A DNA stretch of 64,000 nucleotides from contig JAPLDH010000038.1 of the NCBI GenBank assembly GCA_026391355.1, forward strand, positions 1 through 64,000, in the 5' to 3' direction. Source of the stretch: Bacteroidota bacterium. GTDB taxonomy: Bacteria > Bacteroidota > Bacteroidia > Bacteroidales > FEN-979. The notes under the pieces are model-generated. The model searched no databases and was not told the origin of the DNA. It saw only the letters and a list, made by a program, of their open reading frames with translations. Positions 1-64,000 of the stretch are shown piece by piece. The translations under genes were made by a program, and so were the position numbers. Within the stretch, counting starts at the first letter, position 1, and each line of letters starts with the position of its first letter.

Positions 1-111
1 AATGTTCTTGAACGGCTGCCCTACTTTAAAAAGAATGATGACCTGTCGATACTGCTTCCTGCAAACTGGAAAAAAGAGCAGGATGCCAAGGTTGCTACTG
101 GAGGGCTATGA
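1..111 (+). pseudogene. C-terminal end of an IS66-family transposase (truncated by the window edge)
   Basis: Frame 1 reads NVLERLPYFKKNDDLSILLPANWKKEQDAKVATGGL*, resembling the IS66 C-terminal pattern (YLTDVLxRLPxxxxxxxxxLLPxNWK). Only the 3' end is visible. Confidence 0.6.
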
Positions 112-126
112 TGTAGGGAATGTAGT

Positions 127-603
127 TTACCAACCCTTTACCAGATACTTACGTTCATAAATCTTCTCCACTTGCCTAGTAATATCATCCCAGACAGTTT
201 CATTTAATATCTGTTTCTTTGAAATCTTAATTTGATACGATTTTTGATTACTTGTTAAGTCAAAGGTATTCTCTGTGACCCACTGCCAGTAAATATTTTT
301 CTCCTCGTCAACATATGCAACAATCATTATTGGTTCAAGACTTTTAATCCACCTATTAATAGTACTTCTCTTAATATTCTTGATTATAACTGATTCTACA
401 TCAAATTCTTTGCTTTTTGCTTTTAACTGAATTGAAAATTTAATCCCGAGAACTGCATTATCCTTAACTATTTCACATTGAAAATCAGTACCATAATCAA
501 TAAAATATTCATTCAGCACCCATTCTTGAGGCATTGCTTGTCGAAATGCCAACTTTGAAATATTTTCAATTACATGATTCTGAGGACGAAGAGGATAGTT
601 CAT
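127..603 (-). CDS. DUF4365-like domain protein (putative PD-(D/E)XK-type fold)
   Basis: 158 aa ORF; 'EWVLNEYFIDYGTDFQCEIV...GIKFSIQLKAK' matches the D...E...QxK layout of DUF4365 proteins. Confidence 0.6.
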   Translation of the reverse strand: MNYPLRPQNHVIENISKLAFRQAMPQEWVLNEYFIDYGTDFQCEIVKDNAVLGIKFSIQLKAKSKEFDVESVIIKNIKRSTINRWIKSLEPIMIVAYVDEEKNIYWQWVTENTFDLTSNQKSYQIKISKKQILNETVWDDITRQVEKIYERKYLVKGW

Positions 604-688
604 AAAGATAAATCCATAAAGAAGTTTAAATGTTTAACAAATTTACTACCCATGAATAATTTGATTCTTCGTTTATCCTACCTGAAAA

Positions 689-1510
689 TTACCATTTGAT
701 AACTCCATTATCAAGAATCTTCTCTGCCTTCTTTATGCAAACTATAACATATTCCTTTGCATCATCACTAAAATCCTTTTTTACAATCTTATATTCAGCT
801 ATCCCTGTAGGTTTATATTTTGAGATAAATACATCGGGCTTTATTCCAACGTTAAATCCTTCCATATTAGCAGCGACACTAGGGTAAATAAGGCATTCTG
901 CAAAATCATTTTTTAAGAAGAGGATTTCACTGATTGCAGCCGTAATTTTATATTTATCTCCTTCGTTTGCATCAATAATGACCAAAAATTGCTCTGTAAA
1001 GAATGAATGAATTCTTTCAACAATCTTCATATATTCTGGGGAATAATTTCCTTCATTATTAAGCGACTGACTATTATTTTGAAAAACATTACTACTCTCC
1101 CCAAGTTTATAAGACTGAATATATATAAATTGCGGCTTAAGTTGAAACTGAACGATGGTTAGAATATCGTCATCGTTTGGCTGTATCTCAAATACAGCAA
1201 TATCCCCACTTGAAGATGCATAAAATACTGGACAATGTGGTTTCGATAATCGACCAAAATTTTCAATTAAATCCGCTTTGGGAAAAATTAAATCATCCAT
1301 TTTCAAAAATGAGGTATTATTATTTTTTCTTGCGCGAAAGATGGGAGTTACAGGACAACGAATAATTTTAAATACAACTTCTGTAAAAATGTCATCGATA
1401 CATTGATAAACTTCACTGTAATCGACAACATGAAGGTCTAAAGAGGAGAGTTTAGATAAAATATCATTTACTCTTTCAATATCATATTTTAGATATGGAT
1501 TTTGTAACAT
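689..1510 (-). CDS. RES-domain-like protein
   Basis: 273 aa; 'PIFRARKNNNTSFLKMDDLIFPKADLIENFGRLSKPHCPVFYASSSGDIAVFEIQP' has the R...Y/S...E arrangement of RES domains. Confidence 0.6.
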   Translation of the reverse strand: MLQNPYLKYDIERVNDILSKLSSLDLHVVDYSEVYQCIDDIFTEVVFKIIRCPVTPIFRARKNNNTSFLKMDDLIFPKADLIENFGRLSKPHCPVFYASSSGDIAVFEIQPNDDDILTIVQFQLKPQFIYIQSYKLGESSNVFQNNSQSLNNEGNYSPEYMKIVERIHSFFTEQFLVIIDANEGDKYKITAAISEILFLKNDFAECLIYPSVAANMEGFNVGIKPDVFISKYKPTGIAEYKIVKKDFSDDAKEYVIVCIKKAEKILDNGVIKW

Positions 1511-1698
1511 TTTCCCATCACCTTTTTATTGATCTTTTTTTAGTTTCTAAAAGAAATTAAATAACAATAGCATTTTCTCTTGAGAAATTTCTCAAAATTA
1601 CCCTTTTATCGAAACCAAGGTAACCATCGTTTAAAACTTTTTATTAAAAAAACCCATGCCCTTGGGATTTGTTGTGGCATTTGAGGCGCTATGGTTAA

Positions 1699-1779
1699 TT
1701 AGAGACAACCATCATCCGAAAAGGAATAATATATTTCATCCCCGATAATGATATGATCGAGCACAGCCAGAAAGAGGTT
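1699..1779 (-). pseudogene. RadC (JAB domain) C-terminal remnant
   Basis: The reverse complement reads NLFLAVLDHIIIGDEIYYSFSDDGCL*, like the RadC C-terminus (LLDHIIIGDxxYYSFxDxG). Upstream sequence in that frame is not RadC-like. Confidence 0.55.
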
Positions 1780-1876
1780 TGAAATCAAAAAGTATCCAAG
1801 GGTCTCGAAAAAAAGACCGGAATTTCTTCCGGCTTCGGCAAAATGTTCAAAAATATTATAGCACGTTTCATTTCTG

Positions 1877-2227
1877 TTACGCTAATAGGATTTCTGCCGG
1901 AATCTTTAACCCTTTGTACAAAGATTTAACCATTTTCAAGGTTAATTGTCTCTTCCTGGTTAATATTTCACTCACTCTGCTTTGGCTTCCAAGATATTTC
2001 GCCATATCAGATTTGGTCATATTCATTTGTTCCATTCTGAAAATAATGGCGTCAATTGGGTCTGGGGGCAAAATCGGAAAATGTTTCATCTCGTATGCTT
2101 CAACTATCGTACAGAGTAAATCTAATTCGTCTCCATTTGGGCTGTTTTTTTTAACTCCCCATAACTTCTCAATTCTTTGAATTGCTTCGTTGTAATCTTT
2201 TTCCGTTTTTATTGGTTTTATCTCCAT
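1877..2227 (-). CDS. higA: HigA-like antitoxin, XRE/HTH family
   Basis: 116 aa; 'DPIDAIIFRMEQMNMTKSDMAKYLGSQSRVSEILTRKRQLTLKMVKSLYKGLKIPAEILL' is a typical HigA HTH; directly downstream of the toxin-like gene. Confidence 0.85.
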   Translation of the reverse strand: MEIKPIKTEKDYNEAIQRIEKLWGVKKNSPNGDELDLLCTIVEAYEMKHFPILPPDPIDAIIFRMEQMNMTKSDMAKYLGSQSRVSEILTRKRQLTLKMVKSLYKGLKIPAEILLA

Positions 2228-2229
2228 GA

Positions 2230-2529
2230 TCAGATCGTTTTAGCGTCAATATTATCATATTGTTTGTGTGTACCGATAAATCGGATAAAAATTATTTGAA
2301 ATTCATAGTCAATCAAAATTACAAGTCGATAAGAATTACCTTTGATATTAAATACTATTCGTCCTTCTCCTATTATACTTGCATTAGTGTATTGCAGCTT
2401 AAGTTCGTTTGAATTTTCCCAATTTGAACCTTTTACATCATGATACCATGCTCGTAATGACACTTCTGAATCAGAATATTCAGGTCGTTCCCAAAACTTC
2501 CGAAGTGTTCTAAATGCAATAATTCTCAT
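2230..2529 (-). CDS. higB: HigB-like toxin (mRNA interferase)
   Basis: 99 aa; 'MRIIAFRTLRKFWERPEYSDSEVSLRAWYHDVKGSNW...FNIKGNSYRLVILIDYEFQIIFIRFIGTHKQYDNIDAKTI' is a typical HigB; 2 bp from higA. Confidence 0.88.
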   Translation of the reverse strand: MRIIAFRTLRKFWERPEYSDSEVSLRAWYHDVKGSNWENSNELKLQYTNASIIGEGRIVFNIKGNSYRLVILIDYEFQIIFIRFIGTHKQYDNIDAKTI

Positions 2530-2865
2530 TCAACAAAAGTACAACAAATCCTTTTATTTACCAAATTGGGAAGTAGGTTGTCTTTAAAGGTGCAATAACA
2601 TAAGCATCACTCCGTTGGGTATTCCCACTGCGGTTGTACCAATGAAAAAAGTTGTTGCCCAATAAATCAACTTCATGTATAAGGGATCCAATTCAGTGGT
2701 AATCAATCCAATTAAATAGCAACTTCAAGATCGGGAATATGATCGATTTTTTGAATTCTAAAGTAAAGTCATGCCTTATTTACACCTCTCCTTCTAAAGC
2801 ATCAATAAAATCATCATACTCAAAAAGCCGGTTGATCCTGCCGTTTTAACCATTAACTTTGCGGA

Positions 2866-3570
2866 ATGAATCTGTTCTTTGCCCCATCTTTACAAGGAAA
2901 CCTCTTCACGCTCAATGAAGAAGAATCGAAGCATTGCATCCGGGTTCTGAGATTGAAGAAGGGAGATCTTTTACATCTGACGGATGGGAACGGGAATCTT
3001 TTCGAGACCACCATCGTTGACGATAACACAAAAAGATGTTCGGTGGAGATCATATCCGTTCAGAAAGAATACCTTAAACGGGATTTTTATCTGCACATCG
3101 CCATTGCGCCGACAAAGAATATGGGCCGTTTTGAGTGGTTCCTCGAAAAAGCCACAGAGATCGGGGTAGATGAAATCACCCCTTTATTCTGCCATTACTC
3201 TGAAAGGACATACATGAAAGCCTCACGATTAGAGAAGATCCTCATCTCAGCCATGAAACAATCCTTAAAAACGTATCTGCCAAAACTTCACGATCCTGTA
3301 AGTTTTTCCGACTTCATCCATCAACCATTCAATGGACAGAAATACATCGCATATTGTGATCCATCGGAAAACCGGCTTCTGAAAGATCTTTACAGTAAAG
3401 GGGAAAACGCATTGATCCTGATCGGTCCCGAAGGAGACTTTTCAAATGAAGAAGTGGCTGAAGCAAAAAATACGGGGTTTATCCCAATAAGTCTGGGCAA
3501 AAGTCGTTTGAGAACAGAAACAGCGGGAATCGTAGCGTGTAATACCATAAACTTTGTTAATCAAGATTAG
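2866..3570 (+). CDS. rsmE: 16S rRNA (uracil1498-N3)-methyltransferase
   Basis: 234 aa; 'HCIRVLRLKKGDLLHLTDGNGNLFE', 'IAPTKNMGRFEWFLEKATEIGVDEITPL', 'ALILIGPEGDFSNEEV', 'SLGKSRLRTETAG' are RsmE motifs. Confidence 0.95.
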   Translation: MNLFFAPSLQGNLFTLNEEESKHCIRVLRLKKGDLLHLTDGNGNLFETTIVDDNTKRCSVEIISVQKEYLKRDFYLHIAIAPTKNMGRFEWFLEKATEIGVDEITPLFCHYSERTYMKASRLEKILISAMKQSLKTYLPKLHDPVSFSDFIHQPFNGQKYIAYCDPSENRLLKDLYSKGENALILIGPEGDFSNEEVAEAKNTGFIPISLGKSRLRTETAGIVACNTINFVNQD

Positions 3571-3603
3571 TCATTTATCATTGGTTATTGGTAATCTGAT
3601 AGA

Positions 3604-3635
3604 AGGCAATAGGCAATAGGCAATAGGCAATAGGA
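3604..3635. repeat. Tandem micro-repeat (GGCAATA)n
   Basis: aggcaataggcaataggcaataggcaatagg read directly, between rsmE and the DUF4159 gene. Confidence 0.85.
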
Positions 3636-3727
3636 AAAAGATCATTAGGTCATTAAGGAAATATTTCGACATTGTACTTCGTTGGTCGATATTCGATATT
3701 CAGTCATGTGGTTAACTTGTTCCTGAC

Positions 3728-3780
3728 TTAATGGTAAATGGTAAATTCAATAGTAAATAGTCAATGGTAAATGGTAAATT
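3728..3780. repeat. Tandem micro-repeat (AATGGTAA-type)
   Basis: taatggtaaatggtaaattcaatagtaaatagtcaatggtaaatggtaaatt read directly. Confidence 0.8.
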
Positions 3781-3783
3781 AAC

Positions 3784-4449
3784 ATGTTAGCTAAACTTAA
3801 ATGCATCCTGATCCTTGGGACAATTTTATTGATCAGTTCCTCATTCAACATTCCATCTTTCCAGATCGCTTTGTTAAAATATAACGGTGGTGGCGACTGG
3901 TATGCGAACCCGACTTCTCTTCCCAACCTTGTAAAATTTGCCAACCAGAATCTCGGGACGAACATCAATGAAGATATTGCGACTGTTGATGTGGGTAGTC
4001 CGGAGATATTTAATTATCCTTTTATCCACATGACCGGACATGGCAATGTGATCTTTTCCGCACAGGAGCAAAAAAATCTCAGGGATTATCTGATGGGCGG
4101 CGGTTTTTTGTACATCGATGATAATTATGGGATGGACAAATTCATCCGGCCCGAGATCAAGAAACTTTTTCCGGAGCTCACCCTTGTTGAATTACCAGTA
4201 ACTTTCCCGATCTACCATCAGAAATACGAGTTTCCGAAAGGATTACCTAAGATCCATGAACATGATGCTTTGCCCGCACAGGGGTTCGGTGTAATTTATG
4301 AAGGAAGGCTGATCCTCTATTATACATACCAGTGTGACCTGGGCGACGGATGGGAAGACCAGGCCGTTCATCATGATTCCGAAGCCACCCGTTTAAAAGC
4401 ATTACAGATGGGAGCAAATCTCCTGCAGTATGTTTTTACGAAGAACTAA
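3784..4449 (+). CDS. DUF4159 domain-containing protein, exported
   Basis: 221 aa; signal-like N-terminus; 'YNGGGDWYANPTSLPNL...YPFIHMTGHGNVIFS..E..NLRDYLMGGGFLYIDDNYGMDKFIR'. Confidence 0.85.
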   Translation: MLAKLKCILILGTILLISSSFNIPSFQIALLKYNGGGDWYANPTSLPNLVKFANQNLGTNINEDIATVDVGSPEIFNYPFIHMTGHGNVIFSAQEQKNLRDYLMGGGFLYIDDNYGMDKFIRPEIKKLFPELTLVELPVTFPIYHQKYEFPKGLPKIHEHDALPAQGFGVIYEGRLILYYTYQCDLGDGWEDQAVHHDSEATRLKALQMGANLLQYVFTKN

Positions 4450-4512
4450 AACCCTGCTCACCCATAATTTTCATATATTTACGATCTCATTTTAAACTTG
4501 TCTTGAGCCGGG

Positions 4513-5232
4513 ATGGGACAACTTTACGATAAACTTAAACAGGATGTAAGGTTCGTTGAAGGACTGAAAGCCTGCATCAACTGTGGAACCTGCACTGCCA
4601 TCTGCCCCGCCGCTGAATTCTACAATTACCAGCCAAGGTTGATCACTGATATCCTCCAGACAAAGGATGAGGATAAGATTGAAAAATTATTGAAAAGCGA
4701 TACAATCTGGTATTGTGGTGAATGTATGTCGTGCGTCACCCGTTGTCCGCGTGGAAATGCACCAGGCTTGCTGATCACCGCATTACGTTCATTATCTCAG
4801 GAGTTGGGTTATTTTGTGGAATCAGAGAAAGGCCGTCAGCAATTAGCCATTAAACGGACAGTTGGAAAATGGATCCTGGAATACGGTTACTGCCTTTTCC
4901 CTCCTGAAATAATTCCCGAAAACCACCCGGAGCAAGGCCCTGTGTGGGAATGGGAACTCAAAAACATCGAAGATGTCATGGCAAGGCTCGGCGCAAACTA
5001 TAAGCAAACCGGAGCCGGGATTCTTCGTAAGATCCCTGATGAAGCGCTGGATGAACTAAAAAGGATATTTGATGAAACAGGAGGTACAGAAAGGTTCAGA
5101 AAGATCGAGGAATATTCAAAGGCAAAAGCAGGCGAAATGGGAATATCTTTTGGTGAAGGACTTGACAATGATTATATAAAACATATTTATACTACCAACT
5201 CCAACCTGCATACAAAGAACGATGATATCTGA
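4513..5232 (+). CDS. HdrC-like 4Fe-4S dicluster subunit
   Basis: CINCGTCTAICP and CGECMSCVTRCPRGNAPG motifs; first gene of a tight Hdr-like run. Confidence 0.85.
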   Translation: MGQLYDKLKQDVRFVEGLKACINCGTCTAICPAAEFYNYQPRLITDILQTKDEDKIEKLLKSDTIWYCGECMSCVTRCPRGNAPGLLITALRSLSQELGYFVESEKGRQQLAIKRTVGKWILEYGYCLFPPEIIPENHPEQGPVWEWELKNIEDVMARLGANYKQTGAGILRKIPDEALDELKRIFDETGGTERFRKIEEYSKAKAGEMGISFGEGLDNDYIKHIYTTNSNLHTKNDDI

Positions 5233-6292
5233 GGGGAAAAAACGGATCTGGAATGAGTACCAGAAAGAGATTGCTGATGACCATTATTTCTATGTCAGAA
5301 GTTGTGTCAGGCAAAACTTTTTCCCGGGCTCGGAAAAAACATTCCTGAAGATCATGCAACATGAACTGGGAAAGGATGTTTACGAAAATCCATCTCATAC
5401 CACCTGCACGGGGATCGGGTATCACAGTGATATTGTCCCTTTCGAAACCGCCATGACCGTAATAGCCCGGCAATTTGCACTGATGACGGAAGCCGGCTAT
5501 GAGAACCTGGTTACCTCCTGTATCACTTCTTTTGGACTTTACTCAGAAGTGCTGGAAACATGGCATCATTTTCCTGAACTTCTTCAAAAAATCCGCATGC
5601 ATTTGAAGAATGCCACCGGACGGGAATTCAACATTCCCAAAAACCTGGCTCATGCCAGTGATCTGATTTACAAATTCCGGAATAATATAGCAGCAAAAAG
5701 CACTAACAGACTCATCAATAAGCAGACCGGCAAACCACTGAAAGCAGTTGAACACATCGGTTGTCACTATTCAAAAATGTTTCCTTCAAAAGGGGTAGGC
5801 GGGGCGGAATACCCTTATGTACTGATCGGAATGATTGAAGAATGGGGCGGCGAAGTGATTGATTATCCAGAAAGAAGGCATTGCTGCGGGTTTGGATTTC
5901 GCCAGTACCTGGTGATGGCCAACCGTGGCTACTCTATTGCCTGCTCCCGGAAAAAGTTCGAATCCATGGAACCTTATAAACCAGATCTGATCCTGACCAA
6001 TTGCCCGGGTTGTCCTATGTTTTTTGACCGATGGCAATATGCTATCAGCGAAATGGAAGGTAAAACATATGGCGAAAACGACCATGGAATTCCTGTTTTG
6101 ACTTATGAGGAGTTGTCAGGTCTTATCCTTGGATATGATCCGTGGGATTTGGGACTTCAGGTGCATCAGGTAGCGGTAGAACCATTACTCGATAAAATTG
6201 GTGTCCAATATAATCCTTTGGAAAAATATCAAGGTATAGATCATAAAGACCTTGGCAAACCAAATATGCCATCAATCCTGAAATTCTATTGA
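5222..6292 (+). CDS. HdrB-like CCG-domain subunit
   Basis: 356 aa; 'CTGIGYHSDIVP', 'HIGCHYSKMFPSKGVGGAEYP', 'CCGFGFRQYL', 'TNCPGCPMFFDRWQ' are HdrB features; overlaps the upstream gene. Confidence 0.85.
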   Translation: MISEGKKRIWNEYQKEIADDHYFYVRSCVRQNFFPGSEKTFLKIMQHELGKDVYENPSHTTCTGIGYHSDIVPFETAMTVIARQFALMTEAGYENLVTSCITSFGLYSEVLETWHHFPELLQKIRMHLKNATGREFNIPKNLAHASDLIYKFRNNIAAKSTNRLINKQTGKPLKAVEHIGCHYSKMFPSKGVGGAEYPYVLIGMIEEWGGEVIDYPERRHCCGFGFRQYLVMANRGYSIACSRKKFESMEPYKPDLILTNCPGCPMFFDRWQYAISEMEGKTYGENDHGIPVLTYEELSGLILGYDPWDLGLQVHQVAVEPLLDKIGVQYNPLEKYQGIDHKDLGKPNMPSILKFY

Positions 6293-6295
6293 TAA

Positions 6296-7315
6296 ATGGG
6301 CAAATCTGTCATAATCATAGGAGGAGGAATTGCAGGCATGGAGGCTGCAGCCAGAATTGCAGCCATGGGAAAAGAAGTCATCCTGCTGGAAAAGAGTGAT
6401 CAGTTGGGAGGGCACCTTCGGAAATGGGACAGGCTCTTTCCAACCCGGAGGAAAAGTGATGAGGTATTTGAATATCTCAGTAATGGTTTGAATGATAAGG
6501 TAACCATTCGGCTAAATATCAAAATCAATAAAATTAAGAAAGATGACCGTCATTTCTTTGTTATTCTTGAAGATGGCGAGTCACTGAAAAGCGATGCCCT
6601 GCTACTGACAACCGGTTATGATCTTTTTGAGGCCGGAAAGAAGGAAGAATACGGCTATGGTATTTACGATAATGTGATCACATCTGCCGATCTTGAAGCG
6701 ATGTTCAGGAATAGCGCTGAAATCAAAACATCAGGTAATCAGAAACCCCGCAGGGTTGGATTTGTTCATTGTGTCGGATCGCGCGATGAGAAGGCCGGAC
6801 ACCTCTATTGTTCAAAGGTTTGCTGTGTAACCGGGGTCAAGCAGGCCATCGAGATCAAGGAAAAACAACCGGACACGGAAATATTTTGTTTTTATATGGA
6901 TCTCAGGATGTTTGACCGGTATTTCGAAGATCTGTATTATGAGGCCCAGCAAAAATGGGGTATCCAATTTATCCGTGGCCGGTTATCCGAATCATGCGAG
7001 AATCCGGATCATTCCATCCTTGTGAAAGTGGAAGATACCCTCACAGGACGCCCGCTGAAAATGACAGTAGACCTGCTTGTTCTCCTTTCCGGTTTTGTAC
7101 CTTCATCCGATACAAACAAACTTGCAGATATGTTGGGATTATTACCGGGAAGTGACGGTTTTCTTACGCCGGTTGATGAACATTTTAGAACCAATGAAAC
7201 TCAGGTTGACGGACTATTTCTGGCCGGTACTGTAAAAGGTCCGGCAACCATCGAAAATACAATAACCGATGCAAGGTCGGCAGCGATCAGCATTATTAAA
7301 TACCTTGAAAAATAA
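6296..7315 (+). CDS. HdrA-like FAD-dependent subunit
   Basis: 339 aa; 'VIIIGGGIAGMEAAARIAAMGKEVILLEKSDQLGGHL' FAD-binding motif; 'VGFVHCVGSRDE...YCSKVCCVTGVKQA' HdrA/QmoA-type motif. Confidence 0.88.
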   Translation: MGKSVIIIGGGIAGMEAAARIAAMGKEVILLEKSDQLGGHLRKWDRLFPTRRKSDEVFEYLSNGLNDKVTIRLNIKINKIKKDDRHFFVILEDGESLKSDALLLTTGYDLFEAGKKEEYGYGIYDNVITSADLEAMFRNSAEIKTSGNQKPRRVGFVHCVGSRDEKAGHLYCSKVCCVTGVKQAIEIKEKQPDTEIFCFYMDLRMFDRYFEDLYYEAQQKWGIQFIRGRLSESCENPDHSILVKVEDTLTGRPLKMTVDLLVLLSGFVPSSDTNKLADMLGLLPGSDGFLTPVDEHFRTNETQVDGLFLAGTVKGPATIENTITDARSAAISIIKYLEK

Positions 7316-7417
7316 AAAACCATCAAACTTTGGGGTTGACTTAAAAGTATTAAAATAAAAGAGTCCTTTTTAGTCAGCCACCCTGGGGTGGGGGTTGATG
7401 TGATGTTATAACAAGCG

Positions 7418-7753
7418 ATGAAACAATTTGGCTATAGCATTAATCCTGACCGGCAGATTGATTATGATCTGACGGATAAGAGCCTGCTTTCTTTTATTGT
7501 CAGTTTCGAACCATCCCTCCTGTCATGTATCTCATGCGGAACATGCACAGCCACCTGTACTGCGGGTCACTTTACCGACTTTAATATTCGCCGGGTGCAT
7601 ACTCTGCTTCGACGTGGGGAGATCACTACACTGAAAAAGGAAATTCAGAAATGTATGCTCTGCGGGAAATGTCAGCTTGCTTGTCCGGCCGGTGTAAATC
7701 TCAGGAACCTCATACGTTCAATCCATGTTGCTGTTGAAAAATTCAATGTATGA
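7418..7753 (+). CDS. HdrC-like 4Fe-4S protein (second copy)
   Basis: 111 aa; CISCGTCTATCTAG and CMLCGKCQLACPAG. Confidence 0.85.
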   Translation: MKQFGYSINPDRQIDYDLTDKSLLSFIVSFEPSLLSCISCGTCTATCTAGHFTDFNIRRVHTLLRRGEITTLKKEIQKCMLCGKCQLACPAGVNLRNLIRSIHVAVEKFNV

Positions 7754-9582
7754 CCTTTAATATCTTTGTTCTTCCTTTCAGCCTGGGATTTATCTTTCTC
7801 CTCCTTACTATCTTTTTCAGATACAGGAAATGGATAAAAGCACTTGAAAAAGAGGACAGGATAAGGTTTTCCCGGGGATTACACAGCCGAAAATTCTTTC
7901 TCTCCCTGAAGGAAATCCTTTTCGAAAGTTTACTGCATAGAAAAATGTTCCGTAAGAACCCGTTGCTGGGTTATATGCATATGACCTTTGCTTTCGGGTG
8001 GTTTTTATTGATCATTCTTGGGAATTTGGAGTCGAGGATCTATAGCGGATGGTGGATCAACCCTCCCTATTACCCGATCTTCATGAAGTTCTTCATTCAT
8101 GATAAACATGTCCTGCCTTTTGAGATATTCACCGTACCCGGTTTTTTCAGGTTCTCCATGGACCTGGTGCTGGTAGTCATCCTCAGCGGGCTGGTGCTGG
8201 CCATTATTAAAAGGAGACGATCCAGATGGTTCGGAATACAAAGAACAACCAGGTTGCAGCTTACTGATAAGGTTGCCATGACCTGTTTATGGCTGATCTT
8301 CCCATTACGGTTCCTTGCAGAAAGTTTCACATCAGGGGCATATGGATATGGTGGTGGTTTTGTTACGCAGCATTTCGGGAATCTCCTTGCGATACTATAT
8401 CCATTTTCAGATAAAAGTATAGCCTATGGATTCTGGTGGTTTTACTCCCTTTCATTGGGAATCTTTTTCGTTACACTCCCCTATTCCAGGTACATGCACA
8501 TTCCAACTGAATTGCTGTTGATCCTGTTCCGGAATTTCGGAATCAAACATGTCAAATCCTTTTCTGCATATGCGGATGTTGAAGTTTTCTCCTGCTCCAG
8601 ATGCGGAGTTTGTATTGATGTTTGCCAGCTTGCCACCGCAAACAGCATCCTGAATATTCAATCGGTCTATTTCATCCAGTCCATTCGTGACCGGGATGTG
8701 AGGGCAGATATAACCATGAAATGCCTCCTTTGCGGGAGGTGCACAGATACCTGTCCGGTGGGGATAAATACCGATTCCTTGCGGCTTATCGAGCGAAGAA
8801 ACTTTGCAATCAATCAGCTTCCGGTTCAGGATTACATTCCTGTTTCTATCAGGGAAAAAGCGGAAATTATCTATTTTGCAGGTTGTATGACCCATCTCAC
8901 ACCGGGCATAATCAAATCGATGATTACCATTTTTAAAACTGCAGATGTTGATTTTCTGTTCCTGGATGAAGAAAAAACGATATGTTGCGGAAGACCCTTA
9001 ATGATCACCGGCCAGGAAGATCAAGCTGCCAAAATGATCGGGATGAACAATCATTTAATTAAAACTTCAGGTGCAAAGTTACTGGTTACCTCCTGCCCGA
9101 TCTGTTACCGGATTTTCAGGGAGGAGTACAAACTGGACATTGAGGTACTTCATCATTCTCAATACATCCTTCAGCTCATCAGGAAAGGAAAAATACCGCT
9201 GCAGGCATATTTCAGAAATGTGGTATATCATGATCCCTGTGAACTCGGCAGAGGATCAGGAGTTTATATGGAACCCAGGGAGGTTCTTGAAAAAGTTGCT
9301 GACGTCAGATCCATAATAAACGAAAAGAATCGTTCGCTTTGTTGCGGGGGCAGTCTTGGGATTCTGAATATCGACAGGCATCAACGCGATGCGATAATAC
9401 ATGAAACCCTAAAGACCCTGATGTCAGGCAACCCTGAAATGATTGCAACAGCCTGTCCGTTATGTAAAAAAACCCTGAGCAAACACTCATCCGTAATGGT
9501 CAGGGATATTGCAGAAATTGTTTGTCAGGCAATACCAGGTACTAAATATAACCCTGTAGCACAATTAACAAAAGTAATTTGA
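7750..9582 (+). CDS. Membrane-bound DsrMK/HdrDE-like fusion (TM cytochrome-b-like + 4Fe-4S + two CCG domains)
   Basis: 610 aa; N-terminal TM segments; CSRCGVCIDVCQLA, CLLCGRCTDTCPVG; CCGRPLMI...CPICYRIF; CCGGSLGIL...CPLCKKTL. Confidence 0.82.
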   Translation: MTFNIFVLPFSLGFIFLLLTIFFRYRKWIKALEKEDRIRFSRGLHSRKFFLSLKEILFESLLHRKMFRKNPLLGYMHMTFAFGWFLLIILGNLESRIYSGWWINPPYYPIFMKFFIHDKHVLPFEIFTVPGFFRFSMDLVLVVILSGLVLAIIKRRRSRWFGIQRTTRLQLTDKVAMTCLWLIFPLRFLAESFTSGAYGYGGGFVTQHFGNLLAILYPFSDKSIAYGFWWFYSLSLGIFFVTLPYSRYMHIPTELLLILFRNFGIKHVKSFSAYADVEVFSCSRCGVCIDVCQLATANSILNIQSVYFIQSIRDRDVRADITMKCLLCGRCTDTCPVGINTDSLRLIERRNFAINQLPVQDYIPVSIREKAEIIYFAGCMTHLTPGIIKSMITIFKTADVDFLFLDEEKTICCGRPLMITGQEDQAAKMIGMNNHLIKTSGAKLLVTSCPICYRIFREEYKLDIEVLHHSQYILQLIRKGKIPLQAYFRNVVYHDPCELGRGSGVYMEPREVLEKVADVRSIINEKNRSLCCGGSLGILNIDRHQRDAIIHETLKTLMSGNPEMIATACPLCKKTLSKHSSVMVRDIAEIVCQAIPGTKYNPVAQLTKVI

Positions 9583-9643
9583 ATTACCCTGCGCTTTAGC
9601 GCAGGGGTTAAAAGCGAAAATAAAACCGGGCTTTAGCCCAAAA
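9578..9643. repeat. Left inverted REP-like palindromic element
   Basis: tttgaattaccctgcgctttagcgcaggggtt...ccgggctttagccc; two internal palindromes; resembles the reverse complement of 12261-12325. Confidence 0.7.
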
Positions 9644-9725
9644 CTTCTATTAGAAATGGGATATGTACAAAAAAGGTTTAAGAACTACCAGTTCATAAAT
9701 TTATTAAACCAATATAAATAGCAGT

Positions 9726-11483
9726 ATGAACAAAACGAAAGCAAAATTTGCAATTATTTATTTACTAAAAGGGAATGAAACACCTCTGAGTGATCGACGT
9801 CCATCTATAGCTGTTCTGCCTGATGAAATTTTCCGAGAAAATGATATGGAAGATTCCCTTGATCCTAAATTTGCCATCTATACCTATATTGCCTATAATG
9901 ATGATGAAATTAAAGTTGGAGATTTATTTGTCCAAAAGATGACGGTGTCACATAAAAAATGGAAATATCAGGTTGTTTTTCAATGTCATGATATTTCTAA
10001 AGGATTCCTTTATGATTTTGCTGGGCACGAATTCTTACCTGATAATGTCTATAAAGTCATTCTAGTAGATAGACAATTTCCAGAGAAATTTCTTGAGCAG
10101 GTTTTACTTGGTGTATTTGAAGATGGAGCAGAAATAGAAATTGAATGCTTTTATGAATTTGATAGAAATGCAAAAGCAGGATATATAGATTTATCAAAAA
10201 AAATACACCAGCAAGTCGAAATTAAAATAAAGAGTTGGGATCTTTTATATAAGGAGGAATTGGATTTCTTTGTTTATACGCATGAAGAAATAGAAGAAAT
10301 AGTGTCAAGTTTTTTTAACTCCAAAGAATTCAGGGAAAGTAAAAACAAGTTAATGGCGTTTAAGGGATTTTTCTGGAGAAATAAGAAAGAAGACCTTTCT
10401 AACACTAATCAAGAATTAATGACTTCTCAGCAAGAGAAATCAAATGAAACACTCAATAATTTATTAGACTATTTTCAATATTCTGAAGAAGAGGATAAAA
10501 TCATTTGCGGGCAAATGAGCATGTTACATCATTGCTTATATTCTGTTAAAATTATAAATGGAATAATAACTAAGGACGAGCCAATTCATTTAGATGCTGA
10601 TTATATTAATTTTAAAGCTTTTTTCGATGAGAGAGGTGATCAGACTGCAAGAATAGTATATAAATCAGGAGGAGTATTTAGAAGTGATTACAAATATTCA
10701 TATGATAGTAAAAATCGGTTATTGGAACAATCAAGTAAAGAGCTGAATGGTCCTGAGAGTCATGTCTTTCATTATTTTTATAATGAAGATAAATTAATAA
10801 AGACGGAAATCACTTTTATTTACAAACCAGATAGGTTCTCAGAACCTGATGATTTTGATGACTATGGAAATCCAATTTATAATTATTATAGAAATGATTC
10901 AGATTATTCAGTCGAAGAAGATGATACGCATTATGAAACAGAAATAATCATTTTTATATATGACGATCAGACTAAATTGTTAATAGAATCTGGCATTAAA
11001 ATCGAAGAACAATATATTAAAAAGGAAACATATTCATATTATCAAAATGATAAAGTTAAGGAACATGCTTGGTATATTAATAATGGTTCAGTATTATCTA
11101 AAAAACATGTTTATACATATCTTGATGATAATCATTCCGAAGTTAGAAAGTATGGTACAAATGGAGATATCTTCGAGGTCGTTGAAGAAAATAAGATTAA
11201 TAATCAGTTGATTAAGATAATTTATGAATATAAGTTTACCTGCTTTCAAAAAAAGGTGTTTACATATGACTTAAACAACTGGTTAGTTAAATACGAAATA
11301 TATTCTATTAACCATGATTTAGTTTCCACAGTTGATGAATTAGTTGAGAGCCGACTATTTGAATATGAATGTGATGTGAAAGGTAATTGGATTAAAAGGA
11401 TAGAATATTATAAAGTGAAGGGGAATATTAATTTTTATCCGATTACAATTACAGAAAGAGAAATAATATATTTTAATTTATGA
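9726..11483 (+). CDS. Hypothetical protein with YD-like beta repeats in its C-terminal half
   Basis: 585 aa long ORF, AT-rich; 'YKYSYDSKNRLLEQSSKEL...HYFYNEDKLIKTEITF' spacing is YD-like. No confident family. Confidence 0.6.
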   Translation: MNKTKAKFAIIYLLKGNETPLSDRRPSIAVLPDEIFRENDMEDSLDPKFAIYTYIAYNDDEIKVGDLFVQKMTVSHKKWKYQVVFQCHDISKGFLYDFAGHEFLPDNVYKVILVDRQFPEKFLEQVLLGVFEDGAEIEIECFYEFDRNAKAGYIDLSKKIHQQVEIKIKSWDLLYKEELDFFVYTHEEIEEIVSSFFNSKEFRESKNKLMAFKGFFWRNKKEDLSNTNQELMTSQQEKSNETLNNLLDYFQYSEEEDKIICGQMSMLHHCLYSVKIINGIITKDEPIHLDADYINFKAFFDERGDQTARIVYKSGGVFRSDYKYSYDSKNRLLEQSSKELNGPESHVFHYFYNEDKLIKTEITFIYKPDRFSEPDDFDDYGNPIYNYYRNDSDYSVEEDDTHYETEIIIFIYDDQTKLLIESGIKIEEQYIKKETYSYYQNDKVKEHAWYINNGSVLSKKHVYTYLDDNHSEVRKYGTNGDIFEVVEENKINNQLIKIIYEYKFTCFQKKVFTYDLNNWLVKYEIYSINHDLVSTVDELVESRLFEYECDVKGNWIKRIEYYKVKGNINFYPITITEREIIYFNL

Positions 11484-11568
11484 CATATATATTACAATTA
11501 CATGATTAAAACACATAATAATTTCCTTTCAATGTAACTCTTAAAATATTTGCTATTAAAGTTAAACA

Positions 11569-12123
11569 ATGACTCAAATGATTACTTTAGAATTTGACTT
11601 TTATAATCAATTCCTTCATGAGGGCAGTCCTTTTTATAATGATTTAAGAAAACTTGGAAATAAGAACTCGTTTAATATTTGGGTGCATGAAAATTTTAGA
11701 AGGTTTAAAGTTATAAATAAATTTCGAGAAGTCGTTCCCTCTTCCAAAACTTTAAAAGAATTAAGAGAAAAGAATTACGTCCATCATGCAGGCCAATGTC
11801 ATTATTCAGCAAAAGCACTCTGTATTTTATTAAACAATTGTGACTATGTGACAGGATTTATTCGGTGTTCAAATTTGGAATTTCCTATAATTACACACTC
11901 ATTTAATCTTCTAAACGGGAAACTTACAGATATTACACGATTAGATGAGAATTTTAAAGTAATCCAAACCTATTACTTTCCTCTGTCCCATGAATATTTT
12001 GGGGTAGTCATTCCAAAATCATTTGTGAATAATTTCAAGGAGGAGACGTTTTCGGTATACTCAATGAATCCACTTATTAACGAATGGTATATAAATCAAA
12101 CAGATAAAACTCTTGGACTTTAA
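11569..12123 (+). CDS. Hypothetical protein, possible papain/transglutaminase-like Cys-His-Asp fold
   Basis: 184 aa; ordered motifs 'HHAGQCHYSAKALC', 'ITHSFNLLNGKLTDITRLD' resemble a C...H...D triad. Confidence 0.5.
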   Translation: MTQMITLEFDFYNQFLHEGSPFYNDLRKLGNKNSFNIWVHENFRRFKVINKFREVVPSSKTLKELREKNYVHHAGQCHYSAKALCILLNNCDYVTGFIRCSNLEFPIITHSFNLLNGKLTDITRLDENFKVIQTYYFPLSHEYFGVVIPKSFVNNFKEETFSVYSMNPLINEWYINQTDKTLGL

Positions 12124-12260
12124 TTTCAGGCTTATAACAAAACTGAGATGAATTTTCATGCACTTTAGGGTTAGGAAAAGCCAGATCAAAACTAAGCTTA
12201 ATATTTTTACGTGTGATGTGATATTTTAAAATTTTGCAAACTGTTTTTTATTCGACTTTT

Positions 12261-12325
12261 TCGGCTAAAGCCCTTACTTTATTTGGCTTTCTGAAACCCC
12301 GGCCTGAAGGCCAGGGTAATTCAAA
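12261..12325. repeat. Right inverted REP-like palindromic element
   Basis: tcggctaaagccc...aaaccccggcctgaaggccagggtaattcaaa; its reverse complement matches the layout of 9578-9643. Confidence 0.7.
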
Positions 12326-12381
12326 CCACGAATATATTTGATCTTTATTAAGAATTATTTTGATCAACCAACATAAAGATA

Positions 12382-14244
12382 ATGAAAACGATACCGGGAG
12401 ACAATACCAACAAAAGAAAAATCCTCACTTTCATCGCTGTTTATTCTGTCATTACCTTAGCCTGTACCGGGGTTTATTTTCAAACCATCTTCTATGATTT
12501 CACAAGACACGATGATAATATAATCATAATCAACAACCTGGCTTACCTTAAAGATCTTTCAAACCTGCCGGATGCCATCCTTACTGATGCCTGGTACAGA
12601 CATAAAGAGATCGAACTTTACCGTCCATTGCAGAATGTTTCTTTTATGATGGATGCACAATGGGGCGGAGATATCAAATTTGTAACACACCTCACGAACC
12701 TTATCCTTCATATACTTTGCTGTATATCCATCTTTCATCTCCTGATCCTGCTAAGGTTCAGAAAAAAGTATGCATTGGCAGGGGCATTGATATATGCAGT
12801 TCATTACCTGTTCCTCCATGCTGTGATCTGGGGTCCGGCACGGGGTGACCTTCTTCTCTCCCTGTTTTCTTTCCTTGCCATGATCACTTTTATCCTTCTC
12901 CTCCAACGGGGCAGGTGGTATTATAATGTCCTCCATATTTTAACCTTTGCCCTGGCATTGTTTTCCAAAGAAACTGCAATCACACTACCCGTCATTTTCC
13001 TGTTCTATCTCCTTCTTTTTAATAAGAAAAGATTGTGGGATAAAAATAACCTGGTTCTTGTGGCTTCTTATGTCATCATTATCATTATTTTCTACAGCTT
13101 AAGAGATCTCTCCATTGCCAAATCACAACAGGCAGTCGGTATCGGTCCTCTCATACTTAATCTCAGAACCATCCCGGAGGTGATCATCAAATTCTTCATC
13201 CCTTTGAATTTTTCCACAATGCCCTCTTTTGACCTTCTTGCCACTCTTCTTGGAACCCTTGTGATGATTGGGATGACGACCTTCTTTGTGGTGAAAAAGA
13301 AATTCTTCAATAATACCATTCTGTTTTCATTGCTCTGGTTTGGTTTATTCCTGCTTCCCGGGATTGCATACCGTCCTGAATTTGCATCCTATACGTACGA
13401 ATATCTTGATCACCGTGATTATCTTCCCTGCTTTGGGTTGCTGATGATCCTTTTATTTCCGGTTCAGGAAATCGAAACCGGCTCCCGCAAAGCCTACTTC
13501 CCAAAATTGATTCTCGCATTTTTTATCGTTATAATAGCATACCTTATCTCCATGAATTTTTATCTTCATCCGATCTATAAGAACCCGTTTGCTTACTCTC
13601 AAAGCGCTATTCAGAAAAATCCGAGATGTTCGATGGCCTATTTTATTCATGGAAATGAGATTTACAATATGGGGAAAAAGGAAGAAGCGTTGAGTGATTT
13701 TACCAATGCCGTCAAATATTATCCGAAATTCTATGATGCACGATACAACAAGGCAGCGCTCCTGTTCCAGAAAAAAATGTTCCCTGAAGCTTTGGAAGAC
13801 CTGAACTACCTGCTGGAAGCCAAACCTGATTATAACACCCAGTCGTATTTTATGCGGGGAATCATTGAATTTGATCTCCACGATGCCGATGCTTCAAAAC
13901 GCGACTTTGAAAATGTGTTGAAAGTTGATCCCGGAAATCAGGGTGCAAAGCAATACTTGTCGAATATTGAAAAGATCCAGAGTAACATTTCGCCTGCGCT
14001 TCAATTGGCTGCGAAATTCAATGAAGCAGGTATCAATGAAGGCCAGAAGGGTCATTATAAAGAAGCTTTGGATTTTTTCAATAAGGCACTGGCAGAAGCG
14101 CCTGATTTCGATCAGGCCATGGTAAACGCCGGAAACTGTAAGCATGCACTGGGTGATCTTGAAGGAGCTTGCGTGGATTGGAAAAAAGCTGCTGCCCACG
14201 GGAATAAATCCGCCCGGGAATTAATTGGCCAATTCTGTAAATAG
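12382..14244 (+). CDS. TMTC-like GT-C glycosyltransferase/TPR membrane protein
   Basis: 620 aa; multi-TM N-terminus with 'FTRHDDNIIIINN...YRPLQNVSFMMD' and 'ALFSKETAITLPV', then C-terminal TPR repeats. Confidence 0.75.
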   Translation: MKTIPGDNTNKRKILTFIAVYSVITLACTGVYFQTIFYDFTRHDDNIIIINNLAYLKDLSNLPDAILTDAWYRHKEIELYRPLQNVSFMMDAQWGGDIKFVTHLTNLILHILCCISIFHLLILLRFRKKYALAGALIYAVHYLFLHAVIWGPARGDLLLSLFSFLAMITFILLLQRGRWYYNVLHILTFALALFSKETAITLPVIFLFYLLLFNKKRLWDKNNLVLVASYVIIIIIFYSLRDLSIAKSQQAVGIGPLILNLRTIPEVIIKFFIPLNFSTMPSFDLLATLLGTLVMIGMTTFFVVKKKFFNNTILFSLLWFGLFLLPGIAYRPEFASYTYEYLDHRDYLPCFGLLMILLFPVQEIETGSRKAYFPKLILAFFIVIIAYLISMNFYLHPIYKNPFAYSQSAIQKNPRCSMAYFIHGNEIYNMGKKEEALSDFTNAVKYYPKFYDARYNKAALLFQKKMFPEALEDLNYLLEAKPDYNTQSYFMRGIIEFDLHDADASKRDFENVLKVDPGNQGAKQYLSNIEKIQSNISPALQLAAKFNEAGINEGQKGHYKEALDFFNKALAEAPDFDQAMVNAGNCKHALGDLEGACVDWKKAAAHGNKSARELIGQFCK

Positions 14245-14268
14245 TAATCAACAAAATAGTATCTCAAT

Positions 14269-15627
14269 ATGAAATCCCGGATCCTCTTATTATGCTGCAT
14301 CTTGTCTCTTTCAGTTACCCTTTTTGGCAGGCCCATGAGTGACAAACAAAAAGCAGCGCAATGTGAAAAAATCAAAGCAGCCACACGACATGCATGGGAA
14401 GGGTATAAGAAATACGCCTGGGGATTTGATGCATTAAAACCCATCAGTAAACAGGGACAAAACTGGTACGGGGTTTCATTTCTAATGACACCGGTAGATG
14501 CCTTTGATACCTTTACCCTGATGGGACTGGATAAAGAAGCCAGAGAGGCCAAGGAACTTGTTTTATCAAAACTGACCTTTGATGTCGATCAGGAGGTGCA
14601 ACTTTTCGAGGTAAGCATCCGGTTGCTGGGTGGATTACTATCATCCTATGAGTTGGATGGGGATCCCGGATATCTGACCCTGGCAAAAGACCTGGGACGA
14701 AGGCTGCTTCCTGCCTTTCATTCTGAGACAGGAATGCCATGGCGATATGTAAATCTGAAAACAGGAAAAACAAGGGATTCGCTAAGTAACCCTGCAGAGA
14801 TCGGTACCTACCTCCTGGAATTCGGCAAGTTGACCCAATTTACCGGGGATTCGGTATATTTCAAAACAGCGAAAAAAGCCGCTTTGATGGTTTACAGAAA
14901 CCGCAGCGACAATGATCTGGTTGGAACCATCATCGATGTTACCACAGGAATGTGGAAAAACCGGGAAAGCCAGATTGGCGCAAGGATCGATTCATACTAT
15001 GAATATCTTTATAAATCCTGGAAACTTTTCGGAGATGAAAATTGTCATCATGCCTGGGAGGTATCCAATAAAGCAATAAAGAAATTTCTGCTGACAAAAA
15101 CTCCCAACGGTTCTTTCTTTACACGGGTGAACATGATTTCAGGCAAGGAAACCCATCCTTATTACGGGGCATTGGATGCATTTTATGCCGGTATTCTTGC
15201 GCTCTCAGGAGATATTGAAACAGCATCCGAAGTTCAGAAAGGTAATTTTTATATGTGGACCCATTTTAAGATCGAACCCGAAGAGTTTGACTTCAAAAAA
15301 GATTCCGTGATCTCTCCCGAATATCCTCTTCGCCCAGAGAACCTGGAAAGTTGTTTTTATCTCTACAGGATGACGAAGGAGGATCAGTATCTCAGGATGG
15401 GCAAGCGAATGATCGGTGACATCCTGAAAAAATGCAGGACAAATGCAGGTTTTGCCGAAGTGAAGAACGTAAAGCCCCTTCAACTGAGCGATTCCATGGA
15501 AAGCTTCTTCCTGGCAGAAACCCTGAAGTATGCCTGGCTTCTCTTTGCTCCGGAATCAACCCTGGACCTGAATAAGGTGGTATTTAATACGGAAGCGCAT
15601 CCGCTTAAAATTCAACTGATGAACTAG
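14269..15627 (+). CDS. Glycoside hydrolase family 47 (class I alpha-1,2-mannosidase-like), exported
   Basis: 452 aa; 'HAWEGYKKYAWGFDALKPISK', 'PVDAFDTFTLMGL', 'VFNTEAHPLKI', 'MESFFLAETLKYAWLLF' match GH47 signatures. Confidence 0.92.
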   Translation: MKSRILLLCCILSLSVTLFGRPMSDKQKAAQCEKIKAATRHAWEGYKKYAWGFDALKPISKQGQNWYGVSFLMTPVDAFDTFTLMGLDKEAREAKELVLSKLTFDVDQEVQLFEVSIRLLGGLLSSYELDGDPGYLTLAKDLGRRLLPAFHSETGMPWRYVNLKTGKTRDSLSNPAEIGTYLLEFGKLTQFTGDSVYFKTAKKAALMVYRNRSDNDLVGTIIDVTTGMWKNRESQIGARIDSYYEYLYKSWKLFGDENCHHAWEVSNKAIKKFLLTKTPNGSFFTRVNMISGKETHPYYGALDAFYAGILALSGDIETASEVQKGNFYMWTHFKIEPEEFDFKKDSVISPEYPLRPENLESCFYLYRMTKEDQYLRMGKRMIGDILKKCRTNAGFAEVKNVKPLQLSDSMESFFLAETLKYAWLLFAPESTLDLNKVVFNTEAHPLKIQLMN

Positions 15628-15661
15628 TGAACTGGTGAGTTGGGGAGCACGTCATTAGTCT

Positions 15662-15694
15662 TTGGAAACTGGGAACTGGGAACTGGGAACTGGG
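15662..15694. repeat. Tandem micro-repeat (CTGGGAA)n
   Basis: ggaaactgggaactgggaactgggaactggga read directly. Confidence 0.85.
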
Positions 15695-15717
15695 ATCTTT
15701 GTCCATCTGTCACCATG

Positions 15718-18369
15718 TCACCGTGTCATCCCTTTCAACGATCTGATCTGCTCCTCCATCACTGAAATCTTCCCTTCCGCATCGGCCTGTTTCCTGCGCT
15801 CTGCTTCAACAACCTTTTCCGGCGCTCCTTCTGTGAATTTCTTGTTATCCAGCTTCTTCATCACCATTTGCAGGAATCCCCTGGTATAGGAAAGTTCTTC
15901 CTCCAGTTTCCTGATCTCGGCCTCCTTATCCACACTGTGCGTCAACGGAATGTAGAACTCTGTATTCCTGACAATAAAAGAAACCCCTGCAGAGATCTTC
16001 TCCTCCGTGTAACTGAGTTCGCTGAGATTACATAGCTTAACAACCACAGGATCAAAGGTTAAATCAGGGATCTCCCCCAAATTTTTCCGGATACAAAGAG
16101 GAATTGGTTCCTTGAAAGCAATATTTTTCTCCTTACGGATATTCCGGATTGCTATAATGACTTCTTCGGCAACAGCAAATTTCTTGATCAGTTCCTTATC
16201 GAATTCGCCGGCCTTGGGCATTGGAGCATGCATGATCGTTTCATCATCTTGCCTCTCTTTCAGGATATGCCAGGCCTCTTCCGTTATAAAAGGCATAAAA
16301 GGGTGTAAAAGTCTGACGATCTGATCAAAATATCCGATAGTCGTTTCATAAGTGACCTTGTCGATGGGTTTCTGATAAGCGGGTTTTATCATCTCGAGGT
16401 ACCAGGAGCAGAAATCATCCCATACGAGTTTATAGATTGTCATCAGAATTTCCGACAGACGATAGTTTTCAAAGAGATCATTGATATTGACGATGGTCGA
16501 ACTGAGAACAGCATTGAACCATTCAATCGAAATACGATTATTTTCGGGCTGTTTCAAAGATTCGTCCACCTCCCAGCCTTTCACGAGGCGAAGGGCATTC
16601 CATATCTTGTTGCAAAAATTCCTTCCCTGCTCGATCAGTCCTTCATCATAAAGGAGGTCATTCCCAGCAGGAGAACATAGGAGCATTCCCACCCTCACGG
16701 CATCTGCACCAAATTGCCCGATCAATTCCATCGGTTCCGGTGAATTACCCAGGGATTTGGACATCTTCCTGCCCATTTTATCCCGTACCATCCCTGTAAA
16801 ATAAACGGAATGGAAGGGGATCTTTCCACGGTATTCCCAACCGGCCATAATCATTCTTGCAACCCAGAAGAAAATGATATCAGGTGCAGTGATCAGCACA
16901 CTGGTCGGATAATAGTATTTTATATCGGGATTATCAGGAAACCGGATGCCGTCAAAAACCGAGATAGGCCATAACCACGACGAAAACCAGGTATCCAGCA
17001 CATCCTCATCCTGCTTAAGATCTTCTATCTTTAATTTTGAATTTTGATATTTAACTATTGAATTGGCAAGATCCAGTGCCTCTTCCCCTGATTTGGCCAC
17101 AAAGATTTCCCCGTCAGGGGTATAATATGCCGGGATCCTGTGTCCCCACCATAATTGCCGGGAGATGCACCAATCGGTTACATTCTCCATCCAATGCTGG
17201 TACATGTTTTTATACTTCGCCGGATGAAAACGCACTGTATCATTCATTACCAGATCCAGTGCCGGTTTGGCAAGATCCTTCATTCGCATGAACCACTGTA
17301 TTGAAATCCTTGGCTCGATAGCTGCGTCAGTTCTTTGGGAATAGCCAACTTTATTGATATACTCCTCAATTTTAACAATATGGCCATTTTGCTGCAGTTC
17401 TTCCGAAATCTTTTTCCTGACAACAAAACGGTCTTCCCCTACAAATAACCGGGCAGCCACACTCATTGTACCATCCGGATTAAAAGTATCCACAACCTCC
17501 AAATTATATTTTATCCCAAGGTTATAGTCATTGATATCATGAGCAGGGGTAACTTTCAGTGCGCCGGTCCCGAATTCACGATCGACATATTCATCGAAAA
17601 TAACCGGGATTGACCGGTTGATCAATGGAACCAGCACTCTTTTTCCCTTCAGGTGCCGGTAGCGTTCATCCAGCGGATGTACGCAAAGACCTGTATCGCC
17701 GAGGATCGTTTCCGGGCGGGTAGTCGCCACGGTCACCCAGTCATCCTTCGTTCCTTCCACCTGGTACCTGACATAGTAAAGCTTCGACTGCACCTCCTTG
17801 TAGATCACCTCTTCATCGGAAAGGGCGGTCAGGGCTTTCGGATCCCAGTTGACCATCCTTACTCCCCGATAGATCAGTCCCTTGTTGTAAAGATCTACAA
17901 AAACGGAAATTACCGACTCATACAATGCAGGATCCATGGTAAAACAAGTCCGCTCCCAATCGCAGGAAGCGCCAAGTTTCTTTAACTGCTCCAGGATGAT
18001 TCCTCCATGTTTTTCCCTCCACTCCCATGCATGTTTCAGGAACTCATCACGTGAAATCGAGGCTTTTTCGATGCCTGCTTCTTTCAGTTTGTTCACGACT
18101 TTTGCTTCTGTAGCAATGGAGGCATGGTCTGTTCCCGGCAACCACTCTGCATTTAAGCCCAGCATCCTTGCTCTTCTGACAAGTACATCCTGGATCGTAT
18201 TGTTAAGCATATGGCCCATGTGCAGAACACCCGTTACATTTGGCGGAGGAATTACAATGGTAAACGACTCCCGGTTGTCAGGTTCGGAATGAAAAAAACG
18301 GTTCTTCAACCAGAAGTCATACCATTTATCTTCAACGATCGAGGGATCATATTTCGAAGCTAACTCCAT
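15718..18369 (-). CDS. valS: Valyl-tRNA synthetase
   Basis: 883 aa; '[21 protein letters not shown]', '[15 protein letters not shown]', '[12 protein letters not shown]'. Confidence 0.97.
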
Positions 18370-18407
18370 ATCCTATTATTTCATAATCCATAATTCATCT
18401 TTGGATA

Positions 18408-19343
18408 TTACATCATTCGCTCCCGCTTGACAAGATAAGGAAGGAGAACCTGTTGAAATCCTGCATTGATATCTGCCTCAACAAAGTCGATGTGATATTG
18501 CCCGCAGCGGAGTTTGAGTTCAGATCTGTACTTCTCAATGGTGGCAAGGTATTGTTCCCTGACTTTTGCCGGAAAAGCTTTCAGTTCTTCCCCGCTTTCA
18601 AGATCGATGAAACGGTAAGGTCGGTTGTCAAAATCAAAGTCAAGTTCCTTACCCTTGTCAACCACATGAAACAGTACAACCTCATGGCGGTTGTGACGCA
18701 AATGCTGTAAGGCCGAAAAAAGGTCTTCATTGTTTGCAATATTTTCAAACATATCGCTGAGAACGATCACCAGCGAACGCTTGTGAATCCTTTCAGCGAC
18801 CTGGTGCAAGGCATCGACAGCGGCGGTCTTTTTCCTGACATCCGGTGAGATCGGATGAAGCAGCCTTTCAAGTTCCGTATAAAGATACTTGTTATGAACC
18901 GAACTCGACTTGGCCTGCGTATGCAATTCTATCGTATCGGAAAAGATACTGATACCTGCAGCATCTCTCTGCTTTCTCAGCAGGTTGATCAGGGCAGCAG
19001 CCACATATATTGAAAAGGTAATTTTATTGGGATGTTCCAGCGAAGGCTTCTCAAGTACCGGGTAGTACATGGAGGACGAATTATCAAGGATAATCTGGCA
19101 GCGAAGGTTGGTCTCTTCTTCAAATCGTTTTGTGTATAACCTGTCGGTGCGGCCAAACAACTTCCAGTCGATATTTTTTACCGATTCACCGGTGTTATAT
19201 TGCCGATGTTCGGCAAATTCCACAGAAAATCCATGAAACGGACTTTTATGAAGCCCGGTGATAAATCCTTCTACAACCTGCTTCGCTATAATTTCAAGTG
19301 AACCAAACTGCCGGAAACTGGATTGATCGATCTCAAAGGCCAT
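18408..19343 (-). CDS. DUF58 domain-containing protein
   Basis: 311 aa; 'GFSVEFAEHRQYNTGESVKNIDWKLFGRTDRLYTKRFEEETNLRCQIILDNSSSM'. Confidence 0.92.
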   Translation of the reverse strand: MAFEIDQSSFRQFGSLEIIAKQVVEGFITGLHKSPFHGFSVEFAEHRQYNTGESVKNIDWKLFGRTDRLYTKRFEEETNLRCQIILDNSSSMYYPVLEKPSLEHPNKITFSIYVAAALINLLRKQRDAAGISIFSDTIELHTQAKSSSVHNKYLYTELERLLHPISPDVRKKTAAVDALHQVAERIHKRSLVIVLSDMFENIANNEDLFSALQHLRHNRHEVVLFHVVDKGKELDFDFDNRPYRFIDLESGEELKAFPAKVREQYLATIEKYRSELKLRCGQYHIDFVEADINAGFQQVLLPYLVKRERMM

Positions 19344-19366
19344 TGACAGGAGAGTAATAATGTCCT

Positions 19367-19684
19367 TTAAATATGCTTTTCAACAAGCGACTTATAAACC
19401 GACTTAGGGACTGAACCTACCTGTTTATCAACTACCTCGCCATTCTTAATGAATAGTACAGTAGGGATGTTCCTTACCCTGTATTTAGCGGTAACATCGG
19501 GGTTTTCATCAACATCGATCTCTCCAACTACGATCCTGCCTTCGTATTCACTGGCCAGATCATGGATGATCGGACCAACGACACGGCATGGACCGCACCA
19601 CTCAGCAGAAAAATCAACTACAGCAAGTTTATCCGATTTCAGCACTTTTTCCTCAAAAGTGGCATCTGTTAATGTTTCAAACAT
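19367..19684 (-). CDS. trxA: Thioredoxin
   Basis: 105 aa; 'VVDFSAEWCGPCRVVGPI' active site, 'YRVRNIPTVLFIKNGE'. Confidence 0.96.
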   Translation of the reverse strand: MFETLTDATFEEKVLKSDKLAVVDFSAEWCGPCRVVGPIIHDLASEYEGRIVVGEIDVDENPDVTAKYRVRNIPTVLFIKNGEVVDKQVGSVPKSVYKSLVEKHI

Positions 19685-19740
19685 ATATCTAAACTATTAA
19701 AAATGATAAATTTTCAGGATCACAAAATTACAAAAAATGT

Positions 19741-22700
19741 TTATCCCACTTTATACTTTATTCCCGGGTACTCAGTCATTGCAGTTGCAAAATTCTTTGC
19801 ATCTACCTTGTATTTTCCCGATACAAGGTCGAGGTATATTTTATCATTCTCATCAAAAACCTGGAAATGAAGACTGCACTTGCCTTTATTCTCCGATGCA
19901 ACCGATTGAATGATATCAATGATTACTCCCGATAACTCCTCAAGATTCAGGATAACCGTAATGGTACGGGCTAATTTAGCAAAAAGGTCTGCAAGATAAC
20001 TTACTGACACTACCTTAATTGTAAGCTGATCCTGCGAATCGAATCTTGGTTCAACCCGTGCTTTTATGAAGAGATATTTCCCTTCCTGGAAATAGTCAGA
20101 CCATTTTGAAAGGTCTTCGGAAAACAAGGTCAACTGGATGGAATCAAAATAGTCCTCAATGGTAAATATTCCAAAGGGTTTCCCGTTTTTCCCTGTTTTC
20201 CTGTTGGCAATGGTGACCATTCCCCCGAACGTGATCTCCCGTCCTTTAAAAACTTTCAGGTCTGCCCGTAACCCAACGACCGAGACAGAACAAAAGTTTT
20301 CGATTTCATGTTTGTACGTATCCAGCGGATGTCCTGTCATATAGAATCCTGTGACCTCCTTTTCCTGGCGGAGCTGCTCGAGCTTCGACCAGGCTTCACA
20401 TTTGGGCAGTAAAAGATCGGGGAGCATCACCTTTTCCCCCGATTCGAACAGTGAATGTTGTATGGAGGTTGCCCTGGCCTGGAAATCGCTGCCATATTTT
20501 ACAATTTTCTCCAGAAAAACTGTATCGTCTCCATTCGATTTAAAGAAATACTGTGCACGATGACTTCCTTCAAAAGTATCAAATGCTCCTGCTTTTGCGA
20601 GTGACTCAAAACATCTTTTATTTACAGATCTCGAATCGACACGTCTTGTAAAATCAAAAATATCAATAAAACTTCCATTTTTGTTGCGCTCATCCACGAT
20701 GTTCTGTGCAGCGTTCTCTCCCACATTCTTAATCCCCTTCATCCCGAACCGGATCTCCCCTTTCTTATTCACCATAAATTGCAGATCACTCTCATTCACG
20801 CTTGGCCCGAGAACCGGAATACCCATCCTTCTGCTTTCTTCACTGAAATTAGTGATCTCCTTGATATCGTTCATATTCCTGCTCAGAACAGCCGCCATAA
20901 ATTCAGCCGGGTAATGCGCTTTCAGGTAAGCCATGCGATAGGCTACATAAGCATAACAGGTAGAATGTGATTTATTGAAGGCGTAATTGGAAAAAGCCTC
21001 CCAATCCTTCCAGATTTTTCGGATGATCGTTTCATTATGTCCATTCTTTTTACCGTTTTCTATGAACGTTGGCTGTAATTTGTTCATCAGTTCATAATCC
21101 TTCTTCCCCATCGCTTTACGAAGGGTGTCGGCTTCACCTTTGGTAAAGTCGCCCAGAAGTTGCGAAAGTTGCATTACTTGTTCCTGGTAAACAGTGATCC
21201 CGTAAGTTTCGTGAAGATACTTATCCATGATCGGGATATCGTATTTAATCTCATCCCTGCCATATTTACGGTTGATGTACTGGGGAATATATTCCATAGG
21301 ACCCGGTCGATAAAGAGCATTCATCGCGATCAGATCTTCTATCCTTGTTGGCATCAGTTCCTTCAGGTACTTTTTCATTCCGTCTGACTCAAACTGGAAT
21401 ATCCCCGTTGTTTTTCCCTGGCTGAAAAGTTTCCATGTCAGCTCATCATCAAATGGAAATGAATTTTCATTTAGTTCTTCTCCCCTGGATATTCTTATAT
21501 TCCTAAGAGTATCTTTAATGATAGCCAGTGTTTTCAACCCCAGGAAATCCATTTTCAGCATACCTACAGATTCGATGTGCTTGCCGTCGTATTGGGATAC
21601 CAGCAGATCTGAATCCTTATAGGTAGTAACCGGGACATGTTCGATCAGGTTATCCCTGCAAATGATGATCCCACAGGCGTGAATACCGGTGTGGCGTACC
21701 GAACCTTCAAGGGTTTCTGCATATTTAAGTGTTTCTGAAATCAAAGGATTGCCTGAGTGCCGTGCCTCCTCCAGTTCAGGAACCTCCTTATATGCCTCCT
21801 TCAATGTGATACCTGGCCTGTCAGGAACCAGCTTGGCCAGCCTGTCTGCCTCCTGAAGGGGCAATTTCTGCACCCGTGCCAGATCACGGATGGCCATCTT
21901 CGCAGCCATTGTACCAAAGGTGATCACCTGGGCAACCTTGTCCTTTCCGTATTTATTAACGACCCACGCAAGTACCTTATCCCTTCCGTCTTCATCAAAA
22001 TCGATGTCAATATCAGGCATTGAAACACGATCAACGTTCAGGAAACGTTCAAACAAAAGTCCGTACCTCAAGGGTTCCACATCTGTGATCCTTATACAAT
22101 ATGCAACTACCGATCCTGCGGCTGATCCACGGCCGGGTCCCACCGAAACACCCATCCCCCTGGCAACATTTAAAAAATCATGTACGATCAAAAAATACCC
22201 TGGGTATCCCATGGTTTTAATCGTCTCAAGTTCAAAATCAATCCTCTCTCTTATTTCAAATGTAATTTCAGGGTACCGCGTTTTTGCGCCTTCATAGGTA
22301 AGGAACTGAAGGTAATCCATGGGTTCGGAAAAACCCTCGGGTAAGGGAAAATCAGGCATGATGGGATCCTTGTTCAGGGGGTAGAATTCAATCTTATCAA
22401 AGAGTTCCATCGTATTCTTGAGGGTTTCCGGTATATCACGAAAAAGTTCCTGCATCTCTGCCCTGGTCTTGACCCATTCCTGCCCAGTGTACCGGAGTCT
22501 TGTCGGATCATCAATATCTTTCCCTGTATGCAGGCAAAGCAGCCGGTCATGCGCGTTTGCATCCATCTCATCAAGGAAATGCGCGTCATTGGTTGCGATC
22601 AGTTTGACACCTGATTTGGCTGACAGTTTTATCAATGCTTCATTTACAATCGCCTGCCGATGATAAACCGTAGTATCCCTGGTGGGATCATCTGTCTTAT

Positions 22701-23232
22701 GACGCATCAACTCCAGATAAAAATCATCTCCAAATATCTCCTGATATTCATTGATGGCTTTTTCTGCCTTATCAAGGTTCCCGGCCAGGATCGCCCTTGG
22801 AATTTCTCCTGCCAGACATGCTGAAGAACCGATCAGTCCTTCATGGTATTGCCGCAGGAGATCCTTATCAATACGAGGTTTATAATAATGTCCATCGATC
22901 CATGACCAGGAAATCAGTTTCACCAGGTTTGAATATCCCAATGCATTCTTCGCCAGAAGGATCAGGTGATCTCCTTTACGGTCTGCAAGTTCTGACTTGT
23001 CTTTGAGGTGTCTTCTCGCCACATAGGTCTCGCATCCTATGATAGGCTTAAAACCCTCTGTTTTACAGGCTTCTTCATGAAAGATTTTCACACCGAACAT
23101 ATTTCCATGGTCGGTGATGGCAATGCCCTTCATCCCGTCTTTCACTGCTTTGGCGATAAGGTCAGGGATACGGCAAGCGCCATCCAGTATCGAAAATTGC
23201 GTATGAATATGTAAATGCACAAAATCCACCAT
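19741..23232 (-). CDS. dnaE: DNA polymerase III subunit alpha
   Basis: 1163 aa; PHP domain 'VHLHIHTQFSILDGA', 'SVGPGRGSAAGSVVAYCI', 'PDIDIDFDEDGRDKV', 'YQEQVMQLSQ'. Confidence 0.97.
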   Translation of the reverse strand: MVDFVHLHIHTQFSILDGACRIPDLIAKAVKDGMKGIAITDHGNMFGVKIFHEEACKTEGFKPIIGCETYVARRHLKDKSELADRKGDHLILLAKNALGYSNLVKLISWSWIDGHYYKPRIDKDLLRQYHEGLIGSSACLAGEIPRAILAGNLDKAEKAINEYQEIFGDDFYLELMRHKTDDPTRDTTVYHRQAIVNEALIKLSAKSGVKLIATNDAHFLDEMDANAHDRLLCLHTGKDIDDPTRLRYTGQEWVKTRAEMQELFRDIPETLKNTMELFDKIEFYPLNKDPIMPDFPLPEGFSEPMDYLQFLTYEGAKTRYPEITFEIRERIDFELETIKTMGYPGYFLIVHDFLNVARGMGVSVGPGRGSAAGSVVAYCIRITDVEPLRYGLLFERFLNVDRVSMPDIDIDFDEDGRDKVLAWVVNKYGKDKVAQVITFGTMAAKMAIRDLARVQKLPLQEADRLAKLVPDRPGITLKEAYKEVPELEEARHSGNPLISETLKYAETLEGSVRHTGIHACGIIICRDNLIEHVPVTTYKDSDLLVSQYDGKHIESVGMLKMDFLGLKTLAIIKDTLRNIRISRGEELNENSFPFDDELTWKLFSQGKTTGIFQFESDGMKKYLKELMPTRIEDLIAMNALYRPGPMEYIPQYINRKYGRDEIKYDIPIMDKYLHETYGITVYQEQVMQLSQLLGDFTKGEADTLRKAMGKKDYELMNKLQPTFIENGKKNGHNETIIRKIWKDWEAFSNYAFNKSHSTCYAYVAYRMAYLKAHYPAEFMAAVLSRNMNDIKEITNFSEESRRMGIPVLGPSVNESDLQFMVNKKGEIRFGMKGIKNVGENAAQNIVDERNKNGSFIDIFDFTRRVDSRSVNKRCFESLAKAGAFDTFEGSHRAQYFFKSNGDDTVFLEKIVKYGSDFQARATSIQHSLFESGEKVMLPDLLLPKCEAWSKLEQLRQEKEVTGFYMTGHPLDTYKHEIENFCSVSVVGLRADLKVFKGREITFGGMVTIANRKTGKNGKPFGIFTIEDYFDSIQLTLFSEDLSKWSDYFQEGKYLFIKARVEPRFDSQDQLTIKVVSVSYLADLFAKLARTITVILNLEELSGVIIDIIQSVASENKGKCSLHFQVFDENDKIYLDLVSGKYKVDAKNFATAMTEYPGIKYKVG

Positions 23233-23472
23233 AGTTCAATCCCCCACTATATTAACGGGTGCTAAAATCAGTCTCATCTTCTCTGTCTGTGTGAATATCT
23301 ATAAGAGGTGTCGGAATGGTAAAATTACAGAAAATCAAGGCAAATTTCCTGATGTTGATAACTATTGATGAAGGATGATTGAAAGTTATTCTGTTCCTGA
23401 TAATAAGAATTTCTTCCGGAAATTTTGTTAACATCTCTTAAATTGATGTAAGTTTGTTCAAAAATTCAGCCA

Positions 23473-23889
23473 ATGTTCAATCCGTCACATATTCATCCGA
23501 TGGTGGTGCATTTTCCAATTGCATTGATCATGGTAGGTTTTCTGGCAGAGTTTCTGGGACTTTTTATAAATAAGGAGAAGTGCCTTACAAAAATGGGATT
23601 TTACCTGATGCTTCTTGGAGCCTTGGCAGCAATCGTTGCCTGGTCAACAGGTTATTTCCTGACAAGTGAACTTGATGGTGCACCCGGACTGCTGCGTGCT
23701 AAACATAAACTTTTTGCAACGCTCACCTTAATCACGATAATTGTCACTTCAATTTTCAGGATCGTAATCACATATAAGAAACATGACACCTTAAGATTGA
23801 GGTACCTTTACAGTAGCCTTTTCTTTCTTGCCGTCATTTTTGTAGGCATTACGGGATACCTTGGAGGTTCTCTGGCATTTGACTTTTAG
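23473..23889 (+). CDS. DUF2231 membrane protein
   Basis: 138 aa; 'HPMVVHFPIALIMVGFLAEFLGL...TGYFLTSEL', 4 TM segments. Confidence 0.75.
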   Translation: MFNPSHIHPMVVHFPIALIMVGFLAEFLGLFINKEKCLTKMGFYLMLLGALAAIVAWSTGYFLTSELDGAPGLLRAKHKLFATLTLITIIVTSIFRIVITYKKHDTLRLRYLYSSLFFLAVIFVGITGYLGGSLAFDF

Positions 23890-24029
23890 ACATCTCTATG
23901 CAACCTGCCGGTAAATAGCCTTTGGGTTATTGAAAAATTCTTTTCATAATTCAAATAAAATTCCGACATTTGCACCCCTTAATTCAGAAACTCTATAATT
24001 CATCAAATCAATCATTCAATAATTAACTA

Positions 24030-24698
24030 ATGCCAACGAAAATCAGATTGCAAAGAAGAGGTAAAAAAGGGCAACCTTATTACCACATCGTTATTGCGGA
24101 TGGTCGTGCACCACGTGATGGGAAGTTCATAGAACGCATTGGCATCTATAACCCGCTCCCCCGACCCGCAGAAATTGAACTCAATATCGACAAGGCGCTC
24201 GCCTGGCTGCAAAAAGGAGCACAGCCAACCGATACCGTAAGATCCATTTTCTCTTTCAAAGGGGTACTTTACAAATATCATCTGTTGAAAGGAGTAAATA
24301 AAGGTGCACTTACACCGGAAATGGCCGAAGTAAAATTCCAGGAATGGCAGGATGCAAAACAAGTCAAGATCTCAGGAGCCATCAAAGAGGAAGAATTGAA
24401 GGTAAAAGATTCCAGGAAAAAAGCCCTTTCATACGAAACCAGCGTAAATGAGGCCAAAGCGAATGCCATTGCTGTTAAGCTCGCAAAAGAAAGAGAAGCT
24501 CAGAAATCTGCTGCTGAGGCTGCACACGAAGCAAAAGAAGCTGCTGCCTTAAAAGCTGCAGCTCCCCATGTTGAAGCACCGCAGGCAGAAACTCCACAAG
24601 CAGAAGCCCCTCAAGCAGAAGCCCCTCAAGCAGAAGCCCCTAAAGCAGAAGCCCCACAGGCAGAAACCCCACAAACAGAAGAACCGAAACAGGAATAA
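24030..24698 (+). CDS. rpsP: 30S ribosomal protein S16 with a long low-complexity C-terminal extension
   Basis: 222 aa; '[43 protein letters not shown]'; C-terminus of [10 protein letters not shown] repeats. Confidence 0.96.
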
Positions 24699-24721
24699 TT
24701 CCCTGATTTCTTGCGTTCAAT

Positions 24722-25249
24722 ATGAACAAGGATGACCTTTATTACTTTGGAAAGATATTAAAACCTTTCGGTAGTAAAGGTCATCTTCTTGTTTTTATGG
24801 ATATTGATGATCCTGAGTTCTATGAGGAGTTGCAAAGTGTTTTTATTGAAATTGACAACACATTTATTCCCTGGGTTATTGTATCCTTTGAAATAAGGGA
24901 TAACAACCATGCGATCCTGTTACTGGAAGATATTAACGAAACAGAAGTTCCTTCTTTTTTTACAGGTCGTGAAATGTATCTCCCTCTCGCTGCATTACCT
25001 CCCCGGAAAGGAAAAAAGTTTTCTCACCGTGAAATCACTGGATTTATCGTTATCGACAAGAAGCAAGGTAATATTGGCACTGTGACCTCTGTCCTTGAAC
25101 TTCCCTTGCATAATGTGCTGCAGGTTCATAATGGATCCAGGGAGATACTGGTTCCCATGGCAGGTGATATTGTCCTGAAAATTGACCGGAAGCATAAAGA
25201 AATTCATATCCAAGCCCCGGAAGGACTCATTGATCTCTATCTTGGTTAG
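24722..25249 (+). CDS. rimM: Ribosome maturation factor RimM
   Basis: 175 aa; 'GKILKPFGSKGHLLVFMDIDDPEFYEELQSVFIEID', 'LVPMAGDIVLKIDRKHKEIHIQAPEGLIDLY'; downstream of rpsP. Confidence 0.93.
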   Translation: MNKDDLYYFGKILKPFGSKGHLLVFMDIDDPEFYEELQSVFIEIDNTFIPWVIVSFEIRDNNHAILLLEDINETEVPSFFTGREMYLPLAALPPRKGKKFSHREITGFIVIDKKQGNIGTVTSVLELPLHNVLQVHNGSREILVPMAGDIVLKIDRKHKEIHIQAPEGLIDLYLG

Positions 25250-25251
25250 AA

Positions 25252-25983
25252 ATGGCATTCCGTTTCAAACAGTTTACGGTTGAAGACGATCACAGCACAA
25301 TGCGGATCGGAACGGATGCCATGATAATGGGTTCCTGGGTGGATCCCGGGAATGCAGGAACAATCCTCGATATCGGAACCGGTTGCGGAGTTCTCGCGCT
25401 CATGATGGCACAGAAGTCTAAAGCCATGATCCACGCCATCGATATAGACAGGAACTCAGTAGATCAATCTCAAAAGAACTTTTCAAACAGCCCCTGGACT
25501 TCAAGATTAACAGTATTTTACAGGTCTTTTACCGGTCATGCAGTACTTGCCGGGATAAAATATGACCTGATCATTACCAACCCCCCGTTCTTCATGAATT
25601 CCCTTAGATCACCCGATGAAAAAAGAAACCTTGCACGTCATGGTGATTCTGAACTGACAGAGGATCTGTTTGAATCCGTAAATCAGCTACTCAATAATAA
25701 CGGAGAATTTTATATCATCCTGCCTTCACAGCAATCTCTTTCCGCAATGAATGTTGCAGAAAATTTCGACCTGTATGTCATTGGAAGACTGAATATAAAA
25801 TCTAAACCAGGGAAAGCAATTCACAGGGTCATCACCCGTTTTGGCAGAACCCCGCCAGAAGAAGAATCCTGCCATGAGTTGATCATTCGTAATTCAGATA
25901 ACTCCTATTCGGAAGAATATCTTGAGATGACCAGGGATTATCATGTTGGATTGACTATTTTTGTTCATAATAAAATCCTTTAA
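25252..25983 (+). CDS. trmN6: tRNA1(Val) (adenine(37)-N6)-methyltransferase-like
   Basis: 243 aa; 'FRFKQFTVEDDHSTMRIGTDAMIMGSWVDPGNAGTILDIGTGCGVLALMMAQ', 'DLIITNPPFF'. Confidence 0.9.
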   Translation: MAFRFKQFTVEDDHSTMRIGTDAMIMGSWVDPGNAGTILDIGTGCGVLALMMAQKSKAMIHAIDIDRNSVDQSQKNFSNSPWTSRLTVFYRSFTGHAVLAGIKYDLIITNPPFFMNSLRSPDEKRNLARHGDSELTEDLFESVNQLLNNNGEFYIILPSQQSLSAMNVAENFDLYVIGRLNIKSKPGKAIHRVITRFGRTPPEEESCHELIIRNSDNSYSEEYLEMTRDYHVGLTIFVHNKIL

Positions 25984-25984
25984 G

Positions 25985-26827
25985 ATGAAAAACCACAGGG
26001 TCCGCTTCATGAGGACATTCACCGTTATCATCATCATCATCATTGCTGCTAACTACGGTTGCACCCCTTCCAAACATAAACCCATGAAAATAGCCGTCTC
26101 CAAAGCAACATCAAACTATCTGAACTGGTTAAAGAAAGGAGATTCCACCCTTATCCCGGTGAATATGTTTGACATGCCTTTCGATTCGGCGGTCAGGGAA
26201 CTGGAACGCTGTTCAGGTCTGCTGCTGACAGGGGGCGAAGATGTTCAGCCTGCTATCTATGGGAAGGAATCGGAAATAGATATCTGTTCAGAGACCGATC
26301 CCCACCGTGATACCCTTGAGTTAAAACTGATCATGAAAGCGCTCGATTTGAAGATGCCGATTCTCGGTATCTGCCGTGGTGAGCAGATCCTTAACCTTGC
26401 ATTGGGAGGTACATTGATAACCGATATCCCAAGCTACCTCAGTACCGCACGAACAACTGGTTATGTCTCTCCCGAAATCAGCCATATGAGTGAAGACCGG
26501 TACCTGTTGAGTCATTCAGTGAAAATCCATAAAAACACATTTCTTCATGAGATTTTGGGCTGCGATTCCGGTTTGGTGACAAGCACGCACCATCAGGCGG
26601 TCGAAAAGACAGCCCCGGGATTGATCGTCAGCGCAATTGCCCCTGACGGAATTCCGGAGGCCATTGAATGGAAAAATCTTTCCGATAAACCCTTCCTGAT
26701 CGGGATCCAATGGCACCCTGAACGCATGGATACGGCAAATCCATTATCAGGTCATGTACTGAAAGCATTTCTGGTACATGCAAGAGAATATTCAGTCAGG
26801 CAACAGGCAATAGGAAATAGGCAATAG
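25985..26827 (+). CDS. Class C26 peptidase / gamma-glutamyl-GABA hydrolase-like, probable lipoprotein
   Basis: 'LLLTGGEDVQPAIYG', 'PILGICRGEQILNLALGGTLITDIP', 'GIQWHPERMD'; start reassigned to 25985 (MKNHRV...) with a YGC lipobox-like Cys. Confidence 0.85.
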   Translation: MKNHRVRFMRTFTVIIIIIIAANYGCTPSKHKPMKIAVSKATSNYLNWLKKGDSTLIPVNMFDMPFDSAVRELERCSGLLLTGGEDVQPAIYGKESEIDICSETDPHRDTLELKLIMKALDLKMPILGICRGEQILNLALGGTLITDIPSYLSTARTTGYVSPEISHMSEDRYLLSHSVKIHKNTFLHEILGCDSGLVTSTHHQAVEKTAPGLIVSAIAPDGIPEAIEWKNLSDKPFLIGIQWHPERMDTANPLSGHVLKAFLVHAREYSVRQQAIGNRQ

Positions 26828-26857
26828 GAAGTAATGTGTTAAATTTCTCAAAAAATA

Positions 26858-27523
26858 ATGGCAATCAAAATTTGTAACCCGATTTTTTGTCTTCCACTTG
26901 TTATCTTATTGCAGAGTTGCACCCACGTAAAAATGGAGTTTTACCCGAACGGAACTAAGAAATCCGAAATCCATGTTAAAGGTGAATCATACGAGGGTAA
27001 AGCTACCTGGTGGTTTGAGGACGGCAAGAAACAATTGGAATGTTACTACACCAACAACCTTCTCGACAGCACTCTGACCCGCTGGTACAATAACGGGAAC
27101 ATCCAGGAACAAGCACACTACAGGAACGACAAACAGGAAGGAGCATTTTCAGACTGGGACAGGAGCGGAAAACTAGTCTTAAAAGGAACATATAAGAATG
27201 GAATGTTGGATGGAAAATTCCTGGAATGGTACCCCGGCGGAACACACAAGGTGGAAGGGCAGTTCAAACAAGGGAACTATGATGGTCTTTGGCTTTATTT
27301 CGATTATACAGGACGATTGATTGGTGAAGGCATATTCTCAAACGGCAATGGAAAACAGACTGCATATTACGACGATGGCCAGGTGAAGGAGGTGCTGACA
27401 TATAAAGACAATAAAAAGGACGGTGAAGCACGTTACTACAACATGGAAGGCAAGCTCACGACCATCAAGACCTATCGCGCAGATACCCTGCTGGAGATCA
27501 GGAATCCTGCTGACAAACCATAA
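26858..27523 (+). CDS. MORN/YwqK-like repeat lipoprotein
   Basis: 221 aa; 'LLQSCTH' lipobox; repeated 'YxNGxxxxEGxxxxWYxxGxxxxxxxY' units. Confidence 0.85.
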   Translation: MAIKICNPIFCLPLVILLQSCTHVKMEFYPNGTKKSEIHVKGESYEGKATWWFEDGKKQLECYYTNNLLDSTLTRWYNNGNIQEQAHYRNDKQEGAFSDWDRSGKLVLKGTYKNGMLDGKFLEWYPGGTHKVEGQFKQGNYDGLWLYFDYTGRLIGEGIFSNGNGKQTAYYDDGQVKEVLTYKDNKKDGEARYYNMEGKLTTIKTYRADTLLEIRNPADKP

Positions 27524-27592
27524 TAGTCTTTCTTTACTTCCTCTTACGTGTTTGTGGCTGTATAAAACATAAAGATTTAATTTAAAACCGTG

Positions 27593-27659
27593 TAAGACGC
27601 AGAGACGCAAAGAATTCAATTTCAATAAATTATTTCTCTGCGCCTTTGCGCCTTAGCGG
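27593..27659. repeat. Intergenic inverted micro-repeat (GACGCAGAGACGCAAAG ... CTCTGCGCCTTTGCGCC)
   Basis: The two arms are largely complementary; read directly. Confidence 0.7.
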
Positions 27660-27819
27660 TGAAATAATACTTTTTGGACATCTCCGCTGCGTGGTGGGCT
27701 GTGTTTGCCAGAAAAAGTTTGATATAAACAAGAAAAAGACCTTGAAGAAAAATTCCGGCCTTTTCTTGGTTAAATATTTTAATCCCATTACCTTTGCCGC
27801 CTGATTTTCCGGACATTAA

Positions 27820-29211
<1,392 letters not shown>

Positions 29212-29213
29212 AA

Positions 29214-29285
29214 TTACGAATATGCGAATGACGAATGACGAATAAAAATTCATTCCCGATTCGTCATTCTCATATTCGCATATTC
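29214..29285. repeat. Intergenic inverted micro-repeat (TACGAATATGCGAATGACGAAT ... ATTCGTCATTCTCATATTCGCATA)
   Basis: Complementary arms, directly 3' of gdhA; may form a terminator-like hairpin. Confidence 0.75.
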
Positions 29286-29343
29286 CCCTGCGTTTCTTTT
29301 TTCTTTACTTTTGCTTCTCTCATCCATACTTAATTGGTGAATC

Positions 29344-31413
29344 ATGGGTTTTGCAAATCCTTTGTTCCTTATTGCACTTTCGGCGCTCGCAATCCCTGTC
29401 ATCATCCATCTTTTTAACTTCCGCAGGTTTAAGAAAATCTACTTCACCAATGTCAGGTTCATCGCCGAGATCAAGCAGGAGACCAGGAAACGCTCCCAGC
29501 TTAAACATCTTCTGATCCTCCTTATGCGGCTCCTCGCGATTGCCTGTCTTGTACTGGCTTTTGCACAACCTTATCTTCCTTCACCCATGCAGTATAAAAA
29601 ATATAGCGGCAAACAGATTGTCAGCATCTATATTGACAACTCATTCAGCCTGGAAGCCCTTGCTTCCGGCGGACGACTGCTCGACCTTGCAAAGACAAAA
29701 GCCCATGAGATTGCAGATGCCTATAACCCTTCCGACCTGTTTCAATTATTAACTAACGATTTTGAAGGACGGCACCAGCGGTTTGTGAATCGTGAAGAAT
29801 TGAAAACCCTGGTCGACGAAGTGCAGATCAGCCCTGCTTTACATACCATCCCGGAGGTGATAAAGAAACAAAACAGCATGTTGGAAGATGTGAATGGAAG
29901 AAACCGTTCTGCTTATATCATTTCCGATTTTCAGAAATCCACTGCCCGTATCGGATCAGTAAAGAGCGATACCTCTGTCGCTTATTTCTTTATCCCTGTT
30001 ATTGCTGAGAAAGTCAACAACCTTTATATCGATTCTGCCTGGTTTGATTCCCCTGTACAACAACCCAACCAGGCAGTAAAACTAAAGGTAAGGATCAGAA
30101 ACTGCTCGGATGAATCATTTGAAAAGCTGCCGTTGAAACTCCTGGTGAACAATGTGCAGAAAGGGTTAGCAAGCTTTTCTGTTTCACCCCGCGGTGATGC
30201 CATTGTTGTTCTTCCTTTTACAAACAATGCAAAGGGTATCCAGTACGGAACACTGCAGATCACTGATTACCCGGTAACATGGGACGATAACTTCTACTTC
30301 TCCTATCCTGTAAACCCGGCCATTCCTGTCCTGAGCATTAACGGAGATAAGGTGAATGTTTACCTGGATGCACTTTTCAGGAATGATACTGCCTTCACCT
30401 TTACAAACGCTTCTGAAAAGCAGTTGGATTACTCCTCTTTTGTTCATTATCCACTGATCATACTGAACAGCATTGATGAGATCTCATCGGGTCTCGGCCA
30501 GGAGATCACCCGGTATATCAAGCAAGGCGGAAATGTCGTGATCTTTCCGTCAGACAAGATCAATACAGGGAATTACAAGACGTTCCTTTCATCCCTCACC
30601 CTGCCCTGGTTTTCGGGATTGGATACAAACCGTCAGCGGATCGGTGAAGTCAATGCAGAAAGCCGGATTTTCAATGATGTATTCCTAAAGGATGCAAACG
30701 GGAAGGTACACCTCCCGGAAAATGTGGATCTCCCGATGGTGTTTCGTCATTACCCTGAAAACGCCTCCATTCGTTCAGGAACAGAAAACCTGCTGAAGCT
30801 ACAGAACGGTCAATGTTTCCTATCCGTAACCGGGATAGAAAAAGGAAAAGTTTATCTCTTCTCAGCACCTCTCGACGAGAAATTTACCAGCTTCCCAAAA
30901 CACTCCCTGTTCGTTCCAACCCTTTACAAAATCGCCTTGCTAAGTCAGCCGGACATCCCGTTGTATTATAACATTGATGCGGGTAATGCCATCAACATCA
31001 CGGCCGATTCCCTGAAGGGCAGGGAAGTATATAAGATCAGCAAACCCGGCACAAATTTCGAGATCATCCCCGAAATGCGTTCTGTCGGACAGGAGATGGT
31101 GATGTTTCCCCACGACCAGATCAAAGAAGCAGGCCACTATAACGTTTCTGCAGATCATACAACTTTGCTCGGACTTGCGTTTAATTACAATCGCATTGAA
31201 TCCGACCTCACATGCTTGACTCCTGCCGAATTAGAGAAAGATCTTAAGCAGACCCGGATCCGGTATTTTGCTGTCCTTCCCGCCAAAAAGGTTCCCCTTA
31301 CCAAACAGATCTACCAAATGAGCCAGGGAACGGCACTGTGGAAATATTTTATTATTCTCACTTTGCTGTTTATTGCCGGAGAGATATTGTTGGTGAGGCT
31401 GTTAAAGGAGTAA
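29344..31413 (+). CDS. BatA/aerotolerance-regulator N-terminal and vWA-like membrane protein
   Basis: 689 aa; 'MGFANPLFLIALSALAIPVIIHLFNFRRFKKIYFTNVRFIAEIKQETRKRSQLKHLLILLMRLLAIACLVLAFAQPYLP'. Confidence 0.92.
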   Translation: MGFANPLFLIALSALAIPVIIHLFNFRRFKKIYFTNVRFIAEIKQETRKRSQLKHLLILLMRLLAIACLVLAFAQPYLPSPMQYKKYSGKQIVSIYIDNSFSLEALASGGRLLDLAKTKAHEIADAYNPSDLFQLLTNDFEGRHQRFVNREELKTLVDEVQISPALHTIPEVIKKQNSMLEDVNGRNRSAYIISDFQKSTARIGSVKSDTSVAYFFIPVIAEKVNNLYIDSAWFDSPVQQPNQAVKLKVRIRNCSDESFEKLPLKLLVNNVQKGLASFSVSPRGDAIVVLPFTNNAKGIQYGTLQITDYPVTWDDNFYFSYPVNPAIPVLSINGDKVNVYLDALFRNDTAFTFTNASEKQLDYSSFVHYPLIILNSIDEISSGLGQEITRYIKQGGNVVIFPSDKINTGNYKTFLSSLTLPWFSGLDTNRQRIGEVNAESRIFNDVFLKDANGKVHLPENVDLPMVFRHYPENASIRSGTENLLKLQNGQCFLSVTGIEKGKVYLFSAPLDEKFTSFPKHSLFVPTLYKIALLSQPDIPLYYNIDAGNAINITADSLKGREVYKISKPGTNFEIIPEMRSVGQEMVMFPHDQIKEAGHYNVSADHTTLLGLAFNYNRIESDLTCLTPAELEKDLKQTRIRYFAVLPAKKVPLTKQIYQMSQGTALWKYFIILTLLFIAGEILLVRLLKE

Positions 31414-31504
31414 CAAGGTGACACAGTAACACAGTAACACAGTAACAGAATGTCAAAACACTTTTCTTCTCTTTGTCACTCTGTTACTATGTCACTGTGT
31501 CACT
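31411..31504. repeat. Intergenic inverted micro-repeat (GTGACACAGTAACACAGTAACA ... TGTTACTATGTCACTGTGTCAC)
   Basis: Complementary arms read directly; between the BatA-like gene and GT2. Confidence 0.8.
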
Positions 31505-31564
31505 ACTTTTTTTTTCCCAAAAATCTCCATAGGTTTGTACAGAATTAACAAAACCCAAACCCCT

Positions 31565-32320
31565 ATGTTGCTTAGTAAAAAGGTCGTGGTGGTTCTTCCG
31601 GCCTACAACGCTGAAAAGACGCTGGAAAACACCTACAATGAAATTCCTTTCGATATCGTCGATGATGTCATCCTCGTGGATGATGCCAGTAAAGACAATA
31701 CTGTTGAAGTTGCCCGCAGGATCGGAATTAAAACCATCATCCGGCACGAGCAGAACAAAGGCTATGGCGCCAACCAGAAATCCTGTTATGATAAGGCACT
31801 TGAACTGAATGCCGATATCGTGATCATGCTCCACCCCGATTATCAATACACCCCCCGGCTGATCCATTCCATGTCATATCTCATCGCCTTTGATCTCTAC
31901 CCGGTAGTACTTGGATCCCGTATCCTTGGCAGGGGCGCGCTGAAAGGTGGTATGCCCCGGTACAAGTATATTTTCAACCGCCTTCTTACCCTCAGCCAGA
32001 ACATACTGATCCGGGCCAAGCTATCCGAATACCATACAGGCTACCGTGCCTTTTCACGAGAGGTTTTGGAGCACATCAACTACCACGCAAACTCCAACGA
32101 CTTCGTTTTCGACAACCAGATGCTCTCCCAGATCCTTTTCCACGGCTATGACATCGCCGAGATCACCTGCCCCACCAAATACTTCGAAGAGGCCTCCTCC
32201 ATCAACTTCCGCCGTAGCATGAAGTATGGATTGGGAGTCCTTGGCACCTCATTCAAACATGCGTTGCAGAAGATGGGGGTGAGGAGGTTTAGGATCTATG
32301 AGCCTATGACGCAAGCTTAA
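31565..32320 (+). CDS. Glycosyltransferase family 2
   Basis: '[46 protein letters not shown]', '[11 protein letters not shown]'; start reassigned to MLLSKK at 31565. Confidence 0.93.
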
Positions 32321-32701
32321 ATATACATTTTTCTATCTTCTTGATATACTATACGATAGCAATTATTTTTAAGATTTTTATATTTTATTTTTTAAAATAC
32401 ATTGTTTTTCGATTAATATTCATAATTTTAAGCGCTTTACTTTTCATTTATTCTTTTGATATTAAAGATAAATTTTAGGTATCACACACGATACTCATAA
32501 AAGATAATACCTTACTGCATTTTATGCGGTAATACATTATGCTGCTTTGAATTAGTTTTTTGTTCTTATATACATTAACTTTTAATTTTAATCTATCGAA
32601 CAAATCTACTTTACTGCTAATCAAAAAATTTTTGATGTCATAAGAACCTAAAACTTCCTGGACTTCATATTTATTAAGTTTAACCTTAATTCAGGAAGAC
32701 A

Positions 32702-35700
32702 ATGAAAAAGGTAATATTATTCTTTCTTTGCATCATTATCGGGACTCACTTTTCTTTTTCCCAGGTTGCCATAAACCAGGATGGCACATTACCGGATAGT
32801 TCAGCTATGCTGGATATAAAATCAATTACAAAAGGGTTGCTTGTTCCACGAATGACAACAGGGCAACGTGACCTGATCTCTAATCCCGCGTAAGGATTAC
32901 TCATTTTCTCTACCAGCGATAACAAGTTTTATTTTAACCAGGGTACTCCTACTTCAAAGAACTGGGTTGCTATAGAAGGTCAATGGATCACTGTCGGAAA
33001 TAATATATATTATCCTGGTGGTAATGTCGGTATCGGGGTAAGCACCCCCGGAAAGCAACTTGAACTGACAAAATCAATGAAATTGCCCGAAACTACTGAT
33101 GATTCAACGGGAGTGATCTATAAAGGTCCTTATCCTTTTTTACATGATTACGGTACGCGAAATGTTTTTCTCGGCCAGAATGCGGGCAATTTCTTGATGA
33201 CAGGAAGTAATAATATTGGAATTGGACCATTGTCCCTTTCAGCCAATAGTTCAGGAATGAGTAATGTAGGAATTGGAAGAAACGCTCTATTTTCGAATAC
33301 CTCAGGTAGCTATAATTTCGGGCTTGGCGAAGGCTCTCTTTTTTCAAACACAACAGGAAACTATAATCTTGGTATTGGTTTGTATTCTCTTACAAACCAA
33401 TTACAAAGCAACAGCAATATCGGTATCGGATATTATTCATTGTCTGGGTTAACTTATGGATCCGAGAATACTGCCATAGGAAACCATGCCTTAGAAGGCC
33501 TTACAACAGGTCAAAATAACATAGGAATTGGTAATAATGCTGGTTTAATTAATAACGGTAACTCCAACATTTTTATTGGAAATTCGGCAGGGAAATTTGA
33601 AACCGGTAATAATTCCATAATGTTTGATAACCATGGTGATACCAGGACCAATGAATCAAACGCAAGGAATAATTCTATTTTTTATGCTACCGGTTCCGGT
33701 GCGTCTGATAATATGATCACCTTTAATGGGCGTGTAGGAATCGGAACTATCTCGCCTTCTGTTCAGTTTGAAGTTGCCGGAAATGCCAGGGTTGGAGGAA
33801 CATTAAATGTAGCTGATAAGCTTACCACCATGGCATCATCAACTTCTAATTCGGGTATAATTTTACCACATGGAACGGCGCCTCTTTCACCTGTTAATGG
33901 CGACTTATGGACTACAACTTCTGGATTGTATGGACAGATAAACGGAACAACTATTGGTCCTTTTGAAAATCAACAAAACAAAGCTACCAATCCAACCCTA
34001 GGGGCATCTGATATATATTATCCTTCTCAGAATGCAGTTAAAACTTATGTTGACAATGGTTTGTCGGGTAAACAAAATACGCTGATTACCGGTACATTAA
34101 CATCCACGTCTCCATTAGTGGCCGATGCAATAAGGTCCGTTATAGGCGGCTCTTTAACTTTATCCATGCCTGCTGCTTCGGGTTCTGTTGATGGTTATTT
34201 AACCAAAGACAATTGGACTACATTTAATGGAAAAGCAGATGCCAGTCAAACGATGTATATTGGTACAACGGCTGAAGCAATAAACAGGGCTTCCGGTTCA
34301 CAAACCTTAAATGGCGTCAGCATTGACGGTAATGCAGCAACAGTTACCAATGGGGTTTACACCACAAGTTCATATACTGATCCTTCCTGGATTACCTCTT
34401 TGGCAGGCTCCAAAGTTAGTGGTGATATAGGTGGAAACGCAGGAGGCTTGACAGCCCAGTTCATTGATTGGAATGCTACCTCTGGTGGCTCTTCTATCAA
34501 AAACAAACCAACTCTTACTAGCGGTACGGTGACATCAGTAGCAACAGGATATGGTGTATTAGGCGGACCAATTACCTCAACAGGAACCATACTTGCTGAC
34601 ACGGGTGCTGTTGATGGTTTGGTATCAAAAGTCAGATTTGGACATCCTACTGCATTTCCAACCCTGAATCAGAATACAGAAGGCACAGCGGGGAATGTTA
34701 CTGGAACGGTTGCTATTGCCAACGGTGGAACAGGACAGACCTCAAAGTCAGCAGCTTTTGATGCCCTCAGCCCAATGAGCGCACCTGGTGACATGATTTA
34801 TGGTGGAACTTCAGGCACCGGTACAAGGTTAGTAGCAGGATCTGAAGGACAGCTTTTAACTTTTACAAGTGGCGTCCCTTTCTGGACTCCTCCTGGTTCA
34901 ATATCTGTGGGTAATGCGACAAATTTTACCGGAAGTTTGTCTGGCGATGTTACAGGTACACAAAGCGCCACAACTGTTGCTAAGATCAATGGTGTAACTT
35001 TGGGAAGCACTGCTGCTACCGATAAAAATATCCTGATTGCAAATGGAACTACTTGGTGTAGCCAACCAATGAGCGGTGATATAACCATAGACAATTCCGG
35101 AGGTACGACCATTGGAAGCAACAAAGTAACCTATACCAAGATGCAGACTGTTGGTTCTACAAGTAAACTTTTAGGCAGTTCGGCTACTTCTAATTCTGTT
35201 CAGGAAATAGGCCTTGGCAGTGGCCTTAACATCACAGGAACAACCCTTAATGCTACAGGCGTATCCCCCGATGGTTCTTCCTTACTGAGCGGAAAAATAT
35301 GGTTGGGTAACTCTTCTAACGTAGCTGCACCCGTAACTCCATCTGGTGATGTAACTATTGACAACACCGGCGTTACATCCATAGGTGCAGGTAAGGTTAC
35401 AAACAGCATGCTTGCCGGTTCTATTGACCTGACTTCAAAAGTCGCGAACATTTTACCGGTTGCAAATGGAGGTACCGGAGTTTCTTCATTTGGAAGTACC
35501 AACCGGATACTTTACACTCCGACAACAAATACCCTTTCATGGACTAATACAGCGAGTAACGGGGTGCTTGTTACTGATGGAACCGGTATACCCTCCATTG
35601 GTTCCACGCTTCCATCTGCAGTTCAGGATAATATCACCAGGCTTGGCAATATTACCTCGGGAATCTGGAGTGGAACCGCTATCGGAGTTACAAAGGGTGG

Positions 35701-38700
35701 TACAGGGTTAACAGGAGTTTCTCTGGGAGATTTGCTTTATGGTTCAGCCACTAACACTTTAGCAACACTTCCCATAGTTGTATCTCCAACACGTTATCTT
35801 TCTAACACGGGTTCAAGCAACATCCCTGCCTGGGCCCAGGTAGATTTAACCACTGGAGTTACGGGAACGTTACCCATTGGAAATGGAGGAAGTGGAGTGG
35901 CCATACTTGGCAATGCCACTGCAGGGAGCTCCAAAATTAACATAGGAGGCGCCACTTCAGGCCAAGTTATCAAATCCTTTTCAGTAGATGTTATTGAAGC
36001 AAATTTAACCCTGAGCAACATGGGTGGAACGCTTGGTGTTGGTCATGGCGGAACAGGACTGACATCTGGAACATCTGGTGGAATACTTGGATTTACTGCA
36101 AGTGGAAATTTGGCTTCCTCACCAACTCTTACAACAAATGCATTATTGATAGGTGGGGGGACGGGTGCGACACCATCTACCCTCTCACTTGGAAGTCTGA
36201 ACACAGTGGTGCATGGTAATGGAACCAGTGCTCCTTATTTTGGACAAATTGTCAACAACGATATTTCCAATTCTACCATTGATCTTACCTCTAAAGTTAC
36301 GGGCATCTTACCCTTAAGTAATGGCGGTACTGGCGTTCCATCCACGACAGCTAATGGCATTATATTAGGTGGAACCACCTCAACTGGACCATTTCAAAAT
36401 GCTGGTGCTGGTACTTCTGGGCAGGTGTTAACTTCCAATGGACCCTCATTAACACCTGGATGGAGTTCTCCTGGTTCATTAACTATTGGTTCTGCAACAA
36501 ATCTTGCCGGGGGAACTGCAATGTCTGTTCCTTACCAAAGTGCTCCAAACACAACAGCCTTTCTTTCTGCAGGAACATCGGGTTCTTTATTAACCACTTT
36601 TAGCACTGGCACCCCTCCTGGATGGGTGGCGCCTTCTACATTATCTGTTAATACTGCCACGAATCTTTCCGGGGGCAGCGCTGGGACAGTACCCTATCAA
36701 ACTGGACCAGCCGCAACCAGTATGATAGCTGCAGGTATACCATCAACAGTTTTACATGGTGGTACAACACCTTCTTTTGGATCTGTTGTAAATTCTGATA
36801 TTGCTAATTCGACAATAGATCTGACTACAAAAGTAACAGGAACTTTGCCTGTTGGAAATGGAGGCACAGGTGCAACTACCTTTACTCAACATGGAGTATT
36901 GATTGGAGAGTCAACTACTCCGGTAACTGCTTTAGCACCAGGAACGACAGGTTATGTTTTAACCTCCACAACTGCTTCTGATCCGGGATGGACTTCTCCT
37001 GGCTTATTATCTGTTGGCACAGCTACAAATGCTGTCAATACAGGCATTACTGATGATGCAAGTACAAATGCAACAATGTATCCGACCTGGGTTACTGCAA
37101 TCTCAGGATCTTTCCCGCAAAAAACTTCATCGTCTAAACTTACGTTTAATCCGTCATCCGGAACCCTGACTGCAACTACTTTTTCCGGCCCGTTGATCGG
37201 AAATGTTACTGGAAACGTATCTGGAACGGCAGCCAATGTTACAGGAACGGTTGCTATTGCAAATGGTGGAACAGGACAAACAACAAAATCAGCAGCTTTT
37301 GATGCTCTCAGCCCGATGACAACGACAGGCGATATCATTTATTACAGCACTTCCGGAACAGGCACCCGTCTCGGAATAGGCAGTACTGGCCAGTTCTTAA
37401 GCATTGGGGGTGGAATTCCTGGCTGGGCAAATCTTCCGGTAACTGATGTTAATGCATATTCGCCACTTAACAGTGATCACGCTTCGCCCGTTCCAAATAT
37501 TTCATTGACTGGAATCGTTGCTGCTACAAATGGAGGTACGGGTTATGGAACTTACACGACAGGCGATTTACTCACCGCCAGTAGTCCCAGTTCACTCACA
37601 AGGATTAATGATATAGCAACGGGAAATGCTTTAATTTCTGGAGGTGTAAATGTTCAACCACAATGGGGGAAAATTGGGCTAACAACCCATGTTAATGGAA
37701 CCCTCCAAGTTTTAAATGGAGGTACAGGAGCAACAACTTTTACAGCAGGGTATTTGAAAGCCAGTGGTACTAGTGCATTTACAACGGTTACCTCTATACC
37801 CGGTAGTGACATCTCCGGAGATATTTCCGGGAATGCTGCAAATGTGAATGGAACAGTCGCCGTTGCCCATGGTGGAACTGGAATCACTTCCGTTGGTACA
37901 GCCGGCACCCTGGCCTACTCCAATGGCAGCACCTATGCTTTTTCTAATACAAATTTATTTTGGGATAATAGCAATAGCCGGTTAGGTATTGGTACAGGTT
38001 CTTCACCTCTATATCCTCTGCATGTTTCAGGATCCATCTCCACCCCTGTTGTTTATGCCGTAAATTCATATAGTACAGGAACAGGGATTGTTGGTATTGG
38101 TAATGGTGCAACACCTTCATTAAATGGTTCTGGTGCTGGTGGGCAGTTTTTTGGTAACCAATTTGGATTATATGCCAGAGCCACTAGTTCTTCTGCCAAT
38201 CCTAGAGCAGGCGGATATTTCACTATGGGAGGTACTTATGCTTATGTGGCAACCTCTACAACTGCAGGGCCTTCTCCATATTTATATCGAGTTTGGGGTA
38301 GCGATCCTTGTAATGGAGTGACAAATAAAGCCAATGGGCATAAAGGATCTTCATTTAGTATAGAATCTCCTGAATTCATAATGACTGATTATGGCACTGG
38401 TCAGTTAGTCGCCGGCAAATGCCATATTACGCTTGATCCTGATTTATCAGTTAATATTATTTCGACAGTTGATCACCCTATGAAAGTATTCATTCAATTA
38501 GAGGGTGATTGCAAAGGAGTTTATGTAACAAATAAATCAATAACTGGTTTTGATGTTATTGAATTACAATCTGGTACGTCAAATGTGTCGTTTTCTTATT
38601 CTATAACTGCGAACCGACGTGATCGAACTGATTCATCAGGAAACGTCGTATCAAAGTACGTTGGGGTTCGTTTCCCGGATGCACCGAAACAGCAAGATAA

Positions 38701-38704
38701 TTAA
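32702..38704 (+). CDS. Giant tail-fibre/YadA-head-like repeat surface protein, interrupted by one in-frame TAA (32891-32893)
   Basis: ORFs 32702-32893 and 33077-38704 share a frame. The translation after the TAA (GLLIFSTSDNKFYFNQGTPTSKNWVAIEGQWITVGNNIYYPGGNVGIG...) continues a typical Bacteroidota surface-protein N-terminus. It has NIGIGxxxL repeats and 11 GGTG/GGSG-type fibre repeats. Confidence 0.82.
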
Positions 38705-38796
38705 ACTTATTCATTTTTCAGCATTTTATGGACCAGCCATAATGTTAGTTAATAACCAATGATTAAGTAGTAATTTAAACAATTTTACTCGGTTTT

Positions 38797-40185
38797 ATGA
38801 AAACATTTTATTTTCTTTTTATTGCTTTATTAATTTTCAATCTTACTAAAGGGCAGATTCCTGGCACACCAGTTATTCACGGACCTGATAAATTATGTGA
38901 TGGAAGCTCTTCTCCCGTTACTTATTGGGCTGATTCAATAAATGTAAGCGGAATTGATTCGGTTGTTTGGTACAATTCAAAAACAGATAAAGTTTATCTT
39001 TCACAGGTTAGGTCCAATTTTTCGGCAGATTATTATATAGACAGCTCTAAACCTCCTATAGAAGATACCATTTTGGCTCAGGGAATTAATTTAGTTTCTG
39101 GTTTAAAAGGAGATGCCGGTAAGATCGCTGTTACCTTTGGTTCTCATGCAACTGTTGGACAAAACATCATCAGTAGCGATAATGTAGTGTGCTCAAATGG
39201 AATAGGTAAATATAAAGCAATTGCCTATCAAAATGTTGAAAAATTTCACTGGAAATTCATTTCTGGTCCCGACACCCTTTTGGACACCCTCACTGTTCCC
39301 GACAGTATAACATTAAATTTTAGTACACTTGGTTCAGGAGGAAATTTGACAGTTAAGGGATGGAATTCAACATGTCTTGAACTTGGAAATCCTTCAAATC
39401 CATTTAATATCCAACTTAAACCAAAACTCGTTCCAACAATAATAAATCTTAGTGACCCTCTGAGCACCTCTGATAATGTTTGCAGAAATCAGCTGGTTAC
39501 TTATAATGCGAACCTTGGTTTCTATAAATACACTTGGGGTTATCAGAACGGAACTCCAATCGGAGATACCACGTCCAGAACCATTACCATGAAATGGAAT
39601 AGCCAAAGTGGATATGGATATTTATCTGTCACGGTCACTAAAGATAGTTGTGAAGGGACATCTTATAGAAATGTGACAATTGAGAACGATTCAGCCCCGA
39701 ACCCTGCCACAATCTGGTTGTTCGGTTACGAACTCCTTGTTTGCAGCGATAGTAGTCCTGGGTTAACCTATCATTGGTATTACAATTCAATTCTTCAAGA
39801 CTCGGCTTCAAATTCACAGAGATATTTTATGGCAAAGTCCTCTGATCCCTATGATTATTGGGTTGAAACCTGCTACGGGGGTTGTTGCAATACTTCTTAC
39901 CATTTTAATTTTAATTCAAGAATAAGTACTAGTAACAAAGATATCCTCAACTATTCGGTTTATCCAAACCCTGTAAGCACTAAATTGTTTATTAAGGTTG
40001 AAGGTACTGACACTTCACAATTGTCAATTTATCTTCTAAATATTTACGGCACAATTGTCAATTCAGCTTCAGGTTGCAAGAGTTTGTTTGAAATCGATGT
40101 TTCTGATTGCCCAAACGGTCTTTATCTTCTGAAAATAATTTCAGGAAGGAATCGCAGTTTCCATTACAAATTGATTAAATATTAG
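38797..40185 (+). CDS. T9SS type A sorting-domain protein with PKD/Ig-like regions
   Basis: 462 aa; signal peptide; C-terminus 'YSVYPNPVSTKLFIKVEG...YLLNIYGTIVNSASG...VSDCPNGLYLLKIISGRNRSFHYKLIKY'. Confidence 0.85.
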   Translation: MKTFYFLFIALLIFNLTKGQIPGTPVIHGPDKLCDGSSSPVTYWADSINVSGIDSVVWYNSKTDKVYLSQVRSNFSADYYIDSSKPPIEDTILAQGINLVSGLKGDAGKIAVTFGSHATVGQNIISSDNVVCSNGIGKYKAIAYQNVEKFHWKFISGPDTLLDTLTVPDSITLNFSTLGSGGNLTVKGWNSTCLELGNPSNPFNIQLKPKLVPTIINLSDPLSTSDNVCRNQLVTYNANLGFYKYTWGYQNGTPIGDTTSRTITMKWNSQSGYGYLSVTVTKDSCEGTSYRNVTIENDSAPNPATIWLFGYELLVCSDSSPGLTYHWYYNSILQDSASNSQRYFMAKSSDPYDYWVETCYGGCCNTSYHFNFNSRISTSNKDILNYSVYPNPVSTKLFIKVEGTDTSQLSIYLLNIYGTIVNSASGCKSLFEIDVSDCPNGLYLLKIISGRNRSFHYKLIKY

Positions 40186-40189
40186 TAAG

Positions 40190-41536
40190 ATGATAAGAAG
40201 TCCGGTTTTCTTTGTCACTATATTCTTCATACTTTTGTCACAAGTGGTATTCCCCCAGGATAAACAGGCCATTCTTGATAAAACAGTGAAATCTTTAAGT
40301 GAATATACACGATTGTCTTTATTGGGACCAGGTTACACAAAGGAATTTTCAACCGAATATTGCGATCAGTTCAGAAAATTGTTTGAATACGATATTTATA
40401 TTTTTTGGGACCTGGATAAAAGTGATACAGTAAAAAGAGTACCCCCTCTGAAAGTAAGCAATTATATTAAAAGAGCACGGGATATTTATAAATTTCATCC
40501 TAAATTAAGATATTCACATATTAAGATATCTCCAACGATAGGAGACAATACTTCTACAGTACTTTTAACAAAATTCAATGATATAGAAGATTCCACGGGT
40601 CATACGGTCAGAGTGATTAAAAGAAAGTTAAGAATAAACTATCATATTCATGAAAACACAGCCCTGATCTCCGGCATCGAAGAAGATAGAAGAAATAGTG
40701 CTCTCCGGAGCATCTACCTTGCGTTTTCATACTCCCCCTGGAACAATTTTTCATTGTCGTTGATTAAAAACCCCATATTCTCACCTAAAGACTTCACATA
40801 TTATACGTGTTCGGGATCAAAAATAGCAGATTTATCCGCCGGTTTGGGAGTTGAAATCAGGTTTGACAGGAATAAACGGAACTGGCTGCTTTTGGAGTTA
40901 GGTCTACAATTTAACTATTTAGAGTATAAAATTAGTATAAACAATTTTGAAAAAGGAGTCAGAAGAATATTTGATTCCGCTGCGATAAACCGCTTTGAAT
41001 GCACCGTTTACGACAGAAGCCCTTTGATATCGGAAATAATTAAGGTTTACCATCTTTCTTTGCCTGTTTCAGTTAAATATTATGCTAAGTCTTGGCTCTA
41101 TGGCAGGGCTGGAATTCAATTCAACTATATCAGCGGAACTTTCACCTCGGATTTTATTCTTTCACATACAGGTGGAGGGAAGGTTGAAAACCTTAATACG
41201 CATGATTGGTTTTATCTCCAACCCAAGGACGAACTTACATATTCTGAGTTTGGTTTCTTCAGAAATCGTCCGATGCATTACTCACATTCTCTTGACCTTA
41301 ATACGTTCAGTATTTCAGCTTTTTTGGGTATTGGTTTTGAAAAAACCTTCAGAAATCTTATTCTTGATTTTGAACCTTTTTTTGAAATTAGCCCTTCGTA
41401 TGTAAAAAATAATGATAAGGATAATAATTATATATTATATCCCGAGTCCGGTTATAGAAGTATTCTATACTGTATAGAAACACCCAAATATACCTTGCAT
41501 CCGGGTATCAAGTTAATCATCGGCTTTTTATTATAA
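40190..41536 (+). CDS. Exported protein with predicted C-terminal outer-membrane beta-barrel
   Basis: 448 aa; signal peptide ending VFPQ; alternating amphipathic strands and terminal 'GIKLIIGFLL'. No named family assigned. Confidence 0.55.
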   Translation: MIRSPVFFVTIFFILLSQVVFPQDKQAILDKTVKSLSEYTRLSLLGPGYTKEFSTEYCDQFRKLFEYDIYIFWDLDKSDTVKRVPPLKVSNYIKRARDIYKFHPKLRYSHIKISPTIGDNTSTVLLTKFNDIEDSTGHTVRVIKRKLRINYHIHENTALISGIEEDRRNSALRSIYLAFSYSPWNNFSLSLIKNPIFSPKDFTYYTCSGSKIADLSAGLGVEIRFDRNKRNWLLLELGLQFNYLEYKISINNFEKGVRRIFDSAAINRFECTVYDRSPLISEIIKVYHLSLPVSVKYYAKSWLYGRAGIQFNYISGTFTSDFILSHTGGGKVENLNTHDWFYLQPKDELTYSEFGFFRNRPMHYSHSLDLNTFSISAFLGIGFEKTFRNLILDFEPFFEISPSYVKNNDKDNNYILYPESGYRSILYCIETPKYTLHPGIKLIIGFLL

Positions 41537-41553
41537 AACCAAAATACCAAGTT

Positions 41554-43932
41554 ATGAAATCAGCCAGAAATCTGTTAACGGGGATATGTATAGCTGTTTT
41601 ATTTCCAGCTTTTTCTCAAACTACGTATCATACTGCTCTCGAACAACCAAAATGCCTCAGGGAAGGAAATGTAAGGGTAAACTTATTTTCTTATTTGTCG
41701 CAAAATGACAAATTAAAAAATGAACCTTGGGTAGTATTTTCTGACAGGGATCCGGATTTTGGAACAATGTACTACGTTGTGAATGAAGATAAAAACGATG
41801 TCAATTTCTTATGGATCTGTAAGGCCAAATCTCATCATAAGCTTGAGCTTGACGATCCCACAACAACAGAAAAGAGACACAAGGGAACACTTCTCGTTAA
41901 CCTTAGTGCCGACCTACCCAAAAATAGTATGATACACAGAAAATGTGTTGTATTGAATGATGAATCAATACTCAATAAGTTTAAAAAGAAGGAATTACTT
42001 GAATCAATGATCTATCTTTACCAATCACCTTCCTCAAAAGATTCAGTTGGCCTACTCCCGCTGTATTATTTATATTTTATCTATAAATTTGAGAATGGGA
42101 GATATCTCCTCGGAAGGAATTTTCAAATACCTGATGTTAGTTTTAAAAATCAAATTCTGGGTTGGGTTGATAAAGAAAGGGTGTATGAATACGATTCGAG
42201 GATTTGCTTCGAGCCTAACTATGATATCAAAGCTACAAAAGAACGAAGAAGTTCTCCAGAATTCGCAGCGAACCCTTTTCGATACAAAGTAGACCTGAAT
42301 AACTTTATATCCAATCCAACACCAAATGCCAAACCTATTTTATTTGAACCCAGGTATTATTACCTGAATGGGTGTTCTGATACTACAGAATCTTCAGTAA
42401 TTGATGCCTTACTTGCTAAGGCTTGCAAGGAGTCAGGTTCTAGTAACAGCAGCAGTTATCTGAATAACAACCCGCTTGATGGCGGGATTTTTCGTTACCC
42501 TTTGATTGAACTTGATGATGAAGATACAAATACCTTCATGATGGGTGTTGCGGGAAAATTTGAAAACAGGGCACTTCTATCCGGATTAAGGTGTAAGGAA
42601 CTGTTAAAAAATCACAAGAAACTAAACGTATTTCTTATTCTTGATAAAACCATTCCAGCTTATAAGTCAACATTTGTAATCAACCAGATTGAACAGGATG
42701 AGAATTTCGAAAAAAAATACGGGATATGCTTTTTCCCCAGGGTAAAAGGTGTGAAATTCAAGATTTCATTGGGAGAATCTGGAGATACCTCTCCAAACTT
42801 TGATTATGCGGTTGATTTTGTTGATGGGTTCAACAGTTTACAAGGTGATATTTTCCCGGGAGATAATTGGTTAAAAACACTCGACTGGATATTGGATAAT
42901 GAGAAGTTTGAAATCCGGCAGACAAACCTTATTCTATTATTGAACAATAGTCCTGTAATAAATGATGAAACACTATGCAGCCATGTTGCTGGTAAACTTG
43001 CCAGAAATAATTGTGCTGTCGTCGCTTTTGATTATTCCCATAGTAAGGAATTTTTCAACCAGTTTACCGGGATACTGGTACAAGCGTCAGATTCATTAGA
43101 CAAAATTGTGTTACATTCCCAACACAACTATAATGCTTCCTTCCAAACTATTGGTAATTACTTTAAACTGAATGGAAGACTTTATTCTACCCTTGCTCAA
43201 TTGCAACCCGGATTGAATCCACCAAGACAGGTTGTCAACTTTTTTAGTTTTGAAAATACCACATACAGAAGGCATATTGATTCCATTATCAAATACGTAT
43301 GCGAAAAAGAAAATACCATATCAAAATCAAGAACTGAAGCAGTCTTTAACAATCCTTCCGATGAAACAGTCTTAAAATTAATTGACATGAATCTTGAGAT
43401 CCCTATAGTCAGATATCTGACCAAGGGATTCTCAGTTATTAAATACCCTCAAAAAAGCGAACCTCTTTGGCGTGCTGAAGTAATTATGAACAGGGATGAG
43501 TTAAAATTCATTGTTTCTCAGTTAGATCAATTTAAAATCAATAAGGATAACAAAACAGAATCACAACTAGTTTATGAGTTATGGTTAAACCTTTATAACA
43601 GGTTTGTCGGAGATAACCTTGATTTAAAATCAATTATTGATAAAAAACCCATTGAAATCATGGTTTCAATGATCGGTAGCAAATTCGGATACTCAATGAC
43701 AGATGTAATCAAACGCTATTCTTTACGCCGGATACAAACAAATGATGAGGAAATTAAAGAAGCTGTCAAACTTTACAAGCCCCGCCTGTTGGATTGCGAT
43801 TCAAAACTCAATGATATTATGTTTGGTAACCATTTGATTTTCACCCTGGAGGATGAAGAAATATTCTTTAAAAAAGCACAAAAAGGTTCAAACCCTTTCT
43901 ACTATTGGATTCCGATTGATGTTCTCCCTTAA
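41554..43932 (+). CDS. Large exported protein, copy A; weak TssR-like resemblance
   Basis: 792 aa; signal peptide; 'EPWVVFSDRDPDFGTMYYVVNEDKND'; 'KLNVFLILDKTIPAYKSTFVINQIE' VWA-like strand; 'YYWIPIDVLP' end. Paralogous to 63513-64000. Confidence 0.5.
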   Translation: MKSARNLLTGICIAVLFPAFSQTTYHTALEQPKCLREGNVRVNLFSYLSQNDKLKNEPWVVFSDRDPDFGTMYYVVNEDKNDVNFLWICKAKSHHKLELDDPTTTEKRHKGTLLVNLSADLPKNSMIHRKCVVLNDESILNKFKKKELLESMIYLYQSPSSKDSVGLLPLYYLYFIYKFENGRYLLGRNFQIPDVSFKNQILGWVDKERVYEYDSRICFEPNYDIKATKERRSSPEFAANPFRYKVDLNNFISNPTPNAKPILFEPRYYYLNGCSDTTESSVIDALLAKACKESGSSNSSSYLNNNPLDGGIFRYPLIELDDEDTNTFMMGVAGKFENRALLSGLRCKELLKNHKKLNVFLILDKTIPAYKSTFVINQIEQDENFEKKYGICFFPRVKGVKFKISLGESGDTSPNFDYAVDFVDGFNSLQGDIFPGDNWLKTLDWILDNEKFEIRQTNLILLLNNSPVINDETLCSHVAGKLARNNCAVVAFDYSHSKEFFNQFTGILVQASDSLDKIVLHSQHNYNASFQTIGNYFKLNGRLYSTLAQLQPGLNPPRQVVNFFSFENTTYRRHIDSIIKYVCEKENTISKSRTEAVFNNPSDETVLKLIDMNLEIPIVRYLTKGFSVIKYPQKSEPLWRAEVIMNRDELKFIVSQLDQFKINKDNKTESQLVYELWLNLYNRFVGDNLDLKSIIDKKPIEIMVSMIGSKFGYSMTDVIKRYSLRRIQTNDEEIKEAVKLYKPRLLDCDSKLNDIMFGNHLIFTLEDEEIFFKKAQKGSNPFYYWIPIDVLP

Positions 43933-43943
43933 ACCATAAAAAA

Positions 43944-44897
43944 ATGGAAGAGAAGTTATTTACAGTTACCGGGCTAAAATGCGGGTATAAGAATAAACGC
44001 AAAAATAAAACGGACAAATTAAAGTGCCCACCTGTGCTTCTGGTGGATTCACTGATTATTCCGTCCGGGAAAATAACAATTTTTTTAGGTAAATCCGGTA
44101 GTGGCAAATCTACATTCCTTGAAACCCTCGGATTAATGAGCAATACATTTCTGGCTGGTTCAATATCCTTTGAACCTGAGGCTATCTCGATTGACAGCAA
44201 AACATGGGAAAAACCACAGAAACTCGCAAAGATAAGAAATATGAACTTTTCTTTCGTCTTTCAACACGACTATCTAATGCCATATTATTCTTCCATCGAA
44301 AATATGATCATCAGCCTGCTAATTCAAAAAGAAAAAGTTGGCAAAGAAGAAACTCAGAAAAAAATCCTTGAACTATGTAAATCTCTTGGTTTGGATCCAT
44401 TAATTATTGATGAGAAAGAACCATATGAAATGGCAGGTGGACAAAAACAGAGGCTTTCTTTCTTAAGGGCGTTAATGAAAGACTACATCGTACTTTTTGG
44501 TGATGAGCCTACAGGTAACCTCGATATCGAAAATTCAGACTTCCTTATGAAACAAGTTGTACATGAGATACATGAGTCAAATTCCGGAGAAAATAAGTCT
44601 GCCATAATCGTTTCACATAATATAGAACTCTCCATAAAGTATGGAGATTGTATTGTTGTGTTGACCAAATGTAAGCATCCCGATCAGGGAAGTTCCAATG
44701 GACCTTATGAGATTTTGCCTGAGAATGTGCTTAAAAAGGAAAACGGAAAATGGAAGCATCCCGATCAGGGGAGTTCCAATGGACCTTATGAGATTTTGCC
44801 TGAGAATGTGCTTAATAAGGAAAACGGAAAATGGAAGCTTAACAATGATGAGATCAGTAAAGAAGACCTGATTGATCACATAAAAAATATCCTTTAA
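43944..44897 (+). CDS. ABC transporter ATPase (LolD/FtsE-like) with a C-terminal tandem duplication
   Basis: 317 aa; Walker A FLGKSGSGKST, signature MAGGQKQRLS, Walker B IVLFGDEPTGNLD. Confidence 0.92.
   Translation: MEEKLFTVTGLKCGYKNKRKNKTDKLKCPPVLLVDSLIIPSGKITIFLGKSGSGKSTFLETLGLMSNTFLAGSISFEPEAISIDSKTWEKPQKLAKIRNMNFSFVFQHDYLMPYYSSIENMIISLLIQKEKVGKEETQKKILELCKSLGLDPLIIDEKEPYEMAGGQKQRLSFLRALMKDYIVLFGDEPTGNLDIENSDFLMKQVVHEIHESNSGENKSAIIVSHNIELSIKYGDCIVVLTKCKHPDQGSSNGPYEILPENVLKKENGKWKHPDQGSSNGPYEILPENVLNKENGKWKLNNDEISKEDLIDHIKNIL
44673..44834 (+). repeat. Two tandem 81-bp copies inside the ABC ATPase C-terminus
   Basis: KHPDQGSSNGPYEILPENVLKKENGKW (44673-44753) and KHPDQGSSNGPYEILPENVLNKENGKW (44754-44834); few nucleotide differences. 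Confidence 0.95.
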
Positions 44898-44969
44898 CCA
44901 ACCTGAAATTTTAACCAGTACGGATAAAGAAACAAATATTGAAATTTATCAAATGAAAATATACAGAAT

Positions 44970-46607
44970 ATGATTAAACATTTCCATGTAAAATATACGA
45001 TCATTAAGAATGAGTTAAAAGCCTTATCAGGTCGGAATGGTATCACTATTATCTTTCTAACACTCCTGTTAATAATTACTTTTATTTGCTTTGGATTCTC
45101 TAAAAGTGCCTGGCATTCATACAAAGCACTTTCCAGAAGTTCGTTCTCAAACTGGATTTCGATTAAATTCACCTCAAACGTTCAGGAGGGCATGAAAAAA
45201 TTATATTCGGAAACAGACGAGAAATGTCTTAAACAAAATTTCCATATTAAAGATCTTTACTTCTATACAGAAGTCGGTTTTTCATTTCTAGACAGCAAAG
45301 GAGATAGCTCTGCCCTTCCATTCTCGGTAAGAACAATTGATCCTAAAAGTTCCGTGATTACCGAATTACTAAAAACTGGCAATGTTGTAAGGCCGTTTTC
45401 AATGACTCAGGAACAAAAGGAAGATAAATCCACTTTTAGAAAAAAGGAATTCTATGGTACTGTAACTTCGGGAGGCGACACAATTCTTAATCCATTGAGA
45501 ATCTATCCAATGGGATTAATAGTAACGAAACGGCTTTTACAAGTGCTCAACTTAGATACATTGAAAACAAGCTACATTTCTTTGAATATTAGCCCAGGCA
45601 TATGGGTCCCAGTTCAGGTGCTCGCAGTTGTAAGGGAACTCCCGGATCTATCTGATGTTGTTTGTACATATTTATTTTATTGTAAAAAACTCGAACGTTC
45701 TACCTTTGATTTAGACAATAAGTATTTGAGAATAATGATTGAGAACCTTGATAAAAAAACCGCCGACCAGGTTCAGAATTTCATTGTTAAAAAACTGAAT
45801 CTTAATAATTCACCAATGTACTATAAGATCAATACTCCAAATAAATACGGAACTGCTTGGATTTTTGAGATTGGGAATGAAGGGAAAAAAATATCAGACA
45901 GATCGAATGTTATATCGATAAGAAGTATTCCACTTTTACAAAAGTATCATCTTGTGAGGTATATAAGAATATTTAATGATACAGTTTGTGAAACTGACAA
46001 ATTAAGTCATACGGGACTTGCTGTTGAATTTAGTAAACTGGATAAAATAAGAGCTTTCTCAGATTTTATTAACAAACTCTATTCTGTAACTATTCCTATG
46101 GAGTTGCTGGAAGATAGGGAGAACTACCTTTTCTCCGGCAATCTCTCTTTGGGTCTGATAATTATGGTACTGATCCTTTCATTGTTTTCGATTACCATTT
46201 TCATATCCTCAACTTTTATAAATCACATCGCAAGGATCAAAAAGAACCTGGGAAACTTTCTGGCCTTTGGAATCAGGAACAACAAGTTACTTTGGATTTA
46301 TCTCATTTTGGCATTACTCATTATGATAATCTCAATAATTCCAGCCTTCTTTTTTTCTCTTGGTACCGGGAAATTAATAGAAAAAGTATTCCTTGAGAAG
46401 CTTCTTGTGCTCCAGACCGACCATAGTACCTTTTCATTGGTGAATTCATGGTTCTTTGTTCTTGTCGGATTTATTATCATCGCTACAATGGTCAGCATAT
46501 ATTTCTCTATTTTCCACACACTCAAAAACTCACCAGGTGACTTGGTGTATGAGCGTGATTATAAAATGAAACGAAAGAAGAAAAAACTTGTCAAAAAAAC
46601 AACTTAA
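44970..46607 (+). CDS. ABC transporter permease, FtsX/LolE-like
   Basis: 545 aa; one N-terminal TM, large extracytoplasmic domain, three C-terminal TMs; downstream of the ATPase. Confidence 0.78.
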   Translation: MIKHFHVKYTIIKNELKALSGRNGITIIFLTLLLIITFICFGFSKSAWHSYKALSRSSFSNWISIKFTSNVQEGMKKLYSETDEKCLKQNFHIKDLYFYTEVGFSFLDSKGDSSALPFSVRTIDPKSSVITELLKTGNVVRPFSMTQEQKEDKSTFRKKEFYGTVTSGGDTILNPLRIYPMGLIVTKRLLQVLNLDTLKTSYISLNISPGIWVPVQVLAVVRELPDLSDVVCTYLFYCKKLERSTFDLDNKYLRIMIENLDKKTADQVQNFIVKKLNLNNSPMYYKINTPNKYGTAWIFEIGNEGKKISDRSNVISIRSIPLLQKYHLVRYIRIFNDTVCETDKLSHTGLAVEFSKLDKIRAFSDFINKLYSVTIPMELLEDRENYLFSGNLSLGLIIMVLILSLFSITIFISSTFINHIARIKKNLGNFLAFGIRNNKLLWIYLILALLIMIISIIPAFFFSLGTGKLIEKVFLEKLLVLQTDHSTFSLVNSWFFVLVGFIIIATMVSIYFSIFHTLKNSPGDLVYERDYKMKRKKKKLVKKTT

Positions 46608-46724
46608 CTCAAAGAATATTTTGAAAATATCAATATATTGCTTTACATTTACTGACAAATAACAAATATCCCATATTATACAACTATGAAATAGTTTCAA
46701 GCGTTAACTTTAAATCATATCAAC

Positions 46725-47912
46725 ATGGATGATTATTTTATTCAAAGACCTTGGTTTTTCCCAAGTCAGGCAACATTGAGATTCTGGTTGAATACACGTA
46801 AAAAACGCCTTAGTGGGGGCGCAATGGCCCATACGCCTGGGCTTTTCCAAACCTATCTGTTCACTTTGGATTCCAGTCTTTTTATGCTTGCCGTTTTTCT
46901 TGAGATTGTTGGCTTGTCATTTTTCTTCATCTATTTTGGCAGTATCTGGTTTGCTGTTTTGTTTTTCTTTTTGGACTTTCTTTTTGCAGCCGGGTCCCAT
47001 TGGAACAAAGCCCGGTGGCTGGAATTACGAAATCAGATGGACCTTCTCAGGTGTGAGAATGCGGTAAATCCGTATGTATTTTCAAAGGAATCAGAGATGG
47101 ATACTTTCCAGGTTGAGGGTAATCCTTTAAGACCAGTTGATCAAAGAATAGCTTGGAGAAGAAGAAAAATCTCTTGGTTTAAATCTTATGCAGGCTTTTT
47201 TTTCTTCCTAATTTGCTTTCTGGCAATTTTCAAGATTGATGGTTTTGTTTCAGGCTGGCTTCAGAGTGGTTTCTCATGGAGTGCGACCCCGATACTTATT
47301 ATGGTGACATATATCGTTGTCGCTTTGATTCATATTTTTGTGACAGGATATTTTGGTTCTGAAGTTTTTTTCAGATTACGGCTTCGCGGAGAGATCAGGA
47401 GTCATGACAGGTTGGTTGAGCACGGTTACTGCCATCCCGCACTTGGCAATCCCGATCCGAATCCTTACACACAGATTGATATTTCCAATCCGAACAACAT
47501 GACCTTCCCTAAACCACCGGATGGCCGCCTCCCCGGGCAAATATTACTTCCACGTCTGCCTAGACCACATATCAACCAAAACTATCATCATCTTGAATAT
47601 AATACACTATCCACTTGTGGGATGTTTCTGGATAGCCAGTTGGTGAACATGCTTCTGAACATTAAAGGTATTCCTCCACCAGCTCCACCAGTTCCCGCCC
47701 CCGGTGTCACGGATCAGTTCCAGAAACGGGATGCCTTTCTACTTGCTGCAGTATATCATCAGTTGGTGACAATCTTAGAAACCCAGCACATTGCTGCAGG
47801 CGCACTTTTTCCAGGGGTACCTCTTCCTTCCATTCCTGATTGCCCTACACCACAGCCTCCTATTGACGAACAACCTCCTGCTCATGCAGTGAATCAACAG
47901 AAATTACCGTGA
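46725..47912 (+). CDS. 'PGLFQT' multi-TM protein, copy A (unknown family)
   Basis: 395 aa; shares 'PWF..S..TLRFWLNTRK', 'PGLFQTY', 'GSHWNKARW', 'IHIFVTGYFGSEV', 'PNNMTFPKPPD', 'YNTLSTCGMFLDSQ' with 59815-60891 and 60926-62023; Pro-rich tail. Confidence 0.8.
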   Translation: MDDYFIQRPWFFPSQATLRFWLNTRKKRLSGGAMAHTPGLFQTYLFTLDSSLFMLAVFLEIVGLSFFFIYFGSIWFAVLFFFLDFLFAAGSHWNKARWLELRNQMDLLRCENAVNPYVFSKESEMDTFQVEGNPLRPVDQRIAWRRRKISWFKSYAGFFFFLICFLAIFKIDGFVSGWLQSGFSWSATPILIMVTYIVVALIHIFVTGYFGSEVFFRLRLRGEIRSHDRLVEHGYCHPALGNPDPNPYTQIDISNPNNMTFPKPPDGRLPGQILLPRLPRPHINQNYHHLEYNTLSTCGMFLDSQLVNMLLNIKGIPPPAPPVPAPGVTDQFQKRDAFLLAAVYHQLVTILETQHIAAGALFPGVPLPSIPDCPTPQPPIDEQPPAHAVNQQKLP

Positions 47913-47944
47913 TAAATTATTATTAACAATATAAACCAGGGATA

Positions 47945-49585
47945 ATGAACATTTTAATAAACAGTTTTTTTAGAAAAAAACGACAGATCCTGTATTTCTT
48001 CTTATTATTAATTCTAGGATGCTCCCAGAAAGGGTGTAAAAAAATGGATCACTTTTCCCTCGATATTATTACTGTCGATAAAATTGCAGATAAGACAACT
48101 GACCTTTACCCTGACGCTATCATTTCATTCATAGTACCAAAAAGGTTTGACTCTGGATTATATTATGTTCCAAAAGTTGAACTTTTCAGAAAAGATACAA
48201 TTTTCTCAGTTTCAGGAATGGAAAATCTAGGACTTCCCGTCTATAAAAAAATACCAAGAGCTATTTTCCCGGTCAACGCACCAGACGCAATTGAACAGGA
48301 TATTAGATTAAGGTTTCAGACGAACAACGTCGATAAAGGGTTTACAATTCCTTCCAAGTTGAATGATTCATTAAAAATTGTACGGATCAACAAATTTCTT
48401 CATAAAGAAAATGGGAAGGCTAATTTCTTCATCTTCAGCTCTGATATTGATAATGATTACTATTTTAACGCTCTTGATAAAAATGGATATAAAATCTTTC
48501 ATGATGCTGATACCTTAAACAAAGAAATTGCAAAAACATTAATGGGAATAGGATCTGCAGGGGGAGGGTGCTCTGAAACAGGAAAATTAAAAAAATGTGT
48601 CATTATCTTTCAACCACCAAAAACAATAAATAAAATAAAAATTATCTCATATCAGAAGAAAGATTTTGTATGCGTAATCAATGAAAAAATTAAAATCTTT
48701 TATGATACAATTTATCATCTTTCTACTAATGTTCGGCCAGATTCTATTCAATGGATAGTTAATGAAACTACCTGCGGTTTCGGATTTGTTAAAATTGAAC
48801 AGGCAGATTCAAACTTCCTCCTGATCTTTTCAAGAGAACTCGAAAATAGGGAAGGTTCTGTAACAATGAAAGCAATTCCCCATAAACCAGGATATTTTTC
48901 AGATACTTCCTTCATTAAGTTTCATTTCAAACCATGTAATCCCGAACAGATTGGGAAACCAGGCCGTTTTGTATCTAAAAAAGACTCATTAAAAAATATT
49001 GAAGCGAAGAAACAAAGAAAACTAGAGGCAGAAAAGCTGGAAAAGGAAAAGAAAGATAAGCTGGAAAAGGAAAAGAAAGATAAGCTGGAAAAGGAAAAGA
49101 AAGAAAAGTTGGAAAAGGAAAAGAAAGAAAAGTTGGAAAAGGAAAAGAAAGAAAAGTTGGAAAAGGAAAAGAAAGAAAAGTTGGAAAAGGAAAAGAAAGA
49201 AAAGTTGGAAAAGGAAAAGAAAGACAGGGAAAAAGTTGCTTCAAATGCAGAAAGTAGTACCCCGTGTTCTTCAAAGGATACTGCAAAATTAAACCCGGAA
49301 AGAAGAGGTGTCATAAAAGAATTTGACAGTTTTATCTATATGATCATGCACACGAACAGGCAGAAATCAAGAGAGGACTATCAAAAACTTGCCTATGATA
49401 AAATAAACGAAATCAAACCAAAACCTGTGTTTGACTATCCAACCCCGAATGATAACCTGAATGGCTTCCTTAAATCCCTGAACCCATTGGATAACCTAAA
49501 GAAAACTGATAGTTTATCAATTACACCCAAAACTGATAAATGCGGATTGATCATAGGTGCATCAATTAAAATTATTCGCAAGTAA
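47945..49585 (+). CDS. Lipoprotein, copy A, with KLEKEKKE repeat stalk
   Basis: 546 aa; 'LLILGCSQKGCKK' lipobox; paralogous to 62093-63487 (YxVPKVExxRxDT...GLPxxxxxxRxIFP). Confidence 0.8.
   Translation: MNILINSFFRKKRQILYFFLLLILGCSQKGCKKMDHFSLDIITVDKIADKTTDLYPDAIISFIVPKRFDSGLYYVPKVELFRKDTIFSVSGMENLGLPVYKKIPRAIFPVNAPDAIEQDIRLRFQTNNVDKGFTIPSKLNDSLKIVRINKFLHKENGKANFFIFSSDIDNDYYFNALDKNGYKIFHDADTLNKEIAKTLMGIGSAGGGCSETGKLKKCVIIFQPPKTINKIKIISYQKKDFVCVINEKIKIFYDTIYHLSTNVRPDSIQWIVNETTCGFGFVKIEQADSNFLLIFSRELENREGSVTMKAIPHKPGYFSDTSFIKFHFKPCNPEQIGKPGRFVSKKDSLKNIEAKKQRKLEAEKLEKEKKDKLEKEKKDKLEKEKKEKLEKEKKEKLEKEKKEKLEKEKKEKLEKEKKEKLEKEKKDREKVASNAESSTPCSSKDTAKLNPERRGVIKEFDSFIYMIMHTNRQKSREDYQKLAYDKINEIKPKPVFDYPTPNDNLNGFLKSLNPLDNLKKTDSLSITPKTDKCGLIIGASIKIIRK
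49034..49225 (+). repeat. 24-bp tandem repeat, 8 copies (KLEKEKK[D/E])
   Basis: Read directly: aagttggaaaaggaaaagaaagaa and variants; keeps frame. Confidence 0.95.
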
Positions 49586-49632
49586 TTTAGGAATTGAATC
49601 TGTATTTTCTTGACTGATTTCAATTTGACAAT

Positions 49633-50055
49633 ATGAAGCCTAAATATTTTTTGTTTTTCTTTCTTCTGGTTATGATTGCTTCTTCTTGCATGGATACCCA
49701 GAGACAACAAGCCACTGCAATCAAAATCAGTGCTATGGACCTTTATAAAGCTTTCATCTCGAATTCCGATTCAGCCCGTAAATTATATACAGGAAAGAGA
49801 ATCGAGGTTCATGGAAATGTAAACATGTGGATCAATTATCAACCTGCTTTCATTTTTGATAAAAAAGGTGAATATCATTATACCGGGATATGTTGTAAGA
49901 TGAGTGGGAATATTCTCATCAACAGGAAAACAAAATTGAGAAACGATGTTAAAGACAACCTTACCGTTTCAATTGATGGAATTTTCGATACATGGGACGG
50001 TGAGATGCTGATACTGCAGGATTCCAGATACGTTGGACCTATGGAGAGACAATGA
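49633..50055 (+). CDS. OB-fold (tRNA_anti-like) lipoprotein
   Basis: 140 aa; 'MIASSCMDT' lipobox; 'LYKAFISNSDSARKLYTGKRIEVHGNV...VSIDGIFDTWDGEMLILQDSRYV'. Confidence 0.7.
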   Translation: MKPKYFLFFFLLVMIASSCMDTQRQQATAIKISAMDLYKAFISNSDSARKLYTGKRIEVHGNVNMWINYQPAFIFDKKGEYHYTGICCKMSGNILINRKTKLRNDVKDNLTVSIDGIFDTWDGEMLILQDSRYVGPMERQ

Positions 50056-50200
50056 TCCTGCCTTGATTTGTGTTCTGGGGATAGTCTATCTTTCAACACC
50101 TGGCTCGGTTTGTGAATTTTATTCAATATTTCCGGGATGTCCTCTTAAGTAGTGGCATCGTAATATTTTCTGTTGCCTGTTTACAAGAAATCAGAAAGTC

Positions 50201-50698
50201 ATGAGAAATTTTCGTCGCTCAGAGTCAAGATTTACTCTCTTTACTGCATTCACAATTTTAGTTTGTGTTCTGGGTGTTTTTATTTTCATATTAATATCCT
50301 CGATTACGATCTCCATTGGTGTTGGCAAATCCGAGGTTCTTCTTCCTTCCAGGTTAAATGAAGGTAATAAAAAACCTGTATATTTTGAGTGGAAAAAGGA
50401 CCAGTTAGTCTCCCACCCTTCGCATGACACACTGAATTTTCAAAAGAACCTTTCGGAAATAAAAACCTGGAATGAATCCTACGACTATATAAAACAGGTG
50501 ATAAATGCCGATAAAAAATACTCCTATTTGTTCTCAAAAATTATGCAAAGAAAAGACAGCCTGTTTCTCTTCGTATTCATAAGGCAAAGCGGCTTTAGGA
50601 ATTTTCGAGAATTCCTTGGTTTTGTACAAAATAAAATTAAAGTTGATATCGGATATGAACTTTATGAAGAAAATACCCGGATAAAAGTCAGAAAATGA
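50201..50698 (+). CDS. Single-TM ExbD-like protein 1 (no Asp in the TM)
   Basis: 165 aa; one N-terminal TM; periplasmic 'SLFLFVFIRQSGFRNFREFLGFVQNKIKVDIGYELYEE' reminiscent of ExbD/TolR-type 'PDG' domains. Confidence 0.5.
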   Translation: MRNFRRSESRFTLFTAFTILVCVLGVFIFILISSITISIGVGKSEVLLPSRLNEGNKKPVYFEWKKDQLVSHPSHDTLNFQKNLSEIKTWNESYDYIKQVINADKKYSYLFSKIMQRKDSLFLFVFIRQSGFRNFREFLGFVQNKIKVDIGYELYEENTRIKVRK

Positions 50699-51426
50699 GA
50701 TTCTCCGGAAGGTCTGAAAATATTTTTGATTCAGTGAACCTCGATTCACTGATGGATATCCTGACCTGCATTGTCGGGCTCGTATTCCTTATCGTTGTTC
50801 TTGGTGTTCTCCAGGGGAAGAAATCTGTTATTTATAAAATCCTTCCAAGACAACATATCTCAGACGTTTCAGCAGGAACGAGACCTACCCAGGAACAAAT
50901 TACCATACTCTGCCTTGATAACCAGTTGTCTGTAATAATGCCTTCAAAGGAACTGGGATCCCGGTTAGAGACTCCTTTTAAGAAGGTCAGGTCTAATGAG
51001 ATATCTGTACTCAACAAAGTTGGAGAAAAAAATAAATTCAGCGATTATTTTTACTCATATAAAGTTTATTACAAGTTAATGGCTGAAACGTATGGTTGGT
51101 ATAAACTGGTTCCGTTTTGCATTATTTCGAAAAGACAAAATATTAATTACATCTCAGAAAAGGAAATAGACACACCTGATAATAGATTTCTATCACTTCT
51201 TTCAGGTTTTGATTTTCAGAAGTATTGGTTAGATTTTATGGTTGATTCATCAAGTATCGGTATATTTAGAAAGGCCAGACAATTATGTTCTGAAAAGAAG
51301 TACAATATTGGATGGGTCACTACATCCATGAAATCAATAACGTCAGATACCATGTACGCCGGGGATCCAGGAAAATACAATGAGAATGCACCAAAAGACG
51401 ATATTCAATCAGGAACTAAATATTAA
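50695..51426 (+). CDS. Single-TM ExbD/TolR-like protein 2
   Basis: 243 aa; 'NLDSLMDILTCIVGLVFLIVVLGV' resembles ExbD 'TPFIDVMLVLLIIFMV' with Asp at the TM start; overlaps both neighbours. Confidence 0.6.
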   Translation: MRFSGRSENIFDSVNLDSLMDILTCIVGLVFLIVVLGVLQGKKSVIYKILPRQHISDVSAGTRPTQEQITILCLDNQLSVIMPSKELGSRLETPFKKVRSNEISVLNKVGEKNKFSDYFYSYKVYYKLMAETYGWYKLVPFCIISKRQNINYISEKEIDTPDNRFLSLLSGFDFQKYWLDFMVDSSSIGIFRKARQLCSEKKYNIGWVTTSMKSITSDTMYAGDPGKYNENAPKDDIQSGTKY

Positions 51427-52940
51427 TGAGTTTGATCTTCCCATTTCAAAACGTACATAAAATGCAACCTGCAATATTGCCCTCAGAACGAAGCCCTTTG
51501 CCGGCAGGAAGCACACCGGCTGTCACTTACACACAAAGGTCAACGAGAAATGAACCTTTTCTAAAAAGGTTTTTTATTTATTCTTCGCCTGCAATAACTC
51601 TATTTATTGCTTTCATTGCCCTGATCTTCTTTATCAATGTGATCGTGGCCTCTGCCCCGCCACACAGTATGATGGAGAGGCTCTTTAATGCAAACGACCC
51701 GGTACTGAATTTTGTACCTTTTTTCAACATGTTTATTTTTTTTTGGTCACTTACTGACCTGTTGATCAAGGAGATCAGAATTATCAGGTTAAGGAAGCAG
51801 CTCAGGCATGAATACATCCGTTCACTTCCTGACCAGATTGGTGGGCTAAACACTATTCCCGAACTGTACGCTCTTTCATTTTTCAGGGAAGACTGGAAAA
51901 ATAAATATTACCCTTCGCTGGTCAGGTTGCTTCTCGATAACCTTGTTGAACAGAACAACACTCAAAAATCACATGAATATTTTAAGCATCTGACAGAAAT
52001 TGAAGCGAATAAATCGTATAACTCATACTCTCTTGTAAAGCTCATGATATGGGCAATGCCGATATTGGGATTTATTGGTACTGTTCTCGGAATGGGGATC
52101 GCTATCGGGAGTTTCTCCGGATTTCTGACAGGGAACATCGATGATATCAGTGTTGTTAAGGTTGAACTTGGAAAGATTGCCACAGGCCTTGCCTATGCAT
52201 TTGATAAAACCCTCCTCTGCCTGTCGACTGCTTTTATTACAATGATCCTTACCACCATCATCCAGAAGCAGGAGGATATGCTTATGATCAGGTTTGAGAA
52301 ACTTGGACTAAATATTCTATCTGCTTACAAGTCAGGCGCCCAGCAACCTGTTGTCATTTCAGAAGAACAGCTGGTAAATGATGATGCAACCGAACATAAA
52401 GCTGAAACAGTCAGCCGGCTTCTCGATACATTTTCATCTTCCCTGAATGAACTGATAAAGAAACTTGATGCTCCCCAGGCAAGAGTGGAGGAAGTCGGGT
52501 TGAAGGCAACTGAATTTTTTAAACAGATCTCTGAGACCGGCCGGAAATTGAATGAACAGATCGACAATTCCCTATCGCGGCAAAATAGTGCGATTGAGCA
52601 GATGGATGACATCAATGAAAAGATTCACCAGGCAATGCAAAAAGCTAATCTCATACAGGAGCAGATCTCCGGGCAAATCCAGGAACTGGCTCAGCATGTC
52701 CTTGATTCAAAAATGCAGATGGCTGACTATAAAATAAATGCCGTTGATAACACCGGGGCACAAACTGAACAGCGTGAAGATATTCATCTAAAGACCATTG
52801 AGAGCCTGAACCTTCTTTCCTCGCAACTTGCAGGCATCCAGGATTCCCAGGTTAAGATTTCCGGGTTGTTGTCCCAGTTTGGAGGTGGTTTTGAAATTAC
52901 CCTGGCAAAGTCAACATCGGGGCACATACCCCAAACATAA
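51426..52940 (+). CDS. MotA/TolQ/ExbB-family proton-channel protein with a long C-terminal helical tail
   Basis: 504 aa; 'LMIWAMPILGFIGTVLGMGIAIGSFSGF...KVELGKIATGLAYAFDKTLLCLSTAFITMIL', then a ~200 aa heptad-rich tail. Confidence 0.85.
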   Translation: MSLIFPFQNVHKMQPAILPSERSPLPAGSTPAVTYTQRSTRNEPFLKRFFIYSSPAITLFIAFIALIFFINVIVASAPPHSMMERLFNANDPVLNFVPFFNMFIFFWSLTDLLIKEIRIIRLRKQLRHEYIRSLPDQIGGLNTIPELYALSFFREDWKNKYYPSLVRLLLDNLVEQNNTQKSHEYFKHLTEIEANKSYNSYSLVKLMIWAMPILGFIGTVLGMGIAIGSFSGFLTGNIDDISVVKVELGKIATGLAYAFDKTLLCLSTAFITMILTTIIQKQEDMLMIRFEKLGLNILSAYKSGAQQPVVISEEQLVNDDATEHKAETVSRLLDTFSSSLNELIKKLDAPQARVEEVGLKATEFFKQISETGRKLNEQIDNSLSRQNSAIEQMDDINEKIHQAMQKANLIQEQISGQIQELAQHVLDSKMQMADYKINAVDNTGAQTEQREDIHLKTIESLNLLSSQLAGIQDSQVKISGLLSQFGGGFEITLAKSTSGHIPQT

Positions 52941-53025
52941 TATATAAAGACTCCATTGAAATGTCAGAGCCGGGTTGGGTCCTGGCTTGATGGAATGAGA
53001 AGTATCAACAATTAACCATTCAGAT

Positions 53026-56000
53026 ATGAAAAAGCTTTTCACCTTTTTCCTGTTCCCTGCAATAATAATGATTGCATTGACCACATGCAATCCTCCGCAG
53101 GATCAACTCTCCTGGAAATACAAGTATGATGACGCCGGCAGAGTGGTTAAAATGACCGGACCCGGAGGGATCGTAACCACCTTCGATTATGAATTTGACA
53201 AAGTGCATCCGGATGTGATCCGGAAAATGACGAAACAGACGACCGGGATGGAGAAGGTGGTGTATGATTTCGATGAGTTCGGGCGGAAAATATCCATGCA
53301 GGATGCAAAGGGAACGACACGCTATGAATATGATGAATCCGGTAACGTGAAAGCGGTTCACCGAACCGGACAGCCTTCAATTTATTATGAATATAATACC
53401 CTTGGGCAGCTAGTATCATTGAAGGTAGGTAAATATTTCACGAATTACAGCTACGATTTCCTTGGCCGGGTAGAAAAAATGGGGACACCGGCGGGAGATA
53501 TTTCATATGAATACCAGGCAGCCCAGGGCTTTGTACAACGCACCCTGCCCAATGGCATCAAAACACGCTGGACTACCTCTCCTGATGGAAAACTTGCATC
53601 TCTTGTTCATCTTGATAGCGAGAACCATATCATCCACGGATACGAATATGTCTACACACCTGATGGCCTGATTACCCAAATAAAGGAGGTGATGGCCAAC
53701 GATGAGAATGTGACCGATTATAAATATGATAATGAAAAACGACTCATCTCTTACTCTGATACGAAAGGCAACTGGGAGAAATACGGTTATGATACCATGG
53801 GTAACCGGGTGAAAATGTCCTCGTCAACTGGTGAGAAACAGGAAATAACATACGACTGGTTTGGGAGGATGATGACTTTTAATGGAACCCCATGCAAATA
53901 TGATAAAATGGGAAACCTACTCTCTTACAATTCTGAAGTACAGAAATATTTTTATAATAGCGAGAATAAACTTGAAAGGGGAAAAAACGTATTCTACGAG
54001 TACGACGCGGCGGGAAAATTGACCAAATTAAACGATAGTAAAGAAAACAACTCGTTTGTAAATAATCCTCTTAAGTTAATTTGGGAACCTTTAATGGTTA
54101 TTTCTAAGAATAAAGAAATATTTTATTTATATGAAGGAGATAGCCCCATAGGATCTTTCGAAAATGGAATTGTAAACTTCTTTTTAACGGATCATCTTAA
54201 CTCTATTAGGAATATCTGCAATTACGATGGACTAAATATAAAAAACATTAACTATTCTCCTTTCGGAAAACCTGACGATACGACTTTAGAAAGAGTTATT
54301 GCACCTAGATTTTTAGGAATGTTTTCAATTCAAACTGATAACTTAACTTTAACGACTACTAGAACTTATAATCAATTCTTAGGTGTCTTTCATCAATTGG
54401 ATCCTCAAATATTATCCCAAAACTTAACCAGAAATATAAAAAATGAATATAAATATTGCGAAAATAACCCTATTAATTATAAAGACCTAATAGGAACTCA
54501 ATCACAATATTATTGGGGACCTGAAAGCTGGGCGTTCCAACAATTAATTCAAGCGAACCGGAATGATAAAAATTATATTGAAAAAATGTATACTGATTGG
54601 GCTAACAATATGATTCAAGCCCAAAAAGATATTGTTAATAAAAAGTTGTATAGTGATTGGGCTGAAAATTCAACTGGATGGGGTAAGACATTAATAAATG
54701 TAGCATCAGGAATTTTACCAGGTGAATCCTATAATGAGCAACAAAGGATGGGTACAATAATTTGGGATTTAGCTTCTACCTGGATGCCACCTTTAGCGGT
54801 TGCAAGGACTTCTTGCTCACTTTATAATGATTTAAAAGAAAAAAATAAAACTGAAGCGGCTTTTGATCTAGGAGATTTGACTTTAACTGCATTAAATACT
54901 TTTCTCGAAAAAAAAGGTGTAGGTATTATTCTAAAAAATGTTGAAAAGTATTGTTTAGAAAATACATTAAAAAGAACTAATTATGTATATGTTTATGGGG
55001 AAAAATATATTAAACTTTTAGATCAAGGGAAAACTGCCATTGACGCAGAGGTAAAGTATCTCTATCCTTCTGGTAACGAAACAGATTTGCTTTCAAATAA
55101 AAATACTAATAGGGATAGCCACTTAGGCGATAGTAAATTCACTGCCAATAACCCTTCTAATGTCGGAGGTGTTTATCTTAGTGGAGCCGGCAAAAGCCTT
55201 GAAACCCTAGGCCAATTAAGAGGTATAGCAGTAGATGAATCAACAGGAAAATTAGTTCTTGTAACCGAAGGCAATGGCACGGTGAACCTGCCCCCTTTAC
55301 GAATGGATGATGTGGTAACCATTTTCAGGAGTGTTTATGAAGAAGGGAATGCCCCCTTTGTTTCGATTGATCCGAACCCGGAGGATCGTTATGGGCCGAT
55401 CATGATACCGCGTCATGGAAAAATGACAGAGAATACTTATGTTGGCTGGATCCTTTTTGAAACCGATCGCGTGATGAAAGCCTACACACTCGGCACTGAT
55501 AACATCACCGGTTCACGCGTGAAAACATCCATTCCAGGATATAAAGAGGTGCAGGATGCCATGTATAGCGACAGGAGGGGCAATGAGAACTGGGAACGAT
55601 TCTGGATTGTACCTGCCCAGGTTGTAAAGCGGAGTTCAGAAAACAAAGAACTCACGTTGTACGATGTCCCCTTAAAGGTGAAGACACAAAGCATGGTTTT
55701 TCGGAATGGGAAACTGGAACCTGCCCACGGAGGAAAGTCATCGAAAGGCGCCGAAATGTTTACCCGTTGGTTTACTGAAAATTATAATAAAATTGCCAAA
55801 GAGGCCATGTCACAGCCTCCGAAGGAAAGCGGTTTCGATAAGCCGGTTCCTATCTTTAGCGAACTGCAGAGGATGGCGCTGATCACAGCCATTGCCGAGC
55901 AGTTGCGCGACCAGGGAGTGCCATTTCCCTCATGGATGAGGGAAAGCATTATACAACCCTGTCCAACCCCAAAAACAACCCCGGCTATTAACGCCAATAA

Positions 56001-57891
56001 TCCTGATGCCAATCCAAGGATTCATATTTATGGCGGGGTATCGCTTAGTACCACTGATCCAACTCTTGTCAAGGAGGTAATAGCCCCGGAAACGAAACAA
56101 CTTCTGAACCAAACCCGTAAAGAGATCCGCACTTCTCCCCTGCTTGCACCAAAGAGTTTTACCTCCGTCGGGAAAAAGTTCACGGTACTCCCCATCCCCG
56201 GCAATGAAACGAAGGCGCTCGCTCCTTGCGTTCTGAATGAAACAGATATTTCCTTAACCCTACCCACCGGTGAGTACCTCTCATTGGGCCGGAGCTATAA
56301 CTCGTTTTTCAAAACCCTTGACCCGATATTCGGAGGTTCCTGGACCATGGATCTACCATTCCTTGAGAATCCAAAGAAGCAACTGACCGATAACAACGGC
56401 AAAGTGATGATTGATCCAAACTTCTTTTACATTTCAACCCCGTTGAACAGTTATTCTGAATACAATGTCTCGACCTACAAGGGTGATGACCCGCGTGTTG
56501 GCGAACCCGTTCGTATGTGCAAAATGAAGAGCGGCGCACAATGTTATTTCGATATGCAAGGTTACCTCGTAGGGTATCGTCAGGAAGCCCTGATCACCTA
56601 CCGGCGCGACGAGCAAGAAAGAATCGTGCGCATGGAAGGTTGGTATGGCACGAAGGTGCATGCATGGATCAACCTGTCTTACGATTCCAAAGGTCGTATC
56701 TCGTCATTACAGGGAAGCGATGGAAGTTCCGTCCACTACCTGTATGCTTCGAATGGTACGTTGCAAAGCGTAAAAAACCAATGGGGAACATTATCCTACT
56801 CCTATTGCAAGCCGAATAACCGGGTGGCAACGGTAAGCCTTGACAATAAATTACTGAAAAAATATGCCTATAACGATCAGGGACAGGTTCTTTCGGTTTC
56901 TGATGATAAAAATTCGTTTAAAACAAACATTGTAACAACCGGGGGAGGCTACACCTTATCGCAGGATGGAAAAGAAGACGGGAATACACAGGTTAGCTAT
57001 GATTATGCGATGAGGCCATTACACCAGGTAAATATAGATAAGTCCGAGGTTTCCTGGGATTACACCTCTCCTGTACAAACAAAGGTCAGCTATAAAGACC
57101 CGCAGGGTTACAAATACGAGGTCAACCGGGCGAATGATAACAGCAGGGAGACGATAAAATTACCGGATGGGAATATCTATACAGCACAGTACGATGCCAA
57201 CGGGAACCTTATCACGGCCAGCCAGAATAACAAAGTACTGGTAAGTCACGAATATTCGGATGGAGAGCGGCTCAGGGCATCAAATTACGAGAATTATACT
57301 GTGATCCCTGAATACAATGAATTCGGCGAAAGCTCCGGATATAGTATTACCGCTCCGGGCGAGCAATCCACTCATAAATGGCAGCAGGTGCAATACGATG
57401 AGACGGGGAATGTAAGAAAGATCAGTGATTATAGCGGGTATGAACAATATTATGACTATGACAATAACGGAAATGTCAACAGGGTCCTTTCCAGCCAGGG
57501 CGAAGTGCTGGTTAACCGGGATAAACAGAAGAATGTCAGCACGGTTGAAACGAGCTGGGGCACGAAACAGCAGGCAAGTTATGATAAAGACGGAAATCTG
57601 AAAACAGTCGGTTATTCAACCGGTAACGCAAATGCATCCATTGAATTTTACAACGGTCTGGTAAACAGGTCAACCGATTTCAATGGAGACCAGACTGCGT
57701 ATTCCTACTATACCGAAAAAGGCAAAGAAGGGCTTTTAAAGAGTATCCGGAAAAGCAACAGCACCTATGATTATTCTTACACTCCTGAAAATTATCTATC
57801 AGGTGTAACCGTGAATAATAGGTATAAAATGGGCATTAAGTATGATAAAGACGGGCATATTATTGAGATCACCAAAACGAAAGGGAAATGA
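53026..57891 (+). CDS. RHS/YD-repeat exported protein with an internal RHS core and atypical domain order
   Basis: 1621 aa; YD repeats 'YKYDDAGRVVKMTGPGG'; core-like 'FFLTDHLNSIRNICNYDG...NINYSPFGKP...RFLGMF...TRTYNQFLGVFHQLDPQ...NEYKYCENNPINYKDLIG'; later 'ISLTLPTGEYLSLGRSYNS' (DUF6531-like) and more YD repeats. Confidence 0.88.
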   Translation: MKKLFTFFLFPAIIMIALTTCNPPQDQLSWKYKYDDAGRVVKMTGPGGIVTTFDYEFDKVHPDVIRKMTKQTTGMEKVVYDFDEFGRKISMQDAKGTTRYEYDESGNVKAVHRTGQPSIYYEYNTLGQLVSLKVGKYFTNYSYDFLGRVEKMGTPAGDISYEYQAAQGFVQRTLPNGIKTRWTTSPDGKLASLVHLDSENHIIHGYEYVYTPDGLITQIKEVMANDENVTDYKYDNEKRLISYSDTKGNWEKYGYDTMGNRVKMSSSTGEKQEITYDWFGRMMTFNGTPCKYDKMGNLLSYNSEVQKYFYNSENKLERGKNVFYEYDAAGKLTKLNDSKENNSFVNNPLKLIWEPLMVISKNKEIFYLYEGDSPIGSFENGIVNFFLTDHLNSIRNICNYDGLNIKNINYSPFGKPDDTTLERVIAPRFLGMFSIQTDNLTLTTTRTYNQFLGVFHQLDPQILSQNLTRNIKNEYKYCENNPINYKDLIGTQSQYYWGPESWAFQQLIQANRNDKNYIEKMYTDWANNMIQAQKDIVNKKLYSDWAENSTGWGKTLINVASGILPGESYNEQQRMGTIIWDLASTWMPPLAVARTSCSLYNDLKEKNKTEAAFDLGDLTLTALNTFLEKKGVGIILKNVEKYCLENTLKRTNYVYVYGEKYIKLLDQGKTAIDAEVKYLYPSGNETDLLSNKNTNRDSHLGDSKFTANNPSNVGGVYLSGAGKSLETLGQLRGIAVDESTGKLVLVTEGNGTVNLPPLRMDDVVTIFRSVYEEGNAPFVSIDPNPEDRYGPIMIPRHGKMTENTYVGWILFETDRVMKAYTLGTDNITGSRVKTSIPGYKEVQDAMYSDRRGNENWERFWIVPAQVVKRSSENKELTLYDVPLKVKTQSMVFRNGKLEPAHGGKSSKGAEMFTRWFTENYNKIAKEAMSQPPKESGFDKPVPIFSELQRMALITAIAEQLRDQGVPFPSWMRESIIQPCPTPKTTPAINANNPDANPRIHIYGGVSLSTTDPTLVKEVIAPETKQLLNQTRKEIRTSPLLAPKSFTSVGKKFTVLPIPGNETKALAPCVLNETDISLTLPTGEYLSLGRSYNSFFKTLDPIFGGSWTMDLPFLENPKKQLTDNNGKVMIDPNFFYISTPLNSYSEYNVSTYKGDDPRVGEPVRMCKMKSGAQCYFDMQGYLVGYRQEALITYRRDEQERIVRMEGWYGTKVHAWINLSYDSKGRISSLQGSDGSSVHYLYASNGTLQSVKNQWGTLSYSYCKPNNRVATVSLDNKLLKKYAYNDQGQVLSVSDDKNSFKTNIVTTGGGYTLSQDGKEDGNTQVSYDYAMRPLHQVNIDKSEVSWDYTSPVQTKVSYKDPQGYKYEVNRANDNSRETIKLPDGNIYTAQYDANGNLITASQNNKVLVSHEYSDGERLRASNYENYTVIPEYNEFGESSGYSITAPGEQSTHKWQQVQYDETGNVRKISDYSGYEQYYDYDNNGNVNRVLSSQGEVLVNRDKQKNVSTVETSWGTKQQASYDKDGNLKTVGYSTGNANASIEFYNGLVNRSTDFNGDQTAYSYYTEKGKEGLLKSIRKSNSTYDYSYTPENYLSGVTVNNRYKMGIKYDKDGHIIEITKTKGK

Positions 57892-57895
57892 AATC

Positions 57896-58367
57896 ATGAA
57901 AAAGATCTTTATCGCATTTACGCTGCTTTCTGGGTTAACCCTGCTTTATACAAATTCCTTTTCATTTGGCCAGAATCTTCTAATAATTCATGGTTCTGGA
58001 ACTGCTTTTTTAAAAAATGACTGCATGCTATACTCAGGGAAAATTGTTCAACTTGATGCAAAAAGCATCACTTTGAATTTTCCTACAGATGAAAACCATA
58101 TGGATCTCAATTCTCCTCAAAAGCCGGATGTTCCATATAGTGATCATGTCTTCGTAATAACTCCAAATACATTATTTTGTTTAAAACGGGGTAAAAACAA
58201 AATCATGGGTTAAATTAAAAGGTACCACCGGGGCTTGTGTGATAACTAAGAAAAACAGTAACAAAGTTTTGTATATTGTTGATGAAAGGGTTGGTTACTC
58301 TTTAGGTATGGATGGTACCGAAATGCAACCATTTAAATGCAAGGATTTCAATTTTTCGAGGAACTGA
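57896..58367 (+). pseudogene. Small exported protein, apparently frameshifted
   Basis: MKKIFIAFTLLSGLTLLYTNSFSFGQ...NTLFCLK then stop at 58213; another frame continues NGVKTKSWVKLKGTTGACVITKKNSNKVLYIVDERVGYSLGMDGTEMQPFKCKDFNFSRN* to 58367. Shift near the 'ttaaaacgggg' run (~58180). Confidence 0.6.
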
Positions 58368-58386
58368 TTGTTTTAATTTTTTTTCT

Positions 58387-58820
58387 ATGGATGCATGGCA
58401 CATCTGGTTAATTGTCACCATTTTTTTTATGATCATTGAAATCTTCGTCCCCTCCTTTCTGGCAGCAAGTATTGCCATTGGTTGTTTCCGTGCAGGAGCC
58501 GGAGCTTTCTTCAATGGCGACCTTAAGCTGCAGATGATATTGCTGATCTGTGGTATTATTGTCAGTTTGTTCGGGTGCGGCCGTTTATGCTTAGGCATGA
58601 ATACAGGAGATCGAAGCATATCAAAACCAATGCAGAAGTGCTTATCGGCAAAAGAGGCACCGTTTCAGTCAGAATTGACAACAGCGTGAACCAGGGAAGG
58701 GTAGCCATTGACGGGGATGACTGGAAGGCTGTCTCCCTGACAAACGAGGTCATTGATACCGGTATCAAGGTGGAATTCATCAAACTTGAAAGCATCATAT
58801 TAATTGTGAAACCTGTTTAA
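58387..58820 (+). pseudogene. NfeD-like protein, apparently frameshifted
   Basis: MDAWHIWLIVTIFFMIIEIFVPSFLAASIAIGCFRAGAGA... then, in another frame, RPFMLRHEYRRSKHIKTNAEVLIGKRGTVSVRIDNSVNQGRVAIDGDDWKAVS (NfeD C-terminal OB fold). Shift near 58565-58580. Confidence 0.8.
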
Positions 58821-58836
58821 AAAAGGATGATTTGTC

Positions 58837-59760
58837 ATGGATTATGCATTTCTTTTTATTCTGGCTTTTATCATCGTGTTCCTGATCATCTTTGCTGCCG
58901 CAGGATTTAAGATCGTCCAGCAATCGGAAACTATGATCATTGAACGGTTGGGTAAGTACAACCGTACCCTTTCATCAGGAATCAACATTATCTTACCCAT
59001 TTTCGATAAACTGTGTGAAATCCATTGGATGTATACGGTTGAAGGACGTGACGGTTCAAAAGTCATCCGTTTCAAGACGGACAGGAAAATTGATCTCAGG
59101 GAAACTGTTTATGATTTCCCAAAGCAGAATGTAATCACTAAGGATAATGCAAGCACGGAAATCAACGCACTTTTATATTTCCAGATCGTTGATCTTGTCA
59201 AGGCAATCTATGAAATAGCAAACCTGCCGGATGCCATTGAAAAACTGACCCAGACCACGTTGAGAAATGTACTCGGCGAACTGGAATTGAATGAAGCCCT
59301 TACATCAAGGGATACCATTAACAGTAAGCTTCGCGCAATTCTCGATGATGCAACAAACAAATGGGGTGTCAAAGTTAACCGGGTTGAACTTCAGTATATT
59401 AATCCTCCTCAGGATATCCGAGAGTCAATGGAAAAACAGATGAGAGCAGAGCGTGAACGACGGGCTAAGATTCTCGAAACGGAGGGATTAAAGCAATCTG
59501 AAATATTAGAAGCGGAAGGACAGGCCAATGCAAGAATTAAAGTTGCAGAAGCCGAAACCCAGGCCATTGAACGGATCAAACAGGCTACCAACTCCATCAA
59601 AGGAGATCCTATCAACTATCTGGTTGCAATCAAATATATTGATACACTGAAAGAAATGGTTTCCGGCAAGGACAATAAAATCATATACCTTCCATATGAA
59701 GCAACCGGGATCTTAAGTTCAATTGGTGGCATAAAAGAAATGCTGGAAAAGGGAAAATAG
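58837..59760 (+). CDS. SPFH/Band-7 (stomatin-like) protein
   Basis: 307 aa; 'IVQQSETMIIERLGKYNRTLSSGINIILPIFDK', 'RETVYDFPKQNVITKDNASTEINALLYFQIVD', 'QANARIKVAEAETQAIERIKQA'. Confidence 0.93.
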   Translation: MDYAFLFILAFIIVFLIIFAAAGFKIVQQSETMIIERLGKYNRTLSSGINIILPIFDKLCEIHWMYTVEGRDGSKVIRFKTDRKIDLRETVYDFPKQNVITKDNASTEINALLYFQIVDLVKAIYEIANLPDAIEKLTQTTLRNVLGELELNEALTSRDTINSKLRAILDDATNKWGVKVNRVELQYINPPQDIRESMEKQMRAERERRAKILETEGLKQSEILEAEGQANARIKVAEAETQAIERIKQATNSIKGDPINYLVAIKYIDTLKEMVSGKDNKIIYLPYEATGILSSIGGIKEMLEKGK

Positions 59761-59814
59761 ACCTTCATCGGACCCAATTTAAAACCTAACTTAGTACCTA
59801 AAGACAAGCAAAAA

Positions 59815-60891
59815 ATGGAAAACATATTCTCAATTTACCCCTGGTTTACACCAAGTCCAGGAACCCTGAACCTTTGGCTTTTTACCCGAAAATCAAAAAG
59901 TCTGTACAATCCGGGTGATACTTTTCCTGGTCTCTTTCAAACCTTGGGATTCAGGCGGGATGCAACCATATTCTTCATCGGAATTATATTTGAAATTATT
60001 GGATTGTCATTGTTCTATCTTTTCTTCCGGTCCATATACTTTTCAGTTTTGTTCTTCTTTTTATCCTTTATTTTGGTGGCAGGTTCACATTGGAACCGTG
60101 GCAGGATCACCATTTTAAAAACGCAGATTGCCTTACTAAAACATTCAGATTATCTTCAATTCACACCGGTTCTTAACCCTATCCCTTTAAAAATTTCCTG
60201 GAGGAAAAAGCGTTTGGCGAGACTAAACTTTTACAGGTTCTGCTTTTACTTCATGATCATCTTTTTAGCGCTATTTAAAACGTATGGATTTATAATGGGC
60301 ATTGCTTCATTCTCCTCCGGGATTTATGTTATCGTCCTAACAACGATTATTTCGTTATTCTTCCTGATAGTTGCCCTCATTCACATTTTTGTTACAGGGT
60401 ATTTCCTTTCTGAGGTTATGTTTCGCTATCATCTAAAAAAGGAAATCCAGGGGCACCTGAAGCTTCGGTTGTTTTGTAATCCCGGAATTTCTTCCAATCC
60501 TCCGCAACCTTATTTACAGGTTATTATTCCTAATCCAAACAACCTGACATTTCCTAAAGTTTCAACCTTTATGATTAACAACACACAACAGGTTATTCAT
60601 CCAAAATTTGGCAGGGCTCACATTCAATCGGGGTTTCATCGTTTGGAATATAATACGTTATCGACTCTGGGAATTTTCACGGATAAACAAAAGATTGAAA
60701 TGGCTTCACAGATCTTTGATCCTGATCCTGCAATACAAAAAATCAAGCAGGATGCATTTATTGGAATGGCAACGTATTACCAATTAACTACCCTCCTTTA
60801 TGTTTGTCCGATCTCAATTTCAGAATCAATTCCCAGTCCACTGCCAATAATACCTGATCCTCCGGTCCCGAGGGCACCTGTTTCTGAATGA
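59815..60891 (+). CDS. 'PGLFQT' multi-TM protein, copy B
   Basis: 358 aa; 'YPWFTPSPGTLNLWLFTRK', 'FPGLFQT', 'GSHWNRGR', 'IHIFVTGYFLSEVMFR', 'PNPNNLTFPK', 'YNTLSTLGIF'. Confidence 0.8.
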   Translation: MENIFSIYPWFTPSPGTLNLWLFTRKSKSLYNPGDTFPGLFQTLGFRRDATIFFIGIIFEIIGLSLFYLFFRSIYFSVLFFFLSFILVAGSHWNRGRITILKTQIALLKHSDYLQFTPVLNPIPLKISWRKKRLARLNFYRFCFYFMIIFLALFKTYGFIMGIASFSSGIYVIVLTTIISLFFLIVALIHIFVTGYFLSEVMFRYHLKKEIQGHLKLRLFCNPGISSNPPQPYLQVIIPNPNNLTFPKVSTFMINNTQQVIHPKFGRAHIQSGFHRLEYNTLSTLGIFTDKQKIEMASQIFDPDPAIQKIKQDAFIGMATYYQLTTLLYVCPISISESIPSPLPIIPDPPVPRAPVSE

Positions 60892-60925
60892 TATTCTGTT
60901 TTCTCTTAAAATGATATTATATTGA

Positions 60926-62023
60926 ATGAATATTGAAGATATTTTCATCCGCTATCCTTGGTTCGTACTAAGTCACTCAAGCTTGAGACTATGGCTTAAC
61001 ACCAGAAAGTTGAACATTCCTGGTGGTTTACAGGTCTCAGTCCCAGGATTGTTTCAAACATACTGGTTTTTCTGGGATTCCTTCTTTTTCATTATTGTTT
61101 TAATTCTTGAAGTTCTAGGCTTATTATTCTTTTATATCTATTTTGGATCTCTTTTTTTTGCAGTATTATTTTTCTCTTTGGATTTCATTTTTGCCACAGG
61201 ATGTCACTGGAATAAAGCTCGCTGGACAGAATTGAAAATAGAATTGTCATTACTAAATAGTAACAAATTTTTAAAATTTGCGGAAGATAAAGATTATATC
61301 AATGGGGAACAAAAGCCGATTGAGCACAGAATAAAGTGGAGAAGAAAAATAATTCGTCACTTTAAAATCTATAGAATCGTTTTTGCCTGTTTACTCTTTT
61401 ATGTATTGTTTATGAAGACTAGTGGATTTGTAAATGGATGGACAGATTCAGGAATGTCAAGTTTAGGAATACCTCTGATAATAATAAGCTCTTATATTAT
61501 TGTAAACCTGATCCATCTTTTCAGTACTGGATATTTTGGTTCAGAAATTATATTTCGTTTGCGTCTTAGGAGAGAAATCAGAGAACATATTTCTTATAAA
61601 AGATTTTGCAATCCAGGCATCTCATTTTTTCCTTCGCAACCATTTTTACAAATTCAAATTCCTAATCCGAACAATCTGACCTTTCCGGGTCCCCCGGATA
61701 ACAGATTACAAAACAACGATCAACAATTCACTCCTAAATTTCCAAGACCTCACATAATTCATGACTTGCATCAAATCGAATATAATACACTTTCAACATG
61801 CGGTATTTTGCTTGACAGTCAAAAGTACTACCTGCTTCAAAGGATTCACGATCCTGATCCAAATGTTCGGAGCCAAAAGAGGGATGCATTTCTTTCTTAT
61901 GCAACCTATCATCAGCTTATGAATATAATGGAAATTACACCTTTTCATGGCTTTTCTTTAAATACTGATTTACCTGAAATACCTCAACCACCTTCACCCC
62001 TTGGTCCTGTTCCTGAACAATAA
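60926..62023 (+). CDS. 'PGLFQT' multi-TM protein, copy C
   Basis: 365 aa; 'YPWFVLSHSSLRLWLNTRK', 'VPGLFQTYWF', 'CHWNKARWTEL', 'STGYFGSEIIFRLRLRREI', 'PNPNNLTFPGPPD', 'YNTLSTCGILLDSQ'. Confidence 0.8.
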   Translation: MNIEDIFIRYPWFVLSHSSLRLWLNTRKLNIPGGLQVSVPGLFQTYWFFWDSFFFIIVLILEVLGLLFFYIYFGSLFFAVLFFSLDFIFATGCHWNKARWTELKIELSLLNSNKFLKFAEDKDYINGEQKPIEHRIKWRRKIIRHFKIYRIVFACLLFYVLFMKTSGFVNGWTDSGMSSLGIPLIIISSYIIVNLIHLFSTGYFGSEIIFRLRLRREIREHISYKRFCNPGISFFPSQPFLQIQIPNPNNLTFPGPPDNRLQNNDQQFTPKFPRPHIIHDLHQIEYNTLSTCGILLDSQKYYLLQRIHDPDPNVRSQKRDAFLSYATYHQLMNIMEITPFHGFSLNTDLPEIPQPPSPLGPVPEQ

Positions 62024-62092
62024 TGAAGACCTGATGATTACATCTAAAACGTTTAATAAATCAAGCTGATCCCAATACTAATAACATTCATC

Positions 62093-63487
62093 ATGAAAAA
62101 GAAAACTCATAGTTTGATCTTTAACCTTAAAAGAAGCCATGTTCTTCTTTTTATGTTATTCGTTGTTATGGGTTGTTCTCCTCATGGATGCAAAAGACAG
62201 GAAGCGATCAGAGTCAAAATCTTTTTTATCGATCAGATCCCATTGAAGGAAACAGATATTTTTCCTCAGGATATTATTGAAATGTTAATGCCGTTCGGAT
62301 TGGATTCCAATTCAAAACTTTATTTAATTCCGAAAGTGGAAGTAACAAGAATTGATACCTTATATGATGAACAAAGATTTGAAAATAGAGGCCTACCTCC
62401 TTTTAGGCAATTTGTCCGTTTAATATTTCCACTGCATCCAGAACTTCTTCAGGAGGATATTCAACAACGCTTTAGGCTAAATAAAATAGGGAAAGATTTA
62501 ACACGCACAATAAAAATATCGGATTCCGGCAGGAATTATAAGCTGATGGAATCCTTATTGGGGGAATATTTCAATAAGGACAAGAGAATAGGGCATATTT
62601 TTTATTATTCACTCGACACAAATTTGAAAAGCTTTCTGCTGATTCCAGGTAAAATAGAATTAAAAGTTTTTCATAATCCTGTTGATATTCAACGCGTGAT
62701 TGCAACAGAAAGGAGTTATTCCGATCAAGCTTCGGGAACCGGATGCTCCTGCGCTTGCTCCTGTCAATGTTCATGTAAAAGTCGCAACAATAGTGAATAC
62801 CTCATCATTTACGATCCGGGAATACATCATTCTGAAATCAGATTGACCAATCCTCCCGGTGAAAATTATCTATGTCTTTCCGGTGGTGGAGTAAAAATAG
62901 AGAGGGATCTGGGACCATTCAGAACAAATATTGATTATGATTCGATATGTTGGAAACTAATACCTAAAAAAACCGGTAATGGGTTTTCTGTAATTCCTGA
63001 GAGTGGGTCAGGAAAAAACCTGAAGGTGACATTCACAAGACCAGGTGCGCTTTCAGAAGGTTCTGTTGCCATCCGTGTAACGCCATTTAAGAAAGGCTAT
63101 CATTCGAAATCTGCTGATTTCGAGTATCAGCTGGTGTATTGTCATTTAGATTCTTCATTGGTAACGGTTACAAAAAAGTTTAGGTGTCCTCCGGAAATTA
63201 TTCGTTCCCGATTGAATGTAAAACGCCAAAAGATTATTGATGAGTTTATAGGAATTGTCAACCAGATTAATGCCACAAAAAATCAGAAAGAAATAATTTC
63301 TTTGAGAAGCAAGGCAATTGAAATATTGCAGGGAATTGATCATTGCAGGGTTCTCTACGATGTTCCGGGGAATAATTCCGGGTCTTCATTGCTTCCGGAG
63401 AATTTCCCGGTCAATAATTTGAACTTGAGAATTGAGCCTTTATGGGACGAATGTGGGGTCATTCAGGGGATCCATCTGCACCGATAA
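62093..63487 (+). CDS. Lipoprotein, copy B, with Cys-alternating motif
   Basis: 464 aa; 'VVMGCSPHGCKRQ' lipobox; paralog of 47945-49585; internal GTGCSCACSCQCSCKS. Confidence 0.8.
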   Translation: MKKKTHSLIFNLKRSHVLLFMLFVVMGCSPHGCKRQEAIRVKIFFIDQIPLKETDIFPQDIIEMLMPFGLDSNSKLYLIPKVEVTRIDTLYDEQRFENRGLPPFRQFVRLIFPLHPELLQEDIQQRFRLNKIGKDLTRTIKISDSGRNYKLMESLLGEYFNKDKRIGHIFYYSLDTNLKSFLLIPGKIELKVFHNPVDIQRVIATERSYSDQASGTGCSCACSCQCSCKSRNNSEYLIIYDPGIHHSEIRLTNPPGENYLCLSGGGVKIERDLGPFRTNIDYDSICWKLIPKKTGNGFSVIPESGSGKNLKVTFTRPGALSEGSVAIRVTPFKKGYHSKSADFEYQLVYCHLDSSLVTVTKKFRCPPEIIRSRLNVKRQKIIDEFIGIVNQINATKNQKEIISLRSKAIEILQGIDHCRVLYDVPGNNSGSSLLPENFPVNNLNLRIEPLWDECGVIQGIHLHR

Positions 63488-63512
63488 ACTCACAATCAAA
63501 AATCGATGGAAT

Positions 63513-64000
63513 ATGAAAAAAAACAATTATTATATACAAGTTACTCTTGGGGGTATCATGCTATTTATTTTTACATCGATATCTGCTCAGAGATGCCTGG
63601 AATTGCCTGAATGTCTTTTAAATCCATCCGTTAAAGTTGATATTGGCACGCTATTATCACACCAAAAAAGAATAAAATATCAACCATGGATTGTCTATTC
63701 CGACAGAGGGGAAAATTTCTCAAAAATGTATTATGTTGTTGAAGAGAACACATCTCAAGTTCATGTTTTTGAAGCTTCAGGACATGTAAAAAGGAGACTT
63801 CTGAATCCTATTGACAAAGGTTGGATTTCGAAAACCGCCTTCATTATGTATTTTGGAGCTGAACGCAGTGAGAATTCACTCATTCATCGTAAATGTCTGA
63901 CCACTATCTCTTGTTACAATGTTGATGGTAATTGGGAGAATCAAATGGAAATATACAGTCATGTTCTCATTTACAGGTCTCCTCATGATACTATACCCAT
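63513..64000 (+). CDS. Large exported protein, copy B (5' end only; runs off the window)
   Basis: MKKNNYYIQVTLGGIMLFIFTSISAQRCLELPECLLNPSVKVDIGTLLSHQKRIKYQPWIVYSDRGENFSKMYYVVEEN...IHRKCL: aligned by eye with the N-terminus of 41554-43932. Confidence 0.75.
   Translation, partial: MKKNNYYIQVTLGGIMLFIFTSISAQRCLELPECLLNPSVKVDIGTLLSHQKRIKYQPWIVYSDRGENFSKMYYVVEENTSQVHVFEASGHVKRRLLNPIDKGWISKTAFIMYFGAERSENSLIHRKCLTTISCYNVDGNWENQMEIYSHVLIYRSPHDTIP

Follow-up and report, generated by a model that had tools for sequence, protein, structure and literature searches.

In the DNA window analysed here (64,000 nt; positions 1–64,000 of the forward strand of contig JAPLDH010000038.1, Bacteroidota bacterium, GenBank assembly GCA_026391355.1), two sets of palindromes enclose a pair of AT-rich genes. 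We favour, with a probability of roughly 0.58, the reading that these palindromes are two separate remnants of one transposable element family, related to a little-studied group of single-strand DNA transposases and lying in the same polarity on either side of a horizontally acquired gene pair, over the readings that they are the ends of a composite unit or the halves of a split element. The left remnant, a lone 5′ half with transposase start codons, would have inserted at the end of an Hdr-like gene, and the right remnant would be a complete 175-bp miniature element with a decayed 5′ half. The gene pair and each of the two remnants would have arrived in separate events, and the remnants would have spread by single-strand cut-and-paste through a transposase that was not found in the assembly. 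The cassette-like appearance of the locus is probably due to chance in the survival of particular halves, although this is not certain.

The palindromes and the enclosed genes

Two related double hairpins were observed in opposite orientation at 9580–9643 and 12258–12323. The paired palindromes proved to be as the first-pass annotation had described them, with a common outer 14-mer, TTTGAATTACCCTG, which occurred at exactly two sites in the 4.83-Mb genome assembly (98% complete), 9578–9591 on the plus strand and 12312–12325 on the minus strand; the reversed 14-mer, used as a control, gave zero matches in the same 4.83 Mb. The left palindromes (plus strand; stem 1, 9587–9606; stem 2, 9628–9639) form an intact 5′-type half, which scored 80 bits with covariance model R1 and +25.8 in the half-type classifier. 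The right palindromes (minus strand) form an intact 3′-type half, with corresponding scores of 76.5 bits and −27.3, and both halves are among the best of the genome. The classifier was checked by leave-one-out, in which 1 of the 18 training halves was misassigned. The stems covary: when 14 half copies from the window's genome were aligned, 5 of the 12 stem pairs had changed on both sides (17 cells with both-side changes versus 6.0 expected from shuffles), and 95% of the cells were paired, as compared with 19–47% when the partners were slid. An Rfam search gave no match.

The Hdr-like ORF (7750–9582) stops at the TGA at 9580–9582, inside the left palindrome, so that the overlap noticed in the first-pass annotation is real. 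Whatever their origin, the hairpins might be retained here because they terminate transcription of the adjacent genes or stabilise their mRNAs. The intact halves do lie just downstream of coding regions (the left one at 9580, where the Hdr-like gene stops, and the right one at 12258, past ORF2) and RNA hairpins are possible on both strands, but a T-run follows only one hairpin, on the minus strand (9641–9626), and many halves in relatives are located upstream of genes; we consider such a role very improbable.

The enclosed DNA (28.6% GC between the two halves) contains ORF1 (9726–11483, plus strand, 585 aa, 29% GC) and ORF2 (11569–12123, plus strand, 184 aa, 30% GC), and the AT-rich DNA ends at the palindromes on both the left and the right. 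The GC content of the two ORFs is 29–30% and their GC3 22–25%, versus 41–45% and 43–51% in the flanking genes, and their earlier description as AT-rich orphans held up. ORF1 matched nothing in Pfam, NCBIfam, PADLOC or PDB and had a single sub-significant PHROGs match (E 0.13). Neither the 98 related genomes nor the 396 phylum genomes contained a convincing relative; a 19-bit match in genome G048 was dismissed on inspection because it falls inside a SusD-like ORF. Searches for a function among protein families, PDB, plasmids, phages, viral contigs and the 396 phylum genomes returned nothing for ORF1 and one distant relative for ORF2. Cys77, His110 and Asp121 of ORF2 are conserved in this relative and could form a thiol-enzyme triad. 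AlphaFold predictions from single sequences were uninformative for the two ORFs (mean pLDDT, 37 and 31).

The palindromes are ends of a Y1 transposase element

The palindromes correspond to the 5′ and 3′ ends of an element of about 570 bp, which consists of a two-hairpin 5′ end, a gene for a 145-aa Y1 (HUH) transposase and a two-hairpin 3′ end. The half-element covariance model detected about ten loci in the window's genome, most of them compact, REPIN-like convergent pairs of 133–251 bp composed of a 5′-type and a 3′-type half, and it matched 26 of the 43 genomes of the family. The first-pass annotation had regarded the palindromes as REP-like and proposed a search for further copies. In seven convergent pairs, 371–570 bp apart, the halves have a Y1 transposase gene between them; it is intact (145 aa) at L059 (in the same-genus relative), L061, L065, L066 and L119 and damaged at L060 and L064. 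Forms that carry the transposase between these ends were found in five other genomes, the ends being 515–570 bp apart in full-length copies, and no tnpB was found between the element ends. On inspection, the compact copies retain the first codons of the transposase (ATGGGATATGT..., GTGAAAATTTGGG) and the last ones (TTTCGGGCTAA), the stop codon of which falls within the inner hairpin; the compact copies are therefore internal-deletion derivatives.

A span census of 16 genomes, based on the covariance-model matches, showed that lone intact halves are common in relatives and that same-direction neighbouring elements also occur, the latter being present in the window's genome as well, on contig C29. 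By inspection, the lone halves in relatives adjoin genes read as TrpRS, IMP dehydrogenase and carbamoyltransferase. The first-pass annotation had named two observations that would speak against a mobile cassette, namely palindromes flanking unrelated genes as single elements, and relatives that keep the two ORFs without palindromes. The former was encountered, in that lone halves beside unrelated core genes are common in relatives, and the latter was not, as no relative has the ORFs.

Two other repeats were seen in the course of these comparisons. In several copies (partner halves at L069, L070, L071, L041, L039 and L072), an interruption of one half lies close to a second repeat, the ends of which resemble GGGGTTGTCTAATAAG / TGACTAAAAAG; by inspection, this repeat looks like another miniature element inserted into copies of the family, and its insertion may account for many of the lone halves. 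A distinct short repeat, built around one central palindrome (CCCCAGCCTTAAGGCTGGGG) between outer inverted sequences like GAGTCCACTC(C/T)GAAAAGTC, is present at L007 and L011 (contig C38, 5961–6056, and contig C50, 10284–10379, of the window's genome), where the half-element model matches both strands.

The transposase of the family matches Pfam Y1_Tnp. It scored 64–71 bits with the NCBIfam model transpos_IS200, above the cut-off of 55, and 26–30 bits with the REP_Tyr_transpos (RAYT) model, below the cut-off of 80. The copies in relatives carry the motifs EHVH, WQ, and YIKNQEEHH or YIKNQENHH; the Y...NP motif of class 2 (RAYT) was not found in them, YIKNQEEHH being in its place. The motifs DH[IV]H, WQ and YIKNQKEHH have been reported for TnpA_Y1 subclass 1.2, members of which generally lack terminal secondary structures and IS properties (Quentin et al. 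2018, PMC6006769). Judged by motif and length, the enzyme probably corresponds to subclass 1.2 of the IS200/REP superfamily. Thus, of the REP/RAYT-type mobilisation suggested in the first-pass annotation, the part that stands is the identity of the palindromes as ends of an element with a Y1 (HUH) transposase, and the part that does not is the RAYT itself, the enzyme being IS200-like with subclass 1.2 motifs and not a classical RAYT. The annotation had also advised a genome search for a RAYT/Y1 transposase; three Y1 genes were indeed found in the window's genome, one of them stop-interrupted, but all are only 30–38% identical to the enzyme of the family, and no cognate transposase was found in the 98% complete assembly. 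Two of the genome's own Y1 genes, at L025 (contig C30, 1135–1936) and L024 (contig C37, 2019), have a Y..NQ..HH motif and lie near other palindromes, of the form (C/T)GTCCC-TA-GGGAC. CGTC-tagged repeats have been reported to lack a dedicated transposase (PMC3733652), but their published stems differ from these palindromes.

The right palindromes probably belong to a separate miniature element

Beyond the left palindromes, a remnant of the transposase start (ATGGGATATGT..., 9656–9690, plus strand) was detected 12 bases past the inner hairpin, the same position as in intact elements. All five transposase alignments begin at its ATG, and in the comparison with L066 the score was reached by 0–4 of 2000 shuffles. 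No 3′ half follows at 9636–10000, and the left remnant is a lone 5′ half carrying the transposase start codon. The earlier remark that no transposase lies inside is consistent with this, start codons alone remaining in the window. The start sequence after the left half at first suggested one element in which the transposase had been swapped for two genes, and a single expanded element with such a cargo was our earlier leading idea; it was dropped on account of the sequence at 12149–12246.

This segment (plus strand), adjacent to the right palindromes, resembles a 5′ half followed by a transposase-start remnant, ATGTGATATTTTAAAATTT. Its alignment to L122 scored 168, none of the 3165 other windows scored above 122, and 0 of 3000 dinucleotide shuffles reached the score (Gumbel p 3e-5; nearer 3e-4 after correction, as L122 was the best reference chosen from about a dozen). 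With other references p was about 1e-3, and covariance model R1 gave E = 0.007. A putative decayed 5′ half is thereby supported statistically, through alignment. With its own 5′ half beside the right palindromes, the right element is thus a whole one (12149–12323). Its span of 175 bp is typical of the compact copies, and its polarity is the same as that of the left remnant. The claim of the first-pass annotation that the two palindromes are the ends of one cassette accordingly found no support, since the right one belongs to a separate compact element.

The same segment bears on the possibility that the gene pair inserted into a single miniature element and separated its two halves, now seen as the left and right palindromes. 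The 5′ and 3′ types are correct for such an event, and the transposase start follows the left half. However, the right half already owns a decayed 5′ half and transposase start, so that a partial duplication would also be needed, and no significant transposase 3′ sequence was found beyond the right palindrome. A split element is improbable on these grounds.

Several further observations weigh on the reading as two separate remnants. In its favour, relatives have transposase-bearing forms with the same ends, compact derivatives keep the start and end of the transposase gene, the decayed 5′ half gives the right element a typical compact span, lone intact halves are common in relatives, and same-direction neighbours occur elsewhere. 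Against it, it is precisely the two outermost halves, a 5′-type and a 3′-type one, that are intact, the AT-rich DNA is bounded by the palindromes, and the two halves of the right element are about 62 bits apart in decay, where uninterrupted compact pairs differ by at most about 24 bits.

A rival reading is that of a composite, mobilisable but non-autonomous unit of 2.75 kb, in which the intact outer ends would cooperate, a subclass 1.2-like transposase acting in trans would move the passengers and the unneeded inner 5′ end would have decayed. The outer 5′ and 3′ halves alone are intact, the 2744-bp convergent pair is the only one exceeding 570 bp in the 16 genomes, and the orphans are absent from relatives and lie in DNA far more AT-rich than its surroundings. 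On the other hand, no second copy of the gene pair or of the 2.75-kb unit was found in the window's genome or in the related and phylum genomes, the window's genome yielded no cognate transposase, strong asymmetry and lone halves are both frequent in the absence of cargo, and no REPIN literature that we found mentions passenger genes. We regard a composite as unlikely, but keep it open because the outer ends are intact and the decay of the right element is unusually unequal. In its most specific form, a subclass 1.2 HUH transposase would act in trans on the two-hairpin ends at the outside of a REPIN-like composite and carry the foreign genes along together, while an inner end decays. This version is somewhat more doubtful still; if true, it would mean that genes can be captured in a way that the literature searched does not report for REP/REPIN systems. 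If, as we prefer, two separate remnants flank the gene pair, the mechanism at this locus is ordinary, and the locus serves as a caution that two surviving halves can mimic a cassette.

The interval in relatives and other AT-rich islands

In relatives from genera g6 and g8, convergent ValRS comes immediately after the FAD-HdrC-HdrD genes, without the two ORFs and without the genes for a TPR protein and GH47 that lie in the window. This adjacency of HdrD and ValRS, with nothing between, is in favour of two remnants and indicates that about 6 kb entered the interval in the window's lineage. An exact empty site, which the first-pass annotation had proposed to look for, was not found: a genome of the same genus lacks the Hdr cluster, and the nearest Hdr-bearing genomes belong to other genera, with about 65% protein identity and variable DNA downstream. 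The additional genes between Hdr and ValRS (12382–15627) are one that resembles TPR/membrane glycosyltransferases and one for GH47, an alpha-mannosidase family that is unusual in bacteria.

Two AT-rich segments elsewhere in the window's genome also carry elements of the family. On contig C29 (L139, 80000–95276), an AT-rich island at 85373–94747 encodes DISARM-like DrmA and DrmB (PADLOC E 1e-202 and 6e-64) and three unassigned ORFs, with two miniature elements at its right edge. On contig C42 (L138, 22000–40000), an AT-rich segment at 30262–33841 contains an IS1595-type transposase gene, a RhuM-family gene and two orphans, with a compact element copy at its right edge. The location of these two further element loci at edges of acquired AT-rich DNA raises the chance that elements and foreign genes meet through a shared insertion preference.

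Comparison with known systems

The family resembles TnpA_Y1 subclass 1.2 (PMC6006769) in the length of the transposase (145 aa versus a median of 148 aa), in the HUH, WQ and Y...Q..HH motifs, in a phylum range that takes in Bacteroidetes, and in low copy number; it differs in that its two-hairpin ends are inverted and conserved and that many derivatives with internal deletions exist, and the residue before HUH is E here but D in the published motif. It thus supplies a concrete substrate for transposases with subclass 1.2 motifs, namely two-hairpin ends, an element of about 570 bp and miniatures in several genera, and such recognisable ends make the activity of these enzymes directly testable. 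With REPIN/RAYT systems (Bertels and Rainey 2011, PMC3116915) it shares hairpin halves that occur as inverted pairs in scattered miniature elements, single halves left over as remnants and a related Y1 transposase, whereas here each half has two hairpins, the copies number about ten and not hundreds, and the transposase falls under the RAYT cut-off and over that for IS200. Like IS200/IS605 elements, the family has a Y1/HUH transposase, hairpins near its ends and no DDE-type terminal inverted repeats, but there are two hairpins per end, and copies with deletions are more numerous than complete ones. Mobile insertion cassettes and MITE-flanked passenger units use DDE transposases and double-strand ends. 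If the window did hold a composite unit, passengers between two non-autonomous ends would be a feature shared with these systems (TIMEs, PMC4133298).
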